DNA of 64,000 bases, taken from assembly GCA_037042915.1 (NCBI GenBank), contig CM073203.1:1860001-1924000 (forward strand). The letters run 5' to 3'. Shown here one piece after another: positions 1 through 64,000 of the stretch. This DNA is from Auricularia sp. M13 (lineage: Eukaryota > Basidiomycota > Agaricomycetes > Auriculariales > Auriculariaceae). Positions within the stretch are counted from its first letter, which is position 1; every line of letters begins with the position of its first letter. Made by a program: the position numbers and the translations under genes. Under the pieces are notes generated by a model that did no database searches, was not told the DNA's origin, and saw nothing but the letters and a program-made list of their open reading frames with translations.

Positions 1-155
1 GTTATGTTCAACCTTGCTATGCTTGATGCCCTGTCATGGCTTCCAGTTTGGCATTCAGTGATCAGTTGGACTGGTCCGGCACGATTCGCGGCGCATGCGT
101 ATTATTGCGAAGTCCATTATTGAATATAACAACGAGCGTGGGTTATTGAAGAAAT

Positions 156-2372
156 TTAGGAGACCGGGGTCAGCACGACAGGCAGCTGGACCTTATCGTC
201 CTTGCGAGTCTGCGGGCGCATCAGCTGGCCCGTGCGCGCCCAGAGCTCGGCCTCGTCGACAGCGAAGCGGAACTCGAACCCGCGGACGATGTGGAACAAC
301 AGCGACTTCATCTCGGCGACGGCGAAACGATGGCCGACGCAGGCGCGCGGGCCGCCAATGAAGCTCATCAAGTTCGGCGTAATTCCTGGTATGGTCGATG
401 CGTCGTGCGGAACATTGTCCCAGCGCTCAGGTCTGTTGTGCATCAGCACGCGTCATACGGCCGGCAGCCAAGAGGGCGGGGCTCACTTGAACTCGTCGGC
501 GTCGGGTCCCCAGATATCCTTGCTGCGATTGATGAGCCAGATAGGAACCTGTACCTGATCGCCGGTCTGGATGCTGTGAAAAACTCTGGTTCAGCAACAT
601 GCTCGCCAGCCATGGCTGAATACGAACCGTATCTGGGACACCATGTTGCCGTCCAGGTCCCTGACGGGCTTGCTGAGAGGGATGATATCGTCTTGGGCAG
701 CCTCGCGCGTGAGGAAAGTCACGACGGTATGCACGCGCAGCGTCTCGCGAACGACCTTGTCGAGGTAGGGAAGAGCGTTCAGCGTCTCCAGAATCGGCAT
801 GTCCGTTCCAACTTGCATCAACTCGGCACGTAGCTTCTTCTGTATCTCCGGATACGCCGCGAGCACGTACATGGCCCATGCCTTGAACGATCTCATACCT
901 ATATCTGCATAAGAACGGCGTACCTCGTCGTTTCGTGTCCTGCGAGCAGGAATGTCGGAATCTGAGCGAGGACCTCCTCGTCTGAAAGTCTGAACGCGGG
1001 GTCAAGGTCCTGAGCCAGGTTCGCCTGGATAAGTAGCGAGATGAGGTCCTTGCCGCCGATGGACGTCTTCTCGATGCGCTTGACCCCCGCGAGATCGCTG
1101 AGAATGGCCTGCTTCTTCTCTTGTACGATGCGCATGCCGATCTCGTCCATCTTCTTCTTGCTATCGTCGAAATCCTTTATGCGCTGGTCCGGCTGTCGGA
1201 AATTGACGGTTGTCAGTGCAGTGTTGAGCGCGAAACTACCCGTCAAGTCACTCACGAAAAGCGCGCGAAGGATTGGGAACTGGTTATAAAGAAAGCCGCG
1301 TACTTGGGTGCCAGGCTTGACGTCGACGCGGAAGACCTTGTCGAAGGCCTCGGCGAGCTCGTTCTTGGTGCCCTGCTCGTTGAGGGTGTTGAACTCGTAG
1401 TCGAAACCTATTGCAGAATATAATTCCAGCGCACTCATCCCAACGCTCCGAGACTCTCGCACCTGCTTTCCCAATGGCGTCAAGAGTAGCCCTGCTTAGC
1501 CAGTCTAGAGCGTTGAGTTCCACGCTGCCCCCGGCGTCCATGCATTTGTTGTACCAGAGCTCACGCATCTAGTAAGGCCAGCTAAGTTTCCGCATACCTT
1601 ATGAACTACTCATACCTTTGCAGATATCTCGAGGAACGTCTTCGTCATCTCGCGAACATGGGCGTGGCCGAAGCCGGGGTTCATGATCCTGCGCTGAATT
1701 CAAGTGTCAGTCTGGAGAGCATCGGCAGGACAAAGTCTATAAGCACCTGATCCCTGTGCTGCTCGCCTGGCCGAAGAGTTCAGCGTCCGTCGCGACGGGA
1801 TGCACCTCACCAAGCTTACCCTCGGTATACAGTACTCCTGCCGGTCGATCAGCGCACTGCTCGCAACGCAGCCGCGGACGCTCACCTTCGCCAACGATCT
1901 TCAAAAATCCGCGCCGCTGCGCCTCGGTCTTGTGCCAGACGTTCGTCGCAAAAAGCACGTGGGTGATAGCACGCGTGTCGGTCGTGACGAGCTGGTATTT
2001 CTGCAGCGCGGATACGAGCGTCAGTCTGAGGCGCTGCACAGAACCATGGGGGACTGAACACACCCCCATGAAGCCCCGGATAGCGAAGGTGTTGCCGTAG
2101 GTGTTCACCCAACCCTGCTGGATCTGCATGCCCTCGCCCTCGAACATCTGGCGGATGTTGCCAGAGAGCCAGTTCGTGGAGACGGTGTGCGGTCCGGGCA
2201 GCTTGCGCAGAGGCGAGCGGCTGCTGCGCCAGTAGATGTAGACATTGCTGAGCAGCTGGTATGCGACGTAGGAACCAATGACGACGAGGCCGGCTTGGAA
2301 CCAGGATACGGAGTTCCAAGGATAGTTGGCCAGCGTCGAAAGCGGTTCGCGGCTCCAATCGATGGCGGTCAT
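156..2372 (-). CDS. Cytochrome P450 monooxygenase (multi-exon, appears intact)
   Basis: Haem-thiolate monooxygenase, expected on the ER membrane with a P450 reductase partner; substrate unknown. The ATG at 2372 gives MTAIDWSREP, followed by a hydrophobic N-terminal anchor (WFQAGLVVIGSYVAYQLL) and the proline-rich LPGP hinge. Helix I reads LAGHETT (about 930-960), helix K reads ETLR in the ExxR position, the PERW-type motif is made by splicing, and the haem loop is FIGGPRACVGHRFA with the ligand cysteine (about 340-400). The frame stays open across all junctions I tested. One intron near 430-490 joins DADEF to KPERW. A 20-nt micro-exon at 1747-1766 restores the expected EGEQHRDQRRIMNP stretch. 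The protein is about 530 residues, normal for fungal P450s. The CYP family was not assigned; basidiomycete CYP5150-like families are plausible (inference). Confidence 0.9.
1747..1766 (-). other. 20-nt micro-exon of the P450 gene
   Basis: Between the exon ending VLYTEG and the exon starting RRIMNPGFG, the conserved basic stretch of P450s is missing unless a 20-nt exon is used. It is bounded on the coding strand by CAG upstream and GTGCTT downstream. The two flanking introns are about 52-53 nt each, start GTAAGC and GTGCTT, and end CAG. Using it gives EGEQHRDQRRIMNP, the usual pattern. Skipping it leaves a stop or a gap. Confidence 0.7.
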
Positions 2373-3840
2373 AGAGAACGCGGTAACTGCAATGCAAGCG
2401 CAAACGAAGTGAGAGGTGGAGGGGGAAGGGAAGCTGCTCCCGAGGTTAAATACGCGCGCTGTGGATCCCGAAGTGCAAACGCATCGCAACCAATCAGGTG
2501 TGGGCAATTGTGAGAGGTATACGTACAAGGCGCAGAGCGTGCCTCGGGATTCACATCCCGAAGACCCGCGGGCGGCCGCTCACAGTATGATGACCACGTC
2601 AAAGCACCGTCAGACAATGTTTTGTCGGGGGCCGGAGAAGCTGTCTCCGGCCGCCTGCCAGATGACCATTGACTACGCGATCAATCCAGATCTAGTTGAA
2701 CTAGAAGCTCAGTCTCGAGTACTCGCTGCTCGAGAATGTCCTGTAGCCAGAGGCTGGAGAGAGCAAGACGGCGTAGTAATGGCACTGGGCGGCCTCATCC
2801 CATTATATGCTGGCGACCGGCAGACCGGCGCCCGCGCCAATCCTTGATCACGGATCAGACAGACGGACATAAGTCATTAGCCACATGCGGAGTTGTCAAT
2901 CTTGTCTTTTCGGCCAGCTTCGCGAGCTTCAAGTTTCGAGTCAAAACTCCGTTTCCAATATACTGTACGACTCACAGAAAATTCAGAGACGCGGAAGTCA
3001 TCGACATTTACTGGGAAGACCTGATACGATCCATCAATATGGTATAATGAGGCACCAAGTACTTAAACACCTGGAAGGTATGCCTGGAGCCATGCCGCGC
3101 TCGTTATAAACGACTGAAGTGCCTGGGCCGAGAGTGAAGTATGCATTTCTCCGCGATAAAAAGGGTTTAAGCAGCACAATGATCTGGCGGGAATTCTGCA
3201 GAACATTTCGTCCAGTTCCTGGCGGGCTCGACAAATACATCAGCCGCACGAAGGATATCCAATAAAAATGGGTAGATATTGGAGAGGCGGCGACCCGTGT
3301 TGCGGAGGCCACGTTGAGGGAGTGGGACCCGTTCGACTGCCTCGATTAGGTAATGCTGCGCCTCCGGTCAAACCGCCGTAGAGCGATAGAGCACGATACA
3401 AGAATCATTCAGAAGTCATAGACCTTGGTCGTCGTTCTAGTCAGCCGCGCTCATATGACCATCGTAGCGTTGGTTAATAACAGCAAGAAACCGGGGTGTA
3501 GCCAAGATGTAGCGACAGCCTGAAATGCGGCGGTGCAAAGACCCGTGGATTCAAAAGCATGAGCGGGTCGTGTATGAATGCCAACCAAGAACAATATCGG
3601 TACTTCGCACTCTGCGCTAGACAGGCTGGCTCGTGGTGACTTTACTCGATCCCTGAGACTCCTGCGTACCTCATTTTTCGCCTTCCTGCTCCAGTCTGCA
3701 GAAAATAGTCCTCGCCTGACTGGATTGTTATATTGAGCGGCGCGCAGTCAGGCGCAAAATAGAGTCTATGACCAAATCTGCACGGAAAAAGGAAGTCAAG
3801 AGCCGTCTCGGCAGGTCCCGCTTCTTGTTCCCGCGCGTCC
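2373..3840. other. Intergenic, no gene recognised
   Basis: About 1.5 kb between the start of the P450 gene and the start of the polymerase gene, two divergent genes. Open frames here are short, lack splice logic and match nothing I recognise. It should hold both promoters, but I could not point to a clear TATA box. Confidence 0.5.
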
Positions 3841-6565
3841 ATGTCCCCGCGCCGTCCGACGCTGCCGGACCCGTCTTCGTCGTCGTCTGCCGCAGAATAT
3901 ACGCCGCTAAAAGAGGGACCATTATCCGGATTATCCCTGTACATTATCCAAGCCAAGCTCCCGCCATCGTCCGTCGGGGAGCTCTTCAAACTCGCCGAGG
4001 AACTGGGTGCTGCTATCGTTCCGAACATCGAGGACGCCGACATCATCGTGACCGCCATCACCATGCGCGCGCGGCTGGAACGGCATATACCCTGGAAGCT
4101 CGCCGTGCGTCCCAGCGAGCAGCGGGCAGAGGATGACACGCGCTCTGACGTCACGCGTCTTGTATGCGCCTGCAGATGCAAAAGGACGTCGTCACGCCCG
4201 CCTGGCTGCACGAGTGCGCAGCTCAACGTATTCGGCTCAGCGCGCAGCTCTTCCCCGCTTTACGCTCTGTGTCCACGCAAACGCCGAACCGCTTGAAGCG
4301 CAAAACGCCGCCGGGACATCTAACGCCGCCGCAATCGCCGTACATCCGCACCGGGTCGCGTACTGCTACACCACAGCCGCCTTTGTCGCCCACGGCTACT
4401 CCTCCGCCTGATACGCCGCCGCCCGAAGGTCTGCCCATGATGCCGCCGCGAGAGCTTCTGGAACAGTTTCCGCCGAAAAGTAAGTCTGCGGTCATGCGTC
4501 TCCATCCGCTGGTTTGCCCGAACCAACGACTGGTCGAAGGTGCGCCTGTATTTCTGTCATAAACGGTATTTCTGAAACTTTTCTTCAGAGCTTGGCGTCA
4601 TCCGCAATGCTCGGAAACTCGAGGGCGAAGACCGCAGTGCACTCAGCTACTCGCGCGCCATCGCCAGTATCAAGGCGCAACCTGCAGAGTTTCGGACTAT
4701 CAAAGACATTAAGGTAGACTCACGGATACTCTTCCTGATTAACTAGAAGCTCATTTGAATATTTTTGCGCGACTTTGCAGGATGTCCCGTTCGTCGGAAC
4801 GAAGATCGCCAACATGGTTCGTCATCACGCCCTACCCTGCTCATGCGCTCGTTTGCTCACATATATCCCTTTTATCTGCGCTTCTAGGTGGAAGACTACC
4901 TGAATCGCGGAAGAATATCAGAAGCAGAAGAGCTCCGAGCGAGCGAACGCTTCACGAGCCTGAGCGAGCTGACGACCATACACGGCATCGGCCCCGCGAC
5001 GGCGCGCGAGCATTACGCGCGCGGGCTGCGCACACTGGAATTGCTCGATCGATTTTATGGCGTCGTCGTGCCTGACGGGTACGGCGTTCTTCGCCCCTTT
5101 GAGACTCGGGTTTGGATCGCTGATGGAGCCTGCAGGTACGGCGGATGGGTGCGAAACGAGGCCGAGCTCGATGTAAGGGACGAAGATGGCTTGGAGAGCG
5201 TCATTCGCGAGGCGCTTGCGCTACGAGGGGAGTTGAACCAGAAGTTCGTAGCGGCGAACGATATGCCTTCAATTGCGTGCGCCGAGCTGATTGCAAATTT
5301 GCGCAGAATTTCTAGGCAAGAGGTGGAGCGCATTGCGGAAGCCGTGTTCAACGAGCTCGAGGCGATCGAGCCGGGCTGCTTGTATACGATATGCGGAGGG
5401 TGAGTATGCTGTCCTGTCCTGGCTCGTCTGGTTCTTGGTCCCTTGTCCGTCTGCTAGGACTTCTCTGCTGCGCTGCTCGTCTTCCGCGAATCTGGAGACT
5501 TCACTTCCCCGGGTTCTTTTCAGCGACTTGGTATATCTGTCTCCGTCTCTGCTCCCGGGTCTGCTGCTCACTGCTATGATGCCCTGCGTACGTTTTGTCT
5601 CTCTCCATGCTCTGGCACGTTACCGACCACGCTTGCTCGCCGTGCCTGAAGGCCTGAATGCTCTGGCGGAACTCCGGCTGTTCCAGCGAACTCTGTACGC
5701 CCCGCACCTACTGCTCCGAGGAATTCGGGACCTTTGACCTGTTATGCTCCCGCGTCTCGAGACCTGCCACTCCGCAGTCTTACCTCTGATGTCGTCTTGG
5801 TCTTGCACAGCTGCATTGTGCACGAAGCTGAGCTTTCCCATCAGGTACCGCCGTGGCAAACCGGAGAGCAACGACGTCGATATCGTCTTCACGCACCCGG
5901 AGGCGCGTCGCGTGCGCGGACTGTGCACGCGGCTCGTCGAGCGGCTCAAGATAGTCGGTTGGTCTCCGCAATTCTCCTTCCCACAGCGTGGACTGATTGC
6001 TCATACGATCGCAGGTATCGTCATGCGCTCCTGGAGTATGCTTTCTCCATACTCTCCTCTCCTCATGGCTGATGCTCGCGCACTCGCAGGCCACAACCAG
6101 ACGTTCCGCAAGATCGAGCCGGACCGCGTGCACTCGCCCGGGCTCGACAAGTCACTCGTCGTGCTTCGTCTCGCGCCGGACCCGACGGCGCGGCGCGTGG
6201 ATTTGATCTTTGCGCCGCCTGAGGCGTACTGGGCTGCCGTCGTTGGATGGTGCGTGAGCTCCATTGTCGTGACACGTATTCGTTTCAGGCTGATGCGAGA
6301 GGAATTGTAGGACGGGCTCGATCATGTTCGAGCGCGACCTGCGCCTTGCGGCTAAGGAGCGCGGGCTCAAGTTTAATGATTCGGGCATGTGCGTGCTTTG
6401 CCTAGTTCGGTGATGCGTGGGCTGCGATGATGCTGATGGACGGTGTGCGCGTACAGAACGCGCCGAGTGAATGGCGAAGTTATCCCCGCGAAGGACGAGC
6501 GCGACGTGTTCGCCATTTGCGGCGTGCCGTGGGTCGAGCCTGTTTGGCGGAATGCTGATTTGTGA
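3841..6565 (+). CDS. POL4: DNA polymerase X family, lambda/Pol4-type (BRCT-HhH-palm)
   Basis: Gap-filling polymerase expected in the nucleus, acting in non-homologous end joining and base-excision repair. In order: a BRCT domain (SGLSLYIIQAKLPPSS to VTPAWLHEC with its conserved Trp, about 3930-4215); a Pro/Thr/Ser-rich linker; the 8-kDa-like helix-hairpin-helix region (KDVPFVGTKIANMVEDYL); a second HhH (ELTTIHGIGPATAREHY); and fingers/palm with GGYRRGK and the metal-binding aspartates NDVDIVF and RRVDLIF. The TGS motif follows (TGSIMFERDLRLAAKERG), then the C-terminal ERDVFAICGVPWVEP. The ATG at 3841 was chosen because it precedes the BRCT domain in frame; the earlier ATG at 3768 is in another frame. 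At least eight short introns are needed, plus one of 445 bp at 5400-5844. The protein is about 590 residues, within the lambda/Pol4 range, and all catalytic residues are present. Confidence 0.93.
5400..5844 (+). other. 445-bp intron inside the polymerase palm motif
   Basis: The donor GTGAGT follows ATATGCGGAG and the acceptor ATCAG precedes GTACCGCCG. Joining them makes CGGYRRGK, the conserved nucleotide-binding loop of X-family polymerases, so the borders are secure. It is about eight times longer than the other introns in this gene. It shows no recognisable coding content. Confidence 0.85.
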
Positions 6566-7293
6566 GTGCGAGGCGGGCGTGCGGGCAGTCGAGGGAAGGC
6601 TTCGATCATGATGGGGTGTACTCTAATGGAGGTGGGTGTGAGATATGTTGTGTGAACTGTTGATGTATGCGTCCTTTCAAATGTATGTTCCACTGTGTAT
6701 TCTTAGTATGTCGTTCAAGTCAATGTTTGCGCGTGAAGAGTTGGGAATGATAGCTCTTGCGCGTTTCTTTTCGTTAACCGAGGTTACGCACGGAAGGTTG
6801 CAGGTGAGAGATCGCCAGAAAGAGACCTAACGCACTGGAGAGACTGCTATAGAGTGCTTCAGACAAAATCTGTAGTCTTGTGTATGATTAAAACAAAATA
6901 TTCGCTTTACTGGCGAATGTAGAGACGTCTCCGTTAGATGTTGGTAGAGTATGGTAGATTGAACGAGCCTGGGGAAGTTTTCGTAGAGCAGCGGCTGAAG
7001 ATACAGAAGCTCAAGTCCGAGCGCTCCGGGCATTGGCGCCATAAGGAGGTTTTGAGAGTGGGATTAGATGCACCTGAGACGGATACAAAAGACTATGCAC
7101 ACGTTACAGGACGTGCGTGTACGCTGATAAATAGCCGATCAGCTCCTCGTAACCCATGTCGCGTGAGACAGCGGAGGAACGCTGTGCATGAGCTGCGCGG
7201 AAGTCAACTGTTGAAGTCGAGTGCTAGTGACCTACATGAAAATGTTGTAAATGAACAACTCGCCGGGCGGTGCAATCATTACTGACTTTGAGT
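6566..7293. other. Intergenic, no gene recognised
   Basis: About 730 bp between the convergent ends of the polymerase gene (plus) and the small 72-residue gene (minus). It presumably holds both 3' untranslated regions. I see no coding frame with splice support. Confidence 0.5.
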
Positions 7294-7559
7294 TCATGTG
7301 GATCCTGTCTTGGACTCCTTGGGCACAGCGGGCTCCTCCGGTGGAGATGGTGGAGCTTTGGGGGTTTGCCACTGAGCAATCATCCATGCGGGACGAGGGG
7401 CATCGACGTCGCTCCTCCGGGGAGAGTGCCAAAGCCGAGGGTTGCCGCTGAAGTTGGCGAGCGGTCCGGTAAGGTGCTATACCTGGTATGTATCATAACA
7501 GAGTGAGAAAGCGTACAACATACATCGCCGCGGCTAGGAGTCGAATCGTGCTGCGCCAT
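7294..7559 (-). CDS. Small spliced gene, 72-residue protein of unknown function
   Basis: The ATG at 7559 opens MAQHDSTPSRGD. A 47-nt intron at 7477-7523 (donor GTATGT, acceptor TATAG) then joins in phase 0 to HLTGPLANFSGNPRLWHSPRR. The frame continues through PAWMIAQWQTPKAPPSPPEEP to a TGA at 7294. Exon lengths (36 and 183 nt) give 73 codons including the stop. The product is hydrophilic with a Trp-containing middle and a Pro/Glu-rich tail. It has no clear membrane segment or targeting signal, and I do not recognise the family. Support is the clean splice and the protein-like composition of exon 2. Confidence 0.55.
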
Positions 7560-8056
7560 TACGGGAGTCAAGTGAAGGACGGGGACGGGCGGTGAAGGAG
7601 GCGAAGGTGAACGTTCTGAGACAGCGATTACTCTGCGCCGCTCTTTTGTAGAGCTGGGACGGCGCCTGATCCCGCAACCAAGTTTACAATCATAGTATTC
7701 CGCAGCATACTGAGACGTCTGAGGGAGCTGACTGATTCTGACTCGGTTCAACAAATGTCATTCGCCACGAACTTTGAGAGAGTGCGACAAAGCGTCGGGG
7801 TTGCCAAATGGGTTCAGATCCACATACCAGTGTGGGCTATCGATTGATCAAGACTGCGCGGGGAGTCAGCGTCTCTCATTCTCAGTGCCCAATCCCAATG
7901 CCACGATCGACTCAGACTGCGCATCCATGGCGGACAAGTCTCCATGATGACTCGCTCAACGTACAGTGCCGGGCGAGGACAACCCTAGACCCTGAATGTT
8001 CTAGCATGAGCTGAATAGAGTCCCACAGGTTCCGGAGCGCGGAAGCAATTCGCGTC
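7560..8056. other. Divergent intergenic region
   Basis: About 500 bp between the starts of the 72-residue gene (minus) and the glutathione transferase gene (plus). It is probably a shared promoter region. No coding frame was recognised. Confidence 0.4.
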
Positions 8057-9245
8057 ATGGCCTCGACCACAACCGACACAGGGACGCGTTACAGAACAGA
8101 ATGCACTGGGCTCGCGCTGCAGACGGCCAAAGCACACGCGATTGACTCGGATACCGTTCTGTTTGGCGCATGCTTCTGTCCCTTCGTCCATCGCGTTTGG
8201 ATTGCGTTAGAGCTCCTGAACGAGCCGTATCAGGTACGCAGCAGCTCCATACCCTCTGCCCCAAGATCTGGAATTGAAATCTCTCTAGTATTGTGCGTAT
8301 GCCGCGCTTCCCGCTTTGCCAACCCGAAACCGGAGAAACTCACCTTGTCGGTTCTGACAGACGAAGTCGATCCGTACGCGAAGCCTGCGGATTTGCTGGA
8401 AGTCAGTCCCAAAGGTCTCGTTCCCGCCTTGCGTTTCAAGGGTAGTCCTCCTCGGTCAATCCACGAGAGCACCGTCATTCTTGAATATCTTGAAGAGTAC
8501 GCCATGATCTCAGCATCACCAATTCTTGCCCTGCGCTGAAATAGATTCGCAGTGTCGCCGCGGTGAAGGGCAAGGCTCTCATCCTCCCAGACCGCGCGGA
8601 CCCATGTGCATACCCCAAACACTCCTTGTTATACCTCAAAGCTGAAGCGAAACATCTCCGTAACTGCAGACGCCCGCGCACAGGCCCGCCTCCTGGGCGA
8701 CCACGTCAACCGCGCCCTCGTCCCCGCATTCTACAGGTACCTCCAAGCGCAGGACGCTGACGCGCAGATATCCGGAGGAAAGGAGTTCAACGACGCCCTG
8801 GCCGCGCTGGCGGAGAAGCTCGAGAAGGCGCCTGCGAGCGCTGCTGGGCTGTGGAACACGGACGCGGAGGCCCTGGGCTGGGCGGACGTTATGGCGGGTC
8901 CCTGTGCGTTACGGCGCATCTCCCCATGCCGTCGTAGCAAGAAGCGCTCATGAGTTGAGGGACGCAGGGCTGTATCGTGCCACCGTCGTGCTTGCGCATT
9001 ACCGCGGATGGACGGTCCCTGAGGCGAACTCGAACACGGGCGCATGGATCCGGCGTATTATCGCGCATCCCGTCTTCGCGCGCACGACCAGCACAGACGA
9101 GCTTTACCTCGCAAGCTACGAGAGGTGCGTCCCGCGCTGCGTTGAATCACAATATCATTGAGCTTGGAATCGCAGATACGCATTCAACCGGCCCAACACC
9201 AGCCAAGTCGCAGATGCCATAAACGCTGGGAAAGGGCTCCCATAA
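8057..9245 (+). CDS. Glutathione S-transferase, omega-like
   Basis: Cytosolic glutathione-dependent transferase or thiol reductase. The thioredoxin-fold N-terminal half reads VLFGACFCPFVHRVWIALEL, with Cys-Pro-Phe in the position of the omega-class catalytic cysteine. The glutathione-binding region follows: SPKGLVPALRF, then HESTVILEYLE (the Glu-Ser-x-x-Ile motif). The helical C-terminal domain includes ARAQARLLGDHVNRALVPAFYRYLQ, GWTVPEANSNTGAWIRRI and ERYAFNRPNTSQVADAINAGKGLP. The ATG at 8057 is the first in frame. At least four introns are needed. One joins DP to YARAQARLL (acceptor after CTGCAG near 8670) and the last, near 9126-9175, joins E to RYAF. The first intron border, after LNEPYQ, is not settled. 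Basidiomycete omega-like and etherase-type GSTs share this layout, so the substrate cannot be named. Confidence 0.88.
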
Positions 9246-10087
9246 GATAGTGAAACATGTAGCATTTGGCCGGAGCGATTCCGCGTCAATGTAGTACATA
9301 TTGTCGTATACCGTAGAAGGCCAGACAATGTTTATTACCCTCATCATGAACATCATCAGAGCAGGTGCGCAAAATCCGAGCCACTATTTCTATCGGCCGT
9401 GCTTTTCTCAAGATCTGAACATTGGCAGCAGTCCAAGCCGTTGAATCTCGATCGTGACGAGCGCTGCGTGGAAGGCGCATAGCCACCCAAGCAATGCTGC
9501 GCCACCCATGGAGAGAAAACAGAATCAGAACCGCATCCACGCTTCCTGCCCGTTGACAGAAGGGATCGATGATCCACGCCCTAAGCGGGCAGGATACTGG
9601 ATAGGAGTCCTCATCGCTTGCGGCTCGCACCCAACGGCTGCGGCGAGGCGCAGTACAGTTCTAAAGAGTCGTGTTATAGAACGTCGTAATCATCGCCGGC
9701 CAGTAACCACAATAATAAGACAGGACGTAGACGGCGACGGTGGGAGGCGTAACGAGGGGAGGGGAGCAGTTATGCTGTATGGAAACAGGTGCTAAACGGA
9801 GGCGCGGGAAAAGAAAAGATACAATGTGGGATGCCAGACGCAGAAGAAAATCGGAAGCGAGAGCACGACAACGGGGACGCAGAACGCAGCTATAAAATAA
9901 ATAAATAAGCGGGGCGCGAATAGACTAGCGTTGCAGGGGTGGTCTACGATAAGTCAAAGGAGCGGCGAGGAAGGCCCCTGCAAGATAGCGATACGTGCAT
10001 AGAAGAGGAAGAGGAAGAACAAAAGTGAAAAGCAAAAACATAAAGGGGAGAGAAATGAAGAAGGGGGAAAAGAGTCGAGGTGAGGCT
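9246..10087. other. Convergent intergenic region
   Basis: About 840 bp between the 3' ends of the GST gene (plus) and the bZIP gene (minus). A stretch near 9890-9910 (TATAAAATAAATAAATAAG) is AT-rich and may lie in the bZIP 3' untranslated end. No gene is seen. Confidence 0.45.
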
Positions 10088-11578
10088 TTAGCAGACCTCG
10101 ACTTCCCATTCGCCGCTCGTGCTGCCGACGCTCTGCCCACGGAGGGCTACGCGGACGCGGCGGGTCGGCCCAAGCTGCATGGCAGGCGCGGGGCCCTGGG
10201 CCGGGACCTGCTGCTGGGGCGCTTGCCCCTGTTGCACTTGCTGAGGCCATGCGCCGGTGTCGGAGAACGTCGTCTGATACGAGCTTGCACTGCCTGGATG
10301 CGACAGCGGCAGCGGCTCGGAGCTGTACTCCGGCGTCGCGTAGAGCTGCTGTTGCTGCTGCTGCGGCACGGAGACGTGGCATCGAATGCGGTTGTCCTCC
10401 GTCTGCGAGAACGCGATGTCGAACTCGGCCGAGGCCGCGGAGAGCTCGTCAGGCGCCGCGGGCGACGCCCCGGCGAGGCGCGACTGCCAGCGCGCGATCG
10501 ACTCGTAGTTAAACGGCGTCGCGGTCACCGGCGTCGGCTCCTCCGCTTGGCCCGTCGGGGTGAAGCAGAACTTGGTCGTCGGGGGCGACATGCTTGACAA
10601 AGAGAGCAGTGCCTGAAATGGCGCTGATTATGAGACCGAAACGGGCGCTGCACAGGGATGAACACGACGCACCATCAGCCCCATGCCGATAACCTGCGTA
10701 TCGGTGGTCGTCGTCCGGTTTACGCTGTCCACGGAGTTCTGGCGGTATGAAGACCCCTGGGAGGACGACGGCGACGGCGAGCGCGAGGAGTGCAGCGTGG
10801 CGAGCTCGTGCTCAAGCGCGTTGATGCGCGCCTGCAGCGCGGCGACGTGCATCTGGTGGGCCTCGGAGGGCGCCATGTTTTGGACGCCGGACGCCAACTG
10901 CGACATGAGGCGGGCATTCTGCGCCTCGAGCTCGTTCACGCGGCTGTAAATTGTGCGTCAGCGAACGGAGGCACACAGGAATCAGGAATGCTGATGGCAC
11001 GGGACGCACTACTCCATCGCCTCGAACTCCTCGCGCTTGCGCTGGCGGCTGAGGAAGGCGGCGGCCCTGTTTTTGACAAGACGCGCCTCACGCTTGGACA
11101 GGCCCGTAACGTCCGGAGGCACGAAATCCTTCGAGCTTATACGCTCCCCTCGGGCGCGCTTCGGGACCGTGGGCGGCAGAACGTGCATGCCGTGCGACAT
11201 GGGCAGCTCAGCGGCCATGCCCGCGGGCGAGGGCATCACGTAGAGCTGGCCGCGCGAGATATTGGGCAGCGCAGACGAGGACGGGTCCAGGTCGTCGACG
11301 AAGTAATGCTGCTGATGCTGAGGCAGTGGGTGATGCATCTGCGACGCCCCCGCTGGGGTCTGCGGCAGACTAGTGCTGCGCCGGTGCTCGGGGTGCTGCT
11401 GGTGGTCGCTGTACGCGAAATGCTGCTGCTGCTGCTGTGGGTGGTGATGGTAGGACATGCCGCCGTTGAGCGGGATCGCCGGCGGGGCGGGCGCTGGTAC
11501 ATAGGAATAATTATCCTGGGCCGACGTTGTCGCGACCGAGTAGTCCTGCTCGAGTCGTGGGTGCGGCGCAGCAAACAT
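10088..11578 (-). CDS. bZIP transcription factor (basidiomycete ATF6/CREB3-like type)
   Basis: Nuclear DNA-binding regulator. The ATG at 11578 gives MFAAPHPRLEQDYS; the frame upstream has only a GTG. Next come His/Gln-rich runs (QQQQQHF, HHPLPQHQQHY). The basic region is LSKREARLVKNRAAAFLSRQRKR, with the Asn-x-x-Ala-Ala-x-x-Ser-Arg signature. The leucine zipper (MESRVNELEAQNARLMSQL, then ALQARINALEHELATL) is reached across an intron around 10940-11008. A Ser-rich linker leads to QVIGMGLM, which a second intron (about 10600-10640) joins to a hydrophobic ALLSLSSMSP. The tail after that carries TPFNYESIARWQSRLAG and glutamine runs. The short hydrophobic GLM-LLSL stretch resembles that of fungal ATF6-like bZIPs but is too short to call a membrane anchor. 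The protein is about 450 residues. Confidence 0.88.
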
Positions 11579-13306
11579 GGGCGGCGAATGGGAAACAGAA
11601 AGAAAGAGACAAAAGGTGCAGCGGAAGGGGGGAACGGAGAAGGCGCGGTGCACCTCGGGGTAACCGTTTTTATTACTCGGCGGTGCCCATCATTCTGCGC
11701 GCTTGCGGCGAACCGACCCCGGCAACCACCATCCATAACAGGCACAGCACAGCCATTACGCCGTCTTTCCCTTTTCACTCAATGACTCTCGTCTTTAACG
11801 TCTATTCTCATGTCAAAAAGACAGATAATCACTGTGCAGGAGGCCTCTACTGCGTCCGCAGTCTGAGCTTAGAGTCCATTCAAATGACGACGGCCGCCGT
11901 GAATAGGCACCGATCATTGGATTGGCAGGATCCTCGGCCTTCGCGGACATCGCAGTATCCCGACGTTGAAATGTCCCAAAAGACATGATCCACGGTCATC
12001 CAAAAGGATCGGAGGATCGTCCCCATTGCAACTCGGCTCTGTTTGCGCGTAGGAGTGCATGCCCGACTTTGGTACTGTACGTCTGAAGCATCCAAAAGTA
12101 TGAGCTGCTACTTGTTGCATCACGATGGGATCTGCGCGTACCATGCAGCTGGTGGACTGACGGTCCGCACGGGACGCGCATGAAGCGGTGTTCGGCGCAA
12201 GAGTGGGATTCGGCATTCGGCTCTGTCTCCGTCGTGTATCTCGCTATCCAAATGACACACGCAAGTGCAAGGATGCGCGCTGCTTTGGGCCAAAGCTCCG
12301 CCGCAGACGCTAACTGTTCCAAAAGCAGTGCGATTTCGGGAATGGTATGTAGTCTATTCGCGAAGAAATTGCGGCTCCAAGACTTCCGTAATTCTTTGGC
12401 AAGTTCGAAAAGCGTTTTAAGCCCATAGCCGAGTTACCAGCTACAGTTGATTGCGCCGCGTCCATATGATACTTATCGTACGAGCATTGCTGGCAGTGGG
12501 ATTCTCGGCCCCATCTGGCATCGATGATCTAGAGAAAATGAGGATCTCCAGCAGGATGATGTAAGGATACGAAGGTCCAGCCCGTCTCACGGGCCCCGCT
12601 CCCAGTCACGCATCGGAATGGCGCTCCTGATCCCTGCTGCCAGCAGCAGCTCCAATCTGAATCCTTCTGAATCTGTGCAATGCGCACCGCCGCGTCGCGT
12701 GGACCGACGATCCCGAGATTCTCTCCAAGTCAGTGATGGCATGCCTTGGCATGCCTGTGAAATTGAATTGACGGCAGTAAATGATAATCTGCAGCGCCTC
12801 ATGTCGAATCTGCCTGGATCATGCTCTGGCAGCTCGCGTGGCAATCGCAGAGCGAGATTCTCAGATGGCATCGGAAGAAGCGATTGGCTGCTGCTGTGGG
12901 ATCATTGGCTGGATTGCGCACGTGGCTGACGCTTTGGTGCATCGCATTCATCCTCGGGTTCCCAACGATCACACATACTTGACGACTCTCACTGTCAGTC
13001 TGCTGGCACGGATCGGAAGCTGATGATTCCTCTGCACGTGGCTCTCGCGTGCTCAAGGAACCGAGGAATCTCGAAGCTCGAACATTGAAATTATGACAGA
13101 GCAGAATGGATCCTTGGTTTACCATGCCAGATGCTGTGCTGGCAGGCCGGCTCGCACGTGGAAAGGCTCCAAGGCACGTACTTTCTCAGTCTTACCGGCA
13201 CATGAACTCCCAAGGGCTCTAGCTATTGCAGCTGGATGACGGCGGTCGTCAAGAAATCCTAATTCTCCGCGTGCAGGTTGCTTGGCTGTTACTTCTTCTG
13301 CAGACA
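11579..13306. other. Intergenic, no gene recognised; left flank of the LINE
   Basis: About 1.7 kb upstream of the bZIP gene, extending to the LINE target site. Reading frames are short and fragmentary on both strands, and I recognise no domain. Together with 24803 onward it would have been one continuous stretch before the LINE inserted. Confidence 0.5.
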
Positions 13307-13326
13307 CCCCGCCCTGATACAGTTGT
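13307..13326. repeat. LINE target-site duplication, 3' copy
   Basis: The 20-nt CCCCGCCCTGATACAGTTGT stands directly against the T-tract that is the LINE poly(A) tail. An identical copy lies at 24783-24802 at the other end of the element. Because the last T merges with the T-tract, the true length is 19 or 20 nt. Confidence 0.95.
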
Positions 13327-13351
13327 TTTTTTTTTTTTTTTTTTTTTTTTT
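13326..13351 (-). other. LINE poly(A) tail
   Basis: An uninterrupted run of 26 T on the plus strand, hence poly(A) in the element's sense. It is directly adjacent to the target-site duplication and about 180 nt beyond the ORF2 stop. A tail this pure suggests a fairly recent insertion. Confidence 0.9.
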
Positions 13352-13533
13352 GTGGAGCGTCGGCTCGCACTGAGGCCACATAGTGGTCCAGCAACGAGTC
13401 TTATCTAACTTATGTCAGAGCTGGTTGCGTAGCTTAAAGCCACTATTAATCTATTTATATGTGACTGCTCCCCCCGGGGAAATCGCCTTTGGCACGCCTG
13501 ATAATGGCAGTGTGGGGCTTGGAGTTAGGCATT

Positions 13534-16500
13534 TCAACCAATGCCGCTCGCATTTTGCTCTCCCGTACCCACTAAAACCCCGGGGACACGTTGTTCGAAG
13601 TAATAAAATGGAGCTACCGGATTGTGATTGTTGCACCAGGTCTTGTAGTTAAGACCCCTGTCCAAAGCTCTGTTTCCGAATTTGTACCTGTTTGTCAGAC
13701 GTCTGTCCAGCGCCACTCTCGCCCGCAGCATACGCATCCATTTCCTGACGATTTGGTCTTTGGACACGTGCCATGAAGGGTCGTCATTATGCTCAATTCT
13801 CTTCTGGCAGCGGATCTTCCAGATCATGAACGCAGATTCTGCAACAACTATCCTGAAAGCTCGAGCTAGTCCTTTGGTTTGCTCGTTCCACAGCCCTCGC
13901 GGCCGCACGCTAGCGCATCCTATTATCGTTCCAAATACGATTGGCGTATTAATACGCTTCTTGAAGAGGAACTTTTTGACCAGCTCCCAGACTGTTGCCT
14001 GGCCCGAGTCCGGGCACACCGTTAACACGTGCTCCAGCGTCTCAATTACATTGCATGACGGGCACATGGACCGTTCTGACCACGGAGCCGGCATCTTCTG
14101 GAAGTACTTGCCCAGCTTATGCGCATCATGGAGGCTCCTCCAGAGGAATGACTGCGCCCCTCTTGATAGGTCTCTGTTGTTAGTTTCCCGCCAGATTTGC
14201 GCCGCGGCCGGCGGCTCTTCGCCCGCGCTCCTGAAGTCGGCTTGAACACGCTCTAATGTGCGAATCGTCGCTTGTCTGGCTTTATAACCGATACTTTTGG
14301 CCTGTTTGATAGCGCCGTGCGCTGCTCGCTGTCGGATCTGTTGGATACTCATCCCTGGTAGGTCGAAATGGGCCAGGTGGTCAATCTCTGGTTCGAAGAC
14401 TGGGCCCCAGATAGCGGCTGTTTGTGCTCGCTGGACATTGTCTTTGGCATTCTGATCTGTGGCCATTTTCTTTTTGGGTAAATACGTCAGGGATGTGCCC
14501 GCCGCCCTTCTACGGAGTGCTGCGACGGCTACGCGCATGCTCCACGCCGTTTCACGAAAGCTGGACCATCCATCTTTCTTGTGCCGTCGGCGCGAGAGCG
14601 TCAGCGCATCAACGACAATTTGGCATGGAGTCGTGATGTGGAGTTCACGGTCCAGGGCGACTTTTTGCGCAGTTGCACATATTCCCATCGCGATGCTGTG
14701 CAGAAAGGACTGGGTCGTGCCCGAACAGCGGAAATATAGGTCCTCGTATTCCTCGCCGTCGAAATGGACTGCGAAGCCGCTTTGCGCATCCTGCGTTCCC
14801 AGTCTGTATGCCGCGCCGCATATCAGTGCACGTATAGGTTGTAATGGCCTAGCGGGACGGGTTCGCGTGCCTGCTTCTAGTCTAAACGTCTCTGCAACGT
14901 CTCTACGTCGTACCGCCAAGGTGTCTACAAAGATACGGCAAAGATCCTCATGTCGCGTCGCGAGGACTGTTTCACCATCAAAAGCCAATGGGGTGCCCTC
15001 TTTCAATGCCGATGAGCGTGACGGTAGGAGTTCCTTCCACAATCTTGTACCCGGGACCTCATCTGATGTAGCCGTGTTCCAGCGCGATGAAATCATACCT
15101 AGTATGTCTTCTGCCAGATTTTGGCATCTATGTGGATTGCGACAGCCAGCCTCGCGGTCTGTAAGACAGTTTTCGCACCTGCACGTGCGACGAGGCACAT
15201 GGTCTGGCAGATCAAGCTCAGCTATTTCTTCGAGGTCAACTACCGAGGCCACAGCGTGGTTCGTTCTCAGGCATTTCAGTGCTCCACGTTTCTTTGTAAG
15301 TACGCCTGGGTCCAGCATTGCTGGGTGTGACCAGAGCGGCGTACTTTCGCGGGTTACACGAGGTAGTACCGGTGCGTCGATCATTATTCCGTATTTTTTC
15401 GCGGTCTTTATCATCTGACGCAGTATGAACGGCAGGCTTCGTATATTCGGGCGCCAGTCTTGGGTGAAGAGATTCGTACGTTGGCCGCTTGGAATTCTGG
15501 ACCGTTGTTCCGCGATTATGGCGTCCGCGAAGATATGGTCTGCTACGACGGCCCACGCCGGCCGAGACTCTGTGGGAGACATATACGTACTTATCCACGA
15601 AAGGTATTGAGCTTCATTTCTTTCTTCTGCGGAGAATAAGTTCAAACCTCCTTCTTCACGGGTCATACGCAGCGTAGACATATTGATGGGGTGCTTCTTT
15701 GTATGACCCCAGAAGAAGTCCATTGTTAGCTTATCCAGCCTGCGCTCGATACTTTGCGGCATGCCTTGGGCTGCGGTGAGATACTGCGTATGGCCCGCTA
15801 TAATTACGCGCGAGACAATGCTTCTTCCATTTAGCGTAGGATGAGACCTCTCCCAACGTTCTAATGTGAGTCTCAGTTTATCTAGGATGTTTGACCACGC
15901 ATTAACTATGCCCACGTCGTTCCCAGGCCACGCTCCGAGGATCCTCGTGGCTTCGCCATCGCGGGCAATGCGTATTTGCTCCGGGAATGCTGGATCTACG
16001 TCGTTCAGACGCCGCTGTTGGATGACTTTGGCACGGTAATTCGGTGAGCCTAGCGGAATAATTTCGGTCTTTTTTATGTTAAATTTTGCGCCAGATGCAG
16101 TACACCAATCGTCAAGCATCTTACAGAGTCTCGCGTATGAATCGGACTCTGAAAGGTAAATTGTTGTATCATCGGCGTATAATGTTGCGATCAATTTATC
16201 ACGTAGACCATCAATTTCGAGTCCTTTCAGCGGCGAGTAGCGTAACATTGCTGAGAGTGGCTCGATCGCCAAATTGAAGAGAAGACATGAGAGAGGGTCG
16301 CCTTGCCTAACCCCTCGTGTTACCGCGAATTTGCTGCTGATACAGCCGTTCACTATCACTGCCGTCCTTGCATGTTCGTAGAGTGACGCAACGACGTTTA
16401 CGAAACGTTCTGGTAAGTTGAATTTTCTGAGTACTTCGTGCAGGTAATCATGTCTAACACGGTCATACGCTTTTTCCTGATCTAGTGCTATTATGGCGCC

Positions 16501-18960
16501 ATTGACTTCACGCGCTTCCGCGTAGTTCAGTACCAGTGAGGTGAGCTTGGTTTGATCTGTTATGCTACGACCTTTGACGAAGCCAGCTTGAGATTCGTGA
16601 ATTAGGGACGGGGCGATCTTCGCTAGCCTAAGGGCCAAGGCCTTCGTATAGACTTTGTAGTCTGTATTTAGCAGGGTAATGGGGCGATAATTCGCTATGT
16701 CGCCACGATCACCCTTTTTGTAAAGGGGACAGAGCCAGCCATCGGTGAACTCAGTCGACTGGTCCACGCCGAAGACTTCAATATCTTCAAAGACGAGGCG
16801 CATCGCGTTTATTACATCAAACCATGGTTCTTCGCTGTCGCGGCTCGCAGCGTGTTCACGGCGAAGCTCTTTCCAGAATTCGTACGTTATACCGTCCAGA
16901 CCAGGCGAGGAGCCATTTTTGGCTGTCCTGAGGGATTCCTCTACTTCTTGGGAGGAGATTGGCGTTCCCAGATTGTCTGCGGCCGCCTGGGGCGCGGGAT
17001 TTACTATATGTGTAAGTACCTGTTCTATTTTCGACGTACGCTCTTGTTCATCGATATCCAGATCTTTGCTCTGAATCCTCTCGTGATAGTCGCGTGCCAG
17101 TTTGGCCATCCGTACGGAATTTATGGTGAAGCCTTGGGGGTGCCCGTCTTCCTCGTGTAGCAGTGCTATGGTATCTCTAGGTTTGACCTCTTTGTGCCAT
17201 CTGAACCACGATTTACTCATGGCCTCCGTAGCCATCCAGTTATGCGCTTTCCTGTCTGCGAATCTCGCATCGAAGACATCACCCCGAATCTTCTCGATTT
17301 CAACTTCTGCCTTCCGAAGTTCGCGACGTATACTCTCCCGTCTGCTTGCGTCCCACTCGTCTGCCAACTTGCTCTTTGCGTCTAGCCTTGACTTCTCGGC
17401 TTTATCGAGACGCACCTGACGACCACAGTTAATGTCTCTTGAGAGTGCTTTCGCCGCGACTGCGATCTCTTTTTTCATCTCTTGCCATATTCGCTGGACG
17501 TTATTGGAATCAGATCTGCGGTCGCCGGTGGCTCTCAGCATTTCATTATAACGTCTTTTGCCTATCTCATTTGCCTGTTTCATGAATGTCCTGTCTTTCA
17601 CAAGGCTTACATTCATCGCCCAACGGCCTGGGCCAATTTCTGGAGCATCCAGATGTGCTATTTTGACAGAGACTCTGCTGTGATCTTGAGAGGTGATCCC
17701 TGAGAGTTTGATTTCCCAGTCTCTCGCTGTTCTCAACAGGTCCTGGCCCATATATATTCTATCCAGCCTTGACATTGCGGTGCGACCTGGGTTTCGCCAG
17801 GTCCACTCAATCTGCGATGGAAATGTTGTTCTCCACCCATCTTGTATTCGCAAGAATTGTTTGAATTCGCTGAATGAGTCCGGGTTATCTATGGGGGACA
17901 GCTTCGCCGGGAAGCGGTCTATGGGGTCTTCGACAGAGTTGAAGTCTCCTAGAACTACGTCTGGCCTGCACGTGATATCCCGCCGTGAGCGTAGCTTTGA
18001 AACAAGCTCCGACCAAAATAATTTGTTTTCTCTCTTCTCTGTCGGGGCATACACTGCTAAAATGGTTAGTCGGCGCCCTCTATGCCATTCTATCGAGGCA
18101 GCTATCGCTCGTCCTTCGATTATGATTTCGTGTTGGACAGACTGAGAGTTCGTGAGGAGTTTATTAAAGACGATTGCGACCCCTCCCGCTCCAGTTGGAT
18201 TAGAGTCATGCGGTGAGTTACAGATTTTGAGGTGCCTGTACATTGATTCTGCCTGGGACACGTGATCTGCTGTCATGTGAGTTTCCTGAAGAGCCATAAC
18301 CCCGATCTTTTGAGACCTTATATCGTCGGCAAGCCTCTTCCACTTAAGGCTGCCCCGAATCGTTAGAGCACCTCTCCCGCGTATATTTTCCGTTGAGAGC
18401 TTTAGAAAAGCTTTCGTGGTTTTGTTACTATTGCGCACGTCTGCGTTTTGTGATTGGGACGTTGTTTGCGTCGGTCCGTGCTGTAAGTGTGCCTCGCGTG
18501 GGAGGTATACTGCGGGCCGCTGTTGGGGCTGGCTGTGGTGGGCCTGAGAATCGAGCTGACGTTGGCTTTGTGAGACTGTATCTACGGGGGTCAGTAAAGT
18601 GTCTTGTGGGGTGGCACTGTCACTTGGTCCCTGTCCGCGTGGTAGACACGGGTGGGAGAGAGGATCGTGTTCCTGGGCCTGTGAGCCTGTTTCCTCTGTT
18701 CTAGGAGCTATTCTTGAACTTTCGGTCCTCTGAGAGAGGATGTTATTATTATTTGGTCTGCTGGCCGTTCGCCCTCGGACTTCATTCACGTCGGGCACGG
18801 CAGACTGATCGTGCCGCGGTCCATCCAGAGGGTGCGTGTAATCAAGCCGGTTTCGTCTCACCGTATGCAAGTTATCTGGATCAGTATTTTCGGGTTGCGC
18901 TGTATTTCTCGTGGCACAGAGCAGCGCCTCCAAGCCACAAAGCTGACTGCCGGTCAGCAC
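13534..18960 (-). CDS. LINE ORF2: AP endonuclease, reverse transcriptase, RNase H-like, zinc finger
   Basis: Polyprotein that nicks target DNA and reverse-transcribes the element RNA. There are 1,808 open codons. A polar Gln/Ser-rich N-terminus comes first. The APE-type endonuclease follows, with LSTENIRG, VMALQETHM (Glu), YAPTEKRE, VLGDFNSVED, RLDRIYM and QDHSRVSV; the last replaces the usual Ser-Asp-His with Gln-Asp-His. The reverse transcriptase has GFVKGRSITDQ, ALDQEKAYDRV (motif A), GVRQGDPLSC and LYADDTTIYL (catalytic YADD). Further on lies an RNase H-like stretch (ICGAAYRLG to TDQNAKDNVQRA) that lacks the usual first Asp and Glu and is probably inactive. The C-terminal zinc finger is CPSCNVIETLEHVLTVC. 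The frame opens with GTG just after a stop and has no ATG until inside the endonuclease, so the true start probably lies on an upstream exon. Confidence 0.93.
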   Translation of the reverse strand: MLTGSQLCGLEALLCATRNTAQPENTDPDNLHTVRRNRLDYTHPLDGPRHDQSAVPDVNEVRGRTASRPNNNNILSQRTESSRIAPRTEETGSQAQEHDPLSHPCLPRGQGPSDSATPQDTLLTPVDTVSQSQRQLDSQAHHSQPQQRPAVYLPREAHLQHGPTQTTSQSQNADVRNSNKTTKAFLKLSTENIRGRGALTIRGSLKWKRLADDIRSQKIGVMALQETHMTADHVSQAESMYRHLKICNSPHDSNPTGAGGVAIVFNKLLTNSQSVQHEIIIEGRAIAASIEWHRGRRLTILAVYAPTEKRENKLFWSELVSKLRSRRDITCRPDVVLGDFNSVEDPIDRFPAKLSPIDNPDSFSEFKQFLRIQDGWRTTFPSQIEWTWRNPGRTAMSRLDRIYMGQDLLRTARDWEIKLSGITSQDHSRVSVKIAHLDAPEIGPGRWAMNVSLVKDRTFMKQANEIGKRRYNEMLRATGDRRSDSNNVQRIWQEMKKEIAVAAKALSRDINCGRQVRLDKAEKSRLDAKSKLADEWDASRRESIRRELRKAEVEIEKIRGDVFDARFADRKAHNWMATEAMSKSWFRWHKEVKPRDTIALLHEEDGHPQGFTINSVRMAKLARDYHERIQSKDLDIDEQERTSKIEQVLTHIVNPAPQAAADNLGTPISSQEVEESLRTAKNGSSPGLDGITYEFWKELRREHAASRDSEEPWFDVINAMRLVFEDIEVFGVDQSTEFTDGWLCPLYKKGDRGDIANYRPITLLNTDYKVYTKALALRLAKIAPSLIHESQAGFVKGRSITDQTKLTSLVLNYAEAREVNGAIIALDQEKAYDRVRHDYLHEVLRKFNLPERFVNVVASLYEHARTAVIVNGCISSKFAVTRGVRQGDPLSCLLFNLAIEPLSAMLRYSPLKGLEIDGLRDKLIATLYADDTTIYLSESDSYARLCKMLDDWCTASGAKFNIKKTEIIPLGSPNYRAKVIQQRRLNDVDPAFPEQIRIARDGEATRILGAWPGNDVGIVNAWSNILDKLRLTLERWERSHPTLNGRSIVSRVIIAGHTQYLTAAQGMPQSIERRLDKLTMDFFWGHTKKHPINMSTLRMTREEGGLNLFSAEERNEAQYLSWISTYMSPTESRPAWAVVADHIFADAIIAEQRSRIPSGQRTNLFTQDWRPNIRSLPFILRQMIKTAKKYGIMIDAPVLPRVTRESTPLWSHPAMLDPGVLTKKRGALKCLRTNHAVASVVDLEEIAELDLPDHVPRRTCRCENCLTDREAGCRNPHRCQNLAEDILGMISSRWNTATSDEVPGTRLWKELLPSRSSALKEGTPLAFDGETVLATRHEDLCRIFVDTLAVRRRDVAETFRLEAGTRTRPARPLQPIRALICGAAYRLGTQDAQSGFAVHFDGEEYEDLYFRCSGTTQSFLHSIAMGICATAQKVALDRELHITTPCQIVVDALTLSRRRHKKDGWSSFRETAWSMRVAVAALRRRAAGTSLTYLPKKKMATDQNAKDNVQRAQTAAIWGPVFEPEIDHLAHFDLPGMSIQQIRQRAAHGAIKQAKSIGYKARQATIRTLERVQADFRSAGEEPPAAAQIWRETNNRDLSRGAQSFLWRSLHDAHKLGKYFQKMPAPWSERSMCPSCNVIETLEHVLTVCPDSGQATVWELVKKFLFKKRINTPIVFGTIIGCASVRPRGLWNEQTKGLARAFRIVVAESAFMIWKIRCQKRIEHNDDPSWHVSKDQIVRKWMRMLRARVALDRRLTNRYKFGNRALDRGLNYKTWCNNHNPVAPFYYFEQRVPGVLVGTGEQNASGIG

Positions 18961-19071
18961 GGTAGGCTATGCTTTCGGGAGTTCGATGCCAGGGCCGGCC
19001 CTCGCATCTTTCCCGTAGCTTCAGTGTCTCCACGCGGCGCGCCTTGGGCCTTAATAGGCCTCCGCTCTTAC

Positions 19072-19148
19072 TTGGCGCTTCCTGCCGAAGCAGTATGTTG
19101 GCGACAAGTAAGGTACGTAGCTTGAGAGATTGTACATAGCTCTGACAT
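19072..19148 (-). other. Possible 5' leader exon of LINE ORF2
   Basis: The ATG at 19148 opens MSELCTISQATYLTCRQH and runs to a GTAAGA donor after GCCAA. An acceptor GGCAG at 18947 would join it in the ORF2 phase (Ala-Asn-Gln-Leu-Cys), removing a 125-nt intron and supplying the start codon ORF2 lacks. The branch-like CTGAC is only a few bases from that acceptor, which weakens the case. Reinitiation after ORF1 is the alternative. Confidence 0.35.
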
Positions 19149-19615
19149 CGCCTCCCCTAGAGCTCTACCGCCGGTTCAGCTTGAGCCCAGGGAGTAAACA
19201 CCTTAACATTTAATTCCACTGCTTTTTGCATCGTGAATGTTCTTCAACCATGTTCGAACGGATTCTACTGCCAGCTCTTGATGATGACGAAGTCATGAAC
19301 TTACGGCGAGGTTGACTGCCAGGACCTCTATCCATCCGTGTCTTCAAAACGATGCATTGCATAGTGTGGCCACAGTTTATGACTGTCTGACTATCTGTAG
19401 CGAGTCCGAAGAGCACGGCGGCGTTAGGGGATTGCGAGCGGATGAGGGTTACTAGTGGGAGGACGATAACGAGGGCATGACGGAGGAAGTGAGCAGGGGT
19501 GAGATTTTTGAGAGTGAGCAGAGGACGGGGGCTGAGCATGGTGTCTATGTGTGGATTTCTGCACGTGTGGGGTCACTGGTGGCTCTAAGTGCTCGCCAGC
19601 TGCATCTTGACCTGC

Positions 19616-22167
19616 TTAGGCGCCGCGGCCCCGCGTGTTTGGACGTCCACCGCGCTGCTGATATGGAGGGGGGCGGGACTGTCGTCCGGGACGTCCTTGA
19701 GAATGGGCGCTGGCGTGGGCTGGATGCGGTGTGCCTGCTCGCGCGCGTTGCGCAGCTGCGGGAGTGGGTCGTGGCTTCGGGCGACCCCAGCCTGGGATCG
19801 TAAGCGCCTGGCATTTGCCTCGCGGGTGTGACGACGCCTTGCAGATCGAGCACCTGTATACTTTTAGTTTCGGGCTGCGCCTGACTGCGGCGCCGTGGAG
19901 AGGATCAGGGACAGTGAGCTCGAGTACGGCGTCATGAAGTCGCCGCCGTTGTTCTGACGAGATCGTGACCACGTCGCGTGTGCCGTCGTCCTTCGCAACC
20001 TCGTACATTATCGGCCCAGTGTAGACGTTGTATTCGATGACAGGGACCTTGCCTGGTCCGCGAGGAATGATTTCGAGCGGGCGTACCTCCAGGTTCTTGA
20101 GGAAGGACTTGTAAGCCTTCTTGCCTTCGCCTTTGTGCGCTGTCTCGACGGCCTTGAAGACAGCGCGGACCTTGGGCGCAGAGCGGCAGCGAACACGCAG
20201 GCCGATTTCCACACGATTGCACGGCGCCGTCGAATCCGCGAATGTGCCGATGAAGCGCGAGTCGCCATGGTTCTTGCGGAAGACTACGATGCAGTACTTG
20301 CCGACCTGGTAGAACGTGCGGCCGGTCCATGCTGCCGTCGTCGCTTCGCTGATGCTGTAAACGAGGAACAGTCCCGGTTCCGCAGGCGGAGCGCCTTCAG
20401 CGGCCCTGCCTGGTGCAAGAAGGGCGGTGCTGCCAGGCTCGGTCTTGCGCATGGAGTCCTGGAGGTCGATGTTGAGTTGGACTTGGTTCATGTCCGCGAT
20501 ATTCGTATCGCCATCGACGCTGTGAATGCGCACGCCGAAGCCGCCCGGGATGTTCTGCCACGCCGCGAGGATGGCCGGATCGACGCCAGTCCACAGCTCG
20601 CCCGCCATAACACCGTCGATGACTTCCTCGTTGGGGGGAGTTGCGCGCATCTGGATGCGTGTCTGCGCGAACCTTTGGTCGATGGCGCTCGCCGTGGCTC
20701 GGTGTTCGTCTGTGGCGACATATTCGTCCTCAATTGTCGCGTGTGCGAGGTCCTCGTCGTTGTCCGACAAGTCCGCGTCGTTCATCTGGGCTGCGTCACC
20801 CGTGTCGTCCACATACATATCTTCTTCGTCATCCGTAAGCCCATCGGCTTCGCGGCCGCCATTCGGTTGTGGCTGGAGGATGGGAGGAGGCGGGCCGTTC
20901 GGCCAGAGGGGAGGGACGGGAGCAGCAGTCGCGCGATGCCATTCTTCTTCCGTTATCGGCGCACGGACGCTGCGCGGCGGGACTTGCGGTTCGTGCATGG
21001 TCTTCTGCTCGTCAACGGCACTGCCAGCGGCTGCGCGAGGCGCAGGAGATGCGCGGCGGGATGCGGTTCCCGCGCCGCGGTCGAAGCTGGACTGTAGCCA
21101 TGAATCCTCGTCGTCGTCTTGCTTCGCGACGTGCGATCCTGCGGCCTGCGAGTTGATTGCGGAAATGTCCATTGAGGCTGAGCCAAGGTCGTCTTCCTCC
21201 GCCTTCGGCATGACTTGAGTGTACGGACGCCAGTCCTTATCATCCTGAGGAAGTGTTAGAATCGTGCAGGGAGGAGGTATGTTTGCGCCGCACCTCGAGT
21301 AATGGGAGGGCAGGGAGCTCCGTCTGTGCCTGCTGCCAAGGCGGCTGCGGTAATTTGAAGATCTTCGGTTGCGCGGGTGCGAAGCTCTTGTTCACGAGCC
21401 TTGTGCCCAGTACCGGCGGGGGGCGCGAGTACATCGCTAGCGTGGCTGGATTCGGTGCAGGTGGACGGAAAGGTTTGAACTTCTTCTGGTCGCTGAGGAC
21501 GATGGCCTTGCCAGAGCCGGTGCGTAGGCTCAGGCTCTGGGCAGCGTGCGTCTGGCCTCCATCCTCTCGATTGGCTTCGGATGGGGTCTGGCTCGCTCGG
21601 TCGATCTGGGCGCCGCCAGTAGTAGTCATGGCGTCCACTGGGAAGTTGTCGCCTTCACCATGCTGTTCGGCGTGAGTATCCAGGCAGTTAGGTGTATGAG
21701 ATGGTGCTGACATTCTGTTTTCCATCATGCCAGAGCATCTCATCTTCGTCGCGCTCCATGGCCGGCGCGGTCGGGTTGAGGGGCAGCGCGTGGTCCGAGT
21801 CTCGCGAGTCGTTTTCGCCCGAGTCGCCGAACTCCAGCTTGGCAATGGAGGTGTGGGCTCTGACCCAGCGTTCTGCACGGGCCACCCGCTCCGCTGTGGG
21901 CGTACCGTTCGCCGCGAACTCTTCGTGCTTGCGAATTCTTCCGGGGTGGGCGGGCGACTGGTCGGGGTGGGAGCCGGCGTCCTCTTGCTCGCCAAGGGCG
22001 ACGTCCGCTAGTACGCCTAGATTCGAGCGGACGGAGCGGATGCTCAAGGCCGGCGTCTGGGGGCGTGGCTGCTGGGCAGCAGAGGCGAGGCTGACATCGT
22101 CCAAGTCCGTGTCGCCTCCCGTCATCTGCGCGAGTGGGTCGTAACGGTTCGAGGCGCGAGAGTCCAT
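19616..22167 (-). CDS. LINE ORF1: CCHC zinc-knuckle protein, apparently spliced
   Basis: RNA-binding, chaperone-type protein expected to coat the LINE transcript. The ATG at 22167 gives MDSRASNRYDPL. Exon 1 (22167-21712, 152 codons), exon 2 (21662-21294, 123 codons) and exon 3 (21244-19616, 543 codons with stop) join in phase 0 to about 817 residues. Both gaps are 49 nt, begin GT, end CAG and contain CTAAC, the fungal branch site; each would otherwise put a stop or a frame change in the protein. The N-terminal part is acidic and disordered. The middle is folded (GLFLVYSISEATTAAWTGRT, FRKNHGDSRFIGTF). The zinc knuckle is CSICKASSHPRGKC, then IPGWGRPKP, ending in an Arg/Gly/Pro-rich tail. No enzymatic motif is seen. 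Frameshift decay is the alternative to splicing, but two matching 49-nt gaps make that unlikely. Confidence 0.8.
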
Positions 22168-22570
22168 TCGAGCTGCTCTGGGATGCACCGGGTGAGTGTG
22201 GGCCAGGTAACGCCAGTCTTATGTTGCGCACGGGCGTCTTAGTTCTTTCGTACATCTTGCCGTTGCCGAAAGGCCTCGTCATGCCTCAGAGCCTGTCCTG
22301 GCGGCGGCGCAAGTCAACGCCGGTATCAACGGCACGCAAGCGTGTCCGTTTATGGGCGCGCGATAGGAATGAATGCATCGTGTCGTCTTCTAGCATGCCC
22401 GTGGCAGCCAAGCGCGGTGTGGCTGAGCAGTCTGAGCGGCGCGCGCAGCGTAATTGGCCAATATGGCGAGGATGACAAGTGTTAAGGATACGAACGTCGG
22501 TGTCCGAAATTTCCGACATCACCCGAGGCATTGTTAGATGATGGCCTAAGGCCGGGTACAGTATCGGAAG

Positions 22571-22888
22571 CTAATGCAGCGAGTACGGTCGGTACCTCCG
22601 CTTCGGTCGATCGGCCTGCTTCGCACGACGTGCACGCGACTTCTCGTAGTCCTCCTCCTCATGCGTCCCTTGAATATAGGCCTCATGTCGCTGCTCACAC
22701 GACGGGTACGTGCTCCAGTGTTGATCCCTGCCTCTCGCTGTGATAAATGACCTCTTGCAACCTCCGCGGCACGGGAATGGGTTGGTCACTTCGTCCGCGC
22801 TGCGACGTGCCCTCCGTTTCTTGGGACGGTCATTTTCAGGTCGGAATGGATGCACGTATTCTCGTGAGGCTACTGCGTTTGATTGCAC
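22571..22888 (-). CDS. Small zinc-finger ORF upstream of LINE ORF1
   Basis: An open frame of about 105 codons without an in-frame ATG (it opens with GTG right after a possible CAG acceptor), so it may be the last exon of a longer unit. It is very basic (KKRRARRSAD, RPKRRYRPYS). It contains a finger with spacing Cys-x3-Cys-x12-His-x6-Cys (PCRGGCKRSF, then DQHWSTYPSC), similar in style to N-terminal DNA-binding fingers of some LINE proteins (family knowledge). It lies in the element sense strand about 400 nt before ORF1. An independent function as an ORF0-like protein is inference. Confidence 0.45.
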   Translation of the reverse strand: MQSNAVASREYVHPFRPENDRPKKRRARRSADEVTNPFPCRGGCKRSFITARGRDQHWSTYPSCEQRHEAYIQGTHEEEDYEKSRARRAKQADRPKRRYRPYSLH

Positions 22889-24782
22889 TGTGGTGAAGCT
22901 TAGAGTTAGCGGCGTTAACGGCGAGATACTAGTTGGCCCTGACCATGGTTTTCTTTCAGAGTCGAGGGGGATCCGTGTAGTGGACGCTCATCCCGGGGAT
23001 CGTTGCTGCACGACTCGCGCAACGCGTCAAGCGCTAGGGACTGCCTAGGTTGTCCATGCGCAGCAGGGAGCAGTGGTGGGTGAATGGGGACCGGGCGTGG
23101 CCGGATTTGGACCAGCTGGCACCCTTTGGACTCTGCGCGCTGCAGGATCTGTGACATGTGGCGAGGTCCCAGAGGCGAGTAGATGTGGGGAGCGGCAAAC
23201 GCCGCAGCTTTTTCCTTTTAAGTGGCGCCTGGGATGGCACTGCCAACAAGCGTGCATTTTGGAGCGGCGACTGTATTCAGGGCTATTATCCATATCTCAG
23301 GAGCTTAGTTATCAGGATTCTACACAGGAAACCTATGGCTACATGCTCGTGGGGTAGGGCTAATTCCTCGGACTGAAGACGCTGTCCGGGTCGCATGCTT
23401 TATATCCCCGATTCAGGGTCCGCCTCTTATTCGAGCCCGCCCCGCCATGATTATGCTTGCTCGTCATCGTGGCCTACTCGCAGCTGGTCTAGTTCAGCTC
23501 ACTACGGGAAAAGGCGGATACTCGGTCATCAGGCTCGGTGGTAATGCCTGTATGCACGTCAGACAAACCTCGCACGGTTCGTGCTCGACAGCGCGCCCGA
23601 GCAAATCGCGGGCATATCGCAACTGGCTAGTCTAATTCTATTCTTTGATGCTCCAGCGGCTTCTCGGGCGCGTTTCATCCAACGGGGTCTTAACAATTGT
23701 CAAAAGCATTCATTTGCTAAGACTGCACGTTACGCGTACAGGTTGCCCGCCGGACTCGACGCCGGCGCTGATGAGGCCATTTTCGCGTATAAAGGCAGGC
23801 GCGGCCATTGGCGTTTGTTAAGACTTCCCACGAACATCCACTATGTGCCACATCGACAAGTACGCTCTCGTATTTCCTCGTCGTTTTACCCGCTGATTCG
23901 CAACCCAGCGTCTGGGCTCGTTGCCTCTGCGGCGTACGTGCCAGGGCTGGCTTTCCACTCGGCCATGCTAACTGCGACTCGTCTAGCACGTCGCGAGCGG
24001 TACCCCTCCAATTCATATCCTCACTCCTTGCTATTCCGACTTCTGTCGCGGCGGTGGCGACCGCGCTCGCTGCGACTGTACCATTTGTGCAGAAGTGCGT
24101 GCCTATGCCTATCCTTGTATGTTTGTTGACCATCTTGCCAGCCTCGTCCTGCCGGCGCTGGTGGCACTGTCTACGCCCTCTGTCTGGGCTGCACCGGCTT
24201 GTTGGCGTCTGCCGCCATATTCACGGTCGTCGCCGTCTTCGGGCCTCGCCGGCTCTAATCGGCCCGTGAACCGGTACGTCAAATGGTCAAACTTTCGCCA
24301 CGTCCCGGCCACGTCATCATCTTTCGTGGGGCACCCGCCTTTCTGGCCCTCTGCCACGCTTTGGACTCTGAACGCTGGCCCCCGTGCAATTGACCAAGGC
24401 TTCTTGTGCTGATGTGCTGTTGCAGGGCTTTGTTCGCATCTTCGTTTGCGCCTTCGTTCGCGCGCAATTGGTGCAGCTCAGGAGCTTAGGATGATGTCTA
24501 GGGGAGGGCACTTGGGCAAATATGTCATAGATGCTGGGTCGATAGAGATTAAAATCCTAACTCCTCGTTTTCATAAGGGCTGTAGGAGAGACCTGGCGGT
24601 TGCTGGGGGTCGTGGAAGTAGTCGGGCACAGATACCGACGGCGAGCCTTAAAATAGTAGCTATATTCCGTTCAGGTAGTTGGTCGTCTCAGCAAGGGCTG
24701 GCTTGTGAGTTCTGCTGGGGGGTTTGATGTGCTTTTTTCGCAGGTGTGCGACGTGGTACATGATGGTACCGGGAAAAGCCCC
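22889..24782 (-). other. LINE 5' region, content unknown
   Basis: About 1.9 kb between the 5' end of the element and the zinc-finger frame, much longer than a typical LINE leader. A Cys-rich minus-strand frame at 23045-23293 starts with ATG and contains CWQCHPRRHLKGKSCGVC, a possible metal-binding group, but nothing more was recognised. No tandem monomer structure was evident by eye. An internal promoter is expected here. Confidence 0.5.
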
Positions 24783-24802
24783 CCCCGCCCTGATACAGTT
24801 GT
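24783..24802. repeat. LINE target-site duplication, 5' copy
   Basis: CCCCGCCCTGATACAGTTGT, identical to 13307-13326. The element's 5' end begins directly below position 24783. Beyond it the genomic sequence continues with GAACAAACGTG. Confidence 0.95.
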
Positions 24803-25513
24803 GAACAAACGTGTCCAGTCCTCAATTTAGATATGACTCCACCGAGATATATTCCGTTTTCAGGCTCTTAAACTCAGTTTTTATGGAATTGCAGCCTGTC
24901 ACTTTCCTCCGGAGTCCTATCCTACCGCAGACATGCAGCGACATCTACCCCTTACACAGCGCCCGAAAGGCTCAGAAAGAAGTCGCCGAGCGAGCGTCAC
25001 TCTCGCTCTCCTTCTCCTCCCTGTGTGTATGATCCACACTGTGCAACAACAGTAACAGCCGTGAGAAAGTTACCTCAAACTTGCGCTCCCGATTTCCTCC
25101 TGCAAGTGTCTGTGCGTTGTTTGGCAAGTCGAAAAGTCGGGAGGCGGAAAACATCACCGCACCGCCTTCTGAATCTCAGCGAGCTACGCTTGCTGCAGAC
25201 GCTGTGTTTGGAAACCTCCTGCCCAAATTCCGCGGTTGTCTCTCCAGCCACAGAGGCTCGATGTCCTGTTCGCTGCTAGCAAATTGCCTGTGCAGCCGCG
25301 TTTCGGTCAGACGATCTGCGTCCGAGCTTCCTGCATCGATGATTTCATGCACGACTGCAACTGTCAAGATATGTCGCTGTGGTGGTTTTCTCGGCACTTG
25401 TCGTGCGCTGACAGTGAGACCGCCGACACGAGGGTAAAAACCGCGGCCTCGTTCAGGAACGGTTAATAGGCGGTCATGCCACGAGATTTCGCGCGATTCT
25501 TTCGGAGTGCGAC
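24803..25513. other. Right flank of the LINE, no gene recognised
   Basis: About 700 bp continuing from the LINE target site. Frames are short on both strands and none shows a domain or convincing splice pattern. Confidence 0.4.
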
Positions 25514-25660
25514 ATGGGAGTAGCAAATGATGAAAGCGACACTCAAGTAGATGAGTCTGAGGAGTATGGCTTTGATGATCGTTCGCATTTATATAGTCTT
25601 GGGCAGATGATGCAGGGGATAGAAATGGCTCAGGATGAAGCTGAAGCCTTGTGTCGCTGA
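25514..25660 (+). CDS. Short acidic reading frame, possible exon or gene remnant
   Basis: The ATG at 25514 opens MGVANDESDTQVDESEEYG and reads through SHLYSLGQMMQGIEMAQDEA to a TGA at 25658-25660: 48 residues, strongly acidic, with an amphipathic tail. Composition looks protein-coding rather than random, but there is no homology I can name. It could be a small gene, a terminal exon, or a piece of something older. The upstream frame is open for several codons without another Met. Confidence 0.3.
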   Translation: MGVANDESDTQVDESEEYGFDDRSHLYSLGQMMQGIEMAQDEAEALCR

Positions 25661-25813
25661 CACCAATGTGCATCATCTGCCGGCGGAAGGACCGATATTA
25701 ACGCGGAAATCTGATTATGCTTGGCAAAGGTAATTTATAAGTACATCCACACACAAGGACGCGAAAAGTAGTAGTTTGCAAAAGGAATACGAGATCGTCT
25801 TCGCAGAAACGCT

Positions 25814-26479
25814 TCACTTCCAACGCTCCATGGGATTACCCCACGATTCGCCTTGTACGTCGGACTCGACGAGCACCAACGCCCAATGACGCCTGTAGAT
25901 CGCCTCGCGCCACTCGGGACGTAGAGACCGCCCGTTGCGCAGCTCGACGCAGTCAAGATCCAGGGCGTCCTCATCAATAGACATCTCATCCGAGTCGGTC
26001 TCGCTGTCGTGGGCATCGCTATCCTCCTCATCCGATTCGGCGTCGCGGGAGCTGGCATTTGCAGATGGCGCGTGGAACTCGGCGCACGCAAGGCGCACCC
26101 AGCCCGCAAAAACGTACGCGTCCTTCGCATTGCCTTTCGGCTTTGTCTTCGGGGTAAACAGCGCAAAGTACGTGTTGTCTAGGTATTCGCCGCTCGGGAA
26201 GTATCGCGGCTGTCCGTGGAGAATGAGCTCGTCGAGCTGTCTATTGTTGCCACCGCGATGACGAGTCCGGTCGCGCTGCAGGTCATACATGCCCAGATGG
26301 TCGACGATGACGCCGGAGTGCTCGACTGGAATGGACGGATCGCGCGGCGTGGAGAGGTTCGGCTGCCACTGCACGGCGCTGCCCGTCTCTTTGCGCGGAG
26401 CGTAGCCGCATCGGCGCCAGATCTGGTGCTCAGTGTACACAGGCACGCGTGCGGAGCGAGTTTTCGAGGAGATCGTCAT
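25814..26479 (-). CDS. Hypothetical protein with acidic C-terminal region
   Basis: A single-exon frame from the ATG at 26479 (MTISSKTRSARVPVY) to a stop at 25814, 221 residues. The N-terminal half is mixed and contains Trp, Tyr and His (HQIWRRCGYAPRKE, DHLGMYDLQRDRTRH, RYFPSGEYLDNTYFALF). An acidic Ser/Asp/Glu tract follows (about residues 135-175, DAESDEEDSD and SETDSDEMSIDEDALD), then RPEWREAIYRRHWALV. There is no signal peptide or membrane helix. It may be a lineage-specific basidiomycete protein; I do not recognise a domain. Confidence 0.55.
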   Translation of the reverse strand: MTISSKTRSARVPVYTEHQIWRRCGYAPRKETGSAVQWQPNLSTPRDPSIPVEHSGVIVDHLGMYDLQRDRTRHRGGNNRQLDELILHGQPRYFPSGEYLDNTYFALFTPKTKPKGNAKDAYVFAGWVRLACAEFHAPSANASSRDAESDEEDSDAHDSETDSDEMSIDEDALDLDCVELRNGRSLRPEWREAIYRRHWALVLVESDVQGESWGNPMERWK

Positions 26480-27017
26480 ATCTGAGGTAGCAGTTGGATG
26501 TTGCACAAGACGCAGATGTGAGTGGGAGGAGAGCAAGGGCTGTTGACAGGAGTTTGAGCCACGAGCCTCAATAAATAGGCCGAGTCAGCGCTTCGGCCTT
26601 CTTATTGTACCCGGGGGTTACAATGCCCACTCCGCGAGGTCGCCATGTGGAAGCACAAGCACAAGAGGTCAGAAGATCCGAAGGCGCTTCACAATGGCGA
26701 CAGTCAGAAAGAGTAGCTGACTTGCTCAGGATTTGCTCGAAAGCATGAGCACCGGTCCATCCTGAAGCGTTGACGCCCGCCGATGGAGGTTGTGCATCGT
26801 AGTCCCGAGACCCAGAATGAATGGTGAACAAGAAGAACAATGCACAAAGTCGCAGCACAACAGCATCGAAGAAGAACAACGACGCGGTGCCCAGCCTGAT
26901 TTGACGGGACGCGTGACGGAAGCAGAAGAAAAGCGGAACGGCCGGGAGCCGGAAGCATCGCTTTTTGCGTCTCAACCAACCCAACCACCGACGACCAGGC
27001 ATTCTGCGCGGCCCGCC
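26480..27017. other. Divergent intergenic region
   Basis: About 540 bp between the starts of the acidic hypothetical gene (minus) and the small spliced gene (plus). It presumably contains both promoters. No coding frame with support was found. Confidence 0.4.
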
Positions 27018-27307
27018 ATGCAGATTTTCTCGCGTCTTTCATACCTCATCGCTCCTCCGAGGATGATCCATGTGCCCACGGACCCGTCAGTCGAGTCGCG
27101 TGCGAATTCAAGGTACGCGACGCGACGCGTGGCGGTCATGGCAACGAGCTCAACTAACGCGATTTTATCTGTAGAAAGAACGGATTTTTCAACCGGATGA
27201 CTCTGCCCAAGTCGTTACGCAGGCGCCAGAGCTCGCCTGCCATCCCGGGGCGCGAGCCTCCGACACCGTCTGAGACGGCTTGCAACCAATCGTACCTTGA
27301 GCTCTGA
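27018..27307 (+). CDS. Small spliced gene, 75-residue basic protein
   Basis: The ATG at 27018 opens MQIFSRLSYLIAPPRMIHV. A 62-nt intron at 27113-27174 has donor GTACGC, a perfect CTAAC branch site and acceptor TGTAG. It joins AATTCAAG to AAAGAACGGA, giving SRKNGFFNRMTLPKSLRRRQ and a Pro/Ser/Thr-rich tail ending SYLEL before TGA. Exons of 95 and 133 nt give exactly 76 codons with stop. The basic, weakly amphipathic N-terminus could be a mitochondrial presequence, but this is inference. Family unknown. The quality of the intron is the main support. Confidence 0.6.
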
Positions 27308-28785
27308 GCACCATGCAACCCCGCCGCCACGACTACGACTCGCTTTACGAATTTTGACGAACTTGACGCCTAACGTAATGTCTTCTCGCCTGCTATCATC
27401 CATGCTATCCCTACCATCTATGCCGTCGCTCTCGTACGTCTTCTAGGAAATTTTGCTCATATGCTGGCCTCGCCTCTGTCTATGGATATGTACCACTCTT
27501 GCATCTCGCTGCTCGTTGCAGACATACATACACGTTACGATCCTGTATCCTGGCTCGACCTGAATCTAGCTTTGTGTGTTCCTTTCCGCTCGCGACGTGC
27601 CCGGCGCATGAGGGTCTTGCTTCACTTGCGTCCTCTAACGTTGTTTTGCCTTCAACCTCGCGCCATACATCAGGATATCGAAGGAGTCGTCTCGACGGGA
27701 GCATATGACATGCACGGAGCGCGCACATGCAATCGCTCTTTGCCTCTCGCAGTCCCTGCTTCTCATCTCGCGACGATCGTCGGCAGGACGCCTCCCTTTT
27801 TGCTTTCAAAATTCCGTTATTTGTGAGCGCTGCCTCCAAACCATGCTCGCATGATCGCTTCTGATTGAAGGTGCTGTTGTGCACGCTCGCACGCGATGAG
27901 CTTGAGCGTTGACAAACAGGGTCATGATACAATCTCGAAAACTAAGCAGCAGGACCACCTAACACCATATTGGCACCAGAGCGTCCTCAACAAAGCTTTC
28001 GCTGAGGGCGACGAACATCCTGTCGAAGAAGGGCCACAGTACAAACTCCATGCTTCTTCCGTTCATTTGGCTGACACGAGGAGACCACCTGCTCAATGTC
28101 GCGTGTTACTGCCTGGGGATAGTGTCCAGTGCCCACGGTCATACCGGAATCCGGGAGAACATCGCGCGTGGCGGCCATAATGACGCACGCGAATACCGCA
28201 CCAGGTTGCGCGCATCTGAGCGCGCGGCTTTGCAGGACGACCACAACAAACTCCGGCTTGTCGTTCGCGCGCGTCGGCGGATTCGAGAATCGCATTGAGT
28301 AGTGAAATGTGCGGTGCGGGTTGGAAACTTGGTTGACGAGCGGGAACTTCGTGGGCTGCCGCCCGCGCAGCGAGTTGTACCTGACGAGCGATGCGCGTTG
28401 CGTCCGGACGTGAAGAATCCTGCCTCAGGGTCCCAGGGTAAACATCGCCCACAGAACGCCGCTCCGAACGCATGGCCCGAGTTGCCGTCCACGGTACGTT
28501 CTGAACCCGGGACAAGACCGCCAACTCTGCAGTTTGAACCCGTGTCCGCAAGCACTCGGTCCCCCTCCTTAGGCCGCTCTCCTCGCTTGCTATGCAGTGT
28601 GCGCCTTTGTGCAAAGGCCACTTCCGTGCATATGTGCAACGCCCAGCTCGCTTCGCCGCGCCGACATGCACTAGCCCACATGCATCATGCATCCCTCGAT
28701 CCCGGCGCGCAGTATCAGGAGCGCGTGGTGGCGAGTGGCCGACGGGAATACGAGGCCGAGGCTGACCACGCGAAAGGGGGCGTTC
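27308..28785. other. Intergenic, no gene recognised
   Basis: About 1.5 kb after the small spliced gene up to the decayed F-box copy. Several short frames exist on both strands, none with a domain or a convincing splice chain. Confidence 0.45.
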
Positions 28786-29300
28786 TCATCGCCGGAAAGA
28801 GCTCAGACCCAGATCTCCGAAGGGTCCACCTAGTCCACCTCCAGCTCCTCGCCAGCGCCATGTGCAACCCCCACTGGACGCACGCACCTCGCGCACCCCC
28901 CGCGCAGCGTCCATCACGCGCTTTGCCATCTCGCGATGCGCGATGTGACTCGCGAGCGTGTCGCACGCCGCACGCTCGGGCGAGTGCGGACTTGGCGAGG
29001 ACGATTCGTCCCCCAGAGGTGCCTGAACCGCGGAGGGGTTCACAGCGGGTGACTTCGGCGTTCGATACGGTCGCAGGAGTGGGCAGCGGGAGGGAGCGAC
29101 GTTGTTCATGAGAATGTGCGCAACAGGGCGGGCGGCGAGAGCGAGGGTGTTTGGCAGCGCGGATGCAGAATCTCAGCTCGACCCTGTGTGGAAGGAGCAG
29201 CAGGTGGAGTGCAGCGGCTGAGTCAGCGGGGAGCGATATGCGCTGGTCGCGCAGGTTGTGGAGCACGGCGAGGCGGAGGGCGGACAGCGCGGCGATGAGG
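28786..29300 (-). pseudogene. Truncated, decayed copy of the neighbouring F-box/LRR gene
   Basis: On the same strand and just downstream of the intact gene. Pieces of its C-terminal half recur: LSALRLAVLHNLRDQRISLP against LPALANLRDLRISLAS, then in another frame ERAACDTLASHIAHREMAKR against DRAACESLPTHIAHRELARR, followed by VMDAARGVREVR against VMGAAWGVGEVR. The F-box and N-terminal repeats are absent. At least one frame change separates the matching blocks. This is a partial tandem duplication that has lost its coding capacity. Confidence 0.75.
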
Positions 29301-29563
29301 ATAAACAACGGCTGCGAGCCCTTGGAGAGATCCAGACTGATGGAGAGATCGGGCGGGGGGAGGGAAGCCGAGGAACATATCACGCTATGCCGGGGTCCGC
29401 CTCCAGCCAAATTTGACCCGCCAATGGGACGGGACGCTGGGGAACGGCATGGCCAGCAGAGAAAGGCGGACGAGTCGCGCGAGAGGCCGTTAATTGCGAG
29501 GACGAACGTCGCGTCACGCGCAAGCGGCGTAGGGCTCTCTGCCAGTGGTATATCCGCGATCCC

Positions 29564-31330
29564 TCAGTCCCACACCGCCGGAATCCCCATCCGGCACTGC
29601 TCCTCCACCCACACCACCCCCACCTCCTCGAATTCCCCATCCACATCCACCTCCATATCTTCGCCGTGAGCAGAGCCAGCACGCCCCCACACGCACGCGC
29701 CAACCCGCACCTCGCCCACGCCCCACGCAGCGCCCATGACGCGCCGCGCGAGCTCGCGGTGCGCGATGTGCGTCGGGAGCGACTCGCATGCTGCGCGATC
29801 CGCCGTCGACTTTGGAGACCCGGGAGACTTTGACGCGGTAGGAGACTTTGGCGCGGCGCGAGATTTCCAAGCACCAGTCGACTTAGTGGCGCCGGCCGCA
29901 GCGCGCAATCTGGGAGCGATCGCCGCGGGGTTGTTCGGCAGCGAGAGCAGCAATATGCGCAGCGAGCGTAGATGGGAGACTGCACGGGCGAGCGCGGGGA
30001 TGTTCGGTAGCGTGGGCACGCCGAGGTGCAGAATCTCCAGCGATGGTGGGAGATGCAGCGCGTCGAGTGCAGCAGCTGTGACTGATGCGAGGGATATGCG
30101 CAGGTCGCGCAGGTTGGCGAGGGCGGGGAGACGCTGGAGGAGCGGAGGCGGGGCGCGAGGGCCGGGGATGGGGATGTGCAGTGTTTGCAGACCCGATGGG
30201 AGGCTCAGATGGTTGCTGGAGGTGCCGGGTGGAGAGGAAGAGGAGAGTTCGGGCACACGCGCCCCGAGATATAGCGTGCGGAGTGACTCGGCGGGCTTTA
30301 GGCATGGCAGGGGAAGCTCGACGTCCCATTTAAGCTTGCGCAGCTTCGTCGTCTGTAGCGGCGCACTCCATCTTTCGTCATTGGCGTCGTCCAGAGGCAG
30401 ATGCCACTCCCCGCGCGTATCACGTACTTCGAGCACCTCAAGCTGCGTCCAGTACGCCAGAGCGTCCGCGAAGAATGCGCTGAAGCCGCGAAGGACGGCA
30501 TCGCCGCTGCGATTACTCTCCCCACGCGGGCGGAACAGCGTTAAGCGCGTGATCTGCATGGGCGCGAGGGATGGGGAGAAGGGCGACCCGCGCACGATGG
30601 GCTTCTTGCCGTCCGCGCGCGGTTGGAGGTACACGCCGGGAAATCCGGGGGTGGGAGAAGAGGACTCGACGTGCGCGAGGTGCAGGATGGATAGGTAGAC
30701 GTGGAGGTGTTCCAGTGCGCTGATTGACACGGTTAAATGTCTACGAAGCGTTAGCGCTAGCACGCGACACACAGTGAGCGTAAAGAGGCCTTACCGTATG
30801 CGCGTGCGCACGCGCTCTGCGGCCCGCCTGAGTCGCTCGAAATCGTCCTTGACGAGCAGGGCTGCACCGGAGTACAGCAGGGGCGCGGCGACTGCGCGCA
30901 AGTATGCGCAGGTGCGCGCGACCTGCATGAGGCTCCAGCTATGGCTGTACCACCGCGCGGCATCGTCCTGGCCGGCGTCGGACGCGCGGTACGCGACGTT
31001 GTCCGGGCGCGTAGGGTCGCCTTGGAGGTACAGGAAGATGGCGTGCAGGAGCTCCGGCGGGAGCGTCGTCAGCTTCGGCTTCGGACGCGGCGGTGGCGGG
31101 GTGTAGGCGTGCACGATGGACGCGGGTACGGGCTTTGCTGTTAAACGCCGTTCGCGCCAGGTTAGCTCGCGCTTGCTGGGCGACGGCTGCACGCGTAACG
31201 GGACGTCAGGCGGGCGCGGGTGCAAATTATCCATGATGCGTACCGTCACGGGCGTCGGCGGGCCGCTGCTGCTCGCTGTGGCCGCCGTCGACGTCGTCGT
31301 CACGCGTAGCTGCGGCGGTAATGGCTGCAT
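29564..31330 (-). CDS. F-box / leucine-rich-repeat protein
   Basis: Probable substrate adaptor of an SCF ubiquitin ligase. The ATG at 31330 gives MQPLPPQLRV. The F-box lies around residues 70-115 (KLTTLPPELLHAIFLYLQG), after a proline-rich N-terminus. One 54-nt intron (30741-30794, donor GTAAGG, branch GCTAAC, acceptor GTAG) joins TRIR to HLTVSISALEHLH. Exon 2 carries irregular leucine-rich repeats (LRTLYLGARVPEL, LRDLRISLASVTAAALDAL, LEILHLGVPTLPNIPAL, LRSLRILLLSLP). A Lys/Ser/Pro repeat tract follows (KSRAAPKSPTASKSPGSPKS), then a C-terminal block with AHRELARRVMGAAWGVGEV. Exons sum to 571 codons, 570 residues. F-box/LRR families are large in Agaricomycetes, and targets cannot be inferred. 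Confidence 0.85.
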
Positions 31331-33704
31331 ACGCAGAAAAGAGCGTCAGAATTGCTCGGAGCAGCGAGCAGGGCGGCAGGCTGACCAGTGCTGGGCTCGG
31401 CGTCGCGGGCGAATCATCCAACGTCGAGCTCGTCGTCAGCGCCGGCTGCAATTCCATGAGCATGACGTCAGGCACATCCTCCTCACCGACGCGCGTACCG
31501 TCGCAAGCTCGTCCACGTCGCGTCGCGCGTCTTGCGGCTGACCGTGCTCGTCGTGCTCAGGCTGGCGCCAAAACAGCGTCAGATAGGAGAACATCAGAGG
31601 ATCGGCGGAATCAGCTTCCGAAAATCCCGCCCGAATCTTACCTTCTGACCATTGGCCTTGGACTTGCGCGCGTGCAGGCTGCTCAGCCGTTGGCGCAGAC
31701 GGTGCAGTACGGGCATGCTCAGTGCTGGCAGTGGGCGTGGGCGGAAGACAAGCGGCACTTGGCGTGCATTGTTCCTGATTCAGGTCACCGCGCTCACGCC
31801 GCTCCGGCGCCACTGGCTCAGATCGCCTGGCCCCGCTGTCTCGCCCGTTGCCCGATGCAACCCTGGTTATGACTGCTGCATACTCTCCGCTGCTCGCCTC
31901 TCCTTGTGGTACTCGCTGAACAAGAATGTGAGAAATTTTACGATTGCTGTTGCTCATCTACCTCTCCAACAACCGGACTTGGAATCACTATACTTCCTCC
32001 TCAGGCGACTATTATGCTTGCTTTCTGTCCGAAAATTATCACTGTGCGACGAACGCACGACCCTGGTCTCGCGCGACCGACCAATCTGCTCTTGACTCGC
32101 AGCCTGCCCTGGAGACCCGCATTCCTTCCCTGAAATAACTTGTCGAATACTGTCTGGTTCTCCCAATTGCTACAGCAGCTACATAGTATCGGCACGCGAT
32201 GCTCCAGCTAACCATCTTGACTATTCCTCGCGCGAACACGGTCGTATCACTTGGTATCCATTTTCGTGCTATGAACCGCCCGACCGTCGGAGTGAAGTTA
32301 CTGTACTAAGATCCCGCGCTCTGCAAATATTCCACGGCGAGACGGCGGAAGAACCGAGCGTGCTGGCCAGATCTCTCGCCGACACGAAGCAAACGCCAGC
32401 AACAGAAATCAGAGTCAGTGAGCACGTACTGTTGGCGTCCCAGCAATTCCGGACTGCGTCACCGTCTCCGCTGTACACACTGTTCTTCGCGCCGTTCCAC
32501 ACGGCGCAGAGCCCGCCAATAATTCTACTCTAAACCCGAGGCACCGCGTCCGAGATTGTCACTTACACTTACACTGAACCAACGAATGCCTACTCCCACC
32601 AGTGCGCAAATGGACGTGATACGACGCTGAAAAGTGATGTCGGGCTTTCCGGTGTGCATCCTATGATGACGATCTCCTGAAAACCGGTCGCGGTCCCTCA
32701 GGCTGAGTGTTTGGTAGCCCTGGTTGGCAATGAACTCTTGGGATATCTGGCCTGTGATGCTCATTCGTGCGGGCTGAGACTTCACTTTACTGGGCATTAT
32801 TGGATCTCGAACCGGAGGGCAGGCTGGCACGGTGACTGTGAATCGCATCCCAATGTGAGGGTAATGTGAGCTGTCGACGCGAGGCAACGCCCGCTGTCGA
32901 TGACAAGGGTCGTTGAAATATTGATTGTCGCAGAAGTTGCATCAGTGAACTTTCGCCGCCGAGGAGATTGATGTACCGGTTTAATTTCCACCAGAATCGG
33001 TGTGGGACGGGTGTAGCAGATGGTGAGAGCGGGAGGGGTCGTGCCACGGAGATGATCGATGGCATCTGTGTGAATGCTGCATTGCTGGATGAGGGAGATG
33101 GGCTGCTTTATACTCTCAGTCTCGGGTCTGACGCCGGCGGGTGCTATCTCCCGCCGACAAAATTGCAAGAGACTCAGCAGAGAGTCTGAGCCCTCCGGCT
33201 GAGTTGACGGTCGCGGGCTGCATCCCGCGACGATGAGAAGGGACCCCCAAGCGATTCGTCTCACAGTGAAAATGGTCTCACATATTGATCCTCTCTCAGA
33301 CCGTCATGTAGTTACTTACTAAATTCACGAGGCGGTTCATCTGTATGTTGAGGCGATGAAGATTTGCCACGGAGCCGACTCGGCGGCGCGTCGTTACAGT
33401 AACATTCGATGTTTACGGGTCTACGAGTGCTGTCCTGGGTGCTAAATTCCAATGATACTTTGAACCAGACTCCGGGAACCATTCCAAATAGCAATTATGA
33501 GCCTCCAGGGGAGCATGCCCCAATCGAAGCCCAGCAGGAACAATTTGCAACCTCCTAATCATGATATGCGCCGGAGCTCAAGCCTATTTTGACACTTGAC
33601 ATGTTTGAATCGCAGCCGCAGCCCCAGCGCGCGCGCGCGCGCCGGAGTTCAATGCGACTCCTAACAATGCCTTTCTTCCTCCTTCCACCTTCATCTCCTT
33701 CTCC
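31331..33704. other. Intergenic, no gene recognised
   Basis: About 2.4 kb between the starts of the F-box gene (minus) and the membrane protein gene (plus). It includes a CG dinucleotide run near 33628-33642. Several frames of 100-180 codons exist but begin with GTG or TTG, lack domains, or overlap each other on opposite strands, so none was accepted. Confidence 0.5.
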
Positions 33705-35034
33705 ATGACCCCTTACCCTTTTCCTTCTCATTCGACAACTGGCGGTACCGGAACGAAGTGCATGGATCCCACTGTGACTTGGTGGAACAACGCCGACGGA
33801 CTGGACCCTTGCGAGCAATATGAGCAGTTGCGCGGGGCCTGCGACTCAGGATGTGCGTTCCTCAACTGATGCCTCTGTGCTGCAGAATTAGTCAGCGCTG
33901 ATTTCGTATAAATTGTGCCCATGGCAATGGCAGATGCGCTCGGGTCTCTGGCGCTAGACGACTTCGGGAAACCGACGGACGCGTGCAACGCGGCGCGAGG
34001 TTCGCGGGAGTGTTTCGCTTTGAGCTAACTGTTGAACGGCGATCTCGCAGACGACTGCTGCTGCACCTCGTACGTGCGCCTCGTTACGTGCAGCGGCGAA
34101 TCTCGATGCAGATCCTTTTCGCAGCGTGGCTTTCACGCTCTCCATGCTTTGTCTCAAGTGAGCCGATACGCTGTGGAACTAGCGACAGACGTGAACATGC
34201 TGCAATCGTAGTTGCCAACGTGGCCACCTCGCCAATGCTTCGGATTCCATCGACGCAGCGCCAGACTCGTACCAACACTACACGCGAATCTGCTACACAC
34301 CGCTCAACGGAGCATTCACCACGGCCGTGCAGGGCACTATCCGTGCTGCCAACATCGAGCTCAGCCCGTTTCTCTTCATACCCGTCCCGCTTAGCGGAGA
34401 ATGGTGCGCACGTTGACCATTCGCGCACTCCAGTTTGACATGTCATACTTAGGCACGGCGCCACGGTATTTCAGCAACGCGTACGTCCGCCAGATCTGCT
34501 TGAAGTCTCATGTTGCAATGTCTCACCATGCTGCGGTTCTCAGGCTTCCGGAAACGCGACGTTGGCGGGCACCGTTGCTACGACGGAGATCGGGCGGCCA
34601 TGGGGACCGGGCAACGTAGTCGCCACGCGCACGCAGCTCGCGCCGCGCCTGCGAGTACTGATCGGTGCGCTCTTTGGCGTCCTCATTGTCCTGGTCTCCC
34701 TCGCAGCGCTTGGGTATGCGCTCTACAAACGCAGGCGCGACCAGCAGGCTGAGCGCCTGTATTTGGAGGAGGTATGCTCTGGGACGGTGCATACCTTCCC
34801 CGTTGCTGAAACTTGAGTTGCCAGGTTCAACGACACCAGGAGCAACTTTTATCCCGTTCGCGGAGACCTCGCCGACCGCGGAGCGATCGTGCGACGGTTG
34901 GGCATGGGTCGGAGACAGGCGAGGTCACTCAGGCTGTTGCATCGAGACCGACACTGGTCTCCACATTCCGGCCGTCTCCATTGAAAGAGACTTCTGCCTC
35001 CGGGCCCGAGAACATCCCAGTTCCCACGCCGTGA
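33705..35034 (+). CDS. Single-pass membrane protein with Cys-rich ectodomain (Agaricomycete type)
   Basis: Likely a plasma-membrane protein. The first supported exon reads DPTVTWWNNADGLDPCEQYE then LRGACDS, the Cys-containing opening common to a mushroom family of receptor-like proteins. A later exon reads FGKPTDACNAAR and splices over a GCTAAC branch to DDCCCTSYV. A long ectodomain exon follows (NASDSIDAAPDSYQHYTRIC, IELSPFLFIPVPLSGEW). Then come NATLAGTVATTEIGRPWGPG and one transmembrane helix, LIGALFGVLIVLVSLAALGY, followed by the basic stop-transfer ALYKRRRDQQAE. The cytoplasmic tail, after an intron ending near 34823, reads VQRHQEQLL to ENIPVPTP and stops at 35034. The N-terminal exon and signal peptide are not resolved; 33705 is only the first in-frame ATG of the first sure exon. 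The junction around 34100-34220 is also unsettled. Confidence 0.65.
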
Positions 35035-35887
35035 GATTAGTCCTCGCGCGACAAACCACACGGATGTTGTGTACTTCATGATGAAATCATCGCTTTCTTG
35101 ATGGTTATCGCAGGCTATGGGATGCATGCAAAGTCTGCTCTAAGTCTGCTCTCCCCGCGCGAGGTAGAAAACGAACCACATATCCTGCGAGCGACTTGCA
35201 AGTCATTTGACAGTGACAAACACTTCGTCCACGAATGTGATACCAGCGAGAGGCCGTCTCGTCACATTGACCGTTGGGAGTTTCAAATGCACCGTGGTGG
35301 TGTAGATGGAATATCCTCAAGTATACCGTAGAAGCGGTCTAGCAGATGGTGAGAGTCGGTGGGATGACGAAGGTGTACTGGGCCTGGCAGGTCGGCGGAA
35401 AGCTCCTTTTATTAGGATGATGAGTCCACTGAGTAGCCATGTTACTAGTTTCGTCACGAGCCAGTTTCACCATCTCGTCCGCAGGCAGGCGAAGGAAAGA
35501 AAATGGTATGATCGATGCTAACTGTGGGTGAGATTGGGAAGAACTCGATGCATTGTATCTTGAGCAAGAACACGCAAGGAGGAGAGAAGATCCAAGAGGG
35601 CAACGGCGTGACATGCAGTATGCAAAAGGAGTCGTTCGATTGTCGAGCCAGGCAACCATAGCAAGTAAGGCCCCATAGCGGCGTCGTCCGACCATGCGTC
35701 GGTTGCGGAGGAGAACGACGGCCAGCTATCGAGTGCCGGCGTGAATCGATGAATACTGACCTCCCAATTGTGGGCGGACGAAATGTGCACTGCGACGGGC
35801 CGTCTGGCGCGGCCAACGTTTCGCGAGGCTGATCAAGCGTCGACCGCGACAGACGAGGACACACGCCGCCTAGCAAAGCGTTAAGCA
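35035..35887. other. Convergent intergenic region
   Basis: About 850 bp between the ends of the membrane protein gene (plus) and the DUF2196 gene (minus). No frame with domain or splice support was found. Confidence 0.45.
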
Positions 35888-36490
35888 CTAGTCGAAGTGC
35901 GAGCTGACATGATGCGCGATGGCCGTTTCGTCGCCCTCGAAATTATTGCACACGGGACACAGATGCGTTTGAACGGACACAGACGCGCTAGCGCTCGGCG
36001 GCTCGTCAACGTCGGGAGGGAGCAGGTCAGCGAGCGTGAAGCCAGCCGGACGGCGTTCGGCGTCCTCTTCGCGGTAGTCACGATACGCTGGTTCGAATGC
36101 CATTTGCGTCACTCGAGACGGCGCAGACGATCCGGGCTCTCCATTCCGTCCGAGATTCGCTAGTCCAGCAGAGCCAGCCTCCGCCTCCGATTGAGTGACA
36201 ATTCGCTGGACACGCCCGACACGCCCGTCCACTAGTCGGACTTTAATCCCGCGAGGATGGTTCCCGCTCGTCAGAACCTCTGAAATTGTGCCCTGAACCT
36301 CGCGGCCTGTGGGCTGGTCGATCTTGAGCACAATGGACACGTGGGCGCCGGCGACGACCTGCGCGACGGTCGGCACGATCCCAGAGCTTTGTGCGCGACT
36401 TGAAGACGGCGCGGCAGGTTTTCCGCGTCCGCGTGAGCTATTGCCATCCGTGCGCTGTCGGTTTTGGCGGTTACGAGGACGCTGAATCAT
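35888..36490 (-). CDS. DUF2196 (YwbE-like) protein with C-terminal zinc finger
   Basis: A single exon of 200 residues from the ATG at 36490 (MIQRPRNRQNRQR); the frame upstream opens only with GTG. After an Arg/Ser-rich N-terminus, the domain spans about residues 45-100: GAHVSIVLKIDQPTGREVQG, ISEVLTSGNHPRGIKVRL and DGRVGRVQRIV. It matches the DUF2196/YwbE pattern found in bacteria and fungi, whose function is unknown. The C-terminus has CPVCNNFEGDETAIAHHVSSHF, a Cys2-His2 finger resembling small ubiquitin-binding or nucleic-acid fingers. The middle contains FTLADLLPPDVDEPPSAS. It is divergent from the alpha/beta hydrolase gene, 293 bp apart. A role in ubiquitin or nucleic-acid handling is inference. 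Confidence 0.8.
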   Translation of the reverse strand: MIQRPRNRQNRQRTDGNSSRGRGKPAAPSSSRAQSSGIVPTVAQVVAGAHVSIVLKIDQPTGREVQGTISEVLTSGNHPRGIKVRLVDGRVGRVQRIVTQSEAEAGSAGLANLGRNGEPGSSAPSRVTQMAFEPAYRDYREEDAERRPAGFTLADLLPPDVDEPPSASASVSVQTHLCPVCNNFEGDETAIAHHVSSHFD

Positions 36491-36783
36491 CGGTGGAATG
36501 TAACGCGGAACGTTGACAAGACAGCAAGAGTTGTAGCGCAGCTCGTAGCGGAATGCTAGCGATTGAGAAGGCGCGGATGAGCAATTAGACCCGTGCGCGC
36601 TGAGCGTCCTAGTAGTAGCAGTCAGACCAGCAGTGCTCTGAACAGGAAATAAAAACCCCGAACCGGCTCGGGGCCGGCTCAGTTGAGCCCACCTCACTTC
36701 GTTCCAGTCAACCTACCTCGTTCTACTCTGCGCGACTTAGCCTGTCCCACGCATCTCTTTTCCATACCAGCTTGAAGCCAGAC
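36491..36783. promoter_or_regulatory. Divergent promoter region
   Basis: 293 bp separating the start codons of the DUF2196 gene (minus) and the hydrolase gene (plus). It must hold both promoters. A pyrimidine-rich run (TCTTTTCCATACCAG) precedes the hydrolase start. Around 36655-36685 lies an inverted GAACCGGCTCGGGGCCGGCTC-like GC block. No TATA box is evident. Confidence 0.45.
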
Positions 36784-38026
36784 ATGGTTCCGTACGGCTC
36801 GTTCGCATACCGTGGTGCACCATGGCGCTATATCTCCGCGCTCAGCCTCGTCGCGCGCGCTCTCCTCTACGCGCCGTTCTGGGCAGTCTACTACATACCC
36901 TCGGCCAACCGCCAGAAACGCTCGTGGCCGTACGCTCGTGCAATTGCTATCCGCCTCGTGAAACACTTCATCGAGGGCTTGCTCGAGACAGGCACTTGGT
37001 GGCAGGAGATCGGGCGCGCCAATTTAGCCTTGAACCTACGCGTGAAGATCCCTGCTGCCCCGGAGCTCATCAAGGGCGAGGTTCTGGAGATCGCGAAGAA
37101 TCAGGGAGTCGCGGTAGACGAGGAGCGCGTTGGATTCTGGTACGGCCCCAGCAATGTCGGTGAAAGAGCCGCGGCTGGCGAGAGCGTCATCTACAACCTG
37201 CACGGCGGCGGCTACATTGTACGTCGAGCACCTATTTCCCCAGAGTTTGATCTAACCATTGCATACGAAGATTGAGCATCCCGATCCGCGCTGTATGGTA
37301 AACCCCTGGATTATGCGTCTCATAAACTCTCCGAGGTCCCGCGCCAAACGGGCCTTCATGCCCGACTACCGTCTCTCCTCCGCTGAACCGTTTCCCGTCG
37401 CAAACCCTTTCCCAGCGGCATTGATCGACGCCATCGCCGGGTACCAGTACCTGCTCTCGCTCGGATTCGCGCCGGCCAACATTGTTGTCACGGGCGACAG
37501 TGCGGGTGGGCACCTCGCGCTCTCCTTCGCGCGATACTGCGTCGTCGCGGGCCTTCCGCGCCCGGGCGCTGTCGTCGCGCTCTCGCCGGCGACCGAGTGG
37601 CTGCCCTCGCACGGCACGGGACCCGATTCCAACTGGGCGAGGAACCAGGACTCGTGCTTCGTCCCGTGGTTCTTCCGCGGCTACCCCGCGCGCGCGCTCA
37701 ACGGTCCCGCGCTCCCGTTTGACGACTTCGAGCGCAACCCATGGCTCTCGCCCGGCAGCGCCAAGGTGCCTCCCGAGCGCATTAATGGGTGGTTTAAGGG
37801 ATTCCCAAAGACGCTTATTCTCGGTGGCACGGGCGAGTGCATGATTGATACTATTCGCTGCACCGCGGAAAGGATGAGGAAGGATATGGGCAAAGATGTG
37901 CGGTACCATGAGATGCCCGACGCGACGCACGACTGGCCCAACCTCTCGATCTTTGAGCCCGAGGCGACGATCACTATCGACGCTGTTCTTGCTTTCATTG
38001 AGGAGACGGCGTCGGAGCCTGCTTGA
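36784..38026 (+). CDS. Alpha/beta hydrolase, hormone-sensitive lipase (HSL) family
   Basis: Esterase or lipase. The ATG at 36784 gives MVPYGSFAYRGAPWRY, followed by a hydrophobic stretch (ISALSLVARALLYAPFWAVYY) that may anchor it to a membrane. The oxyanion-hole motif HGGGYI is completed by a 52-nt intron (37219-37270, donor GTACGT, branch CTAAC) that joins to IEHPDPRCMVNPWI. The nucleophile elbow is VTGDSAGGHLAL (Ser). The acidic residue is probably in ILGGTGECMIDTI, and the catalytic His in MPDATHDWPNL. The total is 397 codons, 396 residues. All HSL signature motifs are present, so it should be active. The substrate is unknown; such proteins in fungi hydrolyse short-chain or steryl esters (family knowledge). 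Confidence 0.9.
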
Positions 38027-38292
38027 TTCGTCGACACCCTGATTAAATAATTTGTACGAATAAGAGCGACATGTACATATATCAGCATATGCAAAACTCA
38101 TGCTCAACGCAGTTTGTCTCGAAGTCTACAGTATGCAGTGACGCGAAACGGTAGTCGTACTATTACACTAGGCAGTCGTGAAAGGCGATATCTCTGGCCC
38201 ACGATTACTGGGTCAGCTGCAATATCTGCGAGCTGTTGCTGCATATGTATTTTATTTCATAACAAAAAAGGAGAAGAATGATACAACGGCAC

Positions 38293-39099
38293 CTAACAGT
38301 AGGGATTCCACAGTGAAGCCAGCACAGACCAGAGCGCAATGAAATAGCGAAGAGCGGCAGCACGAAACACCTTGTTCTCCATCCCTTCGTGCGGTCGGCT
38401 CGACGGGACGACGCACTTCGTAACGCGGGTCATTGCCTCCGGGTAGGCTCCTGCCTCTACCGCAGCGTTGAGGGCGGCGCTGACAGGAATCTTGTAGAAC
38501 GTCGGCCGCGTGCCTGCCATGATCACACAGGGGAAGACCATCTCGTCCATCGCGGGGCGGTCCAGAAGCGCGCGCATGCGCGTATTCTCCTGGAAGGCCG
38601 CGATGGCGGCCGCGACGAGCCCCGGTTCAGGATCCGCGTGCGGCTCGCCGGTGTCAGCGTATCGAACAAGCAGCAGCGTAGCATCGGTGTGCGCGTGCGA
38701 CAAGAACAGGTCCGCGTGAGCCGTCATCCTGAAGCCTGCGATGTCGAATGGCATGCTTGGACGCGAAATGACGGCGGTGAGGTGAGATTGGAAGCCAAGC
38801 GTGCGCAGCAGTGTGCTCGTAAAGTTGTCGACGGCGGAATAGTGCGCCACCTTTTCGCGGCCAACCTGTGACGCCCAGTCCATCTTCTGCACAAGAAAGA
38901 ACGACGCGTTCGAGACGTGGTCCATGCTTCCGCCGACAGTGTGGTTTAGTATGCTCGGGTCGAGTTCGCGCAAGTCCGCGTCAGGCTCAGAGCCGAAGAA
39001 TTCGACTGCAGGGACAGCGTCGACAATGATGTTGTATGCGCGAAGATCATATTGCGTCCAGTCAGGGCCATATTTTGCAATGCGGAGAACGTCGGCCAT
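38293..39099 (-). CDS. Conserved hypothetical protein (Agaricomycete)
   Basis: A single exon of 268 residues from the ATG at 39099 (MADVLRIAKYGPDWTQYDLR) to a TAG at 38293. The frame extends about 48 codons upstream through a hydrophobic stretch but without an ATG. The N-terminal KYGPDWT and AYNI pattern is one I associate with an uncharacterised mushroom-specific family. The rest includes SFFLVQKMDWASQVGREK, DNFTSTLLRTLGFQSH, FRMTAHADLFL and VFPCVIMAGTRPTFYKIPVS. No catalytic motif or membrane helix is clear apart from the C-terminal RYFIALWSVLASLW. It converges on the hydrolase gene, 266 bp away. Confidence 0.65.
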   Translation of the reverse strand: MADVLRIAKYGPDWTQYDLRAYNIIVDAVPAVEFFGSEPDADLRELDPSILNHTVGGSMDHVSNASFFLVQKMDWASQVGREKVAHYSAVDNFTSTLLRTLGFQSHLTAVISRPSMPFDIAGFRMTAHADLFLSHAHTDATLLLVRYADTGEPHADPEPGLVAAAIAAFQENTRMRALLDRPAMDEMVFPCVIMAGTRPTFYKIPVSAALNAAVEAGAYPEAMTRVTKCVVPSSRPHEGMENKVFRAAALRYFIALWSVLASLWNPYC

Positions 39100-39929
39100 G
39101 TGAGCGCAGTCGGATGTGGCGGCGATCAGTAGGTGCAGAGAGCAGACGCAGAAACAGGCCCCTAGGTCGAGCAAGAGCAGCTTTCCGATTATCAGCACTC
39201 GGCGCGCGCAAGACGACAGAGCGGCAGAGTCAGAGTCGTCCAATCACCGACCGGGCTAGTCACTGGTAAAGGCTGCTCTCGGAGTCTGAAAAAAGCATCG
39301 TGCCTTCTCCGACGATCTTGACCGTTTCGCACAGCGATATGCGGCGTCTCTATTAAATTCTGCGCTTGACCGCGCCGATCAAGGGCGCAATAGGTGCTGA
39401 TGCAGGCCGAGTCCCCAGTACATTCACGATTGCTTACTTCGCCCGAGCACCGCAAACTGTGATCCATGGACTTCATTTCAGGATCATATTTCCTGAGGCC
39501 CATGCAGAAATCTGACAATAAAGAAACATACTCGTCAACTCGGATTAAAGCTCCGTAGCCCTCGCCTGAACAGGGTTCCAGGAGCTGGCTATTCGTGGTG
39601 CCCGGGGGACATCTGGCAAGGGGAGCCAGGTTTCGTCATTGTGCCCAGCTTGATCCCGACTTCGGAGAAGGCGGAATAACGTAACAAAGACGGCTGTTAA
39701 TTATCATTTATCGGGCGTGTGGAACGGGCGGTCTGATTGAATCTCGGTGGTCCTACTGCATTCTGGCATTTATTGTGAAACGATGCCCCTGCTGCTATTT
39801 CTGCCGCCAGTGCGAAGACTCGGATGTTCATATGATGCTTCACGTGCGCAATCCAACTCATGGGATGACTGCGGTCCTCATATCGACGCGTTTTCTGCTC
39901 CGTTGCATGCGTGCCGTCTTGAGCCTGCC
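39100..39929. other. Intergenic, no gene recognised
   Basis: About 830 bp between the hypothetical gene and the dispersed repeat copy. Only short frames are present. Confidence 0.4.
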
Positions 39930-41365
39930 GTATTTCGATCAGACTGTCGCTGGAACAGCGGTCTCACTGCACTTGGGAGCGCTATTTCTACCGTCGCATA
40001 GGCTATCCTCAGCGCTTCTCGCGCGTCGCGTGCGAGGCGCACGCCAGGGAATTAGAATGCCTCCTTCAGCCATCCATGCCTTTGAATGAGATGTTCCTTC
40101 TCAATGTCGACTCGGAGCTGATTTTTCGCCCTAAGCCTCGTCTTGTTCGCAGTCCGGCGGCGAAATCAGGGAGAACATCGCGCTCGTCTGATCATCGCCT
40201 GGATTGCTCGGGGAAGATCCCGTGATCATAGACAGTTCTCACGGGTTCTCACGCTACCCCACAAAGTCAATCACGGCTGACCAGGCTCGTGACCACAAGA
40301 TTCACTCGCACTTTCCTTTTCGGGATACACAGGCTCATCGATATGAACCGATCCCTCAGACAGTTCAGGGGCGTGCCAGCGCTGCATCGCTGGCACTCTT
40401 CGACGTAGATCTTGGGGTGCTTGGTTGTTGATGACTGTCTCACGCTAGTGCCACCAGTTTCTTGGGGAGCTGGTCAGCAGATATGGTGTACAACTCCTGG
40501 ATGCAGTAATGCCGGCCACACGATCCGAACTGTGAGCACTCATGTTCTGTCTTGGTGACGCAGCTTCCGTTCCTGGGATGAAGCAGGAACGGTTGGAAAT
40601 GCGTTCGAGTGGATGTCACACTTCGGACTACAGTGCCGCTCATGACTGCATCTGAGGTCTGCCACTTTCGTCATGGTAGACCTCTTAAGTACTCCCAGTC
40701 AAAGCGAACGTTCGACTGGGCCCGAAGCTTCTAATGCACCGTCTCAGCATGTACATTACTGCCAATGACAGTCAAAAATCGCTAAATTCGATGTTCGTTG
40801 TGGTCTGACAGCTCTCACACTCCTGACATGCTGCTATGCAAGCCTGTTCTTGACAGCTGCGCGGAGATTGTAGTTCATTACGGGCACACTGTCTCCATTG
40901 ATGAACGGCGCTTGACACGGCAGGAGAGCGCGCTCGGGTCACTCTCCGCGGCAGATCACCTCAGGTGAGCTCGAAGGTCAAGGATGAATAAATGCCCCTC
41001 TGGATCGTACCACAGGCGTCCGGCCCCCCGAGTCTCGGGCTGCACTTACGAAAAACACCAAACTCAGCACGTCTGAAGGATCTGGCGCGGACGCCCGCAT
41101 TTGGAACGCGGAACTGCGGGGGCGACGGTCCCGCACTCCGGCGCCGCCTCAGGATTGAGGTCCGCGGCGAACAGAAACTGGTGTTTGGTTCAGACAAAAT
41201 AGGGTTTGCTACAGTGCGGAACGCCGTCATTCAGTCAGAAGCAAAGTTCGTGTAAGGTCGGAGTGATGACCACAGTGGCAGGCGGAACAAGATCAGCTGG
41301 GTTCCACAGTTCCTGCACAGTTCTCATCGGTCTAACAAGAAGACGTGAAACTGCGCGCGGGGATG
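39930..41365 (+). repeat. Dispersed repeat, copy A (uninterrupted)
   Basis: This stretch matches, in inverted orientation, the repeat at about 50832-53000. Matching blocks include 40141-40320 (CCTGGATTGCTCG, CACGCTACCCCACAAAGTC), 40391-40470 (GATCTTGGGGTGCTTGG), 40620-40670, 40735-40800 (CCAATGAC, GTCAAAAATCG), 40961-41130 (CCTCAGGTGAGCTCGAAGGT) and 41280-41350. Identity by eye is roughly 80-95% in blocks, with a diverged middle. At about 40761-40776 it carries the empty target site of the fold-back element found in the other copy. The family and outer ends are unknown, and no intact reading frame remains. Confidence 0.75.
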
Positions 41366-43967
41366 AGCAGTGAATGGTAAATGCGACATCTATCTATGAT
41401 TCCAACTATCCGGCCTGCCGTTGCGCTGCGCATCGAGTGCTCCAGTCGGAAGTTGTCAAATGGACGAACAGAGGTCCGAAATCCCACCGGTTGCTCATGG
41501 TTGTCTCTCAACTGTATTACAATCGAATCAAACGGCCCCATTCCTCGACGGTTACACCAAGAACCTGTCTGAGTTTTTGGTCCCGTGAATTCCCACTAGT
41601 CATTCGTCATCAGGCAGAGTTGATATTTACGGAGCACTCGGAATCGCAAGGTCTCCGAGTCTGCCTCGAAGTCTTAAAAGTGTTTGTATCAAGATTCCCA
41701 CACCAGGCCTCTCATGTGCATCATAATCCCGCCTGCGATCACTGGAGTTTTTCATAAATGGGGCGGCCTATATGATAGGAATCTTTTCGTCATTCCTACG
41801 CTTCAGCTGTGACGCATCAGCTATCGGCCACAAAATCAACAATACATCCTCAGAGTCTGGATGCATCGATTATGGAATCGGGATTTCTGCAGGCGAGAAA
41901 GCCAGAAACTTGATGAGTGATAGGCTATGCGGCAAATGTGATCTCTGAACAACACTAGTAGACATTGAAGTCTTCAAGTCTTCCCCGTCGGAGAAGGGTC
42001 ATTTATTCAAACACCGATGATACGTCCGTTAAGCTCTTGAACTCGAACTGCGCGCGCGTCCGCCGTTTTAACTCTACCAACGGTCTATTGAAGCCCACGC
42101 GCGCACCTCTACTGCTACATTTTTTTCTGGGCATGCGCGGACTGTTGCGGACATTTCCAGACCGCTTGTGCGGCTTTCTGACTGGTGGTCTATTTCGGAT
42201 CCAAATGGCGCGTGCGCGCACTGGCAGCTGGGCAACTACACGCCTGGGGTCTTGGTGCTGCTTTATCTGCCGGCTGATGTACCTGAAGTTGCCGTCATCG
42301 TTGCTCGAATCGCCTCCGGTTCTTGACGCGCAGGATTGATGTCGACTCGGCTGCAGTCTTCACCTAGATGCCTTCGTCTCTCCATTCCATCTCTCGGTCT
42401 GCCACTGCTACCACATTGACATTATATTGTGTGAGCGGCCGCAGCCTCAGCGCCTTCATAGACACCTCAGCAGCGGTACTTGCCACATCTTGTTCTGAAT
42501 CTTTGCCCCTGTCCCTTGCGCTAAATGGCTGGCTGCACCATTGGCGCCTTGTTTTACCGCTCTAGATCTAGAGCGTCCCAGCGTTGTTTCCCACTGGAGC
42601 GGTACGGCTCAGCGCCTCGACTCAGGCGCTTCTCTCGCGGTCCGCGCGCCCCGTACGAGGCGCGCGGCAGGGCCTGATGTCTCGCCCTAGGGCCCAGAGA
42701 AACGTTTTCTAGACGCGATACTCCGTTTCGAGATCAAGCATGCAATGTCTGCTAAATCTGTTCATCCACCTCAGCTCTTGTTCGCCGCCCGCCAGCGAAA
42801 TCGGGCGCTACACACCGCGCAGCTCTATTTGCCGTGTCGTCTGACTCTCTGCCTTCCGTGGTCATGATTTATGTTGTTCCTCGCTCCTCGAATGGGAGCA
42901 TCCCCTTGCGGCTCTGAGAGTGTCGCACCGCCCATTCACTTAAACATCAAGGCCTACACTGCGCGTTGGTTATTCCTGCCACTGCCAGGGCATGCTTACA
43001 ACGGCAACTCGGACTGTATGCGAACATCGCCTGGCTGTACACTATTACACCTCACGTTTGTTTGCTTCGCTCATCTGATCACTGCACCTGATTCTCCGGC
43101 CACCGCTGCTATAGCCATGCCTTTCGGCAGCGATGGGCTCCGGCGGGGCGGCCGCCACTGGCACTGACCCGCCCCTGTCTGTCCAAACCTCCGCGTAGAT
43201 GGGGGACCAGTGAACCGTGTCCTTCTCTCCGATGTCGGGTTTGCAACGGGCTTGCAGTCGGCATGCCGTGGCCCGTGGACGTCTGCTTGTTCTGGATCGA
43301 CGGCGGGGACGTTCCACTTCTGCGCTGTTCTAGATTCAGATTGCGATTCCCGTGGGAGCCCGCGGTCGGACATTGGCAGGCTTCATGCACCCTACCCAAG
43401 CCGCGAACACGTCGACGTTCGAGCCGGAAGAGTGCAAAGCTTGCCAGCGCACCACCGATGAACACTCAGTGCGCGGGCGCACTGCTCCGAGCTCAGTGAC
43501 GCAGTCTCTTGCCTCACGCCTCCTTTGTCGCCACACCATTCAGTTAAGATACAACGCCGCACTCACGGATTGCTCGCCGCTGCTCGGGATTGCCGCCGCT
43601 CATTACTCACTCGACTGCTCTACAGTCAGTGCGGCGCTGTTTTGGCTCCTGACACGGATTGCCCACTCCTTCCGCGCCGCGCTCGCTCGCTCGCGTGCGC
43701 ATTCCCGTTGCAGGCAGGAACGCTAGTAGTATGTCCCCACCCCGCACCGAGCTTGCTCCACTGTTCTGGCAGCAGTTTGCTTCATCCCCCACGGCGTCCG
43801 ATTCCCCGCAGCGGTTGCTACAACATGGAGGTAAGTTACAAGGAACAAGTTACAAGTTACGTGTTAGCACACTGTATACGACCTGACCTGACCTGACCTG
43901 TCCTGTCCTGGCGGGCCCGCTGTACATCGAGTGTTGCGCGTCCGCGTTCTGCGTTCTCGTCTTCTAG
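41366..43967. other. Gene-poor region
   Basis: About 2.6 kb without a supported gene. A small direct repeat of CTGAC/CTGTC units lies at about 43883-43910. Palindromes such as CTCTAGATCTAGAG (about 42560) are short. Frames of 80-125 codons are present but without domains. Confidence 0.45.
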
Positions 43968-44333
43968 CACATACTTTGCGGAACGGGCCGATCCGCCAGA
44001 GGAAGCTTCGCCGTGCCCGACGAGGCCTATCTTGACAGGGCCCCGCTCCTCTTGTTCCGTCCGAAGGAAGATAGATTAGATAACTGCGTCACCCAGCCCG
44101 CCGGAGACTGTACGGCGCTGCTGGGATTGCTCGCGCGCGGCGCTGGCTTCAGACTCGTTGACAAAGACGCCGCGAAGCTTGGTTCGTGGGTATTCAGTCC
44201 ATTGTGTCCGGGTCCTGACCATATTGCGTCTCGCATACCGTATGCGAATTCTGCTGCAATGCTACTAGGACCTTCACAATCTCACGAACAAATGAGCCAA
44301 TCGCGATGTGGCGGATTCTGCCCAGTAAGCTGA
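43968..44333 (+). CDS. Possible gene fragment or exon, unknown
   Basis: An open frame after a good acceptor (TCTTCTAG at 43967) reads HILCGTGRSARGSFAVPDEA then YLDRAPLLLFRPKEDRLDN to a stop at 44333. A GTAAGT donor stands at 43831 in matching phase, but the exon before it contains only ATG GAG if started there. GC-rich third positions up to about 44180 look coding. There is no family I recognise. It could be one exon of a real gene, a remnant or chance. Confidence 0.25.
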   Translation, partial: HILCGTGRSARGSFAVPDEAYLDRAPLLLFRPKEDRLDNCVTQPAGDCTALLGLLARGAGFRLVDKDAAKLGSWVFSPLCPGPDHIASRIPYANSAAMLLGPSQSHEQMSQSRCGGFCPVS

Positions 44334-45678
44334 TGAGGATTCTGCGCAGTGCCTCATCCGCATCGGCGGTGACTGAACATTACAAGATTACTGTACACAG
44401 GAGAGGGATCCGTAGATCCTTCGCGGGTGCATCTATCCATCTCTCTAATCTGTCTATCAGGGCGGGGAAAGTCGATCCCCGGAGCTCGTCAATCAAAATA
44501 TGTAATTACTCACTCTCAATACGAGGACGGTCTCAGGCTCGTATCCGTATTATATTCAACCGACGACGTACAGTAACGTGCGGTTCAACCGCCTTTGAAT
44601 CGCGTCACGTTGGACAGTGTCGTTGAGGCTGACATACGTTACTCTCCCTTCATCAGATACGACTCACCAGCGAGACGTTGGGGCGCCCCAACGCAATCTC
44701 AGTCTGGAATTTCCAACTGCCAACTTCCAACCTTCGAAGTTGCCTGATCTGGCAGTGATTCGTCGAGCGATCTGATGATCTCCAGTAGCAGGCTAAGTTA
44801 AGTCAAGTTATCTTCTGTCCGAATCTTGATGGGTGATATGATAACGAGTCGTTGTAAGCTGGTATAAGTATTGCGATCACAACTTTGTAATAAAGCCAAT
44901 TTATCTCGGAGATGCGAGAGTCTGAATGTTCGAGACGGAGCTGAGAGGATGAGACGCTAGGCAGGCCGACGACGACTGTCGTCGATTCGATCAACCTGCC
45001 TGAGTTCAGTTGAATAAGCTGCTAGTCGGAAGCGCGACCTTGGAGTTGGGCAGTTGCTTGATTCGATCCGCCGCTCCGAGTCGGAGTCTCAGTGCGTAGT
45101 CGCGACTCGCGTCGGAGATCTCAGCCAGAGACTGCGCTTGACCTGCGCTGCGCCGGACCCCTCTGGATTGGAACTGGAAATTTAAAAACATTCTGATTCA
45201 ATTGCTCTGGTGCCAGGAGATCGTACATGGATGTACCCTTGCCCCACAACTCTGCACGATGGCCGCGGAGTGAGCACCCGGCTGCGAGAGACACCTCAGG
45301 GCTTGAGCGTGAGGGCCAGTGTCGCTTAGATTTCCAATCTCCCTGGCGGACACCTCTTTAGGTTCTCAGTAAAAGGCGGAGAATACGAAGCAGGAGGACG
45401 TTGAATCAAATCACCACGCCATTTGTCAATGAAGGCACCCGCCCCAGACGCTGCTGCTCACCTTCAACCAGTATCCAGTTGCCACGGCTTCAGCGCGTCA
45501 TACCTTACCAGTCGCAGCCATCCGCGTTGCCTAGCTGAGCGGTGGCTGCCCGCTCCAACGAACGCTGGCCAGTTCCATCCCTCGTCTCGTCATAACCCAT
45601 TCCCCTGTCGCACTCCCATTCGCACCCTGAGCAGCCATGGCGTCACCCGTAGCTACCTCCAAACTGCGCCGTTTACTC
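44334..45678. other. Intergenic, no gene recognised
   Basis: About 1.3 kb with short frames only. A perfect GTTGGGGCGCCCCAAC palindrome lies at about 44678-44693. Confidence 0.45.
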
Positions 45679-46340
45679 CCTCGCAGTGCCAGGGCGGGGT
45701 GAAGCATTTACGGCGCCGGGCGCCGAATTAAATGTGTGGCAGGGGTGGCGTTGTTTGCATTTGCGCGCCGGGAAAGTGCTGGCAGTCTAGATCTAGGTGG
45801 TTCTGGGTCACGAGGGTGGGAGGATCCTGGGATTGTGCAGTGGGTGGGTAACGCGGCTCAGAAGTCGGAAGTCGGGAGTCGGGAGACAACTGCCTGTGAG
45901 ATCTCGAGCTCAGATTGGGCGACTGACTCAATTGAGATCTATGAGACGGCCCTGCAGGATGATGAGGACCTCCTGCGTCATAAGTAGCTCCGCAACGACC
46001 TCGAGCGAAGTGAAGTCCCTCGCAGCGCACTGGGGAAAGTAAAGACGGCGCCGGGCGCCGAATGCCACGGTGTGGCAGTCGAGGCGCGGGGTGGCGTTGT
46101 TTGCATTTACGCGCTGGGAGAGTGCTGGCAGTCTCGATCTAGGTGGTTCTGAGTCGGTGGGAGGAAGGAAGAAGGAGGAAGGATGATTCTGGGATTGTGG
46201 GTGGGTAACGCGGCGCTGGCGTCAGAGGCTCGGAAGTCGGGAGTCGGGTGACAACTGCCTGTGAGATCTGAGATTAAGCGACTGACTTAGATCTATGAGA
46301 CGGCCCTGCAGGACTATGAGGACCTCGTGCGTCATAGCAC
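45679..46340 (+). repeat. Tandem duplication, 336-bp period
   Basis: Two head-to-tail copies. ACGGCGCCGGGCGCCGAAT occurs at 45709 and 46045, GGTGGCGTTGTTTGCATTT follows in both, then GTGCTGGCAGTCT and GATCTAGGTGGTTCTG. GAGACGGCCCTGCAGGA closes both. Differences are small substitutions and short indels, so the duplication is moderately old. Function is unknown; the frames are not conserved between copies. Confidence 0.8.
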
Positions 46341-47266
46341 AGAGTCGAGGTCGAGGTGTCAGTCAGCCAGCGAGCGAGAAGTGAGACACAGAGAAGGCGA
46401 TTGTCAACAGCGTCCGCCGAGTCTATTGCTATTGCGTACGCCGAGTGGGATCGCCTGCCAAGGTCTGGGCTCGCGGGATGGAGAAATGAGTGGGAGCCTA
46501 CAGTATGGTGCAGTACAGCTGAAACCGCAGCGCTAGGCACGCAGGAGGAGACGCGCGTGGAAATAGTATTTTGGCGCGCGGCCGTAGCAATGAACGCTTG
46601 TCGCGCGCCATATATTCCGGGAATCATCCAGGCACTGCACGGGACGCAGCATATCCCGAACGCGCGTGGCGGGCGTCCGAGCTGGGCGTCGGGATTTTGC
46701 TGCCGCGTAGCGTGCACTGGACAGGCTCAGACTGAAACTCTGACTGCGGCGAGCGGGGCGGGCGCCGGATCATGGCGGGCAGGGGATCAGAAGGGCAAAT
46801 TGCGAGGGAGATGATCAGGCGCGGCGACGGGCGGGAGGGGGCGGTGATTACGGCAGTATCACGACGGGTATATTGGGTGTGCCTGGGCGTCGGGGCGGGG
46901 CGGGGCGGGGCGGGCGTGGGAACGTGCAAGGAGAGACGGAGTTAAGAGAGGGAAAGGGAGAGGAAATAGGGCCGACGGGGTAAGTTTAGGAACTGTACAG
47001 GCGGGGCGGGGGCGGAAACAGGGCGAGGGCAGTGATGTTGTTGATAACGGGAGCGGGCGTTGAATCGGACTGTGAAGTGAGGAGGCTATATGTTGGGATG
47101 ATCGGGGGCGGGCTTGGAATCCCCCGGCTTCTTCCCTCGGTTGCATGGTGTGCTGAAGTGCTCGCCGCCGCCCCAGTCTCCTCTCGCCCCGCCTCTCTCG
47201 CCCCGCCCGCCCCCGCCAAGTAGGATACCGCCTGAGTGCGTCCGTCGTCTGCCCCGTTCTCGAGCA
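46341..47266. other. Upstream region of the bHLH gene
   Basis: About 930 bp, very GC-rich toward the right, with GGGGCGGGGCGGGGCGGGG-type Sp1-like boxes at about 46894-46915 and a GCTATATG near 47085. It probably includes the bHLH promoter. No gene was recognised. Confidence 0.4.
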
Positions 47267-47270
47267 ATGT

Positions 47271-48740
47271 ATGCTAACAGCCTCGGCAGTTTCTCGCGAC
47301 CCTCTTGGACCTCACCCTCCCCCCCGCCCACCACCACCACCTACCACCACTCCTCAGCACTCACAGCGCCGCCGCCCCCGCCGTCTGACTTCGCCTGCTG
47401 AGATCTCTCGCGCGTCGTCACAGCAATCCCCCACCCCTCTGCAACAGCCCCCGCCCGCCCGCCGACGCCATGTCCGCCGCCGCCGCCGCCCCCGCCCCGA
47501 TTTCCCCCAGCACGCTCCTTTGACGCCGCCGACGACCGGCTCGCCCGGCCCGGTCTCGCCCGCGTCCTCCGCCGCCGCCGCCGGCCCCAACGACGCCGCC
47601 GCGTCTGCCGCCGGCCCCGCCCGCCGCAAGACGTCGCGCCGCGCCAACACGGCCGAGCGCCGCGCGACCCACAATGCCGTCGAGCGCCAGCGCCGCGAGA
47701 CGCTCAACGGCCGCTTTCTTGTAAGCCGCCTGTGCTCTGCCTGCTTTGCCCCCGGAGCGCTGATCCCGCCGCGCCCCGCAGGACCTCGCAGCGCTGCTCC
47801 CGAACCTGGCCTCCGTCCGGCGGCCGTCGAAGAGCGCGATCGTCAACTCGAGCATCGCGCTCATCCACACCCAGCGCCGCGCCCGCGCCCTCGCCGGCCG
47901 CGAGCTCCGCATCCTCAAGTCCGAGTACGACGCCGTCCGCCGCGAGCTCAACGAGTGGCGCGACCGCGCCAACCTCCCCCGCGTCGAGGAGGCCCGCGCA
48001 GCGCCGAGTTCCAGGCGCTCATGGTCCTCGACGACGCCGACGAGGCCGGCGAGGACGAGGTCCGCCGCGCGTACGAGATGGCCGCCATCCCGTGCGGCGA
48101 CGACGGCGACGGCCTCGAGTACGACGGCTACGACGCCCAGCCCGTCTCCGCGCCCCCCGCCCCGCACCCCGACTTCCACGCCCAGCAACAGGCGGCAGCG
48201 CTCCATCCGCAGCTGCACGCCGCCGCGCTCCACATGCAGCAGCAGCACCAGGCCGCGCTCCAGCAGCAGCACGGCCAGGGCCCGCGCCCCATGAGCGTCC
48301 ACATCCCGACCCAGGCCCACTTCGACCAGCAGACCGCCGCCCAGCTCTTCGCCGAGCCGGCCGCCATGTCGCCCACCGCGGACAAGGTCGCTGCTTGGCA
48401 GCTGCTCCAGCACCAGCAGCAGCAGCAGCAGTACCACCAGCAGCTCCAGCAGCAGCAGTACACTCCGCCCCCCAGCTCGCACGGCCAGCGCTTCGCGCCG
48501 TATCCAGCGCCGCCGCCCCAGCCGGTGCAGTTCCGCTCGGACGACGACGCGAGCTCCGTCTCGAGCGCGCGCAGCAGCGGCAGCCCGCCGACCCAGACGG
48601 GCCAGTTCGACATGCCGCCCACACTCGCCGCCGGCGCCACGCCGGCTGACTTTGCCCGCTTCTGGGCCCAGCCTCCCCAGCAGGCCGGCGCGCCGTTCGG
48701 CCAGCCCAAGGTTGGCTATCCGATGGGCTACGCCATGTAA
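47271..48740 (+). CDS. bHLH transcription factor (probable frameshift after the helix-loop-helix)
   Basis: Nuclear DNA-binding protein. The basic region and helix 1 read NTAERRATHNAVERQRRETL then NGRF. A 63-nt intron (47719-47781, donor GTAAGC, acceptor CGCAG) joins to helix 2, DLAALLPNLASVRRPSKSAI then VNSSIALIHTQRRARALAGR. The His-Glu-Arg positions for E-box contact are present (H of ATHNAVERQRR). After ELNEWRDRANLPRVEE the frame should pass to RSAEFQALMVLDDADEAGED. That continuation lies in another frame without a plausible intron, near 47988-48005. The rest is one frame: Gln/His-rich runs (QQQQQQYHQQLQQQQ) and TPADFARFWAQPPQQ, ending GYPMGYAM. The start is uncertain: ATG at 47267 reads MYANSLGSFSRPSW but in another frame. 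Sequencing error at a GC-rich spot or true damage would both fit. Confidence 0.75.
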   Translation: MLTASAVSRDPLGPHPPPRPPPPPTTTPQHSQRRRPRRLTSPAEISRASSQQSPTPLQQPPPARRRHVRRRRRPRPDFPQHAPLTPPTTGSPGPVSPASSAAAAGPNDAAASAAGPARRKTSRRANTAERRATHNAVERQRRETLNGRFLVSRLCSACFAPGALIPPRPAGPRSAAPEPGLRPAAVEERDRQLEHRAHPHPAPRPRPRRPRAPHPQVRVRRRPPRAQRVARPRQPPPRRGGPRSAEFQALMVLDDADEAGEDEVRRAYEMAAIPCGDDGDGLEYDGYDAQPVSAPPAPHPDFHAQQQAAALHPQLHAAALHMQQQHQAALQQQHGQGPRPMSVHIPTQAHFDQQTAAQLFAEPAAMSPTADKVAAWQLLQHQQQQQQYHQQLQQQQYTPPPSSHGQRFAPYPAPPPQPVQFRSDDDASSVSSARSSGSPPTQTGQFDMPPTLAAGATPADFARFWAQPPQQAGAPFGQPKVGYPMGYAM

Positions 48741-50831
48741 ATGGCCTGCCCGCCGCCCAAGTCTGTCTGCGTTCTTGTATGGTATGGACATATGTGCTCC
48801 GCTCCCCGATGCTCCTCTCGTCTGGCGCTGCCCTCTTTCATTTGCTTTCCTATTCACTTTTTTTGTCGCGTGCGTGCTGCTTGCTATTTTCTTTCACCCT
48901 TCAATTTCTTCTGCTGCCCTGTCTGCCTGCCTGCCCCGCCCCGCGTGCTTGCGAACGCCGTCGCTCGTTTGTTGATACCTTTTCTTCGCTCTCGGCCCGC
49001 TTTTACCCTTACCCTGCCCCGTCCCCTGTCCCGTGTCCCAACAACCCAACCCAGTGTAGCTCTACACCTTTACCGGACCCATCTCCCCCTCCCACTCTCT
49101 GCCGTTGACGCACCTACGTCGCAACGGCACGTGCGCGCGCACGCTCCCACCCCCCCCTCACTGAAAGCCCGGGACTGATCACCCTGTGCTACGCTCTCTC
49201 CCCTCTCTCTCGTAGATAGCCCGAACGCCTCTACCACTAGTGCTAGAAGGCCCGCTGCCGCCTCTGCTAATATATCTCACACGCTCGCTTCGCCCCGGGT
49301 TGTACAGTACTTAGCACTCACTCTACCTTGCTTGCCTGCTCTTTCCTACTTTTGCGTGTGCTCTTTCTTCCTTTCTTCGTCGCGCCGGTTTCTCGCACGC
49401 CGCTTTCTCCTAGTTTTTTTTTTTTTTTTCTATTTTCTTTGGTTCAGTGCGGATTCGTCGCGCTTGTGAATATGCGGTACAGTATATGTATGCGATTTTG
49501 GAACAGCTCAGCGCGTCTTCTAAGTTGAACCCCCCTGTCCGTCTCCGTGTCATGCAAGTCGCGCGCTGGCGGTGACGTCTCCCAAGCACTGTCAGTGTCT
49601 GCTGTCCTGTCTGCTGGGGCTTGGCAACGACGCGCATCGCATCGCATCAGGGCCGACCGTCCGGATCCGGAAAAGGCAACATCTCCGTGTGATGTCGGGT
49701 CTGAGGTTAGGGGCGGACCGGGTGTGCGAAGTGAGCTCGCCATCGACCGAATTCGAAATTCCGAATTCCTCTGGCAATTCGGAATTCGGAATTTGGACTT
49801 GGTGGATGGAAGATGGGCAGTTCAACTTGAAGATGGGGCTTGGTCAATTCGGAATTCGGAATTCGGTGTTGGGCTGTGTATGTATGTAAGGGACAGGAAC
49901 GAGCTGCAGCGCTGGGCGAGGCGTTCTGACTCTGAGGCGGGCGGTAACAAGATTGCGATGGGGAAGGGCGACTGTCTCAGTGTCAAGATGCCACACTGAG
50001 CTACGCCGTTGCGTAACGATGAATAAGCAGAGCGCGTCGCCTCAACCCCATGTCATCGAGTACCTCCAGCGTCACATCTAGGATTATGAATAGGAATAGG
50101 ATATCCGATATCCATCTTGCAAATTGCTCAAAAATTCAATTGTGATCTGGACTAAGTACTGTAGAACTTGGCTCGTTTGGGAAAATCTCCAGTGATCGCC
50201 GGTGCAGAGGGATTATGATGCGGAGGCCTGGTGTGGGAATCGTGATCTTGAAGGGGAGGGGACCGTCGCGGAGAGGCTTAGAGTCGTCCGAGTCCGAGTC
50301 AATGACGGTGCGAACGGTGACTGGCACGGTTGAGCAAGGGAACGGGACCATCGTTCGAGACAGGAGACAGAAGGTGGAATGGATAGGCCTGACGATCTGA
50401 TTCTAAGGTCTGATTCTAATAAAAGTAATCTGAGCATGATTTTGCCGGGAATAATCGTGAGACAGTGCTCAATTTCGGAAACTGGGATGAATACGCAGTC
50501 TAAGTGACGACGAGCTCTGCGGTTTCGGTGCGCGATGCCGGGACTCTGGGCTGGCCGTTTAACTTTAAGGGAAGCAAGGAGAATCTCTCTCTTACCGACA
50601 ACGGTTTACCCTGGCCTCGTGCCATTAGACGTGAAACATAGATCTAATGGCACGTGAACCGTAGCTCCGATCTCAGACTCGCGTTCCCGATGAGGAGCTC
50701 GCGACAGACCTTTACTTTGGAACGATTGTCTTCCTCCGTAAAGTCTGCAAAGGAGACTACGACAGACCAGAGATTCAGATAGGCAGAATCCCGGATAGTT
50801 GGCGCATGTCCGATTCGCTACTTCAGGTCTC
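48741..50831. other. bHLH 3' region and gene-poor DNA
   Basis: The first 700 bp are strongly pyrimidine-rich (CT-rich), with a 16-nt T-tract at 49414-49429, and probably contain the bHLH 3' untranslated region. Beyond that are the AATTCGG palindromes listed separately. No gene was recognised. Confidence 0.5.
49748..49866. repeat. Cluster of GGAATTCGGAATT palindromes
   Basis: A 14-bp perfect inverted repeat (AAATTCCGAATTCC at 49756-49769 against GGAATTCGGAATTT at 49781-49794) has an 11-nt loop. A further direct copy CAATTCGGAATTCGGAATTC lies at 49845-49864. It could form a hairpin or be a residue of slipped-strand amplification. No function is assigned. Confidence 0.6.
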
Positions 50832-51410
50832 TGCGCAGTTTCACAGCTGCGATGTTTCTTTGTTCGAAAGATGCAGGAACTGTGGAAAGCACTCCGCTGA
50901 TCTTGTTCGGCGTTCGGTGTTCCGCCCGCAGTGCCACTGCGTCACGGTCTGCTTCGGACGAAATGAAAGTTCATGCTAAGCACCACACCCAACCCCTGGA
51001 GAGTATTGTACCCCATTTCGCACACCCTACAAACTCGGGAGGCGGCGCCGGCGCAGTCCAACCTGCGAGAGCGCCCGCACGGCGCAGTCCCGCGTTCCAA
51101 ATTCGGGCGTCCGCGCCAGATCCTTCAGGCGTGCTGAGTTTGGTGCTTTTCGTCAATACTGCCCGAGACGGGCATGGATGCCTATGGTACGATTCAGCGC
51201 GGGCGCGGGATTATTCATCCTGGACCTTCGAGCTCACCTGAGGAGGTCGGCCGCGGAGAGCCGCCGGAGCGCCGTGCATCGATGAGGAGTGTGCCCGAAA
51301 TGAACGACTGTCTCCGCGCAGCTCTCGAGAACAAGCACGCATGGCAGCACGTCTAGAGTGTCTGAGAGTTGTCAGGCCAGAACGGAGATCACATTTGGCG
51401 ATTTTTGACG

Positions 51411-51416
51411 GTCATT
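51411..51416. repeat. Target-site duplication of fold-back element, left
   Basis: GTCATT immediately precedes the left terminus TATCCCCCTTATTCTGC. The same six bases follow the right terminus at 52066-52071. Copy A of the host repeat has only one. Confidence 0.85.
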
Positions 51417-52065
51417 TATCCCCCTTATTCTGCACAAAAATAAAAACCTCCAAATGAGACCTTCCTCCACCCTGAGAAACTATTCCATCCTAGAATTGAT
51501 GTCCATCCCAAAATAAGCGCCCACCCTCCAAATGGGGATGTGTCCATCCAAACTGGGCGATGTCCATCCCAAATAAGCGCCCACCTCCCAAAGGGACCCA
51601 CCTCCAAATTTCGCGGGGACATCTGTCTCAGCCACCCATTCCATCCTAGATATTATATAAGCGGCCCCTCGGCGGCAGAGCTGAGTTTCTCAGACCGAAC
51701 TCGGATGCACACTCCGGATGCTTCTGAGCTGCTTCTCAGACTTCGGCCGAATACTCGGAAGCATCCGGAGTGTGCATCCGAGTTCGGTCCGAGAAACTCA
51801 GCTCTGCCGCCGAGGGGCCGCTTATATAATATCTAGGATGGAATGGGTGGCTGAGACAGATGTCCCCACGAAATTTGGAGGTGGGTCCCTTTGGGAGGTG
51901 GGCGCTTATTTGGGATGGACATCGCCCAGTTTGGATGGACACATCCCCATTTGGAGGGTGGGCGCTTATTTTGGGATGGACATCAATTCTAGGATGGAAT
52001 AGTTTCTCAGGGTGGAGGAAGGTCTCATTTGGAGGTTTTTATTTTTGTGCAGAATAAGGAGGATA
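51417..52065. mobile_element. 649-bp near-perfect fold-back (palindromic) element
   Basis: Left arm 51417-51724 and right arm 51758-52065 (308 bp each) are reverse complements with only about three or four mismatches, around a 33-nt loop at 51725-51757. The termini are TATCCYCCTTATTCTGC. The flanks are GTCATT on both sides, and the homologous repeat at 39930-41365 has the uninterrupted site, so this is a precise insertion. Each arm contains two copies of a GATGTCCATCCCAA-type unit followed by TAAGCGCCCACC, and a TATATAAGCGGCCCC stretch that may act as a core promoter. There is no transposase; the mirrored frames are simply the two arms. It is best described as a fold-back type non-autonomous DNA element (MITE-like). 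The superfamily is unassigned, since a 6-bp duplication is not diagnostic. Confidence 0.9.
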
Positions 52066-52071
52066 GTCATT
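52066..52071. repeat. Target-site duplication of fold-back element, right
   Basis: GTCATT immediately follows the right terminus (AATAAGGAGGATA). It matches 51411-51416. Confidence 0.85.
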
Positions 52072-53346
52072 GGCAGTAATGTACATCCAGAGACGGTGCA
52101 CTAGAAGGCATTGGGCGCGATCGAGCGTCAGCCGTGGCTGAGAGTACAATGTCTTCCATGACGAACGTGGCAGACCTCAGAAGCAGTTAGGATCGACAAT
52201 GTAGTCCGAAGTATGACAGCCTTTCCAAGTCACTGACCGTTTCTCCCAAACAAATATGACTGCGCACAACCCGGTCTGTGATCGACGGGATCATGGGACA
52301 ACATCCAGAACCTCATTCACAGTTGTGCAGTGAACATGCTAGTGCACCGACTTTGTCACTGTGAGCCTGCTGACCAGCTGCTGACAGCTCTCCAAGAAAC
52401 TGGTGGCACTGGCGTGAGACAGTCATCAATAGCCAAGCACCCCAAGATCTGCGTCGAAGAGTGCCAGCGGTACAGCGATACAGCGCTGGCAAACCCCTGA
52501 ACCTCTCTGAGCGATCCGTACACATCGATGAGCCTGTGAATCTCGAAAACGAAAATGCGAGTGAATCTGCAGGTCACGAGCCTGGTCAGCCGTGATAGAC
52601 TTTGTGGGGTAGCGTGAGAATCCGTGAGAACTTGTTTGATCACGGGATCTTTGCGAGCAATCCAGGCCACGATCAGACGAGCGCGACGTTCGTCGTATTC
52701 CGCCGCGAAGCTGAGAACAAGACCCGGCCCTGTGCTTGAATGATTGAGTAAGAGTTACTGGCTCGGTCCTGAGACGGCATTCAGCACAATGACTGTACGC
52801 GGCTGCCAAGAGGGCTGAAAACGCCATTCTCAGGCACGAGCCTCGCATGTTGCACGCATCGCGAGAAGCGTCAATAGCGCTCAGAATCTGTGTGCTTCCA
52901 GCAACAGTTCTGCCGAAGGATGTCGTTGCATGCTCCAGCACAATCCCACGTTCAATGGACGGACGGCGGGAGCGTGCGGCGCTCAGCCTCGATTGCCGCT
53001 CGGGTCTGTTGCAGGCTGCAGCGTTCTCCCGAAATCGGACATATTCGGACGAGCGCGCGGCATTCAGCAGAGGCCCTGGTCACGTCGCTCAGAGCGGCGC
53101 CCAGCTGCTACGCGAGGTGCAGGACGGTGATGATGTTGCCGACAGCATTCAAGACAGTAGCGATGAATGACAGGGGATGTGAGCTAAGTAGCTGGGCTAC
53201 AGTATCATGAAAATTGAGGGGGCCGCGGCTTGAGCGCATGAGCAAGACGATGTCGCTCATGTTGTAGCACATCCACATGACGACCGGCCCACTCTGCAGT
53301 GCGGAGCGTCGCCTAATATGTACGCGGATGACTGCTCTATGTGTCC

Positions 53347-56300
53347 CTAATGCCACACATCATTTCCATAGGTCAAGTTCGAAAACTCAGACCTCTTCAA
53401 GCAACGGCATGGGAGACCGATATCGCACTGCATGTGTGTCAGAGCTCGCCAAACAGGCGTCCAGTACACACCAATTTGCATTATACGGTCCCTCCACGGC
53501 CTATGTCTAGGCATCTCTGCTGGAAGTGTAACTGCACGGATATTCATGCAGTCACAATTCTCCGTGCATTGCGGGTTCTCCCCGCCAGGCATGAGTTCTC
53601 GAATAGCGTCAAGGAAATGAACTGCATTCGTCCGAAGTAGGCTGCCATCATCACCAATCATCGCAAGTGCGGCACACACTCTCGCCCACAAAGGCGGGGA
53701 GAGTTCCGCGCAGTGCAATGCCAGCGGCATTATATTTCCCCTCCAGACCATATCCGACGGAGGGTTGTCCGTCCCAAGAGTGCTGTCGATCAGTGTCCGG
53801 AATCGATGCACGACGAAAGTGCCTGAGAAAAAGGCGTCCACCAATTTTTCATCGAGATTTCGGTTCCGCTGTCGATTACACAAGATCGAAGAAAGTATGC
53901 AAGCGAGGTGATTGACGTGGTTTTGGGGATGCATCCAGCGCTCTTCGGTCCACGTGGCGACCGCGTTCTCGCCGAGTATGAATGCATGTAATATAGCATC
54001 GCTTGTGCCTGCGGCAAGAGGCCCCGGTCTCCTGCCAGAGGGGCTGATGATATTCAGAACGAGCCCCCAAGCTTCGGAAGGATTGAAGCCTGGCCATGGC
54101 TCAACGGTCCAAAATATTCTGAGAAGTCTGGCAGCACACAAACAATACTCCCTGCATTGCTCTGTGTCGTCGATGTTGGGGAAATCCACACGATCCAGAA
54201 GATGAATGTAACTGGCAAACTCCTCGCGACCGACGAACTGTTCGAACTCTGTCGACAGGACAAACACACCAATTCCGCGCAGTGTCGACCATTGTAGCAT
54301 AGTACCCGAAAACTGCGAAGGATGAACGATGGATTCGCCCAGCAGGCGCAGGTGGTGCACAAAAATGCGGACTGTTTCGCTCTCCAAGCCATATCGCAAT
54401 GAGTTGGAGGCCAGGGCATACAGAACGTTCAAGGAGGCAAAGTCATCATTGCTGTCGAATTTATCTAGCGGATCAATCCATTCCGCGACGAGTTGCGCGA
54501 CGAATCGCATCGCAGTAGAACGTTCATAGCCGTCGGCAAGGTGGAAATGACCGGCACAGAGAACAAGAAGAGCGCAAGAGATCATGTCGGGATCCATCCT
54601 ATCGCATCCCGTAGAAGGTAGTCTGGCTAGGAAGAGAAAGCACAGTAAGCGATGCGGCGTGACGTTCGAGTGCGCAGTTCGAAAAAAGGGGAAGTCTTGG
54701 CTGTATGAGACGGATCGAGGTGAATTGCTGATTTGCGCAGCGAGCTGTTGCTTCAGAAATGTGCTGAGACCGATAATATCGAAGTAGTTTGGAGAAAAGT
54801 CACACGCGGCAGCCACCAGTAGCATGCCGTCCCCACCAAGCACGGTGCTAAGGTCTGGTGCTTGTGGGCATCGAAGTGGGAGCCAGGCGAAGGCGTGCAC
54901 GAGTTGCGCTGCACGGATTAACTTCGCATAGGTCATGATAGCAAAGCCGTTTGATGCGAGGTCTGGTGGCGGAGTGACGATGGGTGAGATAATGGCGCAG
55001 ATGACATTCCTCACCGCACCCGAAGATGCAACGGCGAAGGTGCGGCCAGCAGTTACTGCTCCTAGAGCTTCAACACCGGCACTGACGATATCTTTGTCAG
55101 CCGTCGATAGGAGTGAACGGAGCACCCATCCATCGAGATCCAGTCTTTGTGAATTTATAGCATCCCCCTCTCGCTTCAGCGGGTCGTTATTTTGATTGAG
55201 AAACAACAATGCATCACGAACACGGAAATAGACATATTTCCAGCCTGAGCCACTATGCCCGCGCACAAGGTGTAGACACTTGATCAGGTAAGCGGTGATT
55301 CCGAGACCGAAGACCACCGCAGAACGAGCTTGCGAAACCAATGGCGTGTAAGATGGGCACTCCAGGCGGCAGGCGGGAAAGACGAGAGAAAGCACATAGA
55401 ACAGCAAGACACCTGATATCATAGCGAGCAGCGAGTTGGCGATAGCTTTGTCCAGCGGGCGCAGAAACAGAACCAACCCGGCAAAGAAAAGGAACAGCGA
55501 AACGTGCAGGAGCAGCGGCAAGAGCGAGATGAGCGCCGGGACGCCCCATGCATTTAGACCACGCAGATATAGCTGATGGCGGCGCGCCCAGTGCTGGGGT
55601 GACGGTGCAGAGGTGGCGACGTGCCTCTCGTATTCGTCAAGCCATTGCTTGATCAGAATGCTGAGCAGTGCGACGGCTAGGCTGACGACCAGGCTCGAGA
55701 ACCACATCCCATTCGTCCAACGCTCTGTGGTTGAAGGCAGAACGAAGCTATCGGGAGGCCCAAGCCTGGTGAGCAGCGGCAGCCCGATGAAGCCGGCCTC
55801 GGTCTGATTGGTCGTCACAGCTGCGTGGAGAACGTTGGCGATGTATCTCGTATAGTCAGGCTGGAGGGATTTATAGGACTCGACGATGAAAGCAGTTGAA
55901 ACCGCAGAGAATAAGCCAGCCTGTATAGTCGCAACGCAGTTAGGATCGACAGCTGTTGCAGTGACAGTGGGCGACAGACTCACGAAGATGAGCAATACGT
56001 CCAGGGTCTTATTCCACGTGTCAAGCATCATACTGTCATCCTTTGTACTCTTGTCGCGATAGATCTTCCAGACGCGGGCATTCGGCTCGGCTTCTTCGCC
56101 CCACGCGTCCGGAGGATAGTCTTCGTTGAACTTTGTCTTTGGACGGCCTTAAATATGTGTCAGAACAGGGTCGGTATAATAATCTCAAATTTTGAATACA
56201 TACCCTCATACTGCCACCCAGGATCCAAATATTTGGGCTTGAAACCAAGGCACTGTTGAACGATGTCCGGCGAGTCTGGTCGTGCCAGGCCTTCTGTGGG

Positions 56301-56534
56301 CGTGGACCCAGGATCTCCAGTGCTTGCCGAGCAAGAACTATGCACAAAGACTTTGTTCTCAATGGAGACGTTAGATTCCATAGGACGCGAGATATGCTCG
56401 AGATGCTGGACAGATGGCCGTTCGATGGGAAGAGCCAAATGGTTCCGGAGCTCCGACGCAGCGCCACAACCGCAAGCTATTGCATCGTACGGGATCTGTA
56501 CAACCCCTGCGCCGTAGGTATTTATGTGCCGCAT
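53347..56534 (-). CDS. DUF6535-containing multi-pass membrane protein
   Basis: A lineage-specific mushroom membrane protein of unknown function. Exon 1 (upper end near 56534, MRHINTYGAGVV, start not certain) runs to CLGFKPKYLDPGWQYEG. A roughly 50-nt intron leads to RPKTKFNEDYPPDAWGEEAE and RVWKIYRDKSTKDDSMMLDTW, the DUF6535 opening. An in-frame 66-nt intron near 55920-55985 (GTGAGT to ATACAG with CTAAC) joins DVLLIF to AGLFSAVSTAFIVESYKSLQ, the family hallmark. Four hydrophobic segments follow: FSSLVVSLAVALLSILIK, GVPALISLLPLLLHVSLFLF, LLAMISGVLLFYVLSLVFPA, and a weaker one near VFGLGITAYLIKC. The remaining roughly 600 residues are soluble, helical and repeat-like (LLSTADKDIVSAGVEALGAV). The frame is open throughout, about 1,000 residues in total. 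Confidence 0.85.
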
Positions 56535-57562
56535 CACTGAAATAGATACATATGGACACGAAGGGTCGGAGGCATAGTGTCTGCTCACGGGCTTGCAACT
56601 TCCAGGGAGACTCGCACAGTACTGATGCAACAGCTCTCGCGACTCACGAACGGGAGCTCAGCAAGGACTGATTTTATCCAACGCCACCTTTAAGCGACGC
56701 AAGAATGATGGCGGAATGTATGCTTCAGACGGGACGCCAGTTGGCGTGCAGCAAACTCTGTTGACTGGCATCTGCCACCAAAGAGCTGCGGTAGCACGAT
56801 TCAAGCTTCTGGCTGACGCGCACGAAGGGTAAGCAAAGACGGATTCGGACAGCCCCAAGGATGAGGCCCTGATGCAGTCAAGGATATACGATTCCCCACG
56901 TCTTTCAACGAATCGTGCATCCATGCATCGTTTAATGGATCTCGGTTAGTATCACAGTATGTAATTGCCATGAGCCGTTCGTACATCGTGTCTTCAGCGT
57001 TCCGCCCGCAGCGACCTTGCGCGCAGCCCACGGACAAAATTGCGAGCCCACTTGATTGCCACAGTCCAGACTCAACACTCCTCATCCCTCATGAAGTCGT
57101 CAACGGTCACACCCACTCGCGAACGCACACAACACGGCCCAGCCCAGTCACAAAGAAAGTCACAACAGACACTGCCAGTGGCCCGAGAAAAGAAAAACAG
57201 CGATAGATAGTATACAGCAGAAGACCTCAAACGGAATAGCAGCGTGGCAAAGACGACGACGACAAGATGAAATGAGAATGACAGGGCGAACGCGAACATA
57301 ATCAGATGCCAGACGAGGAGGCGAGACTGAGACTAATTTAGCGGTACGGCGTAGGATAATAAAATGGACGATGCAGGTCGGACACAGAGTGAGAGAGTGA
57401 GAGTGAGAGGGAGGAGGGCGGAGGGACGGGATGCAGGGGGAGGGAATAAGATACTTTAGGGAGGCGAGAGGGACAGGACGAGGAAAGACGGTATGGCACA
57501 GTGTCCCAGGAATACTGCAGAACCTCCACATCCACTCGAAACCGAAAACGAAGATGATGAAG
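56535..57562. other. Intergenic, no gene recognised
   Basis: About 1 kb between the start of the DUF6535 gene and the end of the RhoGAP gene, both minus strand. It contains a GAGAGTGAGAGTGAGAGGGAGG purine run near 57390-57415. It should hold the DUF6535 promoter and the RhoGAP 3' end. Confidence 0.45.
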
Positions 57563-60500
57563 CTACGCGATACCCGCCCCGCGCCCATGCACAGGCCGGT
57601 AATCGGGGTCGATCTCGTCGCAATGCAGGTGCATGAGCAAGTTCAGCACGAAGCGCTGCTCATGCGCCGCATTGGCAAACACGACCGCCGCGCTCTCGCT
57701 CGCGCACCGTACGAGGTTGGGCGCCATGACGAGCGCGAGGTTCGGCGCGGTCATCTTCGTGCGCGCCGTCACGCGCTCGTCGAGGAACAGCTGCAGAAAG
57801 CTGACGACGAACGCGACCACACGCCGATTATGCGTCGGCAGGCGCGCGACGAGCTGCACGGCGCCCAGCACGTCCGCCCTGACGCACTCGTCGTACAGCT
57901 CGTCCGGCACCAGCGGCGCCTGCAGCTCGCGCAGCCACAGCTTGAGCAGGCTCGCGGGCACGTGCGGGTCGTCGATGCCGTCGAGCGTGTAGAACCCGCG
58001 GTCGATGCGCAGCTTGAGCTCCGCGACGGCGTCCCCGTCGCCCGGCACGCGGAAGATGCCCTCCGCGCGCGTGCCGCCGAGCGCGAGGATGCCGTCCGCC
58101 AGGAAGGGCAGCACGATCGGCACGCCCGCGCCGGGGTACGTGCGCGCCTGCAGCCGCATCACCGCGTCCAGCGGCTCGCCGAACGTGCTCGGGTTGAACG
58201 CCGCGTCGCTCGCGCTCTCGATCTCGCCCACCGTCGGCGCGCGCCCGCGCGGCCCCTTGCGCGCGATGATGGGCAGCCGCCGCAGGCAGTACTTGGCCAT
58301 CACGTCGATCCGCCCTTCCGACACGCCCAGATGCCGCTCGAGGAAGCCGTACAGGTACGTCTCGAAGTTTTTCGACGGCGGGAACGTGATGAGCAGCACG
58401 CAGAGGAACTGCCAGCCCTTGAAGACGCTTTGACTGTGGGTGGGTGGTCAGCAATGGGGGCGGATACGAGGGTTAAAGAGGCGGGCGCGGCGACCGGGAA
58501 GAGGATCGAATAGATGCGGCTACGGGCGATGAAAAAACGCGGGCGATGGCGAGCAAGAGCGAATGGATGGACACGGTCACGAGGGATGAAAGGGCGCGGG
58601 CGACGGCGAGGAAGAACGAAGGTATGGCAGCAGCTACGAGGGATGAAAAGGCGCGCGGGACGGTCGTGAAGGCCGGTAGCGGTCGATCGTCCATAGGCCA
58701 GTATCAGCTGCATGCAGACAGTCGCCAGCAGCGAAGAGCCGCACGTAGACGCGGTCTACGCACAGGCACGAGCAGCGATGGGCAGACCGGACGCGTCAGC
58801 AGCGACGGAATGCACTTGGTAGGCAGCAGCGACCGACCGCGCAGCGACGGCCTCGTCACAGACCCACTGTCCATAGGCACGGGTATTGGCTGCCTGCCGA
58901 CAGTAGCCAGCAGCGAAGAGCCGGTCACGGAGGCCAGCAACAGCAACATGGGCGCAGGCGCCAGCAGCAATAGGCTGCCGGTGGGACCCGCGACGACGAG
59001 CAGACGAGCGAGAACGCGATGGACTGTGCGCACGCGCCGCTGGACTACCACACATATGCCCGACGCACGCAGCAGTCGACTGCGCGCAGCGTCCTGCCAC
59101 TCGCGGCTAGGAGTAGCGCATGCGCGACCAGCGACGCTCTCCACGCAGGCGCAAGCATCGCCGGACTCCACCGCGCAGGCGCGAGCAACAGTCTAGTCGT
59201 GCGCGCGCGCACACAGACGTCCATGACCAGACACAGCCCGGCCAACGAGGCGGAGCGAGCGGGAGCAGGAACGACGGGTTCAGAAGCAGGGAACGATGGC
59301 GTAGGAACAAGGAAATGACGGCGAGCACGCCCGCCACGAAAGAAAATAAAGCAAAGAAGCAGAAAACAGAAAGAACTCACGCATTCGGATTCGCACTCAA
59401 CTGCTTGACGAGCTGGCAGTACACCTCGTCACGCAGCTCGCCGTGCGCGACGCCCTCGCCGAGCACCCACCGCGCCTCCTCGCGCGTCCCGCCCGGCGCG
59501 TCGCCCATCACTTTTTGCAGCGCGCGGAAGATCCGCACGGCGTCGCGGTGCAGCGTCCGCGGCACGTTCAGGAGGGGCGTCGTCAGTGGGGCCTGTATGG
59601 CGGGCGCATGATGGCAAGAGGTGGGTGGGTGGATGGGAATGGACGGAATGGGTGGGCGGGAGAGGATGGGGAACGGACGGAATGGGTGGGCGGGAGAGGA
59701 TGGAGAGCACGGGTCGATGGACACAGAGTGGCGGCGGGCAGGACGGCGGGCGCGAGGGCGGCAGTGGGTCGGCGGATGAAGGGACGGCGGCGCGTACGAC
59801 GGTTCGGGCAGAGATTGAGGGGCAGCAGACGACGGATGGAAGAGCGGCGCGCGGTGCGAGGGAGCGGGCGCGAAGGGTGGAAGAGCGACGCGGGTAGACA
59901 CGAGGCACGAATGAAAGCATGACGGGTGGATGGAGGGACGGCGACAAGGGGCAGGCACGCGTGGATGCATAGCGGCGCAGGAGGGTGGACGGCGACGGCG
60001 GAGGACACGCATGAATGAGCGATCGGGCGGGCGGGCGCGAATGGGTAGACGGCGACGCAATGCACCGATGGATCGGATGAGCGTGGATGGCAATGCGGAC
60101 GCGCACGAATGTATGGATAGCGGCGGGTCGGGCACGAATGAATAGCGGCGCGAGCGCACATGGATGGATGGATGCATGTCGGGGCGGACGGACGCAGGCG
60201 CGAATGCATGACGGGGCGAGTGAGCGCGAATGGACGCATAGCGGCGGGCAAAAATCAAAAAAGGATAGCCGGCGATGCGGGCGGGCGTGTAAGGAAGGAG
60301 GGGGGCGGGCACAGTAGGAAAGGCGAAGCGCGCGGGGATGAACAGATGGTGGACGGCGGACGGCAGCGAGCAGCAAGAATAGCGGGTGGCAGCGAGCATA
60401 GGCAACGCGCAGCAGTAGCAAATCGTTACGAGACCGACAAAAAAAAATGCGAAAAAAAAAATCAGCTCCCCACTCTATACTCCCAACCGCAAAGCAGCAA

Positions 60501-63007
60501 AAAAAAAAAAAGAAAAAGCGCACCTTCTGCCACGTCATCATCTTCTCGACAGGCACGCGCCGCCGGAAGATGAGGCCCGTGCTGTGTTTCGCAAAGTAGC
60601 GCTTCGCGAAATCCGACCCGGCGAACTGCTGGATCTCCTCCGCCAGCTCGCGCGGGAAGCTGGGTACGGGCGAGCGGCGTGAGTGAGCGGGGTGAGCGGG
60701 GTGAGCGCGGATGGAGGTGAGCGCGGATGGAGGTGAGCGGCGTGGAGGACAAAGGGCAGCGAGCATTGTGCGGAGTGAGCGGCGGGCGGTGAGGGAGTGA
60801 GTAGTGTTGCGGAAGGAGGGGGTGGGAGGTGGGAAGGGTGCGAGCGCGGATGAAGGCGAGCGCGGATGAAGGCGAGGCGCGCGGTGAGTGCAAGACGGAT
60901 GCGCGGCAAGTGGACGTCGTCGAAGCGGTCAGTGGCGGGCGGTTGGGCGGTGGAGGCGAGCGGTGAGCGTTGTGGGCGGAGGCGGACAATAGTGAACGTG
61001 AGCGTTAGATTAGACGAGAAATCGGGGCAGCGGGAGTGAAAGTGAAAGAGCGCGGGAAGCGACAAAGATGGAACGTGAACATGAACAGGACAGAGCACGC
61101 GAGGGTGCACGATGAAGTTGGAATCGAGCAACGCGAGCGTGTGGAGGGGTGCAGTTGGTTGCAACGGAGAACAACAGAAGACTCGTCAGCCCATGTCCAT
61201 GTTCTGTGCGCAGAATGGGAAAAATGAACGAACGCACCCAATCCGATCCCCCTCCCTCTCCTGCCCATCCCTCTCCCTCTCCCGCTCCCGCTCCCTCCCA
61301 CCCTCCTTCCCACCCTCCTTGCCGGGCACCCCGACGAAAACAGCCGGCGCGCCCTCGCGCCGCGGCGCCATCCGCCGCGCGGCCTCGTGGTCCACAACCG
61401 GCGCGCCGATCATGCCCTTCAGACTCTGCCCGCGCGGACGGTTCGCCCAACTTCCCCCTGCCCCTCCTCCTCCCCCCGCTCCCCCTCCTTGGCGCTTAAT
61501 AGCAAGACTGGCACTGGACGCGCTGGCCTTCTGGACCGCATAAAACCCAGGTTGGGAAGGGCGGGGGCCGGAGACCGAGCGGCGCCCGGTGATGAGCTCC
61601 GCGGCCGCCTGCAGACTCTGCGGGTGCGGGAGGGGGAGGGAGTACGCGTCCTCGGAGTTGGCGCGCAGCTGCGTGCTGCTCTTGCTCCGCATCCGTTGTG
61701 CGCTGCCGTTCAGGCCTGTAGAGGCGGGTGTCGAGCTGCTGCGCGGGAGGGCCGGGCGGCCGTTTGCGGTGAAGCTCGACGGCGGGGGCGGCGCTGCTCC
61801 GTTGGTATAGCTTGACGGCGCGGTGACGATGGGCGTCGGGTGGCCGCTGACGGGCGGCCGGTTCGCCGTGGGCCGCTGCGGGCGCATAGAGGGCGTGGGC
61901 GGGGATACGCTGATGGGCGGGCCGCTGGCGTGCGCGTGCGAGAAGGGCACGTCGGCGAACGCGACGCGGCTCGGGGAGCTCGCGCCCTCCCTTCTGCGCG
62001 AGGAGCCGGACGAGCGCATGGCCGAGGCCTGCGTGCGGTGTTGGGAGTGGGATTGGGGAGGGGAGTGGGAGGTGGAGGAGGGCGCCTGGGGTATGGTGGG
62101 CGTCGCGGGCGGGGTGAGGCGCTCCAAGCTCGCTTCTGGTTTCGTGTCGACGGCGGGAGAGGGGGAAGGGGCGACGATGGACGCGCGCGGGGAGAGGTAG
62201 GCCGTCGAGAGCCGTTTGCCGAGCGTCGTCGTCTGCAGCGGAAGGAGGGCGCGTTAGCGGGTTGGGCTGGCGCGGGATCAACTTGGCGCTAGAACGGCGC
62301 GGTGGAAGATGGCGGGCGCGATGGCGACGGTGTACTGCACCAGAACGCAGCAGGCTGCCTTCGGGACAGAGTGCCAGGCAGGCAGGCAGGCCTCATGCGC
62401 GCAACACAGCCCCGCGTGCCCGGCGTGCAGGGTCGCAGCGAACAATCCAACCGCGGGCAACAGTCTCCGCGCAACCGACAACGGACGACGAGCGGGCTCA
62501 CCTGGATGATGGCGAGCGGGATGACGAAGCCCTCGGGGCGCGTCCAGACGGTGTCGCCGGTGCGCGTGTGGTAGTAGTACGGCAGGCCGCTGCCCGACGT
62601 GTCCTCGATCTCCCACCACTCGCCGTCCGCGCTGCGCGGGAGCCTACAGCGTGCGCGCGTTCAGCGTAAAAAGTAAAGGAAGGAAGAGGCAGGCGTACAC
62701 GAAGTTGCCCTCGGGCGGGTCCCACGCGCACTCGCCCGTCGCCGGGCACGCGTAGAACTCGGCCCCGCTCTATACAAAAAGGAAAAAAAAAAAGAGGCGG
62801 GGAGTCAGCAAGCGCCGCTACACGCGAAGAGCGAAGAGCGAAGAGGGGACGCACAGACGGGTCGGCCAGCGTCACCCAGAAGTTGGCGCCCCACTCCGTC
62901 TGCCCTTCCTTCTCTTTCGACGCAGACACGGCGCTGGCGCTGGTGCCCGCCGTCGACCCGCCCGCGCCGTTCGACGTCGTCGCCGTCGTGGTGGTCGAGG
63001 AGCTCAT
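57563..63007 (-). CDS. WW-WW-MyTH4-RhoGAP protein (ARHGAP39/Vilse type)
   Basis: GTPase-activating protein for Rho/Rac/Cdc42-class GTPases, with a MyTH4 module for cytoskeletal binding. The ATG at 63007 gives MSSSTTTTATTSNGAG. The first WW domain (WGANFWVTLADPS, then GAEFYACPATGECAWDPPEG) and the second (GEWWEIEDTSGSGLPYYYHT, then DTVWTRPEGF) are split by introns. A long Ser/Pro-rich linker runs to about 61330. MyTH4 is assembled from FPRELAEEIQQFAGSDFAKR, YFAKHSTGLIFRRRVPVEKM, APLTTPLLNVPRTLHRDAVR and YCQLVKQLSANPNA. The RhoGAP domain has GILALGGTRAEGIFRVPGDG with the arginine finger in IFR, VPASLLKLWLRELQAPLVP, and KMTAPNLALVMAPNLVR, ending HGRGAGIA at 57563. All key residues are present; about 830 residues in total. 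Three introns are unusually long (see separate entries). Confidence 0.88.
58434..59380 (-). repeat. 947-bp RhoGAP intron filled with tandem repeats
   Basis: The donor GTGAGT (after CTCAGCGCGAATCCGAATGC-side exon end at 59381) and the acceptor CCCACAG at 58434 are both clear. Four units of about 57 bp start at 58465, 58521, 58578 and 58635 (TACGAGGGATGAAAAGGCG type). A second pair, about 180 bp apart, shares AGTCGCCAGCAGCGAAGAGCC near 58720 and AGTAGCCAGCAGCGAAGAGCC near 58900. The intron is GC-rich, without a gene. Confidence 0.7.
59593..60523 (-). repeat. 931-bp RhoGAP intron with minisatellite content
   Basis: The donor GTGCGC at 60523 and the acceptor TACAG at 59593 join WQK to APLTTPLL inside MyTH4. 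The interior has a 34-bp direct repeat (GGACGGAATGGGTGGGCGGG at 59641 and 59675) and many variants of GAATGnATnGCGGCG. Near the donor there are A-tracts on the plus strand (60440-60512), so the coding strand is T-rich there. Confidence 0.65.
60660..61312 (-). repeat. About 650-bp RhoGAP intron with short tandem repeats
   Basis: The acceptor CCCAG at 60660 precedes FPRELAEE. The donor is placed near 61312 within a GGGAGG-rich run and is less certain. Tandem 9- and 18-bp units appear at 60680-60740 (GAGCGCGGATGGAGGT) and 60840-60880 (GCGAGCGCGGATGAAG). Confidence 0.5.
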
Positions 63008-64000
63008 CGCGCAGAGGACAGGAGCGGAGGCCGGAGTCGGAAAGCAGAGCACAGAGCAGAAAGCGAACGGTCGGTCGGTCGGGCGGCGCCGCATCATTTG
63101 ATTGCCTTCTCTCCGCTCCTCGCCCCTGGCCCAATCCATCCTCCAAGTCCTCCCGGCCCCTGTCTCGCGCCCGCGCGCGTCCGCGACGGTGCCGCCGCTG
63201 TATACGAGCTCGACGCTGCGATGGTGTCTTTTTGGGATTTAATTCGACCTGACAGAAATTTCAAATCCGCTACTTAGCTGCCCGAGCTCTCCCGTTTTCA
63301 GTCTGCCTTCGTCCGTCGTCCAGCCTTCAGGTCCCTGCATGCCCGCTCGGCCGCTCTTGTATCCATCCTCGCTCCCGCCCAGCCCGCCGACGTCGTAATT
63401 GACGACCTTGCGCTCGTGCCTGTCGGCCTCACGGTTCATCCACCCGACCGACGACTGATGATCTATATCTTGACTCCTGCGTTTCACTGGATGCCTTCCC
63501 GTACGGTATTCCGCTAAATCTACGTGGCCTAAACCGACGGAAGAAGTCCGCAGGCAAGGGCATCACGCTTCTTTGATCCAAGTCGACGTGCGTAAATCTC
63601 TGGCCAGAGGCAAGTCTGCGTAGGGGGGGTACCCCCCTCACGCAGATTTAACGTGGTCCCGCAAACCTGAATTGATGTGAACCGCGCTGATTACGGCCGT
63701 AACACCCGACAACGTCTCGATGGCAAGTCAAATGTGCCAGCCATGGAGAATAACTCGAAGTCCGAGAGCACTTTTTTGTGCACTTGGACAAGGCCTGAGA
63801 ATGCTGGTGGAAGTTCTGTATCATTCTCTTGCACATTTCTCACTCTAAGTAAACAATCAGTCTCTTAAAGCCATCCTGGTATACTGAGAGATCATCTGCT
63901 GTTATTTTGTGCTCTTGCGGTAGCGTCTGGATTGGGCAGGGTTGGACATGAAGCTCCATGTGCATGCGGGCCGTCGGACATGGCACGGACATAACGGGGA
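63008..64000. other. Upstream of RhoGAP gene; right window edge
   Basis: About 1 kb holding the RhoGAP promoter side and unassigned DNA. A 32-nt imperfect palindrome at 63615-63646 pairs TCTGCGT with ACGCAGA around a GGGGGGTACCCCCC core. No gene was recognised, and any gene continuing beyond 64000 is not visible. Confidence 0.45.

Follow-up and report, generated by a model that had tools for sequence, protein, structure and literature searches.

Segments with the marks of spliceosomal introns are inherited in ORF1 of a LINE lineage of Auricularia sp. M13

The first open reading frame (ORF1) of a full-length LINE in Auricularia sp. M13 is interrupted by two short gaps that, judged from their sequence, bear the marks of spliceosomal introns and are inherited within a LINE lineage. 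Passage through RNA is expected to erase introns, and a LINE clade that keeps them to near synonymous saturation breaks this rule. The explanation that best accounts for the data, and that we consider probable, is a division of labor between RNAs in which spliced RNA would give rise to the ORF1 protein, and unspliced RNA would act both as the template for transposition and as the mRNA for ORF2.

The window, that is, the whole stretch of DNA analyzed here, comprises 64 kb of contig C11 in a genome of 52.1 Mb and 14 contigs. The size of this genome, its small introns and a DUF6535 protein are in keeping with a fungal host. The LINE recognized there in the initial annotation is real, although the element proved to be larger than was first thought, and it is bounded by the intact target-site duplication and tail that had been claimed for it, an exact 20-bp repeat (ACAACTGTATCAGGGCGGGG) and 26 adenines (Table 1). 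ORF2 matches the APE endonuclease family PF03372 (E 4.7e-10) and the reverse transcriptase family PF00078 (E 4e-37), its best PDB matches are to the LINE-1 ORF2 protein (E 5.8e-52), and Pfam reported no RNase H in it. Together with the 3′ poly(A), the target duplication and the lack of an LTR (no direct repeat of 40 nt or more is listed at the element ends), these domains are those of an APE-type LINE. The zinc knuckle pattern of ORF1 was seen in 13 of 15 copies, and its third exon had no Pfam match. Upstream of ORF1 lies a further open frame, ORF0, which has no ATG and no Pfam match; of 14 other copies, 12 matched it in tblastn, in some cases weakly, and its C-x3-C...H...C pattern is present in 11 of 15.

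Table 1. Features of the LINE in the window; positions are those of the window.
Feature	Position	Strand	Remarks
LINE, full-length, ~11.46 kb	~24782-13327	(-)	bounded by target duplication and A-tail
Target-site duplication, 5′ copy, 20 bp	24802-24783	(-)	exact 20-mer match to sequence past the A-tail
ORF0, open frame with C2HC zinc-finger motif	22987-22574; finger ~22771-22697	(-)	tblastn and motif pattern
ORF1 exon 1, 152 codons	22167-21712	(-)	start ATG at 22167
ORF1 intron 1 (putative), 49 nt, phase 0	21711-21663	(-)	CTCAC 11 nt from 3′ end; in-frame stop
ORF1 exon 2, 123 codons	21662-21294	(-)	
ORF1 intron 2 (putative), 49 nt, phase 0	21293-21245	(-)	TCTAAC 12 nt from 3′ end
ORF1 exon 3, 543 codons including stop, Gag-like	21244-19616	(-)	one CX2CX4HX4C zinc knuckle at 19852-19811
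Structured RNA, conserved, between ORF1 and ORF2, pseudoknot at end	19135-18897	(-)	~240 nt
ORF2 open frame, stop-free, 1808 codons	18960-13534	(-)	APE ~18336-17710; RT ~16710-16057
CAA codon at pseudoknot, candidate non-AUG start of ORF2	18897-18895	(-)	constant register with ORF2 frame
A26 tail	13351-13326	(-)	adjoins 3′ copy of duplication
Target-site duplication, 3′ copy, 20 bp	13326-13307	(-)	first A overlaps, and possibly belongs to, the tail

Both gaps in ORF1 run from a GT to a CAG without splitting a codon, and all three exons are open. The coordinates first annotated for them, as 49-nt gaps in phase 0 between exons of 152, 123 and 543 codons, are exact, and a stop is indeed removed, as had been claimed, the unspliced ORF1 frame running into one inside gap 1. 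The CTAAC motif assigned to both gaps is well placed in the second only, 12 nt before the 3′ end; in the first it lies 26 nt away, and a CTCAC at 11 nt is the better candidate.

A protein search with ORF2, in which 26 of 214 candidates were scored, placed elements of this kind at a minimum of 26 sites in the genome, which may hold more. From the APE domain on, ORF2 is one open frame at 24 of the 26 places, the other two having one TAG each, and no introns were seen in ORF2 at the places examined. Seven further copies, with ORF2 proteins 53-70% identical, form the nearest clade of the window copy. One of them, C11b, had no ORF1 in the stretch compared and no duplication was found for it, and it was left out of the clade counts, which thus cover seven members: the window copy, C1_2, C8, C5a, C4, C5b and C1_3. 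Intron 1 occupies the identical phase-0 site in all seven, with lengths of 49, 47, 47, 49, 50, 57 and 51 nt in that order. Intron 2 shares one site and phase in the window copy (49 nt), C1_2 (50 nt), C8 (46 nt) and C5a (47 nt), and is absent from C4, C5b and C1_3 among the seven members compared. The conservation among related copies on which the initial annotation had staked its reading was thus borne out for intron 1, and the finding that it had said would count against that reading, relatives lacking the 49 nt, was made for intron 2 only, in those three families.

In a quick ORF2 tree C5b is the earliest branch (support 90), followed by C1_3 together with C4 and afterwards by C5a and the group of the window copy. 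Because of this branching order, intron 2 is most simply read as a single later gain on the branch leading to its carriers; two losses are possible. The four carriers have site, phase and splice signals in common, and the bodies of their introns have diverged. Full-length ORF1 requires splicing in five of the seven clade members. In C5b and C1_3 intron 1 is open and a multiple of three (57 and 51 nt), such that splicing is unneeded and the segment may be exon. Coding is broken in some copies: C5b has two in-frame stops in ORF1, C8 one TAG in ORF2, and C4 a frame break ahead of the APE domain.

More distant families in the genome have similar segments elsewhere in ORF1. A phase-2 intron near the end of ORF1, at a site different from those of introns 1 and 2, is common to C1_42, where it measures 75 nt, and C4_31, where it measures 48 nt; C4_31 has a stop in ORF1 shortly upstream of it. 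In the F17 group a phase-1 intron lies just past the ATG or first few codons in all five copies examined (F17, L054, L055, L056 and L057). The L057 intron is open and a multiple of three (51 nt), making splicing unneeded, and its boundary was picked by phase among several options. L054, L055 and L056, which sit 3-4 kb upstream of the ORF2 copies L021, L024 and L025, are 98.6-99.2% identical over ~1 kb at the 5′ end of ORF1, and all three retain the intron. Counts of introns outside the clade of the window copy cover C1_42, C4_31 and the F17 group, out of seven families there with the F17 group taken as one; C1_6, which probably has an ORF1 intron, was not counted, and C4_36, C1_43 and C2_28 are not included.

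Across 16 introns, 11 from the clade of the window copy and five from elsewhere (the near-identical L055 and L056 being excluded), GTNNG and AG were found in every one, and 15 had a CTNAY branch motif whose A lay 10-18 nt before the 3′ end, the distance being 19 nt in L057; boundaries were chosen by eye from frame breaks and GT/AG, before any tally was made of a G at position 5 or of the spacing of the branch motif. For comparison with chance, GT...AG with the branch motif occurred in 1.4-1.6 per 10,000 of ~85,600 placements per length when segments fixed at 46, 49 or 52 nt were laid over the 5′ regions of the LINEs, true introns included. Exon matches to the host actin family leave gaps of, for example, 43, 52 and 58 nt, others being shorter or longer, which is a rough measure, as match ends are not splice sites, and suggests that host introns are similar in size to those of the LINE ORF1. 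The exons are under purifying selection, which is weaker in pairs involving C5a. Between the window copy and C1_2, dN/dS is 0.13, 0.27 and 0.13 for exons 1-3, and between the window copy and C8 it is 0.23, 0.16 and 0.13, with dS above 1 in both comparisons; in C5a pairs it is 0.21-0.62, exons 1 and 2 being less constrained at that distance. Synonymous sites are near saturation among the carriers of intron 1. Intron interiors vary in length, and their pairwise identity is 34-71%, with 17-40 sites compared in each pair; the top of this range comes from intron 1 of the window copy and C5a, on 17 aligned sites only. The gaps therefore combine GT-AG ends and a branch motif, a host-like length, and a conserved site and phase around a diverged interior.

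These patterns bear on the possibility that the gaps are no introns at all, and that simple insertion of 49 nt or frameshifting in a copy under decay produced them. That both gaps in the window copy measure 49 nt would fit such an origin, but the sites and phase are common to families only 53-70% identical in ORF2, the lengths range over 46-57 nt, the splice signals are conserved, and the exons are held by purifying selection. We consider simple insertion or frameshift extremely improbable, and rejected it on the conserved sites, phase and splice signals.

The copies in this clade bear the marks of movement through RNA. Exact flanking repeats measure 20 bp in the window copy, 14 in C1_2, 17 in C8, 14 in C5a, 15 in C5b, 16 in C1_3 and 16 in C4, the first A in some copies possibly being the tail's. 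The A-tails, preceded by similar 3′ ends, are 26, 34, 32, 34, 32, 41 and 23 nt long in the same order. Duplications were assessed in the clade of the window copy, in all seven members with ORF1; the 5′ ends of other families were mostly not reached. Each of the seven has its private duplication and A-tail, and each is therefore a separate insertion copied from a polyadenylated sense RNA. It would follow that the template was a polyadenylated sense RNA still holding intron 1 in all seven and intron 2 in all four of its carriers. Spread of the copies as DNA, by segmental duplication, is scarcely credible beside private 14-20 bp duplications and A-tails in seven of seven, and L021, L024 and L025 have 3′ flanks that differ past their A-tails (the 3′ side alone was compared); duplication at the DNA level was discarded on these grounds. 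An antisense template, as proposed for Penelope, conflicts with the sense A-tails. The proposal in the initial annotation that introns were kept through RNA-based transposition is upheld by the site and phase of intron 1 and by the insertion marks of each copy. The RNA that was copied would then have escaped splicing, and splicing may, as that annotation also suggested, sort the RNAs. Because of the divergence between copies, we infer that the introns survived many cycles of transposition.

How introns might persist through such cycles can be framed as a sequence of steps, in which splicing, RNA sorting and internal initiation are all inferred. Spliced RNA would be the mRNA of the Gag-like ORF1 protein. 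Unspliced RNA would yield a truncated ORF1 product in five of the seven clade members and would nevertheless serve as template. The unspliced RNA would also give rise to the product of ORF2, a frame where no intron was seen, through internal initiation at a structured RNA. Should the ORF2 protein act preferentially on its own encoding RNA, the unspliced form would be chosen as template, and the introns would persist. A preference of the ORF2 protein for its own mRNA is well known for L1.

A different possibility is that the introns are real and poorly spliced, that most of the LINE RNA just stays unspliced, and that templates are taken at random with no sorting. Some 5′ splice sites seem to fit the usual consensus poorly (GTCAGC and GTGCGG in the window copy), and three copies have open in-frame introns, as would be expected if splicing mattered little. 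Against such neutral persistence, 15 of 16 introns retain both splice sites and branch motif around drifting interiors, five of the seven clade members cannot make full ORF1 protein from unspliced RNA, and intron 1 is retained in seven of seven. We regard it as possible, if somewhat doubtful, since splicing seems to be selected, given the signals kept in 15 of 16 introns and the ORF1 of five of seven members that needs splicing. The introns may instead be needed for expression, through export or intron-mediated enhancement, with copies of spliced RNA arising and then dying out. At least one intron is present in every ORF1 examined (seven of seven in the clade, five of five in the F17 group), and human L1 copies of spliced RNA are generally dead ends according to PMC5860796. 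Such a requirement is unlikely in view of intron bodies that are unconserved and of the selected copies, among which no clean copy without intron 1, dead or alive, was seen.

Sorting of spliced and unspliced RNA, the reading that we favor, assigns a role to the RNA ahead of ORF2. An alignment of this stretch showed strong conservation of stems and loops, and the structured RNA was found in 25 of 26 copies, C11b being the miss, with 161-170 nt between two fixed motifs. Its core pattern gave 21 matches in the genome and none for a reversed control, and a three-motif check with a looser middle motif gave 21 matches over the 25 LINE copies. RNAalifold, run on 15 of the 25 copies including two of the F17 group, returned 49 pairs and compensatory changes in 37. 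Dropping two of these pairs and adding two pseudoknots by eye gave a structure of 57 pairs. It was 93.2% paired, and 41 of its pairs showed changes in both partners, amounting to 150 cells. In 500 shuffles, none reached the observed value for four of five measures, and 32 of the 500 reached it for the remaining one, further pair types (79). Controls in which the structure was slid along were 27.5-39.5% paired; derivation of the structure from the tested sequences favors it over these controls, though hardly to the extent observed. At its end the sequence CAGCGC, which borders ORF2, pairs with the GCGCTG of a hairpin loop to form a pseudoknot helix; this helix is paired in 15 of 15 sequences, and two of its six pairs covary. 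The structured RNA extends into the beginning of the ORF2 frame.

Rfam, with E values up to 1 allowed, gave no hit for the window element or for five related loci, and a previously described structured RNA or ribozyme ahead of ORF2 was rejected on that basis. The same RNA was sought in viral contigs, where 42 loose-pattern matches were attributed to chance, as none of the 42 had either flanking motif. The RNA ahead of ORF2 has the layout of an intergenic-region IRES, its fold covarying and its pseudoknot lying directly against the ORF that follows; it matches no described IRES family in Rfam.

The ORF2 frame keeps a constant register to the pseudoknot in 24 of 25 copies, or, counted independently, in 13 of 14 families once 11 close copies of the F17 group are merged with F17. 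C4 is the one departure; its sequence stays open in the shared register, and its frame breaks ahead of the APE domain. Downstream of the pseudoknot there is no ATG for 200 codons in the window copy, whose ORF2 has none ahead of its nuclease domain, for 194 in C1_2, for 162 in C1_43 and for 97 in C2_28. An in-frame ATG lies 3-30 codons upstream of the CAA in C5b, C1_6, C1_42 and C4_36, and an ATG lies 7-53 codons downstream in C5a, C8, C1_3, C4_31, C4 and the F17 group; in families with a nearby in-frame ATG, an AUG start of ORF2 is possible. Between the pseudoknot and the APE domain in the window copy, C1_2 and C8, the ORF2 frame has no stops and pN/pS of 0.61-0.72, and the other frames have 3-11 stops and pN/pS of 0.82-1.12, in an alignment guided by the ORF2 frame; coding is probable for this stretch. 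The opening 53 codons in the F17 group, ahead of the first ATG, show synonymous change of 0.029 versus 0.152 further on, with pN/pS of 0.77 and no clear coding constraint, pointing to constraint on the RNA rather than on coding.

By its position, register and structure, the RNA is likely an internal-initiation element for ORF2. There is nonetheless a fair chance, somewhat short of even, that it is a binding site for the ORF2 protein or a re-initiation element and not an IRES. In R2 elements a 5′ RNA serves to bind protein, the RNA here overlaps the start of the ORF2 frame, and in 10 of 14 families an in-frame ATG lies before the pseudoknot or no more than 53 codons after it. A binding site or re-initiation element sits less easily with a pseudoknot that abuts ORF2 and holds one register to it in 24 of 25 copies, all except C4 with its downstream frame break, and with the 97-200 codons free of ATG in the window copy, C1_2, C1_43 and C2_28. 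As for the start codon itself, the 6-bp pseudoknot puts the adjacent triplet one base off the ORF2 frame, and a 5-bp version would place CAA at the start.

Taken to its full extent, internal initiation from a sorted RNA leads to a broader model that we offer tentatively and think rather more apt to fail than to hold as a whole. These LINEs would divide their RNA as retroviruses do, ORF2 in copies like that in the window would start without AUG at a tRNA-mimicking pseudoknot resembling that of an intergenic IRES, and the introns would be long-lived and selected. The findings raise the testable question of which RNA a LINE reverse-transcribes and how template and mRNA stay apart, and the covarying RNA offers a concrete route by which a downstream LINE ORF might be translated without AUG. 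They also counsel caution in classification, as introns in gene copies are no proof against retrotransposition.

In retroviruses unspliced RNA is the genome and spliced RNA is the mRNA for some proteins, which the split proposed here between unspliced genome RNA and spliced mRNA resembles. Unlike a retrovirus, the window element has no LTRs and is inserted with a poly(A) tail, and its Gag-like protein would need the spliced RNA and not the unspliced one. The intergenic IRES of dicistroviruses is a compact RNA between two ORFs with a pseudoknot at its end and a non-AUG first codon (CAA in one virus). A covarying RNA between ORFs, with a pseudoknot beside a candidate non-AUG first codon, is the likeness; the differences are the lack of an Rfam match and a 6-bp pseudoknot that stands one base off the ORF2 frame.

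Among fungal elements, the Tad, Deceiver and Inkcap clades have a Gag-like ORF1 with a zinc knuckle, which is also found in the window element. These are clades of APE-type non-LTR retrotransposons that Novikova et al. are said to have described in fungi in 2009. The window element resembles them further in an ORF2 with APE and RT, a poly(A) tail and a target duplication. Introns in ORF1, a zinc-finger ORF0 and a structured RNA, all seen in the window element, go unmentioned for fungal LINEs in the accessible text of PMC9674265 and PMC3411680, on transposons of Marasmius and Laccaria, where the whole word 'intron', in the singular, occurs 0 times in the main text. The accessible portions of PMC2881922, PMC5718144 and PMC7943196 added nothing further on introns in LINE ORF1, and in this partial coverage of the literature we found no report of introns whose splicing is required for a LINE ORF1 protein.

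Keeping spliceosomal introns through transposition is a trait that the window element shares with Penelope-like elements. Reportedly, it was Arkhipova et al. who in 2003 described Penelope-like elements with introns. The window element differs in having a reverse transcriptase and endonuclease of LINE type (APE, L1-like) and a sense poly(A) tail; in place of the telomerase-like RT, GIY-YIG endonuclease and pLTRs of Penelope, it has an APE domain and an L1-like RT. PMC3846280 sets Penelope apart from 'all other retrotransposon types' as able to disperse intron-containing genes, and for Penelope it favors an antisense template without excluding an unspliced sense one. For the LINEs studied here, an unspliced sense template is indicated because the A-tails are in the sense orientation.

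Human L1 offers a contrast in how splicing bears on ORF1. In L1 SpIREs, as presented in PMC5860796, splicing within the 5′ UTR and ORF1 leads to a nonfunctional ORF1 protein. Both there and here a LINE RNA has splice sites, and splicing would compete with retrotransposition. The two differ in that splicing destroys ORF1 in L1, whereas in the LINE clade described here ORF1 appears to need splicing in five of seven members.

Directly ahead of ORF2, the frame for the APE endonuclease and reverse transcriptase, lies a structured RNA that recurs in 25 of the 26 related LINE copies of this genome and matched no Rfam family. This RNA may serve as an internal initiation site. A further frame, ORF0, precedes the Gag-like ORF1, and its C2HC finger pattern was found in 11 of 15 LINE copies. 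The window copy holds no ATG in the ORF0 frame, which may have an extra exon.

Further features of the window LINE
Feature	Position	Strand	Placement
ORF0, frame with C2HC finger	22987-22574	-	5' of ORF1
Structured RNA, covarying, with terminal pseudoknot	19135-18897	-	directly 5' of ORF2

Elsewhere in the window, inverted arms (40234-41118 and 51083-52632; 83-93% complementary, about 10-12 kb apart), one of which contains a 312-nt, 99% complementary palindrome (51417-52065), are perhaps a large DNA transposon. An 894-codon minus-strand frame (53347-56031) carries a DUF6535 domain.

C11b (L012; C11:934335-939317), from the nearest clade, has an ORF2 frame free of stops and an A17 tail; ORF1, the structured RNA and a target duplication were all not found within the stretch examined.

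In the more distant family L017-L028 (12 copies), ORF2 DNA is 92-99% identical to that of L018 in nearly all segments compared. For most pairs similarity ends abruptly about 650 nt upstream of the start of the ORF2 match, the spacers beyond this break are unrelated, and a portion of ORF1 is only 68-84% similar to that of F17. These sequence comparisons suggest a mosaic family in which 5' modules have been swapped.
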